NCBI GenBank assembly: GCA_013298995.1
Contig: JAAFJW010000005.1
Coordinates: 1-43,578 of the forward strand
Length of the DNA: 43,578 nucleotides
Direction: 5' to 3'
DNA from: Sphingobacteriales bacterium
GTDB taxonomy: Bacteria; Bacteroidota; Bacteroidia; Sphingobacteriales; Sphingobacteriaceae
Part shown: in pieces, positions 1-43,578 of the stretch
How positions within the stretch are numbered: the stretch's first letter is position 1
How the letters are laid out: the number at the start of each line of letters is the position of its first letter
Notes under the pieces: generated by a model
The model's input: only the letters and a program-made list of their open reading frames with translations
The model's database searches: none
Told to the model about the DNA's origin: nothing
Position numbers and translations under genes: made by a program

Positions 1-263
1 AGGAGCAAGTAAGACAAATTTTACCATTCAGCAAAGCGGGGAGAGAATTTATTTTCTTTCTCTTCTTTCTGAAAAATATTATTCTTTTATACTTGACTTC
101 CCAAATTTGAAAAGTTGCATTTATTATTTGAATCTAAGTTTTTAACAATCGGCTTTGCGTAAGTTAAAGATTTGGTCAACCAATTTATTGATTTACTAAC
201 CAAATTAATTTCTCCTAAAACCTCAATTGCGCCAAAACCGCTACCCTAAACATGTAATAATAT
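1..263. other. Host flank without a convincing gene
   Basis: AT-rich host sequence downstream of the antitoxin gene. A minus-strand frame of about 50 codons is open here but has no start codon and I recognise nothing in it. Positions 117-138 match one arm of the perfect hairpin at 582-629 at 20 of 22 bases. Otherwise I see no gene. Confidence 0.4.
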
Positions 264-563
264 TTATAAAAATGTTAATCCAATTCTTTTATTTAACCCC
301 AATTCAAACAGTCGGATTAAAGTTGAAAGTTGAATATTACCTTTTCCGTTTTCAATTCTCGAAATATAACTTTTTTTTGTTCCCGTTTTTTCCGCCAATT
401 GTTCTTGCGTTATTTTGGCTTCTTTTCTAGCAACTTTTAGCATTTCACTTATAATAAACATTTGAGAATTTTCTTCATAGGTATTTCTGCTTTCTGTTCC
501 AATTATTCCGTGTTCAACTTCTATAAGTTGCTCGAAACTATTTATGTTATTATAATTTTTCAT
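264..563 (-). CDS. HigA-type XRE antitoxin
   Basis: A 99-residue protein with a helix-turn-helix of the XRE/Cro type at about residues 45-95 (ARKEAKITQEQLAEKTGTKK, followed by SYISRIENGKG). Length, the N-terminal extension and position just after a toxin remnant fit the HigA antitoxin of type II HigBA systems, which binds its toxin and represses its own promoter. Its ATG overlaps a TGA in the toxin's C-terminal frame (ATGA), the usual translational coupling of such pairs. The reading frame looks intact while the toxin is broken, so this would be an orphan antitoxin. XRE class is clear from sequence; the HigA assignment is inference from context. Confidence 0.8.
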   Translation of the reverse strand: MKNYNNINSFEQLIEVEHGIIGTESRNTYEENSQMFIISEMLKVARKEAKITQEQLAEKTGTKKSYISRIENGKGNIQLSTLIRLFELGLNKRIGLTFL

Positions 564-689
564 TTTTTTAATCTTTTATTTCTTACATTCAAGTAATAAA
601 TGCCGTTGCATTTATTACTTGAATGTAAGATCTAATTCTCGGTAAAATTCCATAAAATGGTTTTCGTGAAATTTTATTTCTCTATTCAT
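560..689 (-). pseudogene. Truncated HigB/RelE-family toxin
   Basis: An ATG at 689 opens 24 codons that begin MNREIKFHENHFMEFYREL, the typical start of phage-derived Gp49/HigB-like toxins of the RelE superfamily, and then stops at 615-617. About 85 residues of the usual ~110-residue protein are missing. A short C-terminal frame (NKRLKK then TGA) resumes just before the antitoxin and overlaps its ATG, so the gene's two ends survive with the middle replaced by a 48-bp perfect hairpin. The catalytic core is absent and the product cannot be an active toxin. A -7 element TAACTTTG lies just upstream. The family call rests on the N-terminus and the HigA neighbour. Confidence 0.7.
582..629. repeat. 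Perfect 22-bp inverted repeat at the toxin break
   Basis: Arms 582-603 and 608-629 are perfect reverse complements separated by the four bases CGTT. The hairpin lies exactly where the toxin frame is broken. A 20/22 match to one arm is at 117-138. It resembles a small palindromic insertion or a rearrangement scar. No terminator T-run follows it on the minus strand. Confidence 0.85.
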
Positions 690-883
690 TTCACAAAGTT
701 ATCCCAAAAGTTAACAATTCGTAATTTTTTTTTGATATTTCTTTTGAATATTTTCTTTTTATCAAAATTTGATAAATCACATCGCACAACGCTCGGCTTT
801 ACATTGTAGCGAAAACCCTAAAATAACTAATTATACAATAATGATATTGCATTTTGTATTGCCGTGTAAAATATTTATTCGTT

Positions 884-951
884 CTAAAAATCCGCAAACT
901 TATCAATTTGCTCGGTAACAAATTTTAGGGTTTTGGGGAGATGAAAATCGC
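884..951 (-). pseudogene. Orphan 3' end of a gene, duplicate of 43435-43502
   Basis: These 68 bases match 43435-43502 with one substitution (T at 900, C at 43451). Read on the minus strand both encode DFHLPKTLKFVTEQID followed by KFADF here and RFADF on the right, then TAG. Here the frame lacks any start and meets a TAA (995-997) about 15 codons further upstream, so it is a gene-end fragment. It lies in host DNA outside the prophage. Confidence 0.8.
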
Positions 952-1057
952 TAGTATTGTTATCAAATCCTAATTTATTAACACAAAAAAAGGATTAAAA
1001 CAACAATAAAATATGGTTTAATAATATTTGTTTAACACTACGTTAATTTAACACCGA

Positions 1058-1065
1058 TAAGTTTG
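1058..1065 (+). promoter_or_regulatory. Promoter -7 element of the split lipoprotein gene
   Basis: TAAGTTTG matches the Bacteroidota -7 consensus TAnnTTTG and ends 15 bases before the ATG at 1081. No good TTTG -33 box is seen at the usual 19-21 base spacing. This promoter originally served the lipoprotein gene that is now separated from it by 39 kb of prophage. Confidence 0.5.
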
Positions 1066-1080
1066 TAAAAAATATAAATT

Positions 1081-1101
1081 ATGAAACTTAAATTACTTTA
1101 T
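1081..1101 (+). pseudogene. 5' fragment of the split DUF839 lipoprotein gene
   Basis: The ATG at 1081 begins MKLKLLY, the basic start of a signal peptide. The frame is then cut by the prophage left end. The remaining gene resumes at 40070-40076 with the duplicated ACTTTAT and continues PISALALIVSVTAC into a lipoprotein. Together they make a normal lipoprotein signal sequence, which fixes this as the missing 5' end. Confidence 0.85.
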
Positions 1102-1349
1102 AAGGGGGCATACCAACCTACCACCACCAACTACCCAACAAAAACGGCAAAAAAACGGCTTTAAAATACCATACAAGCCATTTTTACCATAAAAACCACC
1201 ACCAACCCAAAAGCAAACCAAATTACCATTTACCGCTATTTAACTACCATTAAAAACGGCATTAACTTAGCATAGTTAAGAGTTACTACCACCACACCCC
1301 AAATATAGCGTTAAAACCACCATAAACGGCAATTAAACACTAATTAAAT
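1099..1349. other. Left end: probable transposase-binding region
   Basis: About 250 bases of gene-free, A/C-rich DNA. ACCAACCTACC (1112-1122) and ACCAACTACCC (1126-1136) match the repeat seen in the right end. AAACGGC cores follow at about 1143, 1153, 1255 and 1324, and the right end also carries AAACGGCA just inside its tip. In Mu the ends hold spaced MuA sites, so these are inferred to be L-end transposase sites. Confidence 0.6.
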
Positions 1350-1384
1350 AAACAGCAACCCTTAAAAAATGGTTGCTGTTTTTA
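1350..1384. terminator. Intrinsic terminator
   Basis: Arms AAACAGCAACC (1350-1360) and GGTTGCTGTTT (1371-1381) form an 11-bp stem with a 10-base loop. T-tracts suit termination in either direction. It would stop leftward transcription from the repressor before the prophage end, and host transcription entering from the left. Confidence 0.75.
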
Positions 1385-1408
1385 TGCTTTTGCGTGTGGT
1401 AAAACCAG

Positions 1409-1466
1409 CTGCAAAATGGTAGGTTTTGCAGTTTAGACGGACGTTTAGACGGACACTTAGACGGAC
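1409..1466. repeat. 8-bp inverted repeat followed by three 12-bp iterons
   Basis: CTGCAAAA (1409-1416) and TTTTGCAG (1424-1431) form a perfect inverted repeat. Right after come three tandem 12-mers: GTTTAGACGGAC at 1431-1442 and 1443-1454, then ACTTAGACGGAC at 1455-1466. Spacing slightly above one helical turn suggests a cooperative protein-binding array. Nothing identifies the protein. Confidence 0.6.
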
Positions 1467-1738
1467 ATTTTTGATTAAAAAATAGTGCGATACCCCCCCC
1501 CGTAATGCCCAAAAAAACGGCTTAAAACAAAAAAAACAGCGTTTACACCCCCTCGTAATACCGCACTTTTTAAAATGGTTAATATTTTATATGCTGTAAT
1601 ACAGATACTTACAAAAAAGGCATTTATTGCAATATGTGTGCGTGGCGTTTTTTGGTGTGGTTTGGTGGTAATGTGGGCCGTGTGCGGGGTGGTGTTTATA
1701 GGTAATGCGGGAAGCGTGTTTGTGGGCAATGTGCGCCC
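1467..1738. other. Gene-poor stretch between iterons and repressor
   Basis: A C9 tract (1493-1501) and a related pair of segments of the type ACCCCCxCGTAATnCC (about 1491-1508 and 1544-1561) occur here. Overlapping frames of 75-84 codons exist on both strands, but their composition (Thr/Pro/His-rich on minus; running into the repressor gene on plus) does not convince me that either is a gene. Confidence 0.4.
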
Positions 1739-2410
1739 TTACTCTAACCTAATTACACCCATTACTATGGCAATGGCATTAATTTTAGATTTATGTAATT
1801 GAAACGGCTTATAGCTTACATTATCGCTTACAATAAGTATATAATCATCATCTTTACCTATATCTACCCGTTTAATAATTGGGCCTTGTTCGGTATCTAG
1901 CACATAAACCTTATTCCATTGAAAAAACAAATCATTTAATGTGAGTTTTTTACACGCCACAATATCGCCACTGTTATATTTAGGATACATAGATGAACCC
2001 TTTACCTGTATAAGATAATCGGCACCTCTAAAGGTGGGTACAACAAAACGCTCACATTCAAACTCAAGCATTTGCGCCTCTCCAGTACCAAAACCTGCCA
2101 TTGCATCTAACGGTATTAAAGGTATGCCTTGGTGTGGTGCCGTAGTTGCGGTGGCTGTGGCGGGTGGTATTACTGGCGGTGCCTTGGCCGTATTTTTTAG
2201 GGCAAAACCCTCACCAGTAAGTAGCCAGTTAGTATCTAAACCTACACATTTTGTGAATAATAAATCATAGTCAACTGTGTTCCTTGTGTACCAATTAGAT
2301 AGCGTATTAGGTGCTATGCCAATAAAACTGGCAAATTCTGCATTGCTAGCAAAATTATAGTGTAATTTTATTCTGTTTAAAATCAATGATTTATCATTTG
2401 ATAATCCCAT
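1739..2410 (-). CDS. CI/LexA-like phage repressor (S24 peptidase)
   Basis: The start chosen is the ATG at 2410 (MGLSNDKSLILNRIKLHY), giving 223 residues; an upstream in-frame start at 2503 would run through the operator. An N-terminal helix-turn-helix (about residues 15-45, NAEFASFIGIAPNTLSNWYT) is followed by a Pro/Ala/Thr linker and a C-terminal S24 peptidase-like domain. That domain holds the serine motif GSSMYPKYNSGDIV (catalytic Ser) and the lysine region around GPIIKRVD. It is the likely lysogeny repressor: it would dimerise on the palindromic operator at 2444-2458 and be inactivated by RecA-stimulated self-cleavage. It is transcribed divergently from the early genes, like Mu c. Confidence 0.88.
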   Translation of the reverse strand: MGLSNDKSLILNRIKLHYNFASNAEFASFIGIAPNTLSNWYTRNTVDYDLLFTKCVGLDTNWLLTGEGFALKNTAKAPPVIPPATATATTAPHQGIPLIPLDAMAGFGTGEAQMLEFECERFVVPTFRGADYLIQVKGSSMYPKYNSGDIVACKKLTLNDLFFQWNKVYVLDTEQGPIIKRVDIGKDDDYILIVSDNVSYKPFQLHKSKINAIAIVMGVIRLE

Positions 2411-2434
2411 ATTGTGTTTTTTGTGAAAAATAAA

Positions 2435-2466
2435 TTTGCATACTACACAAAGTGTGTATATAATTG
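2435..2466 (+). promoter_or_regulatory. Early promoter with embedded palindromic operator
   Basis: TTTG (2435-2438), 20 bases, then TATAATTG (2459-2466, one mismatch to TAnnTTTG) make a good Bacteroidota promoter 28 bases ahead of the ATG at 2494. A 15-bp perfect palindrome, TACACAAAGTGTGTA (2444-2458), fills the spacer, so a bound repressor would block the polymerase. Related TTGTGT half-sites occur at about 2412 and 2286. This is the best candidate for the lysis-lysogeny switch. Confidence 0.7.
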
Positions 2467-2493
2467 CACTATCAATAACGAATATATAATAAA

Positions 2494-2736
2494 ATGGAAA
2501 CAAAAAAGAAAGTAATTAAATACCCCGAAAATTTACCGCTAAAGCAGGCGGTTACCAACTCGGGTATTACCATTAGGCATTTAAGTAAATTAATAGGAGT
2601 ATCAACCCTTAACATTAGCCTAACCATAAACGGCCACTACAAAGGCGTAAACATTAAAGCCAAACTAACACACATACTAAACCAGCAAGCGGCCCTAGGG
2701 TTAGGCAGCACACAAACCGCCCCTTTGGGGAATTAA
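2494..2736 (+). CDS. Small HTH regulator at the Mu Ner position
   Basis: An 80-residue protein with a predicted helix-turn-helix at about residues 17-50 (AVTNSGITIRHLSKLIGVST, then LNISLTINGHYKG). It is the first gene of the rightward early operon and divergent from the repressor, which is where Mu encodes Ner, the Cro-like regulator that represses both early and repressor promoters. The C-terminus (residues 70-80) is encoded by a CCCCTTTGGGG repeat and is probably an add-on. HTH seen; Ner-like role inferred from position and size. Confidence 0.65.
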   Translation: METKKKVIKYPENLPLKQAVTNSGITIRHLSKLIGVSTLNISLTINGHYKGVNIKAKLTHILNQQAALGLGSTQTAPLGN

Positions 2737-2745
2737 AGGGGATTA
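2719..2745. repeat. CCCCTTTGGGG-type repeat
   Basis: A short copy of the family with core CCCCTTTGGGG followed by AAAGGGGATTA. It overlaps the end of the HTH gene at 2494-2736. Confidence 0.75.
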
Positions 2746-2751
2746 AATATT

Positions 2752-2916
2752 ATGATACGCACATCAATTACACACGAAATAAGCCCAGCATATACTCCAA
2801 CCGATAAAATTAAGGTAGAGAGAACCGTGAAAACAATTAAGCTATTGGGAATAATAATATACCGCAAGGTGTACCATTATCCCCAGTTAAAACACTACGA
2901 TGTGGTAGCTATATAA
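2752..2916 (+). CDS. Small hypothetical protein, 54 aa
   Basis: ATG at 2752 to TAA at 2914-2916, just after the Ner-like gene and in the same direction. The product starts MIRTSITHEISPAYTPTDKI and has a short hydrophobic stretch (LLGIIIY) near residues 31-37 followed by a basic/aromatic tail. I recognise no family. It is supported by its place in the operon, its start position just past a repeat, and codon use like its neighbours. Confidence 0.5.
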   Translation: MIRTSITHEISPAYTPTDKIKVERTVKTIKLLGIIIYRKVYHYPQLKHYDVVAI

Positions 2917-2976
2917 GCTAATACCATTGAATGTAAACCCTAATTAAAAACCGATTTAACTAAATAAATAAAAGAA

Positions 2977-3354
2977 ATGAGAAAGCTAAAATACACCCAA
3001 ACCAAAACGCAAAACGCTTTTAGTAAAGAAAGCTTTTATCTAAACGACCAAGCTTTTAACGATGCCTTAGAACGAGAGATAGCGCATAGAAGTGCAACAG
3101 ATAGTTTTGCAAATTTATTTGAACCGCAAACCCGAGCCGAAAAAATATATCAGGGCTTTAAAAAAGCAAGATATGCCAATAACCAACCAACCCGTACAGG
3201 ATGGATAGAAGAAAGCTCTTCCGATAAAATCGAAATAACAATTACAGTACCCGAAAAATACAGGAGTAAGGCCCACGAAATTGCAGATGCGGCTTTTGCT
3301 TCATTTAGGGACGAAAAAATTAACGTAAAGGTATGTTTTCGAATTCGCAACTAA
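2977..3354 (+). CDS. Early protein of unknown function, 125 aa
   Basis: The ATG follows an A-rich stretch (AAATAAAAGAA) typical of Bacteroidota start regions. The protein is hydrophilic, with an N-terminal basic segment, a helical middle (ALEREIAHRSATDSFANLF) and a C-terminal mixed alpha/beta part around ITITVPEKYRSKAHEIADAA. No signal peptide, no membrane segment and no motif I can name. It lies ahead of the transposase in the early operon and converges with the minus-strand gene at 3364-3633, ten bases away. Confidence 0.65.
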   Translation: MRKLKYTQTKTQNAFSKESFYLNDQAFNDALEREIAHRSATDSFANLFEPQTRAEKIYQGFKKARYANNQPTRTGWIEESSSDKIEITITVPEKYRSKAHEIADAAFASFRDEKINVKVCFRIRN

Positions 3355-3363
3355 ATATTACCA

Positions 3364-3633
3364 TCAATTAAGTTCAACTAAGGCTATGTTCCAGTACAAA
3401 CAAAAAGTAATTATGGTGTGCATAAACCTATCTCTTTTAAGAGCCGAAAAATGCTCGAAACGAATTTGAACGTGGTAAAATTCGCCATCCCGAGAGGGTA
3501 TTTTCTCGGTATCGTAATCGGTTACAGAAAATGATTGCAAAAAAAGTTCAAGTGCTTTTTTAGCTGTATCGGTTTCGAGGGTTGAAATGCTACCAAGGGT
3601 AACATAACAGTTGTAAAAATATTTTTTAATCAT
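3364..3633 (-). CDS. Small unknown protein, 89 aa, opposite strand
   Basis: The only apparent minus-strand gene inside the early plus-strand region. It begins MIKKYFYNCYVTLGSISTLE and reads like a compact alpha/beta protein with balanced composition. The upstream sequence (ATAAAAATGTAGTAGT) is AT-rich as expected for a start. No family recognised. It could be an accessory gene inserted between the early leader and the transposase, or less likely a chance frame; the lack of any competing plus-strand gene here favours coding. Confidence 0.55.
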   Translation of the reverse strand: MIKKYFYNCYVTLGSISTLETDTAKKALELFLQSFSVTDYDTEKIPSRDGEFYHVQIRFEHFSALKRDRFMHTIITFCLYWNIALVELN

Positions 3634-3716
3634 ACTACTACATTTTTATTGAGACCATAAATATAGTAAACATTCCCGAAAGCGTAACCCTGCCATCGCC
3701 GCAGGGCGGGAACACA

Positions 3717-3746
3717 CAAACCCCCTTTGGGGGATAAAGGGGGAAC
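3717..3746. repeat. CCCCCTTTGGGGG-type repeat before the transposase
   Basis: CCCCCTTTGGGGG followed by ATAAAGGGGGAACAAA, ending 14 bases before the transposase ATG. The upstream sequence CCCTGCC...GGCGGG (about 3688-3710) adds a second GC-rich hairpin. This lies in the transposase leader and could affect its translation, which is inference. Confidence 0.75.
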
Positions 3747-3759
3747 AAATTAAACAAAT

Positions 3760-5877
3760 ATGACCGCATACGATACATACCACAACAAAATAGGCGTAAA
3801 GCTTAGTTACCTACTATCAGATATTGATAAGTGTAGCGATAATAGCTTGGCGGTTATAAGTTATGTAGCCTACGAAAAAAGGGTGCAGCGTAACCCTGCC
3901 TTTAGGTTAAAAAAAGGTTTAGGCAAAGGTAATGAGGTTTTGATAAGTTGGGAGCATATACCCGAGTGGCAGGCGCAATGTAAGGCCCGCTTTGGCAACC
4001 CCGAAGTAGCCACCAACCCGCTCGAAAAATTTTATAAACAAGATGCCAAAACCACCCGCTTTTTTACCGATTACCGTTTTGATGATGATGGGGCTTACTT
4101 AAAACCATCGCAACAAAAGCAATACACCGTAAATGCCAACGTAATGCAAGCTATTATAGGTCTAAAAAGTTACCGCAGTTTAAAACGCAAAAGCGGTAAC
4201 GGTAGCCTTGCGCCACTATGGCAAAGTTTAGCAAATGATGCTTATACGTTTAACGATATTTTAAAAACCAAATATAATTGCCAGCACACCTTGGGCACAA
4301 GCGAAAAAACCATACGCACCCGTTATGCTTCGTTTATTAAAGATGGTTTGGTAAGCATTATAGATGGCCGAAACAATAACCAAAACGCACAAATTGTAAC
4401 CCCCGAAATGTTAAGCCTTTGGTGCAACATTTACGCTGGCCAGCGCAATTACAAACCCACCTACATTGAAGTTAGCAAAGCTTACGATAGCTTTTTAGAT
4501 GGCACTTTAGATATTATGGTAAACGAAACCGCCGAAGCTTACAACCATACCCTACCTTGTTACCGCCCTGCCAGCGAAGCCACGGTTTACGCTTACCAAA
4601 GTGCGTGGGAAAGCCGTGTAAGTACACACGCTTTGCGTAGTGGCGATAGGCAAAAGTTTATGGGCTTGTACGAGCCTTACCATAAACTAAAAATGCCCGA
4701 GTTTGCAGGTAGCATGATTTCGGTTGATGACAGGCAACCCCCTTTCGAATACGAAAAAGGTAAACGCCTTTGGTTTTATATGGGTGTTGATGTAGCCAGC
4801 GGCGCAATTACCACTTGGGTATATGGCAACAGTAAAGAGGGTATTGTGGAAGAGTTTTACCGCCAAATGGTGCGCAACTACACTATGCTTAATAAAAAAA
4901 TTCCTTACGAGTTGGAATGTGAAAGCAGCTTAAACGCATCGTACAAAGAAACCCTGTTACAAAACGGCGCAATGTTTCAATCGGTACGTATTGAGGCTAA
5001 TAACGCCAGGGGTAAATTTTGCGAACGGGTTTGGGGCCAGCAACGTTACGGTGACGAAAAAAAGCGAGCAGGTTGGATAGGTCGCCCATTTGCAAAAAAC
5101 GAAGCTAACCAACGAGGCCCTGGTAAAATAGAAATTATACCCAAAAACGTAATTATAGAAAATTGTATTGAAGATATACAAAACCGAAATAACGCTTTAC
5201 ACCCTAACCAAGATTTATACCCGGGTTTAACCCGTTGGGATGTGTTCGAGGATAAACAACACCCCGATTTAACCCCTACCAACTGGGCTGGCATATTGCC
5301 CCACATAGGCCACAAAACCAAAACCAGCATGAAGGTGGGTCGTATTAATTTACAAGGCCAAGCTTGCGTAGTAGGTTTTGATAATGAGGTTGCACTTGGC
5401 GAAAGGCTAATTAACGTAATGAAAAAAATTGAGGGCGAAACCGTAAATGTGTACTGGTTAGATGATAACCACGGCAACGTGTTAAAAGCCATAGTTTATG
5501 ATATGCAAGGCACACAAATTTGCGAAGTACTAAGCACACTAGCTTACCAGCGTAGCACTTTAGAGCGTACAGGTAACGATGCCGAAAACCGCACCATTAT
5601 GAGTGCTTACGCCGCAACGGTACTGGGTTATATTAACCGCAACGCTAAAAAAATAGAACGTGTTACCATAGTAGAAACTCCGCAACCAAAATCAAACCGC
5701 TTTAGCGCAGCTGCTTTAGGATTAGCGGTAAAAAGCAACGACAGGGTAACCATACCCTTTGGGGAGCTGGAGGGGAAAGAAGTAGAAACCCTACCACCAC
5801 TAGAACCCGAATACACCGAAACCTTTAACCAAATACTAACAAACTATAACAGCAGTACAGCCAGCAGGTTTGCCTAG
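3760..5877 (+). CDS. MuA-like DDE transposase
   Basis: A 705-residue protein that cuts and joins phage ends to target DNA for integration and replicative transposition. The N-terminal ~300 residues carry end-binding HTH regions; the rve/DDE core starts near residue 320 with SVDDRQPP (D323/D324) and includes GVDVASGAIT. The final acidic residue is E422 in NNARGKFCERVWG. Where Mu has the second Asp, this protein has YELECESSLN (E386, E388). E386 to E422 leaves 35 residues between, a common spacing for the last two catalytic acids in this superfamily, so Glu may replace Asp. The C-terminal part should contact MuB. It is followed 42 bases later by the MuB-like gene. Confidence 0.92.
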   Translation: MTAYDTYHNKIGVKLSYLLSDIDKCSDNSLAVISYVAYEKRVQRNPAFRLKKGLGKGNEVLISWEHIPEWQAQCKARFGNPEVATNPLEKFYKQDAKTTRFFTDYRFDDDGAYLKPSQQKQYTVNANVMQAIIGLKSYRSLKRKSGNGSLAPLWQSLANDAYTFNDILKTKYNCQHTLGTSEKTIRTRYASFIKDGLVSIIDGRNNNQNAQIVTPEMLSLWCNIYAGQRNYKPTYIEVSKAYDSFLDGTLDIMVNETAEAYNHTLPCYRPASEATVYAYQSAWESRVSTHALRSGDRQKFMGLYEPYHKLKMPEFAGSMISVDDRQPPFEYEKGKRLWFYMGVDVASGAITTWVYGNSKEGIVEEFYRQMVRNYTMLNKKIPYELECESSLNASYKETLLQNGAMFQSVRIEANNARGKFCERVWGQQRYGDEKKRAGWIGRPFAKNEANQRGPGKIEIIPKNVIIENCIEDIQNRNNALHPNQDLYPGLTRWDVFEDKQHPDLTPTNWAGILPHIGHKTKTSMKVGRINLQGQACVVGFDNEVALGERLINVMKKIEGETVNVYWLDDNHGNVLKAIVYDMQGTQICEVLSTLAYQRSTLERTGNDAENRTIMSAYAATVLGYINRNAKKIERVTIVETPQPKSNRFSAAALGLAVKSNDRVTIPFGELEGKEVETLPPLEPEYTETFNQILTNYNSSTASRFA

Positions 5878-5910
5878 CCAAAAGCCAACCGCTAAAAGCC
5901 AACAGCAAAA
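5876..5910 (+). repeat. AGCC-mosaic repeat between muA- and muB-like genes
   Basis: The gap is almost wholly CCAAAAGCCAACCGCTAAAA-type sequence, built from AAAGCC / CAACCGCTA / CAACAGC units. Related patches occur at 7531-7552, 9323-9363, 10410-10446, 12812-12841, 14005-14030 and 35590-35612. Confidence 0.8.
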
Positions 5911-5918
5911 AAAAAGAT

Positions 5919-6818
5919 ATGAACCTAACAACCGCATTTAAACAAAAAGTTACCACCGCACTAAAAGATGCCCGCACACTTTACGGCGGTACCGATAAAG
6001 ATTTTGCCAGCAAGTACGGTATGAACCAAGCAATTTGGAGCCGTATAAAAAACGGCGAAACCGAAAAAGTACTGGACGAAAACAAATGGCTTGAAATTGG
6101 GCGCATACTAAACGTAAGCCTAAACGAACGCACCTGGGCACTAGCCCGCACACAGGTGTACGATGCCATAGAAGCCGATGCCGTTTTTTGCCAACAAAAT
6201 AGCAAAAGTATGGTACTGGTTGATGATTGCGCCATAGGCAAAAGCTTTACCGCCAAATACCTAAGCCGTAAACTAAACAACTGCTTTTGTTTAGATGCTA
6301 GCCAAACCAAAACCAAGCAACTATTTATACGTGATTTTGCGAGGGTTTTGGGTGTAGATAGCAAAGGCAAAATGGCCGATGTTACCGCAAATATTAAGTA
6401 CTACCTAAAAATGCTAAACAAGCCTTTGGTAATTATTGATGAAGCTGGCGACTTAGAGTACAACGCTTTTTTAACGCTTAAAGAATTTTGGAACGCCACC
6501 GATGGCGAATGTGGCTGGTATATGATGGGTGCCGATGGCCTAGCCGATAAAATAAACCGTGGCATAGCCAATAAAAAAGTAGGCTACCGTGAAATACTAA
6601 GCCGCTACAGCGATAAGTATATGAAAATTGTACCTACCGACCGTGAGGGCGAACACAGCTTTTACCGCCAGCTAATAACCGATGTATTGGCAGCCAATAT
6701 GAAAGATAAAACCCGCCTGCCCGAACTGGTAAAAAAATGTATGGTGCGTGATAACGATGGTAAAATAGGTGGCCTGCGTAGAGCCGAAACCCTTTTAATT
6801 TTAATGAATGCCGAGTAA
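5919..6818 (+). CDS. MuB-like AAA+ ATPase
   Basis: A 299-residue ATP-dependent target-DNA binding protein that would deliver targets to the transposase and stimulate it. Residues about 20-65 form a Cro-like helix-turn-helix (DKDFASKYGMNQAIWSRIKN), as at the N-terminus of MuB. The AAA domain has a degenerate Walker A, VDDCAIGKS (residues 101-109), keeping GKS but lacking the first Gly, and a Walker B LVIIDE (170-175). RYSDKYMKI near residue 230 may hold the arginine finger. Length matches MuB (312). The next gene overlaps its end by 11 bases, suggesting coupled translation. Confidence 0.9.
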   Translation: MNLTTAFKQKVTTALKDARTLYGGTDKDFASKYGMNQAIWSRIKNGETEKVLDENKWLEIGRILNVSLNERTWALARTQVYDAIEADAVFCQQNSKSMVLVDDCAIGKSFTAKYLSRKLNNCFCLDASQTKTKQLFIRDFARVLGVDSKGKMADVTANIKYYLKMLNKPLVIIDEAGDLEYNAFLTLKEFWNATDGECGWYMMGADGLADKINRGIANKKVGYREILSRYSDKYMKIVPTDREGEHSFYRQLITDVLAANMKDKTRLPELVKKCMVRDNDGKIGGLRRAETLLILMNAE

Positions 6819-7530
6819 GAAAACAGCCAACGCCCTCGAATTGCAAAAAGCGTGGAGCGTAGATAACATACAAAAAAAAGTATATAAAACAATGAAACTA
6901 AGCGAACCATTTTACAACGCCTTTGGCTTACTGCCCACCACAGGTTTATGGTTTATTTGGGGCGCAAGTGGCAGCGGCAAAAGCAGTTTTATGTACAAGC
7001 TAATTAAAGAGTTGGCAAATTTTGAAAAAATAGGCGTAAACGATTTAGAAGAGGGGGCCGACCAAAGCGTACAAGATGCGTTTAAGCGTTTCAACATAGC
7101 AAAAATTAAAAGGCGATTAATTTGGTGTTGCGAAACTATGAAAGAAATGGACGAACGAATGAGCAAACCTAAAAGCCCGAACGTGTGGGTAATAAACAGT
7201 TTTCAATACACAGGTATGAGTTTCGAAGCCTTTTTAGCCTTTAAGCGCAAGCACCATAAAAAATTAATTATTGTAATAAGCCAAGCCGATGGTAAGCAGC
7301 CCGAAGGGCGTACCGCCCGAAAGGTAAAAAGCGATGCTGCTCTAAAAATTTGGGTAGAGGGTTATGTAGCCTTTAGCAAAGGCAGGTACATAGGTAACAA
7401 CGGCGGCACATACACCGTATGGCTTGAGGGAAGCGAACTTTACCACGGTACAGCCACACAAGCACCGCAACGTAATGCAATACTAAACAACGAACGCAAA
7501 GAAGTACGAGTAGATTTTCAAGATAGATAA
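6808..7530 (+). CDS. Second P-loop ATPase, RecA-fold-like
   Basis: A 240-residue protein overlapping the MuB-like gene. It has an intact Walker A, GASGSGKSS (52-60), a beta-strand ending VWVINSF (126-132) at the Walker B position with Asn where Asp is usual, and a later strand LIIVISQADGKQPEGR (153-168) resembling the motif of RecA/Sak4/DnaB-type ATPases. The C-terminus is strand-rich and basic. Mu has no counterpart here. Likely roles are a phage recombinase/annealing partner or replication helper after transposition. The ATPase fold is well supported; its class is inference. Confidence 0.7.
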   Translation: MPSKKTANALELQKAWSVDNIQKKVYKTMKLSEPFYNAFGLLPTTGLWFIWGASGSGKSSFMYKLIKELANFEKIGVNDLEEGADQSVQDAFKRFNIAKIKRRLIWCCETMKEMDERMSKPKSPNVWVINSFQYTGMSFEAFLAFKRKHHKKLIIVISQADGKQPEGRTARKVKSDAALKIWVEGYVAFSKGRYIGNNGGTYTVWLEGSELYHGTATQAPQRNAILNNERKEVRVDFQDR

Positions 7531-7556
7531 AAGCCAACCGCTAAAAGCAAAATAAA

Positions 7557-8099
7557 ATGAAACACACCACCACACACCAGCAATCAACCTCGGGCTTCGA
7601 GCCAAAAGCTAAAAGCCAACAGCTACCAGCTACACAAGTAGCTAAAAGCCACCAGCCAAAAGCCCTAACAAAAATAGCAGCCGACCGCCAAGCCCACGCC
7701 ACCCAACTAACCCAAGTGTGCCATTATTTAGGTTGGAGTAAGCAACAATACTGCAACCATCAATTTGCTACCTACACCGCATTTTTAACTAAAATATTTG
7801 CAGGCTACCCTGTAAGCTGGCTTAAAGATGCCGAGTACAGCCCCGCAATGCGAGGGTTTTTTAACCTAGAGTGGGCAAAGCGCAATACTAAGTTTTTGCC
7901 CTACGCACAAGCCCTATGCTTTACAGGTATAGAGGTTACACCACGTGGCAAAATGCAACATTGCGATGGTTTGCCATTAGGGTGCGATGCCGTACTAGCG
8001 CAATACGAGTTTACCCATAGCATAGCCGAAATGCTGGATTGTAGCCAGTTTTTGCAAAATTATAACACAGCTTTAAAACTAGTAATGTATGGAAAATAA
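7557..8099 (+). CDS. Early protein of unknown function, 180 aa
   Basis: Residues about 7-38 (STSGFEPKAKSQQLPATQVA and onward) are encoded by AGCC-mosaic repeat and probably form a disordered tail. The conserved-looking part is residues 40-180, with LGWSKQQYCNHQFATYTAFL and a Cys-bearing C-terminal half (ALCFTGIEV, MQHCDGLPLGCD). No known domain recognised. It ends with an 11-base overlap with the next gene, so it belongs to the same tightly packed early operon. Confidence 0.6.
   Translation: MKHTTTHQQSTSGFEPKAKSQQLPATQVAKSHQPKALTKIAADRQAHATQLTQVCHYLGWSKQQYCNHQFATYTAFLTKIFAGYPVSWLKDAEYSPAMRGFFNLEWAKRNTKFLPYAQALCFTGIEVTPRGKMQHCDGLPLGCDAVLAQYEFTHSIAEMLDCSQFLQNYNTALKLVMYGK
7591..7662 (+). repeat. 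AGCC-mosaic repeat inside a coding frame
   Basis: GGGCTTCGAGCCAAAAGCTA and following units, in-frame near the 5' end of the gene at 7557. A similar short block at 8113-8145 opens the next gene, so both neighbours carry a translated repeat near the N-terminus. Confidence 0.8.
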
Positions 8100-8394
8100 A
8101 CAAATAGCCACAAGCTTCGAGCCAACAGCTAAAAGCCAAAAGCCCTTTACCGAGACACGGCCAACAGGCAAAACAATTTGCTTCTTTAGCTACAACTTAA
8201 AGTTTTTAAGAAAAAAACACGGTTACATGGCAAGCGATTTAGCCGCAAAACTAAATACTCAATACAAAAATTATCGCAACTGGGAGTGTGGGCATTGCGA
8301 GCCCGCTATACCTGTGTTATTGAGGATATGCGCATTTTTTAACGTAAGCGCACAAACAATGCTAACCGAAAGTTTGGAGGACCTAGCAATATGA
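8089..8394 (+). CDS. Small XRE-type HTH protein
   Basis: A 101-residue protein. Residues about 8-22 derive from a repeat (FEPTAKSQKPF). Residues 35-92 form a Cro/CI-type helix-turn-helix: NLKFLRKKHGYMASDLAAKL, then NTQYKNYRNWECGHCEPAIP, then a helix ending in FFNVSAQTML. It overlaps the preceding gene by 11 bases and the next by four (ATGA), so it is translated as part of a coupled set. A regulator of the early operon or a replication accessory protein are both possible. The XRE fold is clear; the target is not. Confidence 0.7.
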   Translation: MENKQIATSFEPTAKSQKPFTETRPTGKTICFFSYNLKFLRKKHGYMASDLAAKLNTQYKNYRNWECGHCEPAIPVLLRICAFFNVSAQTMLTESLEDLAI

Positions 8395-8897
8395 TAACAC
8401 AACTTGTACGCAGCGAACTTCGGGCTTTAATTTTCGATGTGTTAAATATAGCACACAGGCTTGAAGCTATCGATATTCTTTTAAGCAACGAGCAATCAGC
8501 CACGAGCATCCAGCCAATAGCTAATAGCCAACAGCCCTCTACTACAAACAGTCAGCCCGAGGCTCGAAGCCCGCAGCCCGAATTGCCCGAAGCTCGAAGC
8601 CCGCAGCCCGCCTTGCCCGAAGCTATAATAAACGCCGTATGCACCGCACTGGATGTAACTATTGATGACTTAAAAAACGGCAAAAGAACCGAGCGCTTAG
8701 CAGATGCAAGGGCTTTGTTGAGTTACTTTTTAATGCAAAACACAAGGTTAAAACTTGTAGAAATTATAAAGTTAATGGGCTTGAAAAATCACAGCTCTGT
8801 GATTACGCACTTAAAAAAAGTAAAAGAACTAAGCAGTGTAGATAAGCACTTTGCTGATAAAAAAAACAAAGTAGAAAACTTAATAAATAAGTTATGA
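8391..8897 (+). CDS. DnaA C-terminal-domain (domain IV-like) protein
   Basis: 168 residues. Residues about 30-75 are repeat-encoded and low in complexity (SQPEARSPQPELPEARSPQP). Residues about 80-168 resemble the DnaA DNA-binding domain: ALDVTIDDLKNGKRTERLAD leads into ARALLSYFLMQNTRLKLVEI and a helix-turn-helix ending GLKNHSSVITHLKKVKEL, matching the GxRDHSTV signature position of DnaA with KNHSSV. There is no AAA+ domain. A stand-alone domain IV protein could bind DnaA-box-like sites and modulate host or phage initiation. Family resemblance is from motif recognition; role is inference. Confidence 0.7.
   Translation: MITQLVRSELRALIFDVLNIAHRLEAIDILLSNEQSATSIQPIANSQQPSTTNSQPEARSPQPELPEARSPQPALPEAIINAVCTALDVTIDDLKNGKRTERLADARALLSYFLMQNTRLKLVEIIKLMGLKNHSSVITHLKKVKELSSVDKHFADKKNKVENLINKL
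8488..8632 (+). repeat. Repeat block translated inside the DnaA-C-like gene
   Basis: AGCCA/AGCTA-type units shift into AGCCCGAGGCTCGAAGCCCG units; the motif GCCCGAAGCTCGAAGCCCGC occurs twice about 33 bases apart, translated as PEARSPQP repeats. Confidence 0.85.
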
Positions 8898-9217
8898 AAA
8901 TACCGTGTTCTCAGGCACAAATAGAGGGTATAGTTTTACTGCTAGGTGTATTGGTGCAAAGCCAAACACCTAGCAATATACCCGAAAAGCTGGTGTACAG
9001 CCACGTTTTAAAGCTATACCAAAAAACGAGGTTAAAACTCGAAAATTTCGGGCAAAAAACCACCGCCAAAAACAAAACTAGCTTTTGCCTAAGCGATAAC
9101 GAAGCCCTTGCCCTTTACGTGTACTTACAACAAGTAGCTATACCCGAACATCAATACCTATACGAAACGATAGTGCTTATAAGTGTAAAAAATGCAATAG
9201 AAAAGGAGTTTGCTTAA
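8894..9217 (+). CDS. Early protein of unknown function, 107 aa
   Basis: Starts with an ATGA overlap with the preceding stop. Mostly helical, with an N-terminal apolar helix (IEGIVLLLGVLVQSQ) not long or clean enough to call a signal peptide, a basic middle (KTRLKLENFGQKTTAKNKTS) and a C-terminal helix (NEALALYVYLQQVAIPEHQY). No known motif. The following small membrane gene overlaps its stop codon by one base. Confidence 0.6.
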   Translation: MKIPCSQAQIEGIVLLLGVLVQSQTPSNIPEKLVYSHVLKLYQKTRLKLENFGQKTTAKNKTSFCLSDNEALALYVYLQQVAIPEHQYLYETIVLISVKNAIEKEFA

Positions 9218-9384
9218 TGGAAACAATGGCTATAAACATACTTACAGTACTCATAGTGCTGGTATTAAACCTTAACGAATACTTGGAATATAAAAGAGAG
9301 AAAATTAACAGAAATACTAACCGCCGCCAGCTAACCGCCAAAAACTACCAGCTAAAAGCCAAAAAAAAACACAATGAAAATTAA
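9217..9384 (+). CDS. Small membrane protein, 55 aa
   Basis: ATG at 9217 shares its first base with the preceding stop. Residues 4-20 (MAINILTVLIVLVLNLN) form one likely membrane segment, followed by a charged stretch (EYLEYKREKINRN). The last ~17 residues (RRQLTAKNYQLKAKKK) are encoded by an AGCC-mosaic repeat. It ends 11 bases inside the DUF3164 gene. Supported by tight coupling on both sides. Possibly a host membrane effector; function unknown. Confidence 0.55.
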   Translation: METMAINILTVLIVLVLNLNEYLEYKREKINRNTNRRQLTAKNYQLKAKKKHNEN

Positions 9385-10018
9385 CCAACAAAAACCCACA
9401 CACCTACATTGGAGCGATGAAGCTGGTAACAACATACCCTACAACCGCACCACCAATTACGAACGCAATGCCGAACGTACCACGGCCAAACTGGCCAAAG
9501 AAGCCCTAAAATTAAACGAGAATTTAACAGCGTTTAAAACCTTATTAAAAACCGAAGCTTGCAAGCTTTACGAAGCCTTTTGCAGCCAAAATAACGGGAA
9601 AATTGGGCAGGGCAAAGGTAACGCAACATTTTACAATTTCGATAGAAGTATTAAAGTTGAAGTAGCCATACAGGAAGCAATAATGTTTGATGAAAACACC
9701 ATTGAATTAGCCAAAGCAAAACTAGATGAAGTTTTAAACGATGGCTTAATTGGCGCAAAAGATTTTATTAAACCCCTAGTAATGGATGCCTTTAAAAACA
9801 CAGGTGGCAGGTTAGATACCAAACGGGTTTTAGGCTTACGCCGATACGCCGACCGTGTGCAAGATGTACGCTACAAAGAGGCTATGGAACTAATAGATAA
9901 AGCCATACGGAAGCCAAAAAGCAAAGAATATTACCGTGTATGGCTTAAAGATGCACAAGGCGAGTACCAAGATATACAACTAAACTTCGCATCTATACAA
10001 TTAGCGGAAACGGTATGA
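9374..10018 (+). CDS. DUF3164 family early phage protein
   Basis: 214 residues, with the pattern of the DUF3164 family found in Mu-like phages. It has an N-terminal HWSDEAGNNIPYNRTTNYER-like start, a helical middle, an FDRSIKVEVAIQEAIMFDEN strand region, and a C-terminal GGRLDTKRVLGLRRY motif. The family is found near the transposition genes of transposable phages and has no defined activity; a nucleic-acid role is suspected from context. It overlaps a tiny downstream frame by four bases. Confidence 0.75.
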   Translation: MKINQQKPTHLHWSDEAGNNIPYNRTTNYERNAERTTAKLAKEALKLNENLTAFKTLLKTEACKLYEAFCSQNNGKIGQGKGNATFYNFDRSIKVEVAIQEAIMFDENTIELAKAKLDEVLNDGLIGAKDFIKPLVMDAFKNTGGRLDTKRVLGLRRYADRVQDVRYKEAMELIDKAIRKPKSKEYYRVWLKDAQGEYQDIQLNFASIQLAETV

Positions 10019-10077
10019 TTTGGCTAATTGCACTAATTTTTTTAATAACAGTTGCCCTTACCGAGGGCGATAATTAA
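10015..10077 (+). CDS. Micro-protein, 20 aa, single membrane helix
   Basis: ATGA overlap with the stop of the DUF3164 gene. The peptide is MIWLIALIFLITVALTEGDN, a hydrophobic helix with an acidic tail. Coupled placement and clean membrane character support a real micro-protein, but 20 codons is within the range of chance. Confidence 0.4.
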   Translation: MIWLIALIFLITVALTEGDN

Positions 10078-10087
10078 CCACCGCCAA

Positions 10088-10112
10088 TCCCCCCTTTGGG
10101 GGCTAGGGGGAT
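10088..10112. repeat. CCCCCTTTGGGGG-type repeat
   Basis: CCCCCCTTTGGGGG, CTA, then GGGGGATTAAAC, in the gap between the 20-aa frame and the next gene. Further copies at 10478-10501 and 10556-10600. Confidence 0.85.
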
Positions 10113-10130
10113 TAAACAACACAACACAAA

Positions 10131-10409
10131 ATGAAAAAACTAAAGCAACACACACAAATGACCGTTTATACCGCAATATCAAAACAATTAGGCTTTGAGC
10201 CTCGGGCAATAGCTATACCCGCAATAAGTGAAGCTAAAGAATTATTAAAGCAGGTAAAAAAACAAGATGCCTACGCATTTAAAAAAGTGTTCGAGGTACA
10301 TCGCTTTGCGCCAAACGGTGTAACCGAGGCACACATCGAAGCTGTTAATATATGCTTTGAAGCATTTGTAAGTGGGCAAGCAATATTTAACGCCATAGAA
10401 GCGAAATAG
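10131..10409 (+). CDS. Early protein of unknown function, 92 aa
   Basis: Small, basic and helical: MKKLKQHTQMTVYTAISKQL, a Pro/Ala turn (AIAIPAISEAKELL), then a helix ending VKKQDAYAFKKVFEVHRFAP. No signal or membrane segment and no recognised domain. It sits between two repeat blocks in the early operon. Codon use matches its neighbours. Confidence 0.6.
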   Translation: MKKLKQHTQMTVYTAISKQLGFEPRAIAIPAISEAKELLKQVKKQDAYAFKKVFEVHRFAPNGVTEAHIEAVNICFEAFVSGQAIFNAIEAK

Positions 10410-10477
10410 CAACGGGCTATCGGGCTTCTAGCCACGAGCTAAAAGCAAAACGATTAAACAGGTAACCACCACAAACA

Positions 10478-10600
10478 CCCCCCTTTTGGGGCTTGGGGGA
10501 TAAACTAAAAGCAATGAAACAAAAACACCAAACAAGTAATACGCCGCCAATCCCGTCGCCAATCCCCCCTTTGGGGGTTAGGGGGATTAGGGTTAGGGGG
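10478..10600. repeat. Two CCCCCTTTTGGGG/CCCCCTTTGGGGG repeats flanking a gene start
   Basis: One copy at 10478-10501 just upstream of the ATG at 10514, and a longer copy at 10556-10600 with extra TTAGGGGGA units, translated as SPIPPLGVRGIRVRG inside the gene. Confidence 0.85.
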
Positions 10601-10783
10601 AATAACAAAAGATATTACCTGCACCGCCGTGTAAAAAGGTTTGAAAACGTAATTGTTTTTGCTAAAGAAAGAACAGTGTACACACCCTTTACACAGCTGG
10701 AAGCTATGCCAGTTGGTTTAAGTTTTTACATAAAACAGCTAATAAATCTAGGATATAACATTCAAATACAATTATTTAATTAA
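10514..10783 (+). CDS. Small unknown protein with a repeat-encoded N-terminus
   Basis: I choose the ATG at 10514 (MKQKHQTSNTPPIPSPIPPL), because the only earlier in-frame start is a TTG at 10493 inside a repeat. The first ~32 residues come largely from two repeat copies. The remaining ~57 residues (NNKRYYLHRRVKRFENVIVF and onward) look like a compact alpha/beta fold. It could be that the original gene started later and the repeat extended it. No family recognised. Three bases separate it from the next gene. Confidence 0.5.
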   Translation: MKQKHQTSNTPPIPSPIPPLGVRGIRVRGNNKRYYLHRRVKRFENVIVFAKERTVYTPFTQLEAMPVGLSFYIKQLINLGYNIQIQLFN

Positions 10784-10785
10784 AA

Positions 10786-11580
10786 ATGGGCAAAAAACTA
10801 CCCTATACACACACCGCTTTTGTAATCGAAAACTACCTAAAGCTAACCAACGCCGAAATGGCTAGGCAATTAGGCTGTAGCGCTGGTGGGGTAAAAAGTA
10901 TTTTAAAAAGCTTAGGTATAGTAATACCCGCACACATTATAGCCGAACGGAAGCAATTAACAAGGTTTAAAAACGGGCAAATAAGCCACAACAAAGGCAA
11001 AAAACAAACCGATTACATGACACCCGAAGCTATTGCCAATACCGCAAAAACACGCTTTAAAAAAGGTCGCTTACCGCACAATTGCTATAACGAAATAGGT
11101 AAAATAGTAGTACGAGGGGCCTCGGGCTTCGGGCAATCGGGCAACCAGCTAAATAACGTTGAAAGTAAGCCCGAGGCTCGCAGCCCGAAGCTCGCTTTGC
11201 CCGAGGCTCGCAGCCCGAAGCCCGCTTTGCCCTATAAATACATCTGCACCGCAATAGGTAAGTGGGAACTATACCACCGCTACCTATGGCAACAAACCCA
11301 CGGCGCAATCCCGCAAGGGCATTGTATTTGGTTTAAAGATGGCGATACAATGAATTGCAGCATAGAAAACCTAGAGTGCATAAGCCGTAAAGAAAACCGC
11401 TACCGAAACTCGGCACCACAAAAATTAAGTGCAAAGTTTTTAGCCCGCACCATTGTAGGTAAAAACGGAAACACAGCGGGCCTACTAAATCAAACCCAAC
11501 TTTTAGAAACCAAAAAAACACACATATTAATTAACCGTAAAATCAAACAACATGGCAAACAACAAAATGAGCGACCTTAA
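10786..11580 (+). CDS. HTH-HNH endonuclease with in-frame repeat insert
   Basis: 264 residues. Residues 10-45 hold a helix-turn-helix (LTNAEMARQLGCSAGGVKSI). A basic linker with RFKNGQISHNKGKK and RFKKGRLPHN follows, as in phage HNH proteins with NUMOD-like DNA-binding elements. Residues about 158-200 form an HNH nuclease core (WELYHRYLWQQTHGAIPQGH, CIWFKDGDTMNCSIENLECI), likely nicking or cutting DNA with a bound metal. Residues about 111-149 are an AGCCCG-mosaic repeat inserted between binding and catalytic parts. It may be a free-standing homing-type or packaging-related nuclease. The next gene starts 29 bases before its end. Confidence 0.78.
   Translation: MGKKLPYTHTAFVIENYLKLTNAEMARQLGCSAGGVKSILKSLGIVIPAHIIAERKQLTRFKNGQISHNKGKKQTDYMTPEAIANTAKTRFKKGRLPHNCYNEIGKIVVRGASGFGQSGNQLNNVESKPEARSPKLALPEARSPKPALPYKYICTAIGKWELYHRYLWQQTHGAIPQGHCIWFKDGDTMNCSIENLECISRKENRYRNSAPQKLSAKFLARTIVGKNGNTAGLLNQTQLLETKKTHILINRKIKQHGKQQNERP
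11116..11232 (+). repeat. AGCCCG-mosaic repeat inside the HNH gene
   Basis: GCCTCGGGCTTCGGGCAATC on the left and repeated GCCCGAGGCTCGCAGCCCGA units on the right, in opposite orientation, around a short spacer. The transcript can fold back into a GC-rich hairpin while staying in frame. Confidence 0.85.
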
Positions 11581-11791
11581 CAACCACCTTTTTGCACAAC
11601 TAGAAAGGTTAAACGATGAAACCCTAGACGGCGAAGCAATGGAGCAGGAGTTTAAGAAAGCAAAAGCAATACAAAGCGTTGCAGGGCAAATTATTAAAGC
11701 AAGTGCCTTGGTAATGCAAGCCGCAAAACTTACCGCAGCTGGCGAATTTAACGAAGAGCAAAGCAGCGTAAAAAACAAATTATTAAACTAA
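11552..11791 (+). CDS. Small helical early phage protein, 79 aa
   Basis: Starts inside the HNH gene (29-base overlap). MANNKMSDLNNHLFAQLERL is followed by an acidic then an alanine-rich helix (SVAGQIIKASALVMQAAKLT). The layout resembles small conserved proteins seen early in Bacteroidota Mu-like prophages, but I cannot name a family. No membrane or signal segment. Probably a helical DNA- or protein-binding accessory. Confidence 0.6.
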   Translation: MANNKMSDLNNHLFAQLERLNDETLDGEAMEQEFKKAKAIQSVAGQIIKASALVMQAAKLTAAGEFNEEQSSVKNKLLN

Positions 11792-11870
11792 AAAACGGGC
11801 TTTCGGGCAACGAGCGTATTGCCACGGGCAACGAGCCAAGAGCCACCAGCCAAAAGCTAACAGCCAAACC
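11792..11870 (+). repeat. AGCC-mosaic repeat, intergenic
   Basis: GGGCTTTCGGGCAACGAGCG changes gradually into GAGCCACCAGCCAAAAGCTA, showing within one block that the CGGGC and AGCCAAAAGCC unit types belong to one mosaic family. Confidence 0.8.
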
Positions 11871-11894
11871 CACCGCCCCCAAACAAAAAAAGAT

Positions 11895-12473
11895 ATGAAA
11901 CCCTATATACACCCAGTACACCAATGCCACGATGGTATAATAACCAGTTTTACAAAACGTAAAATAGATTTAAAAAAACCAGCTGTAGATATGATTTGCC
12001 TTACAGATATTGCACAAGGTTTAGCCAATACCTGCCGTTTTGGTGGGCAAATGCAAAAATTTTATAGCGTGGCGCAACACAGCATATTGGTAACTATGCT
12101 AGCCCCGCCCGAGCTGCAAAAAGCGGCACTATTACACGATGCAGCCGAAGCGTATTTAGGTGATATAATAAAGCCCCTTAAAAATATGATTAGCGGTTAC
12201 GCCGAAATAGAAACCGCTTTTGAACGGGTTATATTTAAAAAGTTTGGAGTTGATTTTGATTTACTAAAAGAAATTAAACCATACGATATGCGGGCTCTTA
12301 CAATTGAGTACGAAGCCATACACGGCGAAGGTTTAGAGTTTAAAAAAGTATTTTACAACGGTACGGCCACTCCTTTTTGGACACCCGAAAAAGCGGTTGA
12401 TATTTATGTAAACATGCTTAATGGTTTAGTATTACAAAACTTATTCCGAGGAAAAAGCCATAAACAAAGTTAA
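11895..12473 (+). CDS. HD-domain phosphohydrolase
   Basis: 192 residues with the HD superfamily metal motif. The first His is in FYSVAQHSILV, the HD pair in AALLHDAAEAYLGDI, and a later Asp lies in the C-terminal helices. The order and the TCRFGGQM segment match YfbR-like/phage HD nucleotide phosphohydrolases, which act on (d)NMPs or related nucleotides in the cytoplasm. In a phage it may adjust nucleotide pools or destroy host signalling nucleotides. Family call is solid; the substrate is unknown. It is preceded by a repeat-filled gap. Confidence 0.8.
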   Translation: MKPYIHPVHQCHDGIITSFTKRKIDLKKPAVDMICLTDIAQGLANTCRFGGQMQKFYSVAQHSILVTMLAPPELQKAALLHDAAEAYLGDIIKPLKNMISGYAEIETAFERVIFKKFGVDFDLLKEIKPYDMRALTIEYEAIHGEGLEFKKVFYNGTATPFWTPEKAVDIYVNMLNGLVLQNLFRGKSHKQS

Positions 12474-12499
12474 ACCCAAAACAAGCGAAGCCCACCACC

Positions 12500-12570
12500 C
12501 TAGGCTACAAGCCATAACACATTATAAAAGGAAGCCCGTAGCCCGAAGCCCGAAAGCCCGAAGCCTAAAA
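12500..12570 (+). repeat. AGCCCG-mosaic repeat, intergenic
   Basis: Ends in consecutive AAGCCCG units (AGCCCGAAGCCCGAAAGCCC) directly before the ATG at 12572, leaving almost no other leader sequence. Confidence 0.8.
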
Positions 12571-12571
12571 T

Positions 12572-12841
12572 ATGCAACGCAACCAAACCACCACCGTAAG
12601 CCAATTAAATATAGGCGACCGCTTTTACAAATGTAACGACCGTAGCAAAACTGCCTACCAACTTACCAATATCAAAAGCAACTTTTTAAACAGTAAATAC
12701 TACTGCCTCGAAACCGTTCTTATTGACCGCCCATTTCCCCCTTTGGGGGATAGGGGGACAAAACAAATAAACGGCAGCACACCCGTAATTTTTTTACACA
12801 ACAAACCAGCTACTAGCCAACCGCTAAAAGCTACCAGCTAA
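12572..12841 (+). CDS. Small unknown protein with two repeat-encoded patches
   Basis: 89 residues. The N-terminal half (QLNIGDRFYKCNDRSKTAYQ) resembles a small beta-barrel, as in proteins that set up regulated surface contacts, but no family is assigned. Residues about 52-62 (RPFPPLGDRGTK) come from a CCCCCTTTGGGGG repeat and the last ten from an AGCC-mosaic repeat. Both insertions keep the frame open. Four bases separate it from the next gene. Confidence 0.5.
   Translation: MQRNQTTTVSQLNIGDRFYKCNDRSKTAYQLTNIKSNFLNSKYYCLETVLIDRPFPPLGDRGTKQINGSTPVIFLHNKPATSQPLKATS
12736..12759. repeat. CCCCCTTTGGGGG-type repeat in frame
   Basis: CCCCCTTTGGGGGATAGGGGG inside the gene at 12572, read as PPLGDRG. 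Confidence 0.85.
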
Positions 12842-12845
12842 AAAA

Positions 12846-13244
12846 ATGAGAAACTACGCACAACTATTTGCCATTTGCAAAGCCCAGGGCTTTGATTATA
12901 AAGATAAAGTGGCCGAAATTACCAACGGCCGTACCGATAGCCTAAAAGCCCTAACCGATGCCGAGTACCGTGAAATGATGCTACAACTAAACAAGCACAA
13001 CGCACACCTACGCCAAACCAAAAATTTTGAAATTAAGCCAGGCGATAAGCAACGTAAAAAAATGATAGCCCTAGCAAAAAACATGGGCTATAGCAATGCC
13101 GTTGATGCCTTAAATAATTGGTGCATGCAATACGGCAAATACGCCAAACCGCTAATGCAACACACCGAAAACGAACTAAACCACGTATTAAGCGTTTACG
13201 AAAACGAAGTTTACAGCAGTTATTTAGCCAATTTAAACAAGTAG
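12846..13244 (+). CDS. Possible Gp16/GemA-like (DUF1018) early protein
   Basis: 132 residues, all helical. An N-terminal AQLFAICKAQGFDYKDKVAE leads into LTDAEYREMMLQLNKHNAHL, then PGDKQRKKMIALAKNMGYS and a C-terminal helical part. The arrangement of a short helical start, a spacer and a K-rich KKMIALA helix near a GYS turn is reminiscent of Mu Gp16/GemA-family proteins, which influence host DNA topology genes. The match is by general pattern only and could be wrong. Its position late in the early operon agrees. Confidence 0.5.
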   Translation: MRNYAQLFAICKAQGFDYKDKVAEITNGRTDSLKALTDAEYREMMLQLNKHNAHLRQTKNFEIKPGDKQRKKMIALAKNMGYSNAVDALNNWCMQYGKYAKPLMQHTENELNHVLSVYENEVYSSYLANLNK

Positions 13245-13346
13245 CCACGAGCTGGCGGGCAACCAGCCTCGGGCTAAAAGCCAACCGCCAAAAGCTAACC
13301 CATTAAACAAGAACGCCGCCAAAACCCCCTTTGGGGGCCAGGGGGA
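13244..13346. repeat. Both repeat families side by side
   Basis: AGCC-mosaic units (CCACGAGCTGGCGGGCAACC to GCCAAAAGCTAACCC, 13244-13300) are followed by a CCCCCTTTGGGGG repeat (13323-13346). Together they fill the gap before the gene at 13360. Confidence 0.85.
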
Positions 13347-13359
13347 TAAACAAGCCACC

Positions 13360-14004
13360 ATGCAAACAACCTACACCATCACAAGCCACAAGCTAAAAGG
13401 TTATATAGAATTTAGCTATTTAAACGGAATTTTAAAGCAAATTAAATTTTCTTTAAAAGAAAACTTTAGTCCCCTACAATGGGATGCCTTTAAACACAAC
13501 ATAACATACAACGAAACCATGGTACAACATTTTGAAAAGCTAGGTTTTGAAGTTAAAAAAAGCACCACACCTTCGGCCACCCTCCCCCTCGGGGAGGGCA
13601 GGGTGGGGACTGGGGAATTGGAAGGCACAAACATTAAAATTGCCCTTTTTTGCCGCCTGTACGAGAAACACACCACCGTAAAATACAAAGTAAGCCCTGC
13701 CGATAGCGGCAAAATAAAACTAATAAAAATAGATGATGCCTTACTAACCGCCTACTTTACCAGCCCCAATTTTTTGTTTAAAAACAAATACAGCATAGCC
13801 AATTTAGTAAAATACTACAACGAGCTACTCGCCGAAATTGCCACAGCTGGCAAAGCCAAACACCCCAACCATTACGATAAAGCCTACCAAGCAAAACTAC
13901 CCGTTAGCGAAGTGGCTAGCTACTGGGCACACCTGCGAAGCCTGGGCCTGCAGCCCAAAAAGGATAGGGTTGGCAATACGTTGGATTGGGTGGCGGTGGG
14001 GTAA
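13360..14004 (+). CDS. Unknown early protein with in-frame repeat, 214 aa
   Basis: The N-terminal part reads as a beta-rich domain (TITSHKLKGYIEFSYLNGIL). Residues about 72-87 (SATLPLGEGRVGTGEL) are encoded by a GC-rich CTCCCCCTCGGGGAGGGC-type element that is clearly inserted. The C-terminal half (KLPVSEVASYWAHLRSLGLQ) is helical. No known domain recognised. It is the last of the repeat-rich early genes; a short AGCC patch follows at 14005-14030. Confidence 0.55.
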   Translation: MQTTYTITSHKLKGYIEFSYLNGILKQIKFSLKENFSPLQWDAFKHNITYNETMVQHFEKLGFEVKKSTTPSATLPLGEGRVGTGELEGTNIKIALFCRLYEKHTTVKYKVSPADSGKIKLIKIDDALLTAYFTSPNFLFKNKYSIANLVKYYNELLAEIATAGKAKHPNHYDKAYQAKLPVSEVASYWAHLRSLGLQPKKDRVGNTLDWVAVG

Positions 14005-14068
14005 AAGCCACGGGCTACGAGCCACGGGCAAACAGTAACAATTAAATAATTTAACTAAACTTAATATT

Positions 14069-14287
14069 ATGGGACTTTCAAGTACAAAAACGGCCAACAC
14101 AAAAGAGCTGTTTAAACACGCATTTGATTTAATGTTGCTTTTAAAAGCAAAAGTAATTAGTGTAGAAGAGGCAAAAGCACAGGCTAATTTGCTAAAACAA
14201 TCAAATAATATCTTAAGATACGAACTCGACAGAGCTGTTGCCGAAAAAAAGTTTGATAGCTTATCTATCAGGGAAATAGAGCAATAG
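14069..14287 (+). CDS. Small helical protein, 72 aa
   Basis: MGLSSTKTANTKELFKHAFD begins a two-helix protein that continues LLLKAKVISVEEAKAQANLL and ends KFDSLSIREIEQ. No recognised domain, no membrane segment. Base composition is closer to the AT-rich cargo genes that follow than to the repeat-bearing early genes. Two bases separate it from the next frame, so they are probably cotranscribed. Confidence 0.6.
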   Translation: MGLSSTKTANTKELFKHAFDLMLLLKAKVISVEEAKAQANLLKQSNNILRYELDRAVAEKKFDSLSIREIEQ

Positions 14288-14289
14288 TT

Positions 14290-14769
14290 ATGTTTGATAA
14301 TATTATACTTGTACATAAACTTATAGATTGTTTAGAATACCTTACTTTAATAGAGGATAAAAATATTTTAAGAAATCTAATTAAAAAACAAATTGGTATT
14401 GATAAAGAGCTAATTGTAGGTTATGATTTAATTGCAGACCTTCCCGAAAGTCAAACAAGGTTTATGGGCAGAAAAATTACAAAACTCAAATACGAAGCTT
14501 TTGATAAAGCTTGTGTAATTTTAGATTTAGACGATGATGAAATTTGTATAGCCAATTTTTCAACATATAGTTTTGGTAGCATTGGCAAAAAATTTATTGA
14601 CTTACATAATTTGCTATGTAAACAAAGGTGGTTTATATATCACTCAAATGATTTACAAAAAAAATATTATTTAGAAGTATTTGACCTATACGCTGTAGAA
14701 GCCTATATTGATTTAATTGTAAATCAAATATCGTTGATAATTGAAGATAATTCGAAGGTTTATCAATAA
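14290..14769 (+). CDS. Unknown AT-rich cargo gene, 159 aa
   Basis: An acidic alpha/beta protein starting MFDNIILVHKLIDCLEYLTL. The coding sequence is noticeably more AT-rich than the early genes and carries no repeat family. It ends just before a strong terminator. I recognise no family. The pattern of distinct composition, an independent transcription end and a position between the early and late modules marks a moron-type gene, possibly involved in host fitness or phage exclusion. Confidence 0.6.
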   Translation: MFDNIILVHKLIDCLEYLTLIEDKNILRNLIKKQIGIDKELIVGYDLIADLPESQTRFMGRKITKLKYEAFDKACVILDLDDDEICIANFSTYSFGSIGKKFIDLHNLLCKQRWFIYHSNDLQKKYYLEVFDLYAVEAYIDLIVNQISLIIEDNSKVYQ

Positions 14770-14792
14770 GCAAAACCAAAGCCTAAAACCCC

Positions 14793-14824
14793 AAAGCCAT
14801 TGCTTACCGCAATGGCTTTTTTTT
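14793..14824 (+). terminator. Intrinsic terminator ending the early operon
   Basis: AAAGCCATTGC (14793-14803), loop TTACC, GCAATGGCTTT (14809-14819), then a run of T. A stable 11-bp stem with a U-tract; it isolates the dinD-like gene from early transcription. Confidence 0.9.
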
Positions 14825-14856
14825 ATACCATAGCGTATTTATTATTGTTAATATAT

Positions 14857-14886
14857 TTTGAAATGTAATATAACTACATACATTTG
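14857..14886 (+). promoter_or_regulatory. Promoter of the dinD-like gene
   Basis: TTTG (14857-14860), 18 bases, then TACATTTG (14879-14886), a perfect Bacteroidota -7 element, 25 bases before the ATG at 14912. GTAAACGTAAACGTT follows at the likely start of transcription and could be an operator. Confidence 0.75.
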
Positions 14887-14911
14887 TAAACGTAAACGTT
14901 CACAAACTTAT

Positions 14912-15739
14912 ATGTCAAATTTAGAGCTTTTTAACAATGATTTTTCATCAGAAATGTTTGAGAAAGAATCGCTAGAGAATGGCTTTACTTATTGGTACGC
15001 ACTAAAATTAATGCGCTTTTTAGGTTACGATACTTGGGCTTCGTTCCAAAAAGCCATTAATAAAGCCATGACAACCTGCAATACTCTAAATATACCAATA
15101 ATTGAAAACTTTGAGCAGGTTACTGTAACTATAGAAGGTAAGCCTTGTTTAGATTTTAAACTTTCACGTTTTGCTTGCTACCTAGTGGTTATGAATGCCG
15201 ATAGTAAGAAAGCGCCTGTTGCACAAGCACAAGCGTATTTTGCTAATTTGGCGGGTGCGGTACAAAACTATCTACACGAAGCCGAAAATGTTGAACGTAT
15301 AAATGTTAGAAGCGAAGTTTCGGACAGAGAAGTTAGCCTTTCGAGCGTTGTACATAAAGCTGGAGTAGAAAATTACGGTTTTTTTCAAAACGCTGGCTAC
15401 AGAGGTATGTACAATAAAAATATTGGCTTATTAAAGCAAATTAGAAATGTGCCAAATGGTAGAAGTTTGTTAGATTTTATGGGTAAAGATGAGTTAGCGG
15501 CAAACCTTTTTAGAATAACCCAAACCGAACTTAAAATTAAACAAGATAATATAAGAGGGCAAAGCAGTTTAGAATACGCAGCCGAAACCGTTGGGCAAAA
15601 AGTTAGAAAAACGATGTTAGATATTAGCGGTATTGCCCCTGAGCATTTAACAACCGCTTTAGATATACAAAAAGTAAAAAAGGAGCTTAAAAATAAAAGC
15701 AAACAAATAAAATCAATTGACAAAAAGCCTAAAAATTAA
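14912..15739 (+). CDS. dinD: DinD-like DNA-damage-inducible protein
   Basis: The ATG at 14912 (MSNLELFNNDFSSEMFEKES) is preferred over an in-frame ATG at 14858 that lies within the promoter. 275 residues, the usual DinD length. The N-terminal half has the BRO-N-like fold pattern (YWYALKLMRFLGYDTWASFQ, then CLDFKLSRFACYLVVMNADS). The C-terminal half has the DinD pattern NAGYRGMYNKNIGLLKQIRN and GKDELAANLFRITQTELKIK. E. coli DinD is SOS-induced and inhibits RecA-mediated strand exchange. In a prophage it could dampen RecA and thereby delay induction, which is inference. Confidence 0.85.
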   Translation: MSNLELFNNDFSSEMFEKESLENGFTYWYALKLMRFLGYDTWASFQKAINKAMTTCNTLNIPIIENFEQVTVTIEGKPCLDFKLSRFACYLVVMNADSKKAPVAQAQAYFANLAGAVQNYLHEAENVERINVRSEVSDREVSLSSVVHKAGVENYGFFQNAGYRGMYNKNIGLLKQIRNVPNGRSLLDFMGKDELAANLFRITQTELKIKQDNIRGQSSLEYAAETVGQKVRKTMLDISGIAPEHLTTALDIQKVKKELKNKSKQIKSIDKKPKN

Positions 15740-15741
15740 CA

Positions 15742-15957
15742 ATGCTACATTTTTTAAAAGCCATAGCCCAAAACCCTGTTTACAGTTTTATATTTGTTTT
15801 TATTTTATTTGTTGTACCTGTGCTTGCTATTTGGTATGTAGCCAAATGGTGGCCACAAAATAAACGGTTTAGCAAAATGCTTAAAGATGTAGAGGATATT
15901 AAAAGCGATGTTAAGTATATACGCAACTGTTGTGAGCAAAGCTTTAATTCTAATTAG
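15742..15957 (+). CDS. Small membrane protein with coiled-coil tail, 71 aa
   Basis: Starts two bases after the dinD-like stop, so cotranscribed. Residues about 13-35 (YSFIFVFILFVVPVLAIWYV) form one membrane helix. The C-terminal ~30 residues (RFSKMLKDVEDIKSDVKYIR) are a charged helix likely to form a coiled coil in the cytoplasm. No family recognised. As a cargo gene it could act at the host membrane. Confidence 0.6.
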   Translation: MLHFLKAIAQNPVYSFIFVFILFVVPVLAIWYVAKWWPQNKRFSKMLKDVEDIKSDVKYIRNCCEQSFNSN

Positions 15958-16006
15958 CCTAGCTTTTTTGTTAAAAACTCAATTACCAAAACCCTAGCCT
16001 AGTACT

Positions 16007-16014
16007 TATATTTG
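16007..16014 (+). promoter_or_regulatory. Candidate -7 element before the 75-aa gene
   Basis: TATATTTG fits TAnnTTTG and lies 20 bases before the ATG at 16034. No TTTG is seen at the matching -33 spacing, as expected if an activator is needed. Confidence 0.45.
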
Positions 16015-16033
16015 AAAAACCAAAATATAAGGT

Positions 16034-16261
16034 ATGCAGCAAGCTTTATTTGATACACCTACCGTAACTAAGCCCGCCCATAAAATACGCAATACTACCG
16101 CCTTGCTTTACAAGCGTGTACGCGAAGAGCATCAGAAAATGATGGCTACCGAGTATAAAGGCTGCAAAATGTACAACCCCGATTTTGTGTATATAAAACT
16201 GGGCGAAAAGTTTTTTAAATCGCCTAAAACTATTGAGAATATTGTGTTTAATAGGTGTTAA
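16034..16261 (+). CDS. Small HTH-like protein, possible late regulator
   Basis: 75 residues, basic. The C-terminal part (NPDFVYIKLGEKFFKSPKTI, then ENIVF) has the shape of a helix-turn-helix in which a sensor helix is followed by xxSPKTIENI. It stands alone after the cargo genes and before the late modules, with its own promoter-like element. Mu places the middle/late activators Mor and C in comparable locations. Homology to them is not visible; the role is inferred from position. Confidence 0.5.
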   Translation: MQQALFDTPTVTKPAHKIRNTTALLYKRVREEHQKMMATEYKGCKMYNPDFVYIKLGEKFFKSPKTIENIVFNRC

Positions 16262-16412
16262 TGGGCAATCGGGCAACGGGCTGGCGGGCTTCGGGCAGCG
16301 GGCTTTCGGGCAATCGGGCTTTCGGGCAACCAGCAACGGGCTGGCTGGCGGCGGGCTGGCGGGCTTCGGGCTAACTACCAAACAGGCAGCCCGAGGCTCG
16401 AAGCCCGAGGCT
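16262..16412. repeat. Large CGGGC-mosaic repeat at the convergent junction
   Basis: About 150 bases made almost wholly of GGGCAACGGGCTGGCGGGC-like units, with the opposite orientation (GGCAGCCCGAGGCTCGAAGC) at the right end. It fills the whole gap between the plus-strand gene ending 16261 and the minus-strand gene ending 16411. The inverted arrangement could fold in RNA from either strand, and may help terminate convergent transcription. Confidence 0.85.
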
Positions 16413-16932
16413 AGTTTATAAAGTAAGGTTCGGGTGGCTCTACGCCGTTTTGTAGTTCTATATCATTAATTACGGTATCTTGGTAAAGTTTTTGGGCGGC
16501 GTAATCTGTTAGTGTGCAAGTAAAGCTTTGTTGGTATAGGTTGCCTGCGCCACCAGTATCAACGGGGGCAAAGCCTGTACGGCGCATTGCGCTATAATTA
16601 ACGCCTGTGCTACCGTGTAGTACGGCAAAGGTGCTGTTTAGTAAATCTAAAAAATCTAATGCGGTGCTTTGGTTAAAACTGCCCTTAAAGGTATCGGCAA
16701 AGGTTTCGTAAAACAAGTAAGCATCTACCTGTAAGGTTACATCTTGTATTTTAAGCCCTTTATCTTGCGTGTTTAGTATCCTAAAGGCTAAAAAAACGGC
16801 TGGCGTGGCAAAAGGGTGTTCGCTACTTAAAAAGTTTACTTGGTTGTGCCAAAGGTCTATCCATTTTATGGCGGGTATTTTGGTGTTTAGCAGGGTGCTA
16901 AGTTCGATGTAAAGGTCTTTAAAGTTTTGCAT
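16411..16932 (-). CDS. Putative tail-completion / Gp37-like protein
   Basis: 173 residues, last gene of the leftward head operon. It starts MQNFKDLYIELSTLLNTKIP, a typical start of short phage neck or tail-terminator proteins, and has beta segments with an alternating pattern (FLAFRILNTQDKGLKIQDVT, LYQQSFTCTLTDYAA). Position after the gpG-like gene agrees with Mu gp37. The stop codon touches the repeat block. Assignment is from size, position and pattern. Confidence 0.55.
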   Translation of the reverse strand: MQNFKDLYIELSTLLNTKIPAIKWIDLWHNQVNFLSSEHPFATPAVFLAFRILNTQDKGLKIQDVTLQVDAYLFYETFADTFKGSFNQSTALDFLDLLNSTFAVLHGSTGVNYSAMRRTGFAPVDTGGAGNLYQQSFTCTLTDYAAQKLYQDTVINDIELQNGVEPPEPYFIN

Positions 16933-16936
16933 AATG

Positions 16937-17479
16937 TTAAGTTTTATTGATTACTGATTGTAGGCTTTTTTCGAAATTTGCTGTAAATGTTTTTTCGATT
17001 ACGGTATCTATTTTTTTATCTAAGGCTTGGCTTTCGCCGATGTACTGGCGTTGTGGTATTTTTATGGTTAACTGTTCTTTTTTGCTTAGGTAAAGGTGTT
17101 TCCACATTTCTTTATCGGTTTGTTTGTACATAGCCCAAAAAAACTTTTTCATTTGCGGGGTTACGGTTACGGTAATAGTGCCGCCATTGTTATGTATGGC
17201 GGCATAAGGCAAGCCTTCGCCTGCGGTAATTTCTACACCATCTTTAGTAATGCTGTTTGCTTTTATGCTATTGTACAGGTTATTATTAAGCTGCATTAGT
17301 TTATGGCCAGCACCGTCGTTGCGGTTGGGCCAGGGTATAAAGCTGCTGTCGGTAAAGCCTTGTTTCTCAAAACTATCTTTAAAGTGCTTCACGGCAATTT
17401 CGGCAGCATCTTTGGCAATGGTTTCAAATAGGTTATTGCTTGCTTCTACAATGTTGGGTACCGTAAACTCGTTTTGCAT
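16937..17479 (-). CDS. Mu gpG-like virion morphogenesis protein
   Basis: 180 residues with the gpG/Phage_tail_S pattern: a helical N-terminus (AAEIAVKHFKDSFEKQGFTD), a WPNRNDGAGHKLMQ segment, then LNNNLYNSIKANSITKDGVE with ITAGEGLPYAAIHNNGG, and a basic C-terminus ending in a PQRQYIGESQAL motif. The family is needed for head-tail joining or tail completion in Mu. It follows the MuF gene as in Mu, after a 90-base gap that carries a possible small RNA on the other strand. Confidence 0.8.
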   Translation of the reverse strand: MQNEFTVPNIVEASNNLFETIAKDAAEIAVKHFKDSFEKQGFTDSSFIPWPNRNDGAGHKLMQLNNNLYNSIKANSITKDGVEITAGEGLPYAAIHNNGGTITVTVTPQMKKFFWAMYKQTDKEMWKHLYLSKKEQLTIKIPQRQYIGESQALDKKIDTVIEKTFTANFEKSLQSVINKT

Positions 17480-17509
17480 TTAATTGTTGTTTAATGTTTA
17501 TTTAATTTT

Positions 17510-17587
17510 TACATTTGTAGCTCAATACCGCGATTCTGTCAAGGTATGCCCCAAGAGCGATTAATTTATTAATCGCTCTTGCTTTTT
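17510..17587 (+). ncRNA. Possible small RNA antisense to the MuF gene end
   Basis: A perfect -7 element TACATTTG (17510-17517) with GTTG 20 bases upstream (one mismatch to TTTG) points into the only sizeable gap in the leftward operon. The predicted RNA starts near 17523. It would form stem ATACC/GGTAT (17525-17529 with 17543-17547) and a perfect 13-bp stem (17553-17565 with 17568-17580), followed by GCTTTTT. It overlaps the last ~19 bases of the MuF gene in antisense. The motif GCGATT occurs in both hairpins. Terminator loop of two bases and the GC before the T-run weaken it. Confidence 0.4.
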
Positions 17588-18927
17588 AAAGCGGTTACCT
17601 TTTTTTCTATATCGTTAAAATCATCCCCCTTTTTAATAATAACTGATTTTTCTTTATAAATTAATGCAACCTGTTGAAGCTCGGGATATAAATTATATTG
17701 ACCGTTTATTACCCTAGCTGCATTACCGGGTAATTTTGAAAGGTTAAATACAATGGAGTATTTTTCTTCTAATTTGGTGTCAAAGTGGTTATTATATTGC
17801 GCTATAAATTCCATAATTTGTTCCCTCTTTTTTTTGAAACCGTTTTTTAGCGCACCATCATACCTATCTGCAATCACGCTATTTAAATTATACTCGGGGT
17901 TACGCCAGCCATCTATTTCAACGTGTGGCCTAATTTCCATATCGGCTTTGTGGTTTTTTACCAATATTTTAGCATCAATAAAATTGTCTTTTAAATCTTT
18001 GGTATCGGCAAACGGGCTAATTTTAACACCATCAACGGTTTCTAAAGGTGCGGTAAGTTTAGAAAACTCTAACGCTTTCTTAAAATTAGGGTCGGCTTTG
18101 GCCAATGCAAAATAAGGAGCAGGTTTGCCACCGTTAGTTCCCTCGTTAAACACCTGGCCGCTAATGCCTGTATTTATTTCAAACTCGGGCTTTACATCAG
18201 GTACTTTTGTAGGTATATTGGCACTTGGGTTTTCGGCAGTTTGCACCACATAGCAACGGCAACGCCAGCCGTTAGGCGGGTAATATTTAGCCCAAAAAGC
18301 CCCATTAATAGGTGCAATAATGCCGTGTAAGCTTTGGTGGCTATCCCGCACTTTCTCATCGTTTTGGGTAACGTATTTTAGGTTAGGGAAATCTTTGGCA
18401 TCACGCACATAAGTTGCCCAATTGGCAGCGTGGTAGCCCGCCTGTTTGGCGGTTTGGTACTCGGCCTGTAGGTAATTAACGTTATAGGCTTGGTTAATTT
18501 TTAAGCCAGCAGCTTTAAAATCGTTCCAGCTGGCAGGTTTGCCATTTTTTGTAAGTGCTTCATTAAGTAGCAATTGTTGGCTATACGTTTTAGCTCCCGA
18601 AAACTTAAATAAGTTTTGGCGCATGGCAATAGCCGTAGCATTTGGTGTGCCATCATCGCCTACTACCTTAAATTTGCTGCCGTAGCCTTTTGCTGCACCG
18701 CCTACCAGTTCTTTGTAGGTTTGCTGTATAAGCCCTGGGCTTAAGTCTTTAGGGTTTAGTTTGCCATCGTAAGCATCTTTTAACAATTTTTGGTACACGA
18801 GTTGCCACTGTGTTAAATCAATGGCTTGTACGGTAATATCTAGCGGCTCGCAATCGCAATCATGCTCCAAAACATCGTACCATGCGGTAATTTGTGCAAG
18901 CCAGTTTTTAGGTACGCTGGCTTGCAC
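17569..18927 (-). CDS. MuF-like head protein with toxin-like C-terminal extension
   Basis: 452 residues, GTG start two bases after the portal stop. Residues about 150-228 form the phage Mu F / SPP1 gp7 head-morphogenesis domain with its signature VRDSHQSLHGIIAPING and PPNGWRCRCYVV. Residues ~300-452 are an extra domain: ILVKNHKADMEIRPHVEIDG, then WRNPEYNLNSVIAD, a central helix, and SIVFNLSKLP. This resembles nuclease-type polymorphic toxin domains (CdiA_C-like) that are known to be fused to MuF proteins in temperate phages. No immunity gene follows; the next gene is gpG-like. MuF is firm; the toxin identity is inference. Confidence 0.8.
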   Translation of the reverse strand: MQASVPKNWLAQITAWYDVLEHDCDCEPLDITVQAIDLTQWQLVYQKLLKDAYDGKLNPKDLSPGLIQQTYKELVGGAAKGYGSKFKVVGDDGTPNATAIAMRQNLFKFSGAKTYSQQLLLNEALTKNGKPASWNDFKAAGLKINQAYNVNYLQAEYQTAKQAGYHAANWATYVRDAKDFPNLKYVTQNDEKVRDSHQSLHGIIAPINGAFWAKYYPPNGWRCRCYVVQTAENPSANIPTKVPDVKPEFEINTGISGQVFNEGTNGGKPAPYFALAKADPNFKKALEFSKLTAPLETVDGVKISPFADTKDLKDNFIDAKILVKNHKADMEIRPHVEIDGWRNPEYNLNSVIADRYDGALKNGFKKKREQIMEFIAQYNNHFDTKLEEKYSIVFNLSKLPGNAARVINGQYNLYPELQQVALIYKEKSVIIKKGDDFNDIEKKVTALKSKSD

Positions 18928-18929
18928 CG

Positions 18930-20162
18930 CTACTTTTTTGCGGGGCTTTCTCCTTTTACAATAGGTGCGGCTGCGTTTAGCCTGCCAATAATGGGTATGC
19001 CTGTGGTGTTTTTTAGGTACTCGGGTTCTATTTCGTACTGTTCGCCCAGTTTTACAATAAGGTTTACCAGTTCGGTAAGTCCCATATTTTCGGCATTATC
19101 CCACTCGAAGCTGTAATTTTTAAGCGGTGCATATACTGGGCTTAATTTTATAAGGCGTGGGCGTATTTGGGCGTTAAAAAAGTATTTAAAAAACAGTTTA
19201 TCGCTCTCGAACCTGTCTTTAGCTAACTTATATTGTATTTCTACACTGCCTACAAAACCTTTCTCATCTGTTAAGCCAGTACCGCCTAATACCCGTTTAC
19301 TTATCATGTTATCTGCCCTTAATGCCAGGCGTTCAAAAGGGTCCACATTTGCACCGTTAATATCGGCAAACTCAAATTTTTCTTGCCCACGGCCCACCAT
19401 AAAGTTGTTGCTTTTAAACTTGCTGGCAGCGTTCCATAATTGGGTTAGGCGTTCTTTATCCTCACGGTCGGTGGTAATAAATAAAGGCGGTACACCGTAT
19501 TTATCCACAAAATCGAGCCAGCTACCCATGCCTAGTTTTTTGGCAAGTACAATAGGCGCCATGGGTGTAAGCATACCTAAATTATCGTTTTTACCTACTT
19601 GTACATAATGGTCGGCGTATATGCCCTCTCGGTAATTCCAGCCTGCGGTATCGCCCGGGTTTTTGGTAATAATGCCTTTGTTGGCATTAAACCAAGGCTG
19701 CTTAATTTCGGTAACAGCTTCTAGTTCGTTAAGGTCGTTGGTTTCGTACAGCTCTATCAGCCTGCGGCCTCTAAAGCGGCTACCAATGGCAATATCAATA
19801 AGGTCTTCGAACCAGGGGCGTTCAAATAGTTTACTAACCTCTTTATTTTCCTCACCTTTGGCATCTACAAACTTTATAGGTGTACGCTTTGCGTGTAAAA
19901 TACGGCTATCAATAACGCTTGCCAAGTGGTCATCAATCAAAAGGTTTTCGTGTAGGTTGTACAGCAAACTCCAGTCGGGGTTATCGGGGCTGGTGGCGGC
20001 AGCAATGGCCATTTGCCAATCTTTTAGGGTTTTGGCTTGTATGGTGGTAGCTGTTTTTTCGGTAAGATAACTTAAAGCACCGTTATCGCTAGGTTTTGCA
20101 GCTGCATTAATTTGGGCGGGTTTATCGCCAAAAAGGCGTTCAAAAAAGCTAACTATATTCAT
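18930..20162 (-). CDS. Portal protein (Mu gp29-like, DUF935)
   Basis: 410 residues. It forms the dodecameric ring at the head vertex through which DNA enters and leaves. Recognisable DUF935 features include QMAIAAATSPDNPDWSLLYN, LIDDHLASVIDSRILHAKR, then RFRGRRLIELYETNDLNELE, and a central VDKYGVPPLFITTDREDKER motif. Near-full length for the family. It lies between the gp36-like and MuF genes, the same order as Mu gp28-gp29-F, all on the minus strand. Confidence 0.88.
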   Translation of the reverse strand: MNIVSFFERLFGDKPAQINAAAKPSDNGALSYLTEKTATTIQAKTLKDWQMAIAAATSPDNPDWSLLYNLHENLLIDDHLASVIDSRILHAKRTPIKFVDAKGEENKEVSKLFERPWFEDLIDIAIGSRFRGRRLIELYETNDLNELEAVTEIKQPWFNANKGIITKNPGDTAGWNYREGIYADHYVQVGKNDNLGMLTPMAPIVLAKKLGMGSWLDFVDKYGVPPLFITTDREDKERLTQLWNAASKFKSNNFMVGRGQEKFEFADINGANVDPFERLALRADNMISKRVLGGTGLTDEKGFVGSVEIQYKLAKDRFESDKLFFKYFFNAQIRPRLIKLSPVYAPLKNYSFEWDNAENMGLTELVNLIVKLGEQYEIEPEYLKNTTGIPIIGRLNAAAPIVKGESPAKK

Positions 20163-20167
20163 AAGGC

Positions 20168-20593
20168 TTAAATGTAAAAATCGGGGTTAGAGTTATTGCC
20201 CCAAAGGCTATCGCCGCTGGGGTTTTGGGTATTGTCTTCGGGTGGTTTGGGTAAGTTGTGTAAGATGGTGCGGCCAGCGTTTATTTTATCCAGCTCTTTC
20301 ATAGCCCAATCGTAGTCTTCTTTAATATCGGTACTAACTTTGCGGGCTGCATTGCGCCTAAAAACCTTATAAAGGGTAATTTTTGCAATAATATCTACCA
20401 GTACCTCGTTGCGTATAGGGTTTGGGTTGGCAAATATTAAATCGGTATTGTAACGGCCAGCAAGGTAGGTAATAGCCATTGCCACCACCCTTTTTTCAAT
20501 GTTGGGCAGGCTATCGGTAAACTCGGCGGTGCTATCGGTAATAAACCGCTCTTGGCTATCGGTTTTTAAATCATCTAGGGTTAAGTACCTCAT
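20168..20593 (-). CDS. Mu gp36-like protein (DUF1320)
   Basis: 141 residues starting MRYLTLDDLKTDSQERFITD, typical of the DUF1320 / gp36 family of head-tail connector proteins. A helical middle VVAMAITYLAGRYNTDLIF and an acidic, Pro/Asn-rich end (PPEDNTQNPSGDS) follow. In Mu, gp36 lies downstream of the capsid; here it lies between terminase and portal and overlaps the terminase gene by four bases, so its place has changed but coupling suggests joint production. Confidence 0.78.
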   Translation of the reverse strand: MRYLTLDDLKTDSQERFITDSTAEFTDSLPNIEKRVVAMAITYLAGRYNTDLIFANPNPIRNEVLVDIIAKITLYKVFRRNAARKVSTDIKEDYDWAMKELDKINAGRTILHNLPKPPEDNTQNPSGDSLWGNNSNPDFYI

Positions 20594-22137
20594 ATTCTAT
20601 CGTGTTTATGTTGCATACGGCCTGCAACTAAGCCATCGCCATCGGCACTTGTGCCTATGCTGGTATGTTTTTCGAGTTCTCTAATTGCTTCCCTATCGGC
20701 ATCGGGTGCATCATCTTTGGTATTGTAGCCAGGTTCTATATCAAAAAGCTGCTCACGCCCACGAATAGAATCCTTATCGTTTTCTGTAGCTTCGTTGTGT
20801 TTTATGCGGTTGTTTTGGTAGTAGGGGTACATTTCCAAAATACGGTCGTATTTTTTAATTTTTGGCGTATGCACCTGCCTGAGGTAAAGGGTTACGTTTT
20901 TTTGTGTTTCAACTTCTTTAATGGTACGTTGCACTTCATCGTTCCAAAATTGGGCTTCAAACTGCCAGTGAATTTTTACGGTACTAGGTAGTTGCAATTG
21001 CACATCGCACATATAAGCAACAGCCTCCATCATTTTTGCTTGTTTCACAAATCCTTTTATAAACCAAAAATTATTTAGCTTATCAAGCCCCCAGATACGT
21101 ACGGCATTATAATCGCTTTTTTCATTATCGGTGTAGGCAATATCCCAATGGCCAATTATTATTTTAAGGTGGTTAAGCTTTGGCAGCTTATCAAAAACCA
21201 TTTGTGCTGCCTTAAATATTTTACCTTCTTTGTGGGGTTTTTGCCCGTACTCTTCTTCAAGAGCTATTAAACCAATTTCGGTAAGCAAGTTTTGGTAATA
21301 ATTGGCTGGGTATTTTTCGCTCCATACAGGTAAAAGACTAATTGGGTGGTATGCTGGTACATGAGAAATGTACCAGTTGGGGTGCTTTTTTTGCAGTAAA
21401 GTTTGTACCATCCTATCGGCAAAGCGGTTGTTGGCATACAAAAGGCGGCGTATTGGGCCGTCCATGGTGGGTATTAAATCGCCCTCAATCCATTTTACAT
21501 AATCATCTTGCCGTTTGGGGTTTCGGCCTATTTGCCTAGTTTCAATATCATCTACCACGCATAAATCGGGGCGTTGGCTTCCAATACGCAAACCCCTAAC
21601 TTCCTGCCCTAGTCCCCTGGCCCTGCCTATCATGGGGCGTAAACCCCGTTTTTTACAGCCCTTGGTTCTAAATTTTCCCATTTCCCAGTTTCCCTCCAAT
21701 TTTTGCTCGCCAAAGTCTTTTATAATTTGCGGGTTAGCTTCAAACTCTGCTTGTAAGTCGGCAAGTAGTTGTTTCGCTCGGTCTTCAGTTTGGCCTACCA
21801 GTACCATATAATGCGCTTCATCGTTTGTCCATAGCCAAAAAGGTAATATTACATCGCACCAAACCGATTTAGCCAATCCACGTCCCCACTCGGCAAAAGC
21901 CTTAATGGTTTTATCGTTTAATATTTTACCTGCAAAATTAATCTGAAAAGAGGCAGATACAGAAGTTGCATAATGCGGGAAATACCTATTTATACAACGT
22001 AGCACATCGTTTTTACAAAATTCAATTTCGGCCGATTGCTCGGCTTCGGTTTCGTAAGCCCGAACGTTCGAGCTCATGCGTATCATTTCTAGCTTATTAA
22101 TGTATTGGGCTAGCGTATCTTTATCTTCCCTTTTCAT
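20590..22137 (-). CDS. Terminase large subunit (Mu gp28-like)
   Basis: 515 residues. This motor packages phage DNA headfully. The ATPase has a Walker A-like GRGLAKS (85-91) in WGRGLAKSVWCDV and a Walker B PDLCVVDDIE (190-199, D196/D197). The RNase H-like nuclease domain begins around IIGHWDIAYTDNEKSDYNAV with its catalytic Asp in GHWDIAY. N-terminus is short, as in gp28-type enzymes. It follows the small subunit by one base and is the core of the leftward head operon. Confidence 0.88.
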   Translation of the reverse strand: MKREDKDTLAQYINKLEMIRMSSNVRAYETEAEQSAEIEFCKNDVLRCINRYFPHYATSVSASFQINFAGKILNDKTIKAFAEWGRGLAKSVWCDVILPFWLWTNDEAHYMVLVGQTEDRAKQLLADLQAEFEANPQIIKDFGEQKLEGNWEMGKFRTKGCKKRGLRPMIGRARGLGQEVRGLRIGSQRPDLCVVDDIETRQIGRNPKRQDDYVKWIEGDLIPTMDGPIRRLLYANNRFADRMVQTLLQKKHPNWYISHVPAYHPISLLPVWSEKYPANYYQNLLTEIGLIALEEEYGQKPHKEGKIFKAAQMVFDKLPKLNHLKIIIGHWDIAYTDNEKSDYNAVRIWGLDKLNNFWFIKGFVKQAKMMEAVAYMCDVQLQLPSTVKIHWQFEAQFWNDEVQRTIKEVETQKNVTLYLRQVHTPKIKKYDRILEMYPYYQNNRIKHNEATENDKDSIRGREQLFDIEPGYNTKDDAPDADREAIRELEKHTSIGTSADGDGLVAGRMQHKHDRI

Positions 22138-22138
22138 A

Positions 22139-22636
22139 TTAAGCTAGTTTTTTACATATAAATTGAGCGTGAGCCTCTTGAAAGTCTAAGGTTTTTAGGT
22201 GCAATCTTTCATCGGTTTGGCGCAAGGCGTTAAATACATCTTGCATTACTTCTAAATATACGGTTGGCGTAATGCGGTTTTCTTGGTCGTAATGCTTTAG
22301 GGTGGCATTCATTTTAGATATTTGGTCGGCAATGCTAGCCGCTTCGGTATCTAAAGTTAGGAGCGTTTTTTTATCATCAGTATCCAATGCTTTGCGCCTA
22401 TCGGCAAAAATTTCTACACGGCGTTCGGCCAAGTTTGATATTACCTTTTTTAAGCTATCACGCCCTTTGTTTGATGTGGAAAGTTGAATGTCTCTTTCGG
22501 CTTTCCAGTTACCTTTTAGCACCCAGTTACCTACAGTTTTTTCTTGTACGCACAAAAAAACGGCTATTTCCTTTGCTGTTTTAAGCTGGTTAACATACAT
22601 TTCTTTTGCAAGCTTGCTCTCGGTAATTTTTGCCAT
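22139..22636 (-). CDS. Terminase small subunit-like (Mu gp27/DUF1804-like)
   Basis: 165 residues, first gene of the leftward operon. Residues about 5-45 carry a helix-turn-helix (LKTAKEIAVFLCVQEKTVGN, then WVLKGNWKAER), as in phage small terminases that recognise packaging sites. The C-terminal helices (LKKVISNLAERRVEIFADRR) should drive oligomerisation. Context next to the large subunit matches Mu gp27. In this phage it reads away from the capsid genes across a 186-base divergent region. Confidence 0.78.
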   Translation of the reverse strand: MAKITESKLAKEMYVNQLKTAKEIAVFLCVQEKTVGNWVLKGNWKAERDIQLSTSNKGRDSLKKVISNLAERRVEIFADRRKALDTDDKKTLLTLDTEAASIADQISKMNATLKHYDQENRITPTVYLEVMQDVFNALRQTDERLHLKTLDFQEAHAQFICKKLA

Positions 22637-22822
22637 TTGCTTCTTTTATTAGGCTCAAAAATGCAACCTATAAAGCAGGGTTAAAAAACCTCAACTTAAA
22701 ATAGTATAAAATTTACTTTTAATTAGTTGCAGTATAATACTGCTTTGGTTTACTAATTTTTTAGAGTGCTGGCAATGCCACACTTTTGCCATCACTAAGA
22801 ACAAAATATTAGAATATTATTT
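22637..22822. promoter_or_regulatory. Divergent late promoter region
   Basis: Separates the leftward terminase operon from the rightward protease-capsid operon. A 15-bp palindrome GCAGTATAATACTGC (22729-22743) lies near its centre and TTTG follows at 22744-22747, but no good TAnnTTTG is placed behind it. This fits activator-dependent late promoters driven in both directions from one site. Confidence 0.5.
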
Positions 22823-23884
22823 ATGCACTCAACAAAAATGAAAGTAAGGGTCGAGGCAAAACAAGGGCGTGGCTATATACGGATTACAGATACCATAAGC
22901 GTAAATAGCGAAACGGGTAGTGCTGCTGCCGTACGCCTAGCGGTTGATTCGTTTTTGCGTGATGGTATAAATAAAGCCACAGTATATGTAAGTAGCCAAG
23001 GCGGCGATGTATTTGAGGCTAATGATATTGAAAACGAACTAGACCGCTTAGATGAGGTGGAGTTAGTGTTGGGCGCAATGGCTGCCAGTGCCGTTACCAA
23101 ATGGGTTGCCAAATATTACACCATTGCTTTAGCTAGCACCAAAATAATGATACATAAGCCTAAGCTTACCAGCTATGGCAACCACGATAAAATTAAAGGC
23201 GATTTAAAACTTTTAGAAGACCTAACAAACGATTACCGCAGTGCTTATGCGGTAAAAATGGGCATTAGCGAAGTGGAAGTTGATGCGCTTTGGGACAAAG
23301 GCGATAAATGGATTACCGCACCCGAAGCATTAAAAATGAAACTTATAAATGCTATTAACGCTCCACGCAATACACCACTAGCCATACACGAAGCTATGCT
23401 TACCGCTTGTGCCAATTGCGAAACCGAAATACCCGAAACGCAAAACAACTTAAAAATGGATAGAATTAAAATGATTTCGGCATTAGGCCTAGCTGCCGAT
23501 GCTACCGATGAGCAAATATTAGAAGCTGCACAGCAAGCCCGCACCAGTGCACAAGCTTTAAGCGTGGTAAACCAGCAAAAAGAAGCGGACAAAAAAGTAG
23601 CCGCAAAAGCACTAGTTACCGCAGCCGTGAAAGATAAAAAGTTAAAAGCCGACTTGGCCGATACTTACGAGGCTTTTGCAGTTGCCGATTTTGAAGGTAC
23701 AAAAACAGCCATTGAAGCAATGGTGGTTGTGCCTAAGCTATCAGGCGAGTTGGGTGGCGATGCTAGCGAAGCCGAAAGCCGCAAAGATTGGACTTTTGCC
23801 ATTTGGCAAGATAAAGACCCTAAAGGATTAGAAAAAATGGCACATGAAAATGCCGAAGAGTTTGACAAATTATTTAACGCCTAA
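22823..23884 (+). CDS. Head maturation protease with scaffold (ClpP-like)
   Basis: 353 residues. Residues ~1-200 form a ClpP-like S14 protease: SQGGDVFEAN (58-67), the nucleophile region GAMAASAV with S89, and MIHKP with H111. The C-terminal ~150 residues (ALGLAADATDEQILEAAQQA, then coiled helices) are the scaffold part used to assemble the procapsid and then digested, as for Mu gpI/gpZ. An ATG at 22838 is an alternative start. Directly followed by the capsid gene 12 bases later. Confidence 0.87.
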   Translation: MHSTKMKVRVEAKQGRGYIRITDTISVNSETGSAAAVRLAVDSFLRDGINKATVYVSSQGGDVFEANDIENELDRLDEVELVLGAMAASAVTKWVAKYYTIALASTKIMIHKPKLTSYGNHDKIKGDLKLLEDLTNDYRSAYAVKMGISEVEVDALWDKGDKWITAPEALKMKLINAINAPRNTPLAIHEAMLTACANCETEIPETQNNLKMDRIKMISALGLAADATDEQILEAAQQARTSAQALSVVNQQKEADKKVAAKALVTAAVKDKKLKADLADTYEAFAVADFEGTKTAIEAMVVVPKLSGELGGDASEAESRKDWTFAIWQDKDPKGLEKMAHENAEEFDKLFNA

Positions 23885-23895
23885 CACATATTATT

Positions 23896-24813
23896 ATGAA
23901 TTTAGTTGATGGAAACTACCTAAACCAATACGTTGCACCAAAATTATTAGAAGAGTTTAAAAACTACAACGATGATTTTATTGCTGTAATACCTAAAGCC
24001 CCTACCGAAGCCTTAACCGCCGATGGTATAAAGTTTAACAAGCTTATTAACAACGTTGGCTTTTTGGTAAACAATACCGCAAACTTTACTTCCACTGCTA
24101 TGGCAGGCAAAAAAGGTTTAATAGAGTGGGATAAAATGGATACCACGCCTACAAAGGTAACCGATAAAGAAATTAGGGCTTTGCCTTTTGATAAAAGGAG
24201 CGAAGTGCGTAAAAAACACACCGAAAGCTGGATGATTGGCTACCGTGACTATGTAATGCGCAAACTTGCACCTGTAGAAGCTGGCCCGGGTATGGTAATG
24301 TTACGTACCACAGGCGCAACTACGCCTAGTGGCCGTAAACGTTTAACATACGCCGATTTGGTTGAGTTTGAAAGCAAAATAAACGAGCTTAACCTGCGTA
24401 TGTCCGATAAGCTATACTTGATTTTGTGTAGCTACCACCAAAACGATTTAAAGCTGGATAATGCAGGTACCAACAATAACCGTAGTGCCATAACTATTGA
24501 CCCACAAACGGGTGCAATTACACGTTTTTACAAATTAAAGATTTTTGAAAACAATGCCGCCCCAGTTTACACCGCTGCTGGTGTGTTAAAAGCCGTAGGT
24601 GCAGCACCTGCCGCTGGCGACCAAGAAGCCTCTATTTTCTTTTATGGCGATAACGTGGTTACACATGTAGAAAGTGTAAAAATATTATACAAGCCCGAAA
24701 CCATCGATACCACCAACCCCGACCCTACAAGCGACTTTAGGTTACAATCTTATGGCTTATGCGATAAGGTGCAAGAGTACGGTTTTGGGGCTTTAATTAG
24801 TGCAAACGCTTAA
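23896..24813 (+). CDS. Major capsid protein (Mu gpT-like)
   Basis: 305 residues with the HK97-fold pattern seen in Mu gpT relatives: an N-terminal helix (YLNQYVAPKLLEEFKNYNDD), a long spine region with AMAGKKGLIEWDKMDTTPTK and DKRSEVRKKHTESWMIGYRD, and a C-terminal part with FFYGDNVVTHVESVKILYKP. It builds the icosahedral shell. A strong hairpin follows its stop, likely limiting transcription beyond this highly expressed gene. Confidence 0.88.
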   Translation: MNLVDGNYLNQYVAPKLLEEFKNYNDDFIAVIPKAPTEALTADGIKFNKLINNVGFLVNNTANFTSTAMAGKKGLIEWDKMDTTPTKVTDKEIRALPFDKRSEVRKKHTESWMIGYRDYVMRKLAPVEAGPGMVMLRTTGATTPSGRKRLTYADLVEFESKINELNLRMSDKLYLILCSYHQNDLKLDNAGTNNNRSAITIDPQTGAITRFYKLKIFENNAAPVYTAAGVLKAVGAAPAAGDQEASIFFYGDNVVTHVESVKILYKPETIDTTNPDPTSDFRLQSYGLCDKVQEYGFGALISANA

Positions 24814-24834
24814 TTTTTTGGTTTATAAATGGTG

Positions 24835-24870
24835 AAGCGGCTTACCGTGGTTGGTAAGCCGCTTATTTAA
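24835..24870 (+). terminator. Hairpin after the capsid gene
   Basis: AAGCGGCTTACC (24835-24846), loop GTGGTT, GGTAAGCCGCTT (24853-24864), a perfect 12-bp stem followed by ATTTAAAAAA. Weak T-run, so it is more likely a partial terminator or an mRNA-stabilising 3' end. The next gene starts nine bases later. Confidence 0.7.
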
Positions 24871-24878
24871 AAAACGCA

Positions 24879-25397
24879 ATGGAAACAGCAAAATTTATAG
24901 TACAGGCAGCAAGGTTTTACATTGGGCAAACCGAAAAACCTAACAACGGCGGGTTTACCAGTAAAACCTTTGAAGCCGAAATGATAAAAGCTGGTTTTTA
25001 TAAAGGTGCGCCCTGGTGTGCGTTTTTTGCAAAACTAATTTTATTAAAAGCCTATATAGGTAACGTTGCCCTTAAAGCAATTATACATAGCCATTTTAAT
25101 GGTAGTGCCTTAGCAACCTTACACAACCTAAAAGCAAACAAAACTTTTACCATTGGTACTGAGCCTAAAGTAGGTGCCGTAGTAATATGGGCAAACGGCA
25201 AAGGGCCAGCAGGCCATGTAGGTATTGTTTCAAGTGTTGATTTGGGAAATAACACCATGACCTGTATTGAAGGCAATACCAATAATAGCGGTAGCCGAGA
25301 GGGCTACTTAGTGGCTTTAAAACTAAGAACCATTAACCGTGAGTTTAGGGCCCAGGGTTTAAATATAGCAGGTTTTATATATCCGATAGAAAACTAA
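24879..25397 (+). CDS. CHAP-domain endolysin
   Basis: 172 residues of the NlpC/P60-CHAP type peptidoglycan peptidase. The catalytic Cys is in APWCAFFAKL (C47), His in PAGHVGIVSS (H113), and the third polar residue in IEGNTNNSGS (E131/N133). There is no signal peptide, so it needs a holin to reach the wall; a holin gene lies at 33465. Its place directly after the capsid gene is unlike Mu, where lysis genes precede the head genes. Confidence 0.85.
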   Translation: METAKFIVQAARFYIGQTEKPNNGGFTSKTFEAEMIKAGFYKGAPWCAFFAKLILLKAYIGNVALKAIIHSHFNGSALATLHNLKANKTFTIGTEPKVGAVVIWANGKGPAGHVGIVSSVDLGNNTMTCIEGNTNNSGSREGYLVALKLRTINREFRAQGLNIAGFIYPIEN

Positions 25398-25401
25398 AAA
25401 A

Positions 25402-25839
25402 ATGAAAAAAGTTATAAAAAATCTTATTGCAAAAATTAAATCTTTGTTTAACGCCATTACACCACGCCACAAAGCCATTTTAAAAATAGCGGTAAGCGTA
25501 ATTGATGCCTTAAACGATGCTGCAAAAAACCCTGCTGCCGATTTTTTTGTAGCCTTAACCCCTACGCCAGCCGATGATGTTACCCTACGCTGGGTACGGG
25601 CTTATTTGCCTAACTTTTTATTGCAATTTAAACTGTTTGCCGAGTTAAGCGAGTTAAGCAATGCACAAGAAATAATTGTAAAAGCTTCGGAAATAATACA
25701 AAGCCTAAACCAACATGACCGTAACGGCGAACGACTAAAACTAGCTACCGCCCTTGCAATTGATATTGCCAAAGATGGTAAAATAGACTGGGCCGATGCT
25801 GTAAAAATAGTGCAAGCCTTAAAAGACAAAAGTATTTAA
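25402..25839 (+). CDS. Phage protein of unknown function, 145 aa
   Basis: A helical, mildly hydrophobic protein. The N-terminus is basic (MKKVIKNLIAKIKSLFNAIT). The C-terminus ends in an EF-hand-like DGKIDWADAVKIVQALKDKS motif that is common in small Bacteroidota phage proteins near lysis or capsid genes. No proper membrane segment. It starts four bases after the endolysin stop. A role in lysis control is possible but unproven. Confidence 0.6.
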   Translation: MKKVIKNLIAKIKSLFNAITPRHKAILKIAVSVIDALNDAAKNPAADFFVALTPTPADDVTLRWVRAYLPNFLLQFKLFAELSELSNAQEIIVKASEIIQSLNQHDRNGERLKLATALAIDIAKDGKIDWADAVKIVQALKDKSI

Positions 25840-25857
25840 ACTAAGACCAATATTATA

Positions 25858-26271
25858 ATGCAAAGATTTAGCGAACAAGATTTAGAACAAATGGCTATGC
25901 CATACCTAACCGAAGAAATTACCGAGGTATTTGCCACAACCGATGGGCAGGTATTTTACGATATTAACCGAGCAAGCCAACACGCCACAGAGCGTAGTTT
26001 AACGGTGTATGCCTTTGGCGAAGCCGCCTCGAGCAACGAGCTTTCGGGCAACGAGCAAACGGCTTCGAGCAACGAGCTTTCGGGCAACGAGCAGACGGCC
26101 ACGAGCAACGAGCAGACGGCTTCGGGCAACGGGCTTTCGGGCAACGAGCAGACGGCCACGAGCAACGAGCTTTCGGGCAACGAGGCAATAAACACCGAAC
26201 AGGAAAGCCCGCAGCCCGCAGCCCGCCAGCCCGAGGCTATTGTTAAACCTTTAAAATCTAAAAAACAATGA
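25858..26271 (+). CDS. Small protein with a repeat-derived low-complexity tail
   Basis: 137 residues. The first ~55 form an ordered part (MQRFSEQDLEQMAMPYLTEE, then ATTDGQVFYDINRASQHA). Residues ~57-130 are wholly repeat-encoded: SSNELSGNEQTA units, then SPQPAARQPEA. The tail is Ser/Gly/Asn/Glu-rich and surely disordered. It overlaps the sheath gene by four bases. The core may be a small head-tail joining or tail assembly protein, which is inference from position. Confidence 0.55.
   Translation: MQRFSEQDLEQMAMPYLTEEITEVFATTDGQVFYDINRASQHATERSLTVYAFGEAASSNELSGNEQTASSNELSGNEQTATSNEQTASGNGLSGNEQTATSNELSGNEAINTEQESPQPAARQPEAIVKPLKSKKQ
26028..26240 (+). repeat. Longest in-frame repeat block
   Basis: A 36-base unit (TCGAGCAACGAGCTTTCGGG plus CAACGAGCAAACGGCT) is repeated twice in tandem from about 26030, then varied with ACGAGCAACGAGCAGACGGC units, and ends in inverted-orientation AGCCCGCAGCCCGCAGCCCG. 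All units keep the reading frame open. Confidence 0.9.
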
Positions 26272-27509
26272 GTTTTACAGGAGTAACTATAAACCAGCTA
26301 AACGGAAATTTAGGTGGACAAGCCGATAACGATGATAATGTTATTGCCTTAATTGCAGCGGTAAGTGTTGCCAATTTGCCAGCAGGTAAATTACACCACG
26401 TACCCTATTTATTGTTGCAGCTTAAAGATGCCGAAGATATGGGCATTACAACTGCTTACGATGCAAACAAATTATTGCTGGTACACGATACCCTTGAGCA
26501 AATATTTTTGTACGCACCCGAAGCTAAAGTGTATTTGATATTTGCACCCGTAGCAAGCCCAGCCGTTGTAATTGCCAGTACAGGCGTTGTAAACGCATTA
26601 AAGCAAGCACCCGATGTTAAAGGTTTTGGTATCATTGGCACTACCGATACTTTGGTACAAGTAGCTACACAATTAACGGCCATACAAGCGGTAATTAATG
26701 CCTTTAAGGCCGAAAACCGCTTAATAGATTTTGCCATTATACCAGCCCTTGGCGAAACCATTAGTGCAAACATTTTAACCATACCTAATTACCCTAACCT
26801 TAGGGCTTTGGTTGCGCCTAATGTATCGGTTAGTGTAGCCCAAGACCCCAACACAGCTGCCATAGATGCCGCATATACAAAGTATGCCGATGTAGGTGCT
26901 GTATTGGGTATGCTTGCCATACGTGGCGTAAACGAAAATTTAGGCTCGGTTGATATTAACCGCAAACCCAACGCAAAAAAAGGCAATAAAGATTATCCGC
27001 TAACCTATACCCCAACCAAACGCTGGCTTACCGCCAACCTTAGCGATGGTAAAAAAGTAAGCGATTTAAGCAAGGCAGATAAAACCAGCCTTACCGCAAA
27101 AGGCTACATTTTTGCAGGTAGTTACGATGGGTATGGCGGCGTTTTTTTTAACAGTAGCCCAACCGCAGTAGAAAAAGGCAGCGATTACAGTTACATAGAG
27201 CGTAACCGCACCTGGAACAAAGCCGCCCGTTTAATACGCACAGCATTAATACCCGAAGTAAAACGCAATGTAAAAAAAGATGTAACCACGGGTTATATTA
27301 AAAGCACATCTATTAGCCGCTGGGTAGGTATTGTAAATAAGGTTTTAGAGCAAATGCAGGCTTCGGATGAAATAAGCGGTTACTCGGTTTACATAAATCC
27401 TAAGCAAATACTTAGCGAAACCAGCCCATTAATTGTAAAAGCTAGCGTAGTAGCCGATGATATTGTACACGAATTTAGTGTGGATTTAGGTTTAGCAAAA
27501 CAAGCGTAA
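26268..27509 (+). CDS. Contractile tail sheath protein (DUF2586-like)
   Basis: 413 residues. The tail sheath of contractile (myovirus) phages, comparable to Mu gpL. Features are the N-terminal MSFTGVTINQLNGNLGGQAD, the middle domain PNYPNLRALVAPNVSVSVAQ, and a C-terminal WNKAARLIRTALIPEVKRNV region leading to strands VIVKASVVADDIVHEFSVDL-like. Followed by the tube gene after a repeat-bearing gap, as in Mu L-M order. It shows that the virion has a contractile tail. Confidence 0.85.
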   Translation: MSFTGVTINQLNGNLGGQADNDDNVIALIAAVSVANLPAGKLHHVPYLLLQLKDAEDMGITTAYDANKLLLVHDTLEQIFLYAPEAKVYLIFAPVASPAVVIASTGVVNALKQAPDVKGFGIIGTTDTLVQVATQLTAIQAVINAFKAENRLIDFAIIPALGETISANILTIPNYPNLRALVAPNVSVSVAQDPNTAAIDAAYTKYADVGAVLGMLAIRGVNENLGSVDINRKPNAKKGNKDYPLTYTPTKRWLTANLSDGKKVSDLSKADKTSLTAKGYIFAGSYDGYGGVFFNSSPTAVEKGSDYSYIERNRTWNKAARLIRTALIPEVKRNVKKDVTTGYIKSTSISRWVGIVNKVLEQMQASDEISGYSVYINPKQILSETSPLIVKASVVADDIVHEFSVDLGLAKQA

Positions 27510-27556
27510 AAAGAGCCTCGGGCTTGCGGCTTCGGGCAATGGGCTTCGGGCAGCGG
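27510..27556 (+). repeat. CGGGC-mosaic repeat between sheath and tube genes
   Basis: GCCTCGGGCTTGCGGCTTCG and GGGCAATGGGCTTCGGGCAG units begin right after the sheath stop. The AT-rich last 30 bases before the tube gene are free of repeats. Confidence 0.85.
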
Positions 27557-27588
27557 TAAAGTGATTGACAAAATTAGTTTAAAAAAAT

Positions 27589-28023
27589 ATGGAAACTACG
27601 ATAATTAACAAGTTTGGTAAAATGGCGGGCTGGAATAGCGTAACCGTTAACATGATGTCTCGCGATGTAGAAGGCATTACTGCCGTAAAGTACGATGATA
27701 CCGTAAAAAAAGAAAACGTTTACGGTGCAGGCAAATATCCCGTTGGCCGTGGCGAAGGTAATTACGAAGCCAAAGCTTCGCTTTCTATTTTAAAAGAAGA
27801 AATAGATACCCTGCAACTGGCCTTACCACCAACCATGCGCATACAAGATATTGCCCCTTTTGATATTACTGTACAATACGAGTACAGCAATGGTCGCATA
27901 CTTACAGATAGAATTCGCAATTGCGAATTTACCGAACGTAGCATTGATGTTAAAAATGGCGATGGCAGCATCAGCAGAGAGTATAATCTTATTTGTTCAC
28001 ACATTGAATGGAATACAATATAA
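27589..28023 (+). CDS. Tail tube protein (Mu gpM-like)
   Basis: 144 residues with the expected beta-rich tube pattern: an opening KFGKMAGWNSVTVNMMSRDV, the GEGNYEAKASLSILKEEIDT region, and a C-terminal strand pair NGDGSISREYNLICSHIEW. Its size and position between sheath and chaperone match Mu M. The stop TAA shares a base with the ATG of the chaperone gene, so these two are translationally coupled. Confidence 0.82.
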   Translation: METTIINKFGKMAGWNSVTVNMMSRDVEGITAVKYDDTVKKENVYGAGKYPVGRGEGNYEAKASLSILKEEIDTLQLALPPTMRIQDIAPFDITVQYEYSNGRILTDRIRNCEFTERSIDVKNGDGSISREYNLICSHIEWNTI

Positions 28024-28582
28024 TGGAAAATCAAACTTTTGCGGATATAACCGCCGAACAAATACAAGACTGGAAAGCGAAGTACGGTAAAAACAGCCTT
28101 AGCCAAGTTACCGTAACAACAGAAGACGGGGATGTGCATCATTTTATACTCCGTAAACCCGGGCGAAATCCTATACATGCCGCACAAAAAACAGGTGTAA
28201 GTATTGAGGCTGCCAATAAGATAATGCTAGCCAACTGTCTTCTAGCTGGTGATGAGAAACTCTTTGACCAAGATGTTTCCATTTATGCGGCTGTTATAGA
28301 TGAGATTGGCAAATTAGTTAAAAGCGCAAAGGTTTCGGTAAAAAAGATTTAAGGCGTTCTAAATTAGAGCTGGATAGTGATGATGATGAGTTTGCTAAAG
28401 TAAACGCCATTATCCGCTACTACTACAAAAAAGACCCGGAACGCCTAAGTAATCAAGAGTGGGCAAAGCTTTTTAACGAGTATCAATACATTAAAGAATT
28501 GGAACTTAAAAATATGGAAAATGTTTTTAAAACGGCTTTGGCCGATGTTTTAAGTGCTGTGTTTGGGGGTAAAGAGGGTTAG
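28023..28582 (+). CDS. Tail assembly chaperone, long form by -1 frameshift
   Basis: The in-frame product (109 residues, 28023-28352) is the short chaperone. At 28340-28346 the sequence A AAA AAG stands exactly in the X XXY YYZ phase just before the stop (KKI, TAA). Slipping back one base continues the protein as KKDLRRSKLELDSDDDEFAK, then VNAIIRYYYKKDPERLSNQE, to a TAG at 28580-28582, giving 186 residues. The extension has normal protein character and fills what would otherwise be a 400-base gap. Mu gp41 and lambda gpG-GT use the same device to make two chaperone forms that prepare the tape measure, which follows. Confidence 0.85.
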
Positions 28583-28588
28583 CAATTG

Positions 28589-28744
28589 GTGTTACAAGTA
28601 TTAGGTTTTGTGTTGCTTTTAATAGTTTCTCTAAAAAATATTAGGCGTATAAAAAACGCTAAAACCCGCAAGCCAAGTATTACAGCCCAATACAAAACCC
28701 AAATGGCAATAAAAACCGAGAGTATTAAATTCATCATAGCTTAA
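28589..28744 (+). CDS. Possible small membrane protein, 51 aa
   Basis: A GTG at 28589 (or TTG at 28586) opens a frame of about 51 codons ending TAA at 28742. Residues 2-15 (LQVLGFVLLLIVSL) form a membrane helix, followed by a basic stretch (KNIRRIKNAKTRKPS). It lies between the chaperone and tape measure genes. The non-ATG start lowers confidence. Confidence 0.4.
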   Translation: MLQVLGFVLLLIVSLKNIRRIKNAKTRKPSITAQYKTQMAIKTESIKFIIA

Positions 28745-28770
28745 TATTTATAGCACAAATATATAATAAA

Positions 28771-30762
28771 ATGTCAAACAACACTACCAACTGGATTTTG
28801 CAATTGATAGACCGTGTAAGCGGCCCAGCAAAAAAAATACAGGGTGAAGTGGATGGTATTGAAAAAAAAGGCAATAAGCTAGGCGATTGCTTTAAACGTA
28901 TAAGTGCCATTGATATTAGTGCAATAGGCAATAGCGTAACCCAATTATCAAACAGGTTTACCGAAACGCTACAACCAGGTATAAACTTTCAATCGCAACT
29001 GGCCGAGGTGAGTGCCATTACTGGCGTTACTGGGCAAAAACTAAACGACCTTGGCGATAATGCCCGTAAAACCGCCAAAGCTTTTGGTGGCGATGCAGCT
29101 GCACAACTGGAAGCTTACAAAACAGTATTAAGTCGCTTAGGCCCCGATATTGCAAACAGCCCCAAAGCCTTGGATGCCATGGGCCAACAAATACAAACCC
29201 TTAGCAAAACCATGGGTGGCGATGCCGTAGGTGCAACCAATGCGCTTACTACGGCAATGCTGCAATACCAAGTAGATTTAAGCAACCCCATAACCGCCAG
29301 TGCCGAAATGGCAAAAATGATGAACACCATGGCCGCTGGGGCTAAATACGGTGCTGCCGAAGTGCCACAAGTAAGTGCCGCCTTGGAGCAAACGGGAGTA
29401 GCAGCTAAATTAGCTAAACTAAGTTTCGAGGAAACCAACGCCGCCATACAAGCCATGGCTACTGGTGGTAAATATGGCAGCGAAGCTGGTGTGGCCTTGC
29501 GAAATGTATTAACCACCATTAGTGCACCATCGGCACTGTCCAAAGATGCCGTAGGCGTTTTAGGTGCATATAAAATAAACATGGCGGCCATTGCCGATAG
29601 TAGCAAACCTTTTGCCGAACGCCTAAAACTTTTAGGGCCTATACAAAACGATATTAACGCCCTTACCGCAGTTTTTGGCAAAGAAAATGCCGCCAATGCA
29701 CAAATATTATTGCGCAATGCCGATGCGCAAGTTAAAATGACCGAGCAGATTACAGGTACAAACGTTGCGCAAGAACAGGCGGGTGTTATAATGGATACTT
29801 TTTCCGAAAGGGCAAAACGAACCAAAGCATTTTTCGATGATTTGAAAATTAGCTTCTTTAATGTTGCAGGCAGTTTACAGCCATTTGTTGAAGGTGGCGC
29901 ACAAGGTATATCTATACTGGCCGATTTAAAAAATGCAAGTCAAGGTATAACGGTACTTAAAAACGCTTTTAACTCTTTAGAAATTGCACAAAAATTAAGT
30001 TCGGCAGCTACAAAAGTTGCCGCCTTTTACCAAACTGCATTAAACCTTGCTATGAATTTAAACCCTATTGCCATTACGGTAATTGCTATTGCGGCTTTAG
30101 CCGCAGGCGTAGCAATTGCCTGGAATAAGTTTGAGGGTTTTAGAAAAGTTGTTTTGGGCTTATGGGAGGTGTTTAAACAAGTTTTTACCAATATAAGCGG
30201 TTTATTTTCCGCGGTTTTCTCTCCAATATCCGAAGCAATAGAAGCTATAAAAAATGGCGAATGGACAAAAGCTGCACAAGCTGCTTTAAAATTAAACCCA
30301 ATAAGCATTACCGCCCGAGTAGCAGAATATGCAGCAAGTGGAGGTTTAACTAAAGGTATTGGCGAAGCTTACCAAAAAGGTGCGGAAAAAGGGACTGCAA
30401 GTTTTAAAGCTGATAAATTGGCGAGCAAAGAAAGCCCCGAGCCTCGGGCAACGGGTAAAGTGACCACCGAAAAGCAACAATCCGAACTTAGCAAAGCACT
30501 AAACCCAAAACCGATTAGCCCCTTGCCCGTTGCTGGCGGCATCAAGCCCGAAGCCCAAGGCTCACAGCCCACAAGCCCGAAGCCCGTAGCTGAACAGACG
30601 GCAAAACCCCCTTTGGGGGATGGGGGACACAAAGCCATCACAATGAATTTAACCGTAAATAATCATTTTAACGCAAGCCCTGGTATGGATATTAGAAAAA
30701 TAGCCGACCAAATAATGGGCATGGTAAACGACAGGCTTAGGGATGCCTCTTTAGCAATATGA
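28771..30762 (+). CDS. Tail tape measure protein
   Basis: 663 residues. It sets tail length and leads DNA into the cell. The N-terminus is LIDRVSGPAKKIQGEVDGIE, typical of TP901/Mu gp42-type tape measures, followed by long Ala-rich helices (AAAQLEAYKTVLSRLGPDIA). Near residue 425-450 is a hydrophobic segment (NPIAITVIAIAALAAGVAIA) for host membrane passage. Residues ~550-620 (SKESPEPRATGKVTTEK, PKPISPLPVAGG, KPPLGDGGHK) are from both repeat families. The short length implies a short tail. It overlaps the next gene by four bases. Confidence 0.88.
   Translation: MSNNTTNWILQLIDRVSGPAKKIQGEVDGIEKKGNKLGDCFKRISAIDISAIGNSVTQLSNRFTETLQPGINFQSQLAEVSAITGVTGQKLNDLGDNARKTAKAFGGDAAAQLEAYKTVLSRLGPDIANSPKALDAMGQQIQTLSKTMGGDAVGATNALTTAMLQYQVDLSNPITASAEMAKMMNTMAAGAKYGAAEVPQVSAALEQTGVAAKLAKLSFEETNAAIQAMATGGKYGSEAGVALRNVLTTISAPSALSKDAVGVLGAYKINMAAIADSSKPFAERLKLLGPIQNDINALTAVFGKENAANAQILLRNADAQVKMTEQITGTNVAQEQAGVIMDTFSERAKRTKAFFDDLKISFFNVAGSLQPFVEGGAQGISILADLKNASQGITVLKNAFNSLEIAQKLSSAATKVAAFYQTALNLAMNLNPIAITVIAIAALAAGVAIAWNKFEGFRKVVLGLWEVFKQVFTNISGLFSAVFSPISEAIEAIKNGEWTKAAQAALKLNPISITARVAEYAASGGLTKGIGEAYQKGAEKGTASFKADKLASKESPEPRATGKVTTEKQQSELSKALNPKPISPLPVAGGIKPEAQGSQPTSPKPVAEQTAKPPLGDGGHKAITMNLTVNNHFNASPGMDIRKIADQIMGMVNDRLRDASLAI
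30427..30628 (+). repeat. Both repeat families inside the tape measure gene
   Basis: AAGCCCCGAGCCTCGGGCAA and AGCCCGAAGCCCAAGGCTCA units (30427-30598) are followed by CCCCCTTTGGGGGATGGGGG (30605-30628), read as KPPLGDGG. They sit between the helical shaft and the C-terminal domain. Confidence 0.85.
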
Positions 30763-31436
30763 TAGACGGAAACTCTTACCTAGCCGAAATATTTGATAAA
30801 GCCTTTGGCGTTAAAAGTCCGGTGTTTATACCTTATACCTATGATTTAGGCGATTTGTTTTTTAAGGGTAAAGAGCCTTACAAACTCCCAACAGAAACCG
30901 TAAATACTATTGCAGGTTATACAGGTGTAACGGTAAAATCCGAACCAAAAGAAGAGAAATACACGTGGATGGGTACGCCAATAGTTTACCCTTTTACCTT
31001 AAAAGGTGGGGTTTTAAAAAACTATGCACCCAATGGCGAACTGCAAGATTTTGAACTAGCCGATTTTATGTTGCCAGCCGCCACATTGGTTGATTTTAGC
31101 AGAGCAAAAATAATTACCAAAACTCCTGTATTGGGGGCAAATGGTAGCGTAAAAGAATTGTACAGTTTTGATGATTGGAAAATACGGGTACGTGGCGTTT
31201 GTTTAGATGATAGCACCCGAGCCGTGGCCAAAACCGCCGTAGCGCAAAAGCAAGAATTATTAAAATGGGAACAAGTATGTGGCAGTATTGAGGTTATTGG
31301 TGCTTTATTTTTTGAAAAAAACATTAAAGCCCTAACCATTAACAGCGTTAATTTTCAGCAATTAGAGGCTAAGCCCAACATTATACCCTTTGAGTTTGAA
31401 TGTGAAAGTGATGAAAGATTGGAGTTAGTATTATGA
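30759..31436 (+). CDS. Tail/baseplate protein at the Mu gp43 (N) position
   Basis: 225 residues. After a short helical start (GNSYLAEIFDKAFGVKSPVF) comes a beta-rich domain with YTWMGTPIVYPFTLKGGVLK and a C-terminal part (CGSIEVIGALFFEKNIKALT, then FEFECESDERLELVL) that resembles a LysM/tail-tube-like fold of baseplate hub partners. Overlaps its neighbours by four bases each. Such DUF6046-like proteins recur in Bacteroidota phages at this position; my family name is tentative. Confidence 0.65.
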   Translation: MIDGNSYLAEIFDKAFGVKSPVFIPYTYDLGDLFFKGKEPYKLPTETVNTIAGYTGVTVKSEPKEEKYTWMGTPIVYPFTLKGGVLKNYAPNGELQDFELADFMLPAATLVDFSRAKIITKTPVLGANGSVKELYSFDDWKIRVRGVCLDDSTRAVAKTAVAQKQELLKWEQVCGSIEVIGALFFEKNIKALTINSVNFQQLEAKPNIIPFEFECESDERLELVL

Positions 31437-32398
31437 TAGTAATGGTAGCCAATATAACTTTTGCAGCAACCGCAAACCGCAAAGAAGTGGTATTGCGCAA
31501 AATAAGTGCGGTGCATATTAGCAGCACTTTTAAAGAACTTACCAGCAGGGCAACCATTACGTTGCCACGCAATGTGTTTACCGAGTTTGATAGGCAAAAT
31601 CTTAAAAAAACATTTGCCATAGGAAACCCCGTTACCATTAGTTTAGGGTACGATGGTGTGCTACACCAAGAGTTTAGCGGCTATGTTACCAGCCTAAGTG
31701 CCGATATACCCATTACCATAAAATGCGAAGACGAAATGTGGCGGTTAAAACAATTACCCGTAAACTTTAGTGCAAGCAATACCTCTTTAGCTAATTTACT
31801 AAAAAGCATTTGCCCGGGCTACAGTATTGATGCCTTAGAGGGTGTTGCCTTAGGTAGTGTTCGCTTTGCTAAAACAACGGTGGCAAAAGTGTTAGAAAAA
31901 TTAAAGCAAGATTTTAACCTGTATAGCTATATGAAAGGCCGCCAATTGGTTTGCGGTAAATACTATGCAGCAAACTCGGGCTTACCTACCGTAAACTTTA
32001 ATATAGAACGTAACATAGTAAGCAACGGTTTAACCTACCGCAGTAAAGATGATGTATTGATAAAAATTAAAGCCATCAGCATTTTAAAAAACGGCAAAAA
32101 AATAGAAGTAGAAGTAGGCGATAGCGGGGGCGATAGCTTGGATTTAACTTATTATAACATTACCCTAAAAGCCGAACTTGAGAAACTGGTAAACGCCGAT
32201 TATGCAAAGCGTAAAGCCGATGGTTTTGATGGGAGCTTAACCGCTTTTGGCTTGCCTGTAAGCCACCACGGCTACAAAGCAAAAGTTACCAGCACCATAT
32301 ACCCCGACCGTAACGGCTTGTACTATATAGAAGGTGTGGATAAAGATTTTGATACATCGGGATTTAGGCAAACCATAAAACTAGGAGATGCAGCATAA
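31433..32398 (+). CDS. Baseplate hub protein (Mu gpP / gpD-like)
   Basis: 321 residues. Three beta-rich domains characteristic of the gp27-like hub: an N-terminal domain with TFAATANRKEVVLRKISAVH and a YDGVLHQEFSGYVTSLSAD strand pair, a middle alpha/beta domain (LANLLKSICPGYSIDALEGV), and a C-terminal domain with GYKAKVTSTIYPDRNGLYYI. This trimer connects the tail tube to the spike. Its stop overlaps the spike gene's ATG by one base, as for Mu gp44-gp45. Confidence 0.82.
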   Translation: MIVMVANITFAATANRKEVVLRKISAVHISSTFKELTSRATITLPRNVFTEFDRQNLKKTFAIGNPVTISLGYDGVLHQEFSGYVTSLSADIPITIKCEDEMWRLKQLPVNFSASNTSLANLLKSICPGYSIDALEGVALGSVRFAKTTVAKVLEKLKQDFNLYSYMKGRQLVCGKYYAANSGLPTVNFNIERNIVSNGLTYRSKDDVLIKIKAISILKNGKKIEVEVGDSGGDSLDLTYYNITLKAELEKLVNADYAKRKADGFDGSLTAFGLPVSHHGYKAKVTSTIYPDRNGLYYIEGVDKDFDTSGFRQTIKLGDAA

Positions 32399-32868
32399 TG
32401 GGTAAAGATAGCCACATAAACGAATTTGTAAGCCTGCTTAGCCACAACGCAAAGGCACACGTAAAAGTGCAAACCTGTTGGGTAAAAGCAAAAGTTGTGG
32501 ATTGGGGCAATAAAACAATGGTGGCCGAGGGCTTAACGGATGGATTAGATTTTAACGATATAAACCTAGGTGTAGGGCATTTGTACCGCAAACCAAAACA
32601 AGGCTCGGTTTGCCTTATTGGCTTAATAGAAAACAAAGAAGCCGCCGCATTTTTAATAGATGCCGAAGAGGTTGAAGAGTATGTTTTAAACGTTAATGAA
32701 AGCTTGTTTAAAATTGATTTAAACGGATTTGAAATTAAAAAAGGGAATGTTACCCTAAAAAAAATATTGGATGAAGTGGTTAGCCAAATGTTAAAAATTT
32801 ACGCCCCAAAAGATGTGGCAGGCATAACCGCAATTAAAACGAGTATTAACAACTTACTGTCTTCCTGA
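32398..32868 (+). CDS. Baseplate spike protein (Mu gp45-like)
   Basis: 156 residues. An N-terminal OB-fold (AHVKVQTCWVKAKVVDWGNK and then LGVGHLYRKPKQGSVCLIGL) is followed by a short beta region (YVLNVNESLFKIDLNGFEIK) that would form the trimeric spike, then a helix. It pierces the outer membrane during infection. No C-terminal His-rich iron site is seen. The start overlaps the hub gene. Confidence 0.78.
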   Translation: MGKDSHINEFVSLLSHNAKAHVKVQTCWVKAKVVDWGNKTMVAEGLTDGLDFNDINLGVGHLYRKPKQGSVCLIGLIENKEAAAFLIDAEEVEEYVLNVNESLFKIDLNGFEIKKGNVTLKKILDEVVSQMLKIYAPKDVAGITAIKTSINNLLSS

Positions 32869-32967
32869 GCGATTTGTCTTTCTGAGCGAAGCGAAGAAAC
32901 TAAACTGTCTTTCTGAGCGAAGCGAAGAAACTAAACTGTCTTTCTGAGCGAAGCGAAGAAACTAAAT
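32857..32967. repeat. Three 31-bp tandem repeats
   Basis: Unit GTCTTTCTGAGCGAAGCGAA + GAAACTAAACT, three times between 32875 and 32967, with a degenerate lead copy (CTGTCTTCCTGAGCGATT) that overlaps the spike gene's last codons. Different from the two repeat families elsewhere in the prophage and similar to dispersed GAGCGAAGCGAAG repeats known in Bacteroidota genomes. Confidence 0.9.
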
Positions 32968-32975
32968 AAAAAAAC

Positions 32976-33194
32976 ATGTTAAATAAACCCGCTTTAAAAA
33001 ACAGCTTAACGGCTTTGTACAACCAAACGCTAGATAACGGCAATTTATCGCCCGAAGAGGCAAAAGATGCTTTTATTGAAAGGCTTGCTAATGCCATTGA
33101 AGCCTATGTAAAAACAGCAACTGTAAACTATACGGGTGGTTTAACAAGTACAAACGGCCCGGTAACTGGCATATTTAACCATAATATAGTATGA
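32976..33194 (+). CDS. Small baseplate-region protein, 72 aa
   Basis: MLNKPALKNSLTALYNQTLD begins a helical N-terminus with LSPEEAKDAFIERLANAIEA, followed by a short Gly/Thr-rich tail (NYTGGLTSTNGPVTGIFNHN). This combination of a helix bundle and a glycine-rich tail is common to small proteins at this place in Bacteroidota Mu-like prophages. Overlaps the gp46-like gene by four bases. Function unknown, probably structural or assembly. Confidence 0.6.
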   Translation: MLNKPALKNSLTALYNQTLDNGNLSPEEAKDAFIERLANAIEAYVKTATVNYTGGLTSTNGPVTGIFNHNIV

Positions 33195-33472
33195 TAGATG
33201 TAAGGTTAGGTGTAGATGATGACTTGGAAATTACCGCTGGCGATTTTACCATCGGCGAAAGCCTAAGCCAAGATGTGGGCATAATTTTACGCCTTAACCA
33301 AGGCGATTTAAAAAGCGACCCCATTTTAGGGCCCAACCTTACACAGCTAATAAAAAGCAATGTAAGCCAGCAAGAATTGCAAACTATTATAAAACTACAC
33401 CTCGAGCGTGATGGTAAAGATTATAACGAAGTAAAAAATATAATGCAAATAAACACCAACACTAATGGATAA
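33191..33472 (+). CDS. Baseplate wedge protein (gp46 / gp25-like)
   Basis: 93 residues with the gpW/gp25 pattern: DVRLGVDDDLEITAGDFTIG, then ESLSQDVGIILRLNQGDLKS and DPILGPNLTQLIKSNV. Short length fits Mu gp46. It joins the sheath initiation site to the wedge. Overlaps the holin gene by eight bases. Confidence 0.75.
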   Translation: MIDVRLGVDDDLEITAGDFTIGESLSQDVGIILRLNQGDLKSDPILGPNLTQLIKSNVSQQELQTIIKLHLERDGKDYNEVKNIMQINTNTNG

Positions 33473-33995
33473 ATTAAACTACCTGCTACGAGGTTTCGGC
33501 TTTAAAAATATAAGCGATTACCTAAGCTCGCTTTTTAGGTTCGATAGCCTAAAGGTTTGGCTAAGTTTTTTATTAGGCGGTGTTTTTGAATATACTGGTT
33601 TGGATAGCGTGGTATTATTAGCCTTTGTAGGTTTAATAATTGCCGAGTTTCAAACTGGTATAAAAGTAAGCATGCAGGTAAATGGCGAACGCTTTAAAAG
33701 CCGAAAATTTGGCCGTATGATTTTAAAAATAGGCACCTATATTTTAATAATATCTGTACTGCATAGTTTTAGTACACGTATGCACATACCTAAGTTTTTA
33801 GGGTTCGATGTTAACCCGTTTTTGTGGTTGTACTACTCGGTATTTATCGCCATTGTATTCCAACTTTTTATAAGCTGGATGGAAAATTTAGGTTGTCTTG
33901 GCTACAAAGAAACCAAAAGCATAGCGGGCTTTATTTTAAGAAAATTTAATAAATGGTTTGAGTTTGATGGCACTAAAAACAATGGCGATAACTAA
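33465..33995 (+). CDS. Phage holin (Phage_holin_4-like)
   Basis: 176 residues with four hydrophobic segments: LKVWLSFLLGGVFEY, VVLLAFVGLIIAEF, ILKIGTYILIISVLHS, and LWLYYSVFIAIVFQLFISWM. The order and the charged loop TGIKVSMQVNGERFKSRKFG fit the toxin-secretion/phage-lysis holin family (Phage_holin_4), which forms inner-membrane lesions that release the endolysin. It is inserted between gp46- and gp47-like baseplate genes and far from the endolysin at 24879. Confidence 0.75.
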   Translation: MDKLNYLLRGFGFKNISDYLSSLFRFDSLKVWLSFLLGGVFEYTGLDSVVLLAFVGLIIAEFQTGIKVSMQVNGERFKSRKFGRMILKIGTYILIISVLHSFSTRMHIPKFLGFDVNPFLWLYYSVFIAIVFQLFISWMENLGCLGYKETKSIAGFILRKFNKWFEFDGTKNNGDN

Positions 33996-34298
33996 ATGGC
34001 AACACCGCAAAACATAACGCCCATAGCCCAGCAAAACCTGCTAGATATTGCATTACAAGTATGTGGCAGTATCGAAGCCGTGTTTTTATTGGCACAGGCA
34101 AATGGCATTGGTATAACTGCCGATATTATAGGGCTTAATTTATTGCAAGCTGTAACGGTTAATAAAGATGTGTTTGATTTTTATAAAAAAAACACCATAC
34201 GCCCCGCAACTGGCGGTTTGGCTAACCCTAAAAATATACCCGAAAAATTACAGGGTATTGACTATTGGGGTATTGAATTTGATTTTATAGTAACATAA
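33996..34298 (+). CDS. Tail protein with LysM-like segment (gpX-like)
   Basis: 100 residues. NITPIAQQNLLDIALQVCGS and IEAVFLLAQANGIGITADII make a LysM-type helix pair as in tail protein X, which binds peptidoglycan or tail-end partners. The C-terminus (IDYWGIEFDFIVT) is a beta strand. It starts directly after the holin stop. Family by pattern; role tentative. Confidence 0.65.
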   Translation: MATPQNITPIAQQNLLDIALQVCGSIEAVFLLAQANGIGITADIIGLNLLQAVTVNKDVFDFYKKNTIRPATGGLANPKNIPEKLQGIDYWGIEFDFIVT

Positions 34299-34305
34299 AA
34301 ATAGC

Positions 34306-35130
34306 ATGAGAAACATTGATTATTGGTTTGCACAAATACTACAGCAAAAAGAAAACACCGCCGAACTCGATGTTTTAAACAGCACCAGCAAGGTAGCCGT
34401 ATGGCGATTGTTTGCCTACGTTGTTGCCGTAGTATGCTGGAGTTTAGATACTCTTTTTAGCATCCACAAAACCGAAATAGACACCCTTATCGCAAAAGAA
34501 AAAGCACATGGCAAGCAATGGTACCGTAGCAAGGCTTTGGCTTTCCAGTACGGGCAAGATGTAATGCCCGAAACCGATAAATACGATAATACAAACTTAA
34601 CCCCAGCGCAAGTAGCACTAAAAAAAATAATTAAACAAGCCGCCGTTACCGCTGTTGATGGCCGCTTGCGCATAAAAACCGTTACCGAAAACGCCAGTGG
34701 CGATTTTTTGCAACTTACCACACAACAGTTAGATGCCTTTGAAGAGTATATCAACAAAATTAAAGATGCGGGCGAAAGGGTAAAATGCGAAAGTTTACCG
34801 CCCGATGATATGCGCCTAAGCATTGATATTTTTTACAATCCTTTAATTTTAAATGCCGATGGTGGGCGTATAGATGGCAACAGCGCAACCCCCGTACCCG
34901 ATACCATTAAAGATTTTTTAAAGAAACTGCCTTTTAATGGCGAGTATGCAAATAGTAGGTTGCATACAGCTTTAAACAATACGCCAGGTGTAGCCTTGGC
35001 CGTAATAAATTACGCACAAGTAAAATATGGTTTGTTTCCGTACATAACCGTCGACGAACGCTACATACCCGATGCAGGGTATTTAGCCCTTAACCAACTA
35101 AACATAAATTACCGAGAGTATGCTGTTTAA
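34306..35130 (+). CDS. Baseplate J-like protein (Mu gp47-like)
   Basis: 274 residues. The baseplate J pattern is seen at PAQVALKKIIKQAAVTAVDG, with TENASGDFLQLTTQQLDAFE and then DIFYNPLILNADGGRIDGNS. The C-terminus has YANSRLHTALNNTPGVALAV. It forms part of the baseplate wedge. Shorter than many J proteins but typical of Bacteroidota Mu-like phages. Overlaps the gp48-like gene by 11 bases. Confidence 0.78.
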   Translation: MRNIDYWFAQILQQKENTAELDVLNSTSKVAVWRLFAYVVAVVCWSLDTLFSIHKTEIDTLIAKEKAHGKQWYRSKALAFQYGQDVMPETDKYDNTNLTPAQVALKKIIKQAAVTAVDGRLRIKTVTENASGDFLQLTTQQLDAFEEYINKIKDAGERVKCESLPPDDMRLSIDIFYNPLILNADGGRIDGNSATPVPDTIKDFLKKLPFNGEYANSRLHTALNNTPGVALAVINYAQVKYGLFPYITVDERYIPDAGYLALNQLNINYREYAV

Positions 35131-35590
35131 TATAGATTTTGATAAGCTGATTTTGTGGCTAATGCCTACCTTTTTGCGCAAAGCAAAGATGTACGCCTAC
35201 CTACAATGTTTGTGCCGCCCGGTAGTAATGCTTTACGCCGATTTTATAAAAAACCGTGAAGCTAACCTCTATAAAATGGCACACAATGGCCAGGTATTTA
35301 GCTTGCAAAAAGTATTGAACGATAGGTTTGATAATACCCAAAGGCGCATATACATAAGCGATGGTTTAACAAAAGAGCGTATTTATATTTACACCACACC
35401 CGAAAAAAAGCCCATTTACCTGCGAACCTTATACCTGTACAATAGTGCTGATTATGGTGATAGCGGTGTAGATTTTATAGTATGGATACCAGCAAGTGTA
35501 ACCATAAGCCCACAAGAAATAATAGAAGCAAAAGCATTGATAGATTTTTATAAACGAGCCAGTAAACGGTATAAGATTTACATAAGCTAA
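35120..35590 (+). CDS. Mu gp48-like baseplate protein
   Basis: 156 residues. The helical N-terminus LLFNIDFDKLILWLMPTF-like leads to MYAYLQCLCRPVVMLYADFI and QVFSLQKVLNDRFDNTQRRI, then YISDGLTKERIYIYTTPEKK. It is the usual gene after gp47, closing the baseplate set and linking to the fibres. No specific motif beyond the order, so the name rests mainly on synteny. An AGCC repeat fills the following gap (35590-35612). Confidence 0.6.
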   Translation: MLFNIDFDKLILWLMPTFLRKAKMYAYLQCLCRPVVMLYADFIKNREANLYKMAHNGQVFSLQKVLNDRFDNTQRRIYISDGLTKERIYIYTTPEKKPIYLRTLYLYNSADYGDSGVDFIVWIPASVTISPQEIIEAKALIDFYKRASKRYKIYIS

Positions 35591-35622
35591 CAGCCAAAGG
35601 CTAACCGCTAAAAACAAAAAAC

Positions 35623-36426
35623 ATGAACACAATAGACTTTACCCAAACAGGCGGTTTCCCGCTAGACCAAAACGTACTAGGCTTTATGCAAGCCCAAAGC
35701 CAACTGGCACAACAGCCCGCCAATTTTGGCGGCCGACTTTGTATAATAAGCGGTTGCGAGGTAACAGGCGCAAGCGTAACCACAGGTTTTGTAGCCATTA
35801 ACGGCGAAGTATTGCCCTTTAACGGCGGTACAATAAGCCCCAAAGTTATTATAGTAGAAACCGCTACCGTATTAATGTACGAAGATGGTAGTGCAAAACC
35901 CGTACAAAAAACCCGCTACGCCGCTTTTGGAGATGATGGGGTGCAAAATAATTTATGGGCAAATTTTACAAGGCACACATTACAGTCTTTATATGCGCAA
36001 ATACAAGATGCTGTAACTGCATTAAATACGGCGTTAAGTGCGGGTTTGGATTTAAAGTCGGAAGTTGGCCATACGCATACTTTGCCAAGTTTGGGGTTTT
36101 TAAAGAGGGGTTTAGAGTATATTGGTGATACAGGTGGGGGTAGGCTGCCTGGTATTATATTAAGTCCAAATGTTTCTGTGTGGAGTGGTGGCACTTTTGG
36201 CGGCCCAGACGAAGAATTGTTTATTCGTTTTACTGGTCCCTATTTAACAACCACTAATTACTTAGTTTTTGTAACGCTATTATCTCAAGGCTCTGATTTT
36301 AATCAAGATAATGATGTTATTGTAATGGTAAGGCAAAGGCGGGTCGATGGTTTTACTATAACGCTAAGGGAGATGGGCCAGGTTGCGCAAAATTTAAGTT
36401 TAATGTATTTAATAGTTCAAGCGTAA
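35623..36426 (+). CDS. Tail fibre-like protein, mosaic
   Basis: 267 residues. The N-terminal ~110 (FTQTGGFPLDQNVLGFMQAQ and INGEVLPFNGGTISPK) look like a conserved baseplate-attachment domain; QDAVTALNTALSAGLDLKSE is a helix, and HTHTLPSLGFLKRGLEYIGD begins a different C-terminal domain. Base composition changes sharply near 36035, from A/C-rich to G/T-rich. This suggests that the receptor-facing part was exchanged by recombination. No chaperone is recognisable nearby. Confidence 0.65.
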   Translation: MNTIDFTQTGGFPLDQNVLGFMQAQSQLAQQPANFGGRLCIISGCEVTGASVTTGFVAINGEVLPFNGGTISPKVIIVETATVLMYEDGSAKPVQKTRYAAFGDDGVQNNLWANFTRHTLQSLYAQIQDAVTALNTALSAGLDLKSEVGHTHTLPSLGFLKRGLEYIGDTGGGRLPGIILSPNVSVWSGGTFGGPDEELFIRFTGPYLTTTNYLVFVTLLSQGSDFNQDNDVIVMVRQRRVDGFTITLREMGQVAQNLSLMYLIVQA

Positions 36427-36439
36427 AATAAATACCATA

Positions 36440-36871
36440 ATGGCAACAGCAAGAAGCATATTAAAATCCTACTTTTTAACAGGTAAAAAACCAACGCAAG
36501 GGCAGTTTGCCGCTTTAATAGATAGTTTTTTGCACCTAAGCGAAGATACTATAAGCATAAGCCAAGTAACCAATTTGGCGGCGGTGCTGGCTGGTAAAGC
36601 AAGTGTAGAGCAGCTAGCGGGTTTAGTAAACCCCGCAAAATCCTACACCGCCACTATATCTGCAACGGCTAATACGGTAAACATCAACTGGGATGCGGCA
36701 AAAATCGCCGCCCACGGCCCCGAGCCATTTGATATACAATTGTACGAAGTAAACGCCAACGGCAGTATGCAAAAAAGTACCGCTTTGCTAACCGTAAACG
36801 CTGCAAAAACGGTGTATAGCTTTTATGTAGGCGAAAACTCAAACCTTAATTTTTTATACAAAATAATCTAA
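36440..36871 (+). CDS. Tail fibre/structural protein, 143 aa
   Basis: The N-terminal half (ILKSYFLTGKKPTQGQFAAL, then IDSFLHLSEDTISISQVTNL) is a helix pair that recurs at the start of many Bacteroidota phage tail proteins. The C-terminal half is beta-rich (YTATISATANTVNINWDAAK, then QKSTALLTVNAAKTVYSFYV). It may be a fibre hinge or a small receptor-binding module. Starts 14 bases after the previous gene. Confidence 0.6.
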   Translation: MATARSILKSYFLTGKKPTQGQFAALIDSFLHLSEDTISISQVTNLAAVLAGKASVEQLAGLVNPAKSYTATISATANTVNINWDAAKIAAHGPEPFDIQLYEVNANGSMQKSTALLTVNAAKTVYSFYVGENSNLNFLYKII

Positions 36872-36901
36872 CATAAATAAATAATCTAAAATCAAAACAA
36901 C

Positions 36902-38803
36902 ATGAAAAAATCAGTTTTAATGGCCATTGCCATTTGTTTATTAAGTGTGTTTGCCCAGGCGCAAACGTACCAATTAAAGTACCCGAAAATACAGCTTAAA
37001 GCCGATACAGTAAAGGTGCAAGGTAATCTTAACGTTGTTGGCGGGCAATCGGTATCGGGTAATTTTAACTTGCAAATATTAAGGCCTGCAAGTGCTGTGT
37101 TTACGGATAGTAGCAGAAACTTTGTATCGGCATTGGGCGATAGTACAACGTTTATTAGAGGCGATGGGAGTTTGGCTAAGATAAGCAGCTTAAAACCTGC
37201 ACCATCAGGTAATTATGTGAGTAAAACGGTAATGGATACGATTAGTGCGGGTAAAGTGTTTACGCCAACCGGCTGGATGTATTTTACAGATGGAAACCCA
37301 TATACAAACGGAATGTCATCGAGTTTAGATTATAGCCAACTTCAAACACAATATGCTAATCCTACAAAACAACTTACCTCGTCTTTGACTGCACAATACG
37401 GGTTAAATCAAGCTTATTATGTTAACAAGAATAACGTAGTTGAACACACGTATCTTTTTAATGCAATTGGCAACAAAATTTCGATGTCGGGCTTTGGAAT
37501 TGGTGTTAATCAAAATACATTTTCGATAAAAAACGATACGATTGGAAACATTACGTTTTCAAACGTAGAAAAAATATCAACTGTTGATTCTGTTTTAAAG
37601 CCCATAAAATTTGTAAGTGGCCTGCAATCTACCGTAGCACCTCTTGCACCTCAAGACGTTGTACGGAAAATGGATATTGATAGTTTGCAAGGGTTTAACG
37701 TTAAAACAAATGCCGTAAACCAAGAGGTAGATGGTTCTAAAACATTTAAAAATACCTTAAATATAGGTACTATGGCAGGCGGTCGAGGTGGATTACAATT
37801 TCAAAAAGGCATTCAGTTAAGAGTCAATCCAGCTACGCCTGAATTAAATGAGGTGTTTGTTCAAGTAGGAGAAACCCGAGGGTCGGTAGGTACAGCTTAC
37901 AGGTACAGCGGCATAAGTGTCTCCGATGGTATGAGCTCAAGGGATTTTACTTTCCCTGGTCGTAGCGGGTTTTTTGCTTTACTTTCAGATTTTGAGCCTT
38001 TTCAAACAAAAATAGATTCGTTAAAAGCAAGTGCAATTGCAAATCAAAACCGAATTATTAATACTGGATTTGGACTTGCTGGAGGTGGTAATTTAACTGC
38101 GGATAGAACTTTAACTGCGGATACAACAGTTTTAAAATCAAAAGCTGGGGCATTGATAGATTATAATATTTTGAAAAATAAATTAAACCTAAATACGGTT
38201 CAAATTGAACTCATAAAAGCTACAAACTTTAACAGAGGGCTTGGTTTATTAGGCGGCGGGAGTATTAATAGTACTGAGGGTGGCGATATATTTTACAGGG
38301 CTGACACAACAGTTTTAAAATCAAAGGCTGGGGCATTGATAGATTATAATATTTTAAAGGGTGCTATAGGTACGATAAGAAATCAAAATTTCACATCCGC
38401 TTTTGGTATTTCCGGAGGCGGTAGTATTAACGGTACAGAAGGTGGCGATATAGTATTTGGGGCTGATACAACAGTTTTAAAATCAAAGGCTGGGGCATTG
38501 ATAGATTATAATATATTAAAGGGTGCCGTAACGGCAATTTCGGCAGGAACTTTTACAGGGTCAGCAACGTTAGATTTTCCCGCCACAGCAGCATATACAA
38601 GTTCAGATTTACAATTTACACTTGCGGGAGTAAATCTTGGAGATATTATAGTGTTAGGTACGCCTGTTAATCCAAGCCTCCCTAATAGTTGTTTTACTGC
38701 GATTGTAAGCGCAACAAACCAAGTTAATATTAGATTTAATAATTACAGCTCAGTGTCGGCTAATCCCCCTTCGGGCATTTTTAAAGTTAAAGTTTTTAAA
38801 TAA
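36902..38803 (+). CDS. Large fibre-like protein with Sec signal peptide
   Basis: 633 residues. Residues 1-21 (MKKSVLMAIAICLLSVFAQA) are a textbook signal peptide with AQA cleavage, unusual for a virion protein. The middle is beta-rich. The C-terminal third repeats GGGxI/LxxxxGGDI-ADTTVLKSKAGALIDYNILK three times (near residues 405, 466 and 520). GFGLAGGGNLTADRTLTADT matches the phage fibre motif. Base composition is AT-richer after residue ~130. It may be a fibre or be exported to act at the host surface. Both readings are inference. Confidence 0.65.
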   Translation: MKKSVLMAIAICLLSVFAQAQTYQLKYPKIQLKADTVKVQGNLNVVGGQSVSGNFNLQILRPASAVFTDSSRNFVSALGDSTTFIRGDGSLAKISSLKPAPSGNYVSKTVMDTISAGKVFTPTGWMYFTDGNPYTNGMSSSLDYSQLQTQYANPTKQLTSSLTAQYGLNQAYYVNKNNVVEHTYLFNAIGNKISMSGFGIGVNQNTFSIKNDTIGNITFSNVEKISTVDSVLKPIKFVSGLQSTVAPLAPQDVVRKMDIDSLQGFNVKTNAVNQEVDGSKTFKNTLNIGTMAGGRGGLQFQKGIQLRVNPATPELNEVFVQVGETRGSVGTAYRYSGISVSDGMSSRDFTFPGRSGFFALLSDFEPFQTKIDSLKASAIANQNRIINTGFGLAGGGNLTADRTLTADTTVLKSKAGALIDYNILKNKLNLNTVQIELIKATNFNRGLGLLGGGSINSTEGGDIFYRADTTVLKSKAGALIDYNILKGAIGTIRNQNFTSAFGISGGGSINGTEGGDIVFGADTTVLKSKAGALIDYNILKGAVTAISAGTFTGSATLDFPATAAYTSSDLQFTLAGVNLGDIIVLGTPVNPSLPNSCFTAIVSATNQVNIRFNNYSSVSANPPSGIFKVKVFK

Positions 38804-38805
38804 AA

Positions 38806-39033
38806 ATGAAAATGAAAAAATACAGCTTATGGGAGCGGTTTACCCTGCCGTCACCTGCTTTTTTTAATAGGGTAAAAGGGTTTGGTATTGCATTGGTTGC
38901 GCTATCGGCGGGGCTTATAAAGCTAAACATCGTACCCGAAACCATTACAACTATACTGGCAACGGCGGGTGCTGTAATGGGTTTGGTTTCACAGTTTAGT
39001 GTGGATGCTGATAAAGTGGAGGGAATGAAGTAA
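38806..39033 (+). CDS. Small two-helix membrane protein, holin-like
   Basis: 75 residues. Two hydrophobic segments, GFGIALVALSAGLIKLNIVP and TITTILATAGAVMGLVSQFS, are joined by a tight turn; both ends are charged. Similar proteins occur in Bacteroidota phages near fibre and lysis genes and are often called holin-like. It starts two bases after the fibre gene. With a four-helix holin at 33465, this may be a second holin, a pinholin or a superinfection-exclusion protein. Confidence 0.6.
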   Translation: MKMKKYSLWERFTLPSPAFFNRVKGFGIALVALSAGLIKLNIVPETITTILATAGAVMGLVSQFSVDADKVEGMK

Positions 39034-39143
39034 ACGCCGTAGACTTCTTATTGTGTTCTCAAGACAAATTTAAAATGCAAGCGCATTTAGTATCTACGGC
39101 GTAAGTCAGGTGCTTAATGCGCTTTTTTTATGTCTTGAGAACA
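39034..39143 (+). promoter_or_regulatory. Structured leader or attenuator before the methylase
   Basis: Three stems interlock. A: ACGCCGTAGA (39034-39043) with TCTACGGCGT (39093-39102). B: TGTTCTCAAGACA (39054-39066) with TGTCTTGAGAACA (39131-39143). C: AAGCGCATT (39079-39087) with AATGCGCTT (39116-39124), followed by a T7 run (39123-39129). A crosses both B and C, so either a pseudoknot forms or A excludes C, the terminator. This is the pattern of a two-state leader controlling the gene at 39174. All A, B and C stems are perfect. Confidence 0.6.
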
Positions 39144-39173
39144 AACAAATATAATAAATAAAACAATAAGAAT

Positions 39174-39962
39174 ATGCTAAAAATCAATTTAAAAACGCCA
39201 ATTTCGTATTACGGGGGCAAACAAACTATGCTAAAGCACATAATGCCTTTAGTGCCAACACACAACACGTATGTAGAGCCCTTTTGCGGTGGCTGTGCTG
39301 TGTTTTGGGCAAAAGAAGCCGTACCCGCCGAAATACTAAACGATTATAACGGCATGGTGGTAAATTTTTACCAACAGCTTAAAACAAACTTCGACGCTTT
39401 AAAAGTTAAAATAGATGCTACGCCTTACAGTCGGGAGGTTTATAAGTCCGCAATGTTTGTGTATAACCACCCTTATATACATAGCGATGTTTATAAGGCC
39501 TGGGCGTTTTGGGTGTGTTGTGTCCAAGGTTTTAGTAATAAGATAGGCAGCTGGAGAGGCAGTAATACACGCCATAAAGAGGCTTTACTTAACTTTAATA
39601 AAAAGCAAGCATTTACTGTAGAGCTAGCCAAACGCTTAGAAATAACCCAAATTGAGTGTGTAGATGCGGTTAAACTTATACTATCAAAAGACACACCCGA
39701 AACTTTCTTTTATATAGACCCTCCGTATGTAGATAGCAACCAAGGTCACTACGGTGGTTATATGCAGTCGCATTTTGATAATTTGTTAGAAAGTTTGGAA
39801 GGCTTACAAGGTAAGTTTTTGTTGAGTAGTTACCCTAATGCAGGCTTAGCTTCATATACGGTCAAAAACGGCTGGTATTCAAAAGCGGTAGATATGCACC
39901 TAAGTGCCGCCAATTCTAATAAGCGCAAGGTGGAGATGCTCACGGCTAATTATCCGATATAG
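39174..39962 (+). CDS. DNA adenine methyltransferase (D12 class)
   Basis: 262 residues. SAM-dependent N6-adenine methylase of the Dam/D12 family: PISYYGGKQTML at the N-terminus, SAM-binding motif I VEPFCGGCAVFW (PFCGG 36-40) and catalytic motif IV FYIDPPYVDS (DPPY 182-185). A likely function is modifying phage DNA against host restriction, or regulating phage promoters. It is the last gene before the right end, where Mu carries the modification gene mom, and is headed by a structured leader and closed by a strong terminator. The recognition sequence cannot be told. Confidence 0.9.
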   Translation: MLKINLKTPISYYGGKQTMLKHIMPLVPTHNTYVEPFCGGCAVFWAKEAVPAEILNDYNGMVVNFYQQLKTNFDALKVKIDATPYSREVYKSAMFVYNHPYIHSDVYKAWAFWVCCVQGFSNKIGSWRGSNTRHKEALLNFNKKQAFTVELAKRLEITQIECVDAVKLILSKDTPETFFYIDPPYVDSNQGHYGGYMQSHFDNLLESLEGLQGKFLLSSYPNAGLASYTVKNGWYSKAVDMHLSAANSNKRKVEMLTANYPI

Positions 39963-39973
39963 TAGTGTTTTTT

Positions 39974-40022
39974 AAATTAACTGCACTTTAATTATTATTT
40001 AAAGTGCAGTTAATTTTTTTTT
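39974..40022. terminator. Strong terminator at the right end
   Basis: Perfect 18-bp arms (39974-39991 and 39999-40016), core TTAACTGCACTTTAA, with a 7-base loop, followed by T9. It ends late transcription about 50 bases before the prophage-host junction, and protects against transcription from the other side. Confidence 0.9.
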
Positions 40023-40069
40023 TGGTAGTTTGGTTTTAAAATTTTGGTAGTTTGGTTTTGCCGTTTATA
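40020..40069. other. Right end with tandem 22-bp transposase-site repeats
   Basis: TTTTGGTAGTTTGGTTTT occurs at 40020-40037 and 40042-40059, a period of 22 bp, then GCCGTTTATA to the junction. Mu's R1 and R2 MuA sites are adjacent 22-bp units, so the spacing is telling. The inverted left end holds the same ACCAAnCTACC core at the same depth. Confidence 0.7.
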
Positions 40070-41522
40070 ACTTTATCCAATCTCGGCTTTAGCTCTTATC
40101 GTATCAGTAACAGCTTGTCGTAAAAAATCAGACCCAGTTGCCGAGGAAACACCTCAAATTAAATTAGAAAACTACTCGGTTAACCCATCTTTGGTAAAAA
40201 CCTTGCCAGGTTTTGATAACCTACAAATTACTACCATGATAAGTAGCGATGATGTACTAGCAGCATCGCCAAACTTTATTTTTGGTGCACAGCCCGATGG
40301 TGCAGGTATAATTAAAGACCCAGCAGGCGATGGTTTTATTATGCTCAACAACCACGAAATTTTACAAGCCGTTTCTAGAATTTATCTTGATAAAAACTTA
40401 AAACCTATTAAAGGTGAGTATATTTTAAACTCAGACGGTGGCCAAACACGTTTATGCTCGGCTACCATGGCAACACCCGAAGAACACGGTTTTGCTAAAA
40501 ACTTATTTTTAACAGCAGGAGAAAGCGGTATTGAGTCTTCTTTTCACGCGGTTGACCCTTTAATGCCAGGCGATGCAAGTACCGATAAAATTGTGAAAGC
40601 ATTAGGTAAATGGAATGCCGAAAATGCTGTGCCTCTACCTAAAACTGCTTACCCAGGTAAAACAGTTATTATGATTGGTGAAGATGAAAATGAGGGGCAA
40701 GTTGCTATGTTCGTTTCTAATACGCAAGGCGATATTAACAATGGTAAAGTTTATGTATTAAAAAGAACAAATAACGACCCTGTTGAAACCAATATGTACA
40801 AAGGCGCCTCTTACGATGTTGAGTTTGTTGAAATTGATGACCCTAAAGAGTCAACAGGTGCTGCCATACAAAAGCAGACGGTTGCCAAAAATGCCATTAT
40901 GTTTGCCCGTATTGAAGATTTAGATTACAAAAAAGGAAACAACGCAACTAACGGACGTGAAGTTTACTTTGTGGCTACTGGTCGTAGTCAAACTGATAAA
41001 CTTACACCTGTTACAGGATTTACTATGTGGGGTAGAGTGTATAAATTAGTTTTAGATGCAACCAACCCACTAAAAGGTAAATTAGAAGTTATAGTTGACG
41101 GTGCCGATAACCCTGGTAAAAGTATCGTAAACCCCGATAACTTATGTGTAACCGAAAACTTTGTTTATATACAAGAAGATGGAGACTCTTATTACAAACT
41201 TAACGACCATGATGGTATTATTTGGCAATATGCAATGTCTAGCAAAACATTAAAGCCAATGATTGAAATGAATCACCGCAGAAACGATGCCGTGTTTAAT
41301 GCAAAATACAATGCAGAGAATTCTACTTTACTAAGTTCTTGGGAATATGGTGCCATGTACGATGTATCTGATTTAACAGGTATGCCCAACACATTTGTGG
41401 TAAACCTACACCCACACACTTGGAAAAATGATAAATACAAAAACGCAGATAAAGGAACTAAACGTATTAGAGATAATAACGAAGGCGGACAAATTGTAAT
41501 TGTACGTGGCGTAGAGAAATAA
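40070..41522 (+). pseudogene. DUF839/PhoX-like lipoprotein gene, split by the prophage
   Basis: The frame enters from the prophage junction at 40070-40076 without a start codon and reads PISALALIVSVTACRKKSDP, a lipoprotein signal with its Cys. The mature part, ~470 residues, has DUF839-type features: FIFGAQPDGAGIIKDPAGDG, MIGEDENEGQVAMFVSNTQG, SIVNPDNLCVTENFVYIQED. DUF839 includes PhoX alkaline phosphatases and related metal-binding beta-propellers. The first seven codons are at 1081-1101. Apart from the split, no defect is seen. A TTG at 40191 is the first possible restart, but would lack the signal. Confidence 0.85.
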
Positions 41523-41544
41523 TATTAAAATAATTTTAACCATT

Positions 41545-41583
41545 TATCCTTCAATGTGTAAAAGCATTGAAGGATATTTTTTA
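41545..41583 (+). terminator. Terminator between the two host lipoprotein genes
   Basis: TATCCTTCAATG (41545-41556), loop TGTAAAAG, CATTGAAGGATA (41565-41576), then a T-run. It shows that the next gene does not start at the ATG at 41554, which lies inside this stem. Confidence 0.88.
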
Positions 41584-41592
41584 TTAAAAAAA

Positions 41593-43407
41593 ATGCAAAA
41601 CTTATATAACAAATATTTAATGTTTTTAGTAGTACTAGCTTTTATATTTACCTGTGTTTTTAGCTGCAAACAAAAAACAGAACCTATAAAGCTAGTTAAA
41701 AATCAGTTTAATACTGATTTAACCGCATTGCAAAATTTAATAAAAGATAGTTTATTGGTTGAAGTTAAAAAACAAAAAAATGTAAATTTAATGAAAAGGC
41801 ATTTTTTAAAATGCCGCAATCAATATAAAAAAGTAGAATATTTTACCGAATATTTTTACTACCCAACCGCTAGGTTGGTAAACGGTGCACCCATTGCCGA
41901 AATAGAATTAGGCGAAAACATGGTTGTACCTCCCGCTGGTTTTCAGGTTATTGAAGGCTTGCTGTATGGCGAGTTAAATAAAGAAAATTATGAAAAATTA
42001 ATCAACGAAGTTTCGGGCATATATGTTCCCATAAAACGTATGTTAATGCTTAATAGCGAGTTAGATAATAACGATGCCCAGATTTTTGATGCGCTTAGGC
42101 TAGAAATTTTTAGAATTACAACTTTGGGCTTATCGGGTTTTGACACCCCTGCAAGCCAACAGGCCTTGCCCGAAACAGCTACATCGTTGCAAAACATGGC
42201 AACAGTTTTAAGGTTTTACGGAGATATTCCGCAGCCATTAAGTGATAATATAAACCAAGCTATTGCATATTTAAAGCATAAAGAGTTTAACACTTTTAAC
42301 CAATTAGATTTTATTACCAACCATTTGCAACCTTTAGCTATTTCGCTCGACAATTATCGCAAGCAATTAAAAATAAAGGCATTAACCAGCGAAAGCCCAT
42401 TAAACGAGGGCGTAACAAGTTTGTTTCAAAAAAATGCTTTTAACATAAATAGTTATTTAGGCATGAAAACTTTATACACAAGCAAAAACAAGGTTGAACT
42501 AGGTAAAGCATTATTTAATGATGTTTTGCTATCAAAAGATGGAAATAAAAGTTGTGCCAGTTGCCATCATGCCAATAAAGCCTTTACCGATGGTTTAACC
42601 ACGGCAGCAAGTTTAACAAAAGGTAAAAAACTAAACCGAAATACGCCAACACTTGCGTATGCAGGCTACCAAAATGCGTTTTTTTATGATTTTAAATCCT
42701 CAAGTCTCGAAGACCAATCGTTGGCAGTAATGCAAAACCCCGACGAAATGCATGGCTCTATCACAAATTCGGTTTCTAAAATCAATAAAATAAAAAAATA
42801 CCAAGACTTGGTGAAAAAAGCATATCCTAATGATACTACTTTGGCAACCGCTTTTAAAATAGAAAACGCTTTAGCTAGTTACGTTCGTTCGTTGGGTAAT
42901 TTTTCGTCGAGGTTTGATAAGTACATGCAAGGCGATAAAAAACAATTAAGCCCTGCCGAAAAAAATGGCTTTAACCTTTTTATGGGTAAAGGCAAGTGCG
43001 GTAGTTGCCACTTTGCACCTATTTTTAACGGAACTACACCGCCAAGGTTTTTAAACACCGAAGCCGAAGTTTTGGGCGTAGCCACCAAGCCTGTTTTAAC
43101 AAATGTGGTACTAGACTCCGATTTAGGGAGATACGGCTTAAATCAATACGACCAGTACAAATACGCTTTTAAAACACCAACACTACGAAACATTGCCCTA
43201 ACTGCGCCATATATGCATAACGGAGCCTATAAAACTTTAGAGCAAGTGATAGATTTTTATAACGTTGGTGGAGGTGCTGGCATGGGTTTAAATGTGCCAA
43301 GTCAAACACTATCGGCTGAAAAGCTACATCTTAGTCCTCTTGAAAAACAAAACTTAATCGCTTTTATGCGTACTTTAACCGATATCACAACAGACAAAAA
43401 ATATTAA
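41593..43407 (+). CDS. Di-heme cytochrome c peroxidase lipoprotein
   Basis: The ATG at 41593 gives 604 residues with a lipoprotein signal ending in VFSC (C25). The C-terminal half is a MauG/CcpA-like di-heme peroxidase with two CxxCH sites: CASCH (C321, C324, H325) and CGSCH (C469, C472, H473), and the conserved KTPTLRNIALTAPYMHNG near the end. The N-terminal ~250 residues are helical and of unsure identity, perhaps related to imelysin-like domains. It should reside in the periplasm or outer membrane and reduce peroxide or oxidise a protein partner. Downstream of the split DUF839 gene, after a terminator. Confidence 0.85.
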   Translation: MQNLYNKYLMFLVVLAFIFTCVFSCKQKTEPIKLVKNQFNTDLTALQNLIKDSLLVEVKKQKNVNLMKRHFLKCRNQYKKVEYFTEYFYYPTARLVNGAPIAEIELGENMVVPPAGFQVIEGLLYGELNKENYEKLINEVSGIYVPIKRMLMLNSELDNNDAQIFDALRLEIFRITTLGLSGFDTPASQQALPETATSLQNMATVLRFYGDIPQPLSDNINQAIAYLKHKEFNTFNQLDFITNHLQPLAISLDNYRKQLKIKALTSESPLNEGVTSLFQKNAFNINSYLGMKTLYTSKNKVELGKALFNDVLLSKDGNKSCASCHHANKAFTDGLTTAASLTKGKKLNRNTPTLAYAGYQNAFFYDFKSSSLEDQSLAVMQNPDEMHGSITNSVSKINKIKKYQDLVKKAYPNDTTLATAFKIENALASYVRSLGNFSSRFDKYMQGDKKQLSPAEKNGFNLFMGKGKCGSCHFAPIFNGTTPPRFLNTEAEVLGVATKPVLTNVVLDSDLGRYGLNQYDQYKYAFKTPTLRNIALTAPYMHNGAYKTLEQVIDFYNVGGGAGMGLNVPSQTLSAEKLHLSPLEKQNLIAFMRTLTDITTDKKY

Positions 43408-43434
43408 AATATTTAAAGCTATTTTCTCCAATCC

Positions 43435-43578
43435 CTAAAAATCCGCAAACCTATCAATTTGCTCGGTAACAAATTTTAGGGTTTTGGGGAGATGAAAATC
43501 GCCGTCGTCATTTAGCTCGATATGTATAGCTGGGATATGTATTTTAAGCGGCATTACTTGCATACCACAATAATGGGC
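43435..43578 (-). CDS. C-terminus of a minus-strand gene, cut by the window end
   Basis: 47 codons to a TAG at 43435-43437: AHYCGMQVMPLKIHIPAIHI, then ELNDDGDFHLPKTLKF and VTEQIDRFADF. The pattern with YCGM followed by a Pro-rich strand is reminiscent of flavodoxin-fold NAD(P)H-quinone oxidoreductases, but too little is present to be sure. Its last 68 bases are the ones duplicated at 884-951. Partial because it runs off the window. Confidence 0.55.
   Translation of the reverse strand, partial: AHYCGMQVMPLKIHIPAIHIELNDDGDFHLPKTLKFVTEQIDRFADF

What the first reader, a model, noticed from the sequence alone, without database searches (positions are those of the whole stretch)
39034..39143. Two-state leader in front of the adenine methylase
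Three perfect stems interlock so that A (39034/39093) excludes or knots with terminator C (39079/39116, followed by T7) and the outer stem B (39054/39131). Perfect pairing in three overlapping stems is unlikely by chance. It would act as an attenuator, or be a free structured RNA of about 110 bases. Mu's mom, at the same position, is famously tightly controlled, so an RNA switch here would be a parallel solution.
Basis: partly seen in the sequence, partly recalled or inferred. Interest (0 to 1): 0.7.

Follow-up and report, generated by a model that had tools for sequence, protein, structure and literature searches.

The report
Phage RNA gene beside DNA-modification genes
The folded sequence in front of this phage's DNA-methylase gene is real, but it is most likely a small RNA gene read from the opposite strand, belonging to an unnamed RNA family that sits next to several unrelated kinds of DNA-modification genes in phages of Bacteroides and its relatives.

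Summary
The three interlocking stems are there as described and are not chance: 0 of 2000 shuffles reach the observed score. The interpretation needs changing. The same A1-B1-C1-A2-C2-B2 layout, with wholly different sequences, lies beside the D12 methylase in many Bacteroidota transposable phages; across 35 members all 32 tested pairs show double compensatory changes. In A and a fourth helix D, wobble pairs are G-U only if the minus strand is read (25:0 and 32:0). A Bacteroidota -7 promoter box (TAnnTTTG) abuts the minus-strand 5' end in 33 of 35 (2.7% in shuffles), and most members end in a U-run. So this is probably a minus-strand ~110-nt pseudoknotted ncRNA gene, divergent from the methylase, not its leader. 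No Rfam match. A covariance model finds it next to other cargo too: Mom, thymidylate-synthase-like, ATPase-acetyltransferase and other methylase genes, always on the opposite strand. Best guess at function: a cis-antisense lock on the modification genes, like DonS RNAs at susC; a trans-acting role is not excluded. Nothing here shows expression.

The parts
39028..39145 (-). Proposed ncRNA gene (transcribed 39145 to 39028), window member of the new family
   Evidence: Covariance model R1 matches 39031-39140 on the minus strand, 32.8 bits, E 2e-5; the window was one of 35 training sequences
39146..39153 (-). Bacteroidota -7 promoter box TATATTTG (consensus TAnnTTTG), 4 nt upstream of the conserved B anchor
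   Evidence: 33 of 35 members have such a box 2-7 nt before B, 2.7% in shuffles; consensus from PMC7366714
39131..39143 (-). Helix B, 5' strand in the RNA (with 39054-39066)
   Evidence: 13 bp perfect; 12 of 12 aligned pairs covary
39116..39124 (-). Helix C, 5' strand in the RNA (with 39079-39087)
   Evidence: 9 bp perfect; 11 of 11 aligned pairs covary
39093..39102 (-). A2', apical-loop strand of pseudoknot helix A (with 39034-39043)
   Evidence: 10 bp perfect; 9 of 9 aligned pairs covary; wobbles 25 minus-strand GU to 0
39079..39087 (-). Helix C, 3' strand in the RNA
39054..39066 (-). Helix B, 3' strand in the RNA
39051..39067 (-). Helix D, which brackets the 3' strand of B (39064-39067 with 39051-39054); only 4 bp in the window, 7-12 bp in many relatives
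   Evidence: family-wide test obs 524 vs null 342 sd 16.5
39034..39043 (-). A1', 3' strand of helix A
39028..39033 (-). U-rich 3' end (weaker here than the U-runs of most relatives), overlapping the stop codon of the upstream + gene
39174..39962 (+). D12-class (Dam-like) adenine DNA methyltransferase, the divergent cargo gene
   Evidence: PF02086, E 1.2e-28; TIGR00571 below its cut-off; phrog_56
38806..39033 (+). 75-aa ORF, last gene upstream; its stop codon abuts A1
   Evidence: no family match

Best explanation
The 110-nt element is a minus-strand ncRNA gene of a new family. It is transcribed from a housekeeping-type Bacteroidota promoter lying between it and the cargo gene, folds as a long B-C hairpin whose apical loop (A2') pairs with a 3' segment (A1') to form a pseudoknot, and ends at a U-run after A1'. 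[Structure and strand: shown by covariation, wobble asymmetry and promoter position. Transcription: inferred.] It is the fixed partner of an exchangeable DNA-modification cassette read in the opposite direction (D12 methylase, Mom, thymidylate-synthase-like, ATPase-acetyltransferase). Proposed function, inferred only: cis-antisense control. The first cargo gene usually starts within about 0-45 nt of the RNA's 5' end and no housekeeping + strand promoter is seen there, so cargo mRNA should come from late transcription running through the RNA gene. In lysogeny the RNA and its opposing promoter would keep the modification genes off; strong late transcription would override it. Helices B/D (and possibly A1' with two partners) could give the RNA two states. 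My confidence is about 0.9 for a minus-strand structured RNA gene and about 0.5 for the antisense-lock function; the figure below is for the whole statement.
For: Same topology with different sequences in relatives. 32/32 pairs covary in the structural alignment, 97.6% paired against 61.5% shuffled; MAFFT-only alignments give the same for A, B, D. Strand-neutral scoring: A wobbles 25 minus to 0 plus, D 32 to 0; earlier strand-neutral picks 31:4 and 25:5 for A. Promoter box in 33/35; + strand box in 1/35. U-runs after A1' in most. Model R1 scores the minus strand of the element higher wherever both strands hit. RNA adjacent and divergent at 70/80 TS-like, 18/80 ATPase-GNAT (all among the ~30 closest) and 11/80 Mom loci (all among the 17 closest). 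First cargo ATG mostly 0-45 nt from the RNA. YUNR in the loop 25/35, expected 11.6, a motif of antisense-RNA loops (own knowledge). Precedent: DonS family, 78-128-nt cis-antisense RNAs divergent from susC (PMC7366714).
Against: No expression data. In the window itself every pair of A, B and C is Watson-Crick, so strand cannot be read from it alone, and its + strand folds more stably (-41.9, z -6.9) than its minus strand (-31.8, z -3.9); its U-run and D helix are weak. Wobbles in B and C are nearly strand-neutral, and a small hairpin next to A2 leans to the + strand (33:11). The RNA does not cover the cargo start codon. Strong, sequence-independent structure is more than a simple antisense RNA needs. 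Some members have unknown cargo (L117, L133), so the link to modification is not absolute.
Confidence: 0.5

Rival explanations
1. Trans-acting RNA. The minus-strand ncRNA is itself an anti-defence or host-directed regulatory RNA that travels in an anti-restriction island, and does not regulate its neighbour.
For: Structure conserved far beyond sequence; own promoter box and U-run; kept with at least five unrelated cargo types and at more than one place in phage genomes; some cargo is not recognisably a modification gene.
Against: Invariably divergent and usually within 45 nt of the first cargo ATG, which a free trans RNA would not need; no stand-alone copy was seen among the strong hits inspected.
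Confidence: 0.33
2. Plus-strand leader or attenuator of the methylase mRNA: A competes with the C plus T-run terminator and with B.
For: In the window C is followed by a T-run on the + strand; + strand MFE -41.9 kcal/mol, z -6.9; R1 also hits some + strands weakly.
Against: A and D wobbles are A-C mismatches on the + strand; T-run after C absent in relatives such as L001; R1 scores the minus strand higher at every site.
Confidence: 0.08
3. DNA-level element: inverted repeats acting as operators for a late activator or as recombination seams that let cargo be swapped.
For: Cargo is swapped around a constant element; a small ORF with weak similarity to Mor/late activators is often the first cargo gene.
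Against: Sequence is little conserved while pairing is; wobble asymmetry has no meaning for DNA palindromes.
Confidence: 0.05
4. Chance palindromes.
For: AT-rich intergenic sequence gives some crossing stems: 657 of 2000 shuffles have some such topology.
Against: 0 of 2000 shuffles reach the score; recurrence in dozens of loci.
Confidence: 0.01

Closest known systems
DonS-type cis-antisense RNAs of Bacteroides (divergent from susC homologues; PMC7366714)
   Same: Small (78-128 nt) RNA divergently encoded to the gene it represses, same phylum; the window RNA has the same size, orientation and a housekeeping-type promoter box.
   Different: Phage-borne; next to DNA-modification cargo; deeply conserved pseudoknot. 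No sequence comparison with DonS was made, so homology is not claimed.
Phage Mu com-mom module
   Same: Modification gene as last gene of a transposable phage; relatives here carry true Mom proteins (PF25680); expression of mom in Mu is controlled (Com activates mom translation, PMC6483171 abstract).
   Different: Mu uses proteins (C, Com, plus host factors; own knowledge); here a divergent ncRNA is the constant element. A Com homologue was not searched for.
IS10 RNA-OUT, R1 CopA and similar antisense RNAs (own knowledge)
   Same: Stable hairpin RNA opposing the mRNA leader, U-turn (YUNR) loop.
   Different: Long-range pseudoknot A and the alternative helix D are extra; pairing to a target is untested.
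Rfam 15 families
   Same: Nothing at curated thresholds.
   Different: No hit for the window even at E up to 1; member L044 gives only sub-threshold hits to miRNA-type hairpins and a few sRNAs.

Membership tests
Cis-antisense RNA (DonS-like) | Small RNA gene on the strand opposite to, and at the 5' side of, the regulated gene | tested here: met
   Strand and position by R1 and ORF context
Cis-antisense RNA (DonS-like) | Own promoter reading away from the target gene | tested here: met
   TAnnTTTG box 33/35; activity not shown
Cis-antisense RNA (DonS-like) | Overlaps the target mRNA | tested here: inconclusive
   Overlap follows only if cargo mRNA starts upstream of the RNA gene; no + strand housekeeping box found
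Cis-antisense RNA (DonS-like) | Represses the target | not testable with these tools
   Needs experiment
Plus-strand attenuator leader | Mutually exclusive stems conserved on the mRNA strand | tested here: not met
   A and D wobbles allowed only on the minus strand
Plus-strand attenuator leader | Intrinsic terminator (hairpin plus T-run) conserved on the mRNA strand | tested here: not met
   T-run after C present in the window, absent in L001; not counted over all members
Any Rfam 15 family | Score at or above the gathering threshold | tested here: not met
   Window and 19 related loci; only other hits were RT-17 elsewhere in L039/L040
Mu mom-type module | DNA-modification gene at the right end of a transposable phage | tested here: met
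   D12 MTase is the last phage-side gene before host-like sequence in the window; Mom opposite the RNA in L115, L123, L125; same layout reported for Flavobacterium phage fF4 (PMC7761591)
Mu mom-type module | Com translational activator | not tested
   Not searched; a different small HTH-like ORF (phrog_17790) precedes some cargo

The most novel reading that the evidence does not exclude
A phylum-wide phage RNA family is the constant controller, with two alternative folds (B with A1':A2', against D with A1' paired downstream), of an interchangeable DNA-modification island whose enzymes are chemically unrelated (adenine methylation, Mom modification, thymidylate-synthase-like base synthesis, ATPase-acetyltransferase). 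It would be an RNA-based answer to the problem that Mu solves with proteins.
Probability: 0.35. Interest if true: 0.85.

Novelty: new variant of a known kind. Interest (0 to 1): 0.7.

Why it matters
It would be an undescribed structured RNA family in transposable phages of Bacteroidota, including DGR-bearing (Hankyphage-like) gut phages, tied to anti-restriction DNA modification. It offers a marker for finding new DNA-modification genes (whatever sits opposite this RNA), and a testable RNA mechanism for how phages time DNA modification. A published strand-specific RNA-seq set for the Hankyphage (PMC12135933) could confirm or refute the transcript without new experiments.

Tried and rejected
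DNA similarity in phage records: no match for the window region; two human-gut phage records matched member L040. A relative search with the 75-aa upstream protein gave nothing. The first listing of genome loci read minus-strand loci the wrong way round; corrected. Automatic triple-stem picks mis-assigned A or B in several members, so the 35-member alignment was curated by hand. Its training rows were cut to consensus columns and padded with N so that MAFFT kept the columns; MAFFT shifted the window row by one column, which only lowers its counts. Rfam: nothing at threshold. Phylum-wide model search found only 3 of 395 genomes, one of them the window's own and one weak, so the RNA is patchy. 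Weak R1 hits (30-34 bits) in L126, L127, L129-L132 without promoter box or A helix are treated as false. Literature: no paper found describing this RNA; preprints and most subscription papers were not covered.

Full report
Observation. The three stems are present at the stated coordinates: A 10 bp, B 13 bp, C 9 bp, perfect. B and C nest and A crosses both, because A1 lies outside B and A2 lies in the loop of C. Shuffling the 146-nt region 2000 times keeping dinucleotides never reached the real score, and no other place in the 43.6-kb window reaches it.

Setting. The window is one contig of a genome whose relatives and promoter type point to Bacteroidota. It carries a Mu-like transposable phage (transposase 3760-5877 and ATPase 5919-6818 by their sequence, not scanned against libraries). 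The element lies between a 75-aa ORF (38806-39033) and a D12-class adenine methyltransferase (39174-39962; PF02086), the last phage-side gene before a host-like lipoprotein gene.

Relatives. Two viral contigs with methylases 38-39% identical carry the same order A1 B1 C1 A2 C2 B2 at nearly the same distances upstream, with entirely different stem sequences. Genome relatives L006, L011, L012 and L016 do too. A wider search gave 80 viral loci; an automatic search for the topology with strand-neutral scoring found many scoring 64-106, whereas 550 shuffles peaked at 64. I curated 37 members and aligned 35. All 32 pairs of A, B and C show changes on both sides, 97.6% of cells pair against 61.5% in shuffles, and sliding the partner by 1-3 columns destroys this. 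Because segments were chosen by eye for complementarity, these figures lean towards the structure. Plain MAFFT alignments of two subgroups, without curation of columns, still support A, B and a fourth helix D, and pairing A2 of one member with A1 of another loses the score (842 against 536, sd 18).

Strand. Imperfect pairs tell which strand folds: G-U on one strand is A-C on the other. With G-U and A-C scored equally, helix A has 25 minus-strand G-U and no plus-strand ones, helix D 32 and none; less curated picks gave 31:4 and 25:5 for A. B and C are nearly neutral, and a small hairpin beside A2 leans the other way (33:11). The covariance model, which contains only B and C as pairs, scores the minus strand of the element higher wherever both strands hit. 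In the window itself all pairs of A, B and C are Watson-Crick, and its + strand folds more stably in silico, so the strand assignment there rests on the family.

Signals. Two to seven nt before the 5' strand of B on the minus strand, 33 of 35 members have TAnnTTTG, against 2.7% in shuffles; a + strand box occurs in 1 of 35. TAnnTTTG is the -7 consensus of the primary sigma factor in this phylum (PMC7366714). Downstream, A1' is followed by a U-run in most members. The picture is a compact gene: promoter, B-C hairpin, pseudoknot A, U-run. Helix D brackets the 3' strand of B, and a stretch 3' of the U-run is often complementary to A1' (513 against 444, sd 13), so alternative states are possible. 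I infer this but have not shown it.

Not only methylases. Model R1 was run on genomes of the family: 19 of 301 hit, about 12 of them convincingly, several without the methylase. The RNA there faces Mom proteins (PF25680: L115, L123, L125), a different DNA methyltransferase (phrog_56: L120), thymidylate-synthase-like proteins (PF00303: L119, L121; in L092, L096 and L103 followed by a D12 methylase), an ATPase-acetyltransferase (phrog_11143: L116; and by sequence L137, L138) or unknown genes (L117, L133). Searching from the cargo side, the RNA was found on the opposite strand upstream of 70 of 80 thymidylate-synthase-like loci, 18 of 80 ATPase-acetyltransferase loci (all among the nearest relatives) and 11 of 80 Mom loci (all among the nearest 17); some contigs recur between sets. 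In L135 and L137 the module lies beside Mu gpG-like morphogenesis genes rather than at a right end (identification by eye). The first cargo ATG is usually 0-45 nt from the RNA's 5' end. A small ORF, phrog_17790, weakly like Mor/late activators and below curated cut-offs, is often the first cargo gene.

Mechanism. Shown: a conserved RNA structure, strand preference, promoter-box position, divergent partnership with modification cargo. Inferred: that it is transcribed; that it keeps the modification genes off in lysogeny by antisense pairing or by opposing transcription; that late transcription overrides it. A trans-acting role is a serious rival. The closest working analogue is the DonS group of cis-antisense RNAs (PMC7366714); the closest biological setting is Mu com-mom. 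Membership in a named RNA family is not claimed: no Rfam family matches at its threshold.

Verdict. It is best described as a new structured phage RNA family linked to DNA-modification cargo, function not yet tested.

Noticed in passing
window 40040-40200: The phage's right end appears to fall inside a host gene: the ORF 40191-41522 continues upstream in frame into a lipoprotein-signal-like stretch (SALALIVSVTACRKK) that breaks off near 40060-40080, as expected for Mu-like insertion.
   Followed up: partly
window 38100-38530: The tail-fibre-like ORF 36902-38803 contains several near-identical repeats of ADTTVLKSKAGALIDYNIL.
   Followed up: no
L329:1164-1433, L348:1200-1427, L137 and others: A small protein family (phrog_17790, unknown function) with weak similarity to Mor/late transcription activators is often the first gene after the RNA; possible regulator of the modification cassette.
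   Followed up: partly
L137:4606-5226, L138:3653-4186: The ATPase-acetyltransferase gene (phrog_11143) is followed by a formyltransferase-like ORF (by eye); the pair may be an undescribed modification system.
   Followed up: no
L092, L119, L121, L299-L378: Short (206-219 aa) thymidylate-synthase-like proteins are almost always in cassettes with this RNA and often with a DNA methylase; possibly modified-base synthesis.
   Followed up: partly
L039:930-1023, L040:924-1017: RT-17 RNA (Rfam RF03020) about 2 kb upstream of the methylase; suggests a diversity-generating retroelement, so these are probably Hankyphage-like phages.
   Followed up: no
window 39974-40020: A strong terminator-like inverted repeat (TTAACTGCACTTTAA / TTAAAGTGCAGTTAA followed by a T-run) lies just after the methylase.
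   Followed up: no
G123 contig C6, bases 1-183: The nearest methylase relative (82% identical) is cut off at a contig edge, so its leader could not be compared.
   Followed up: no
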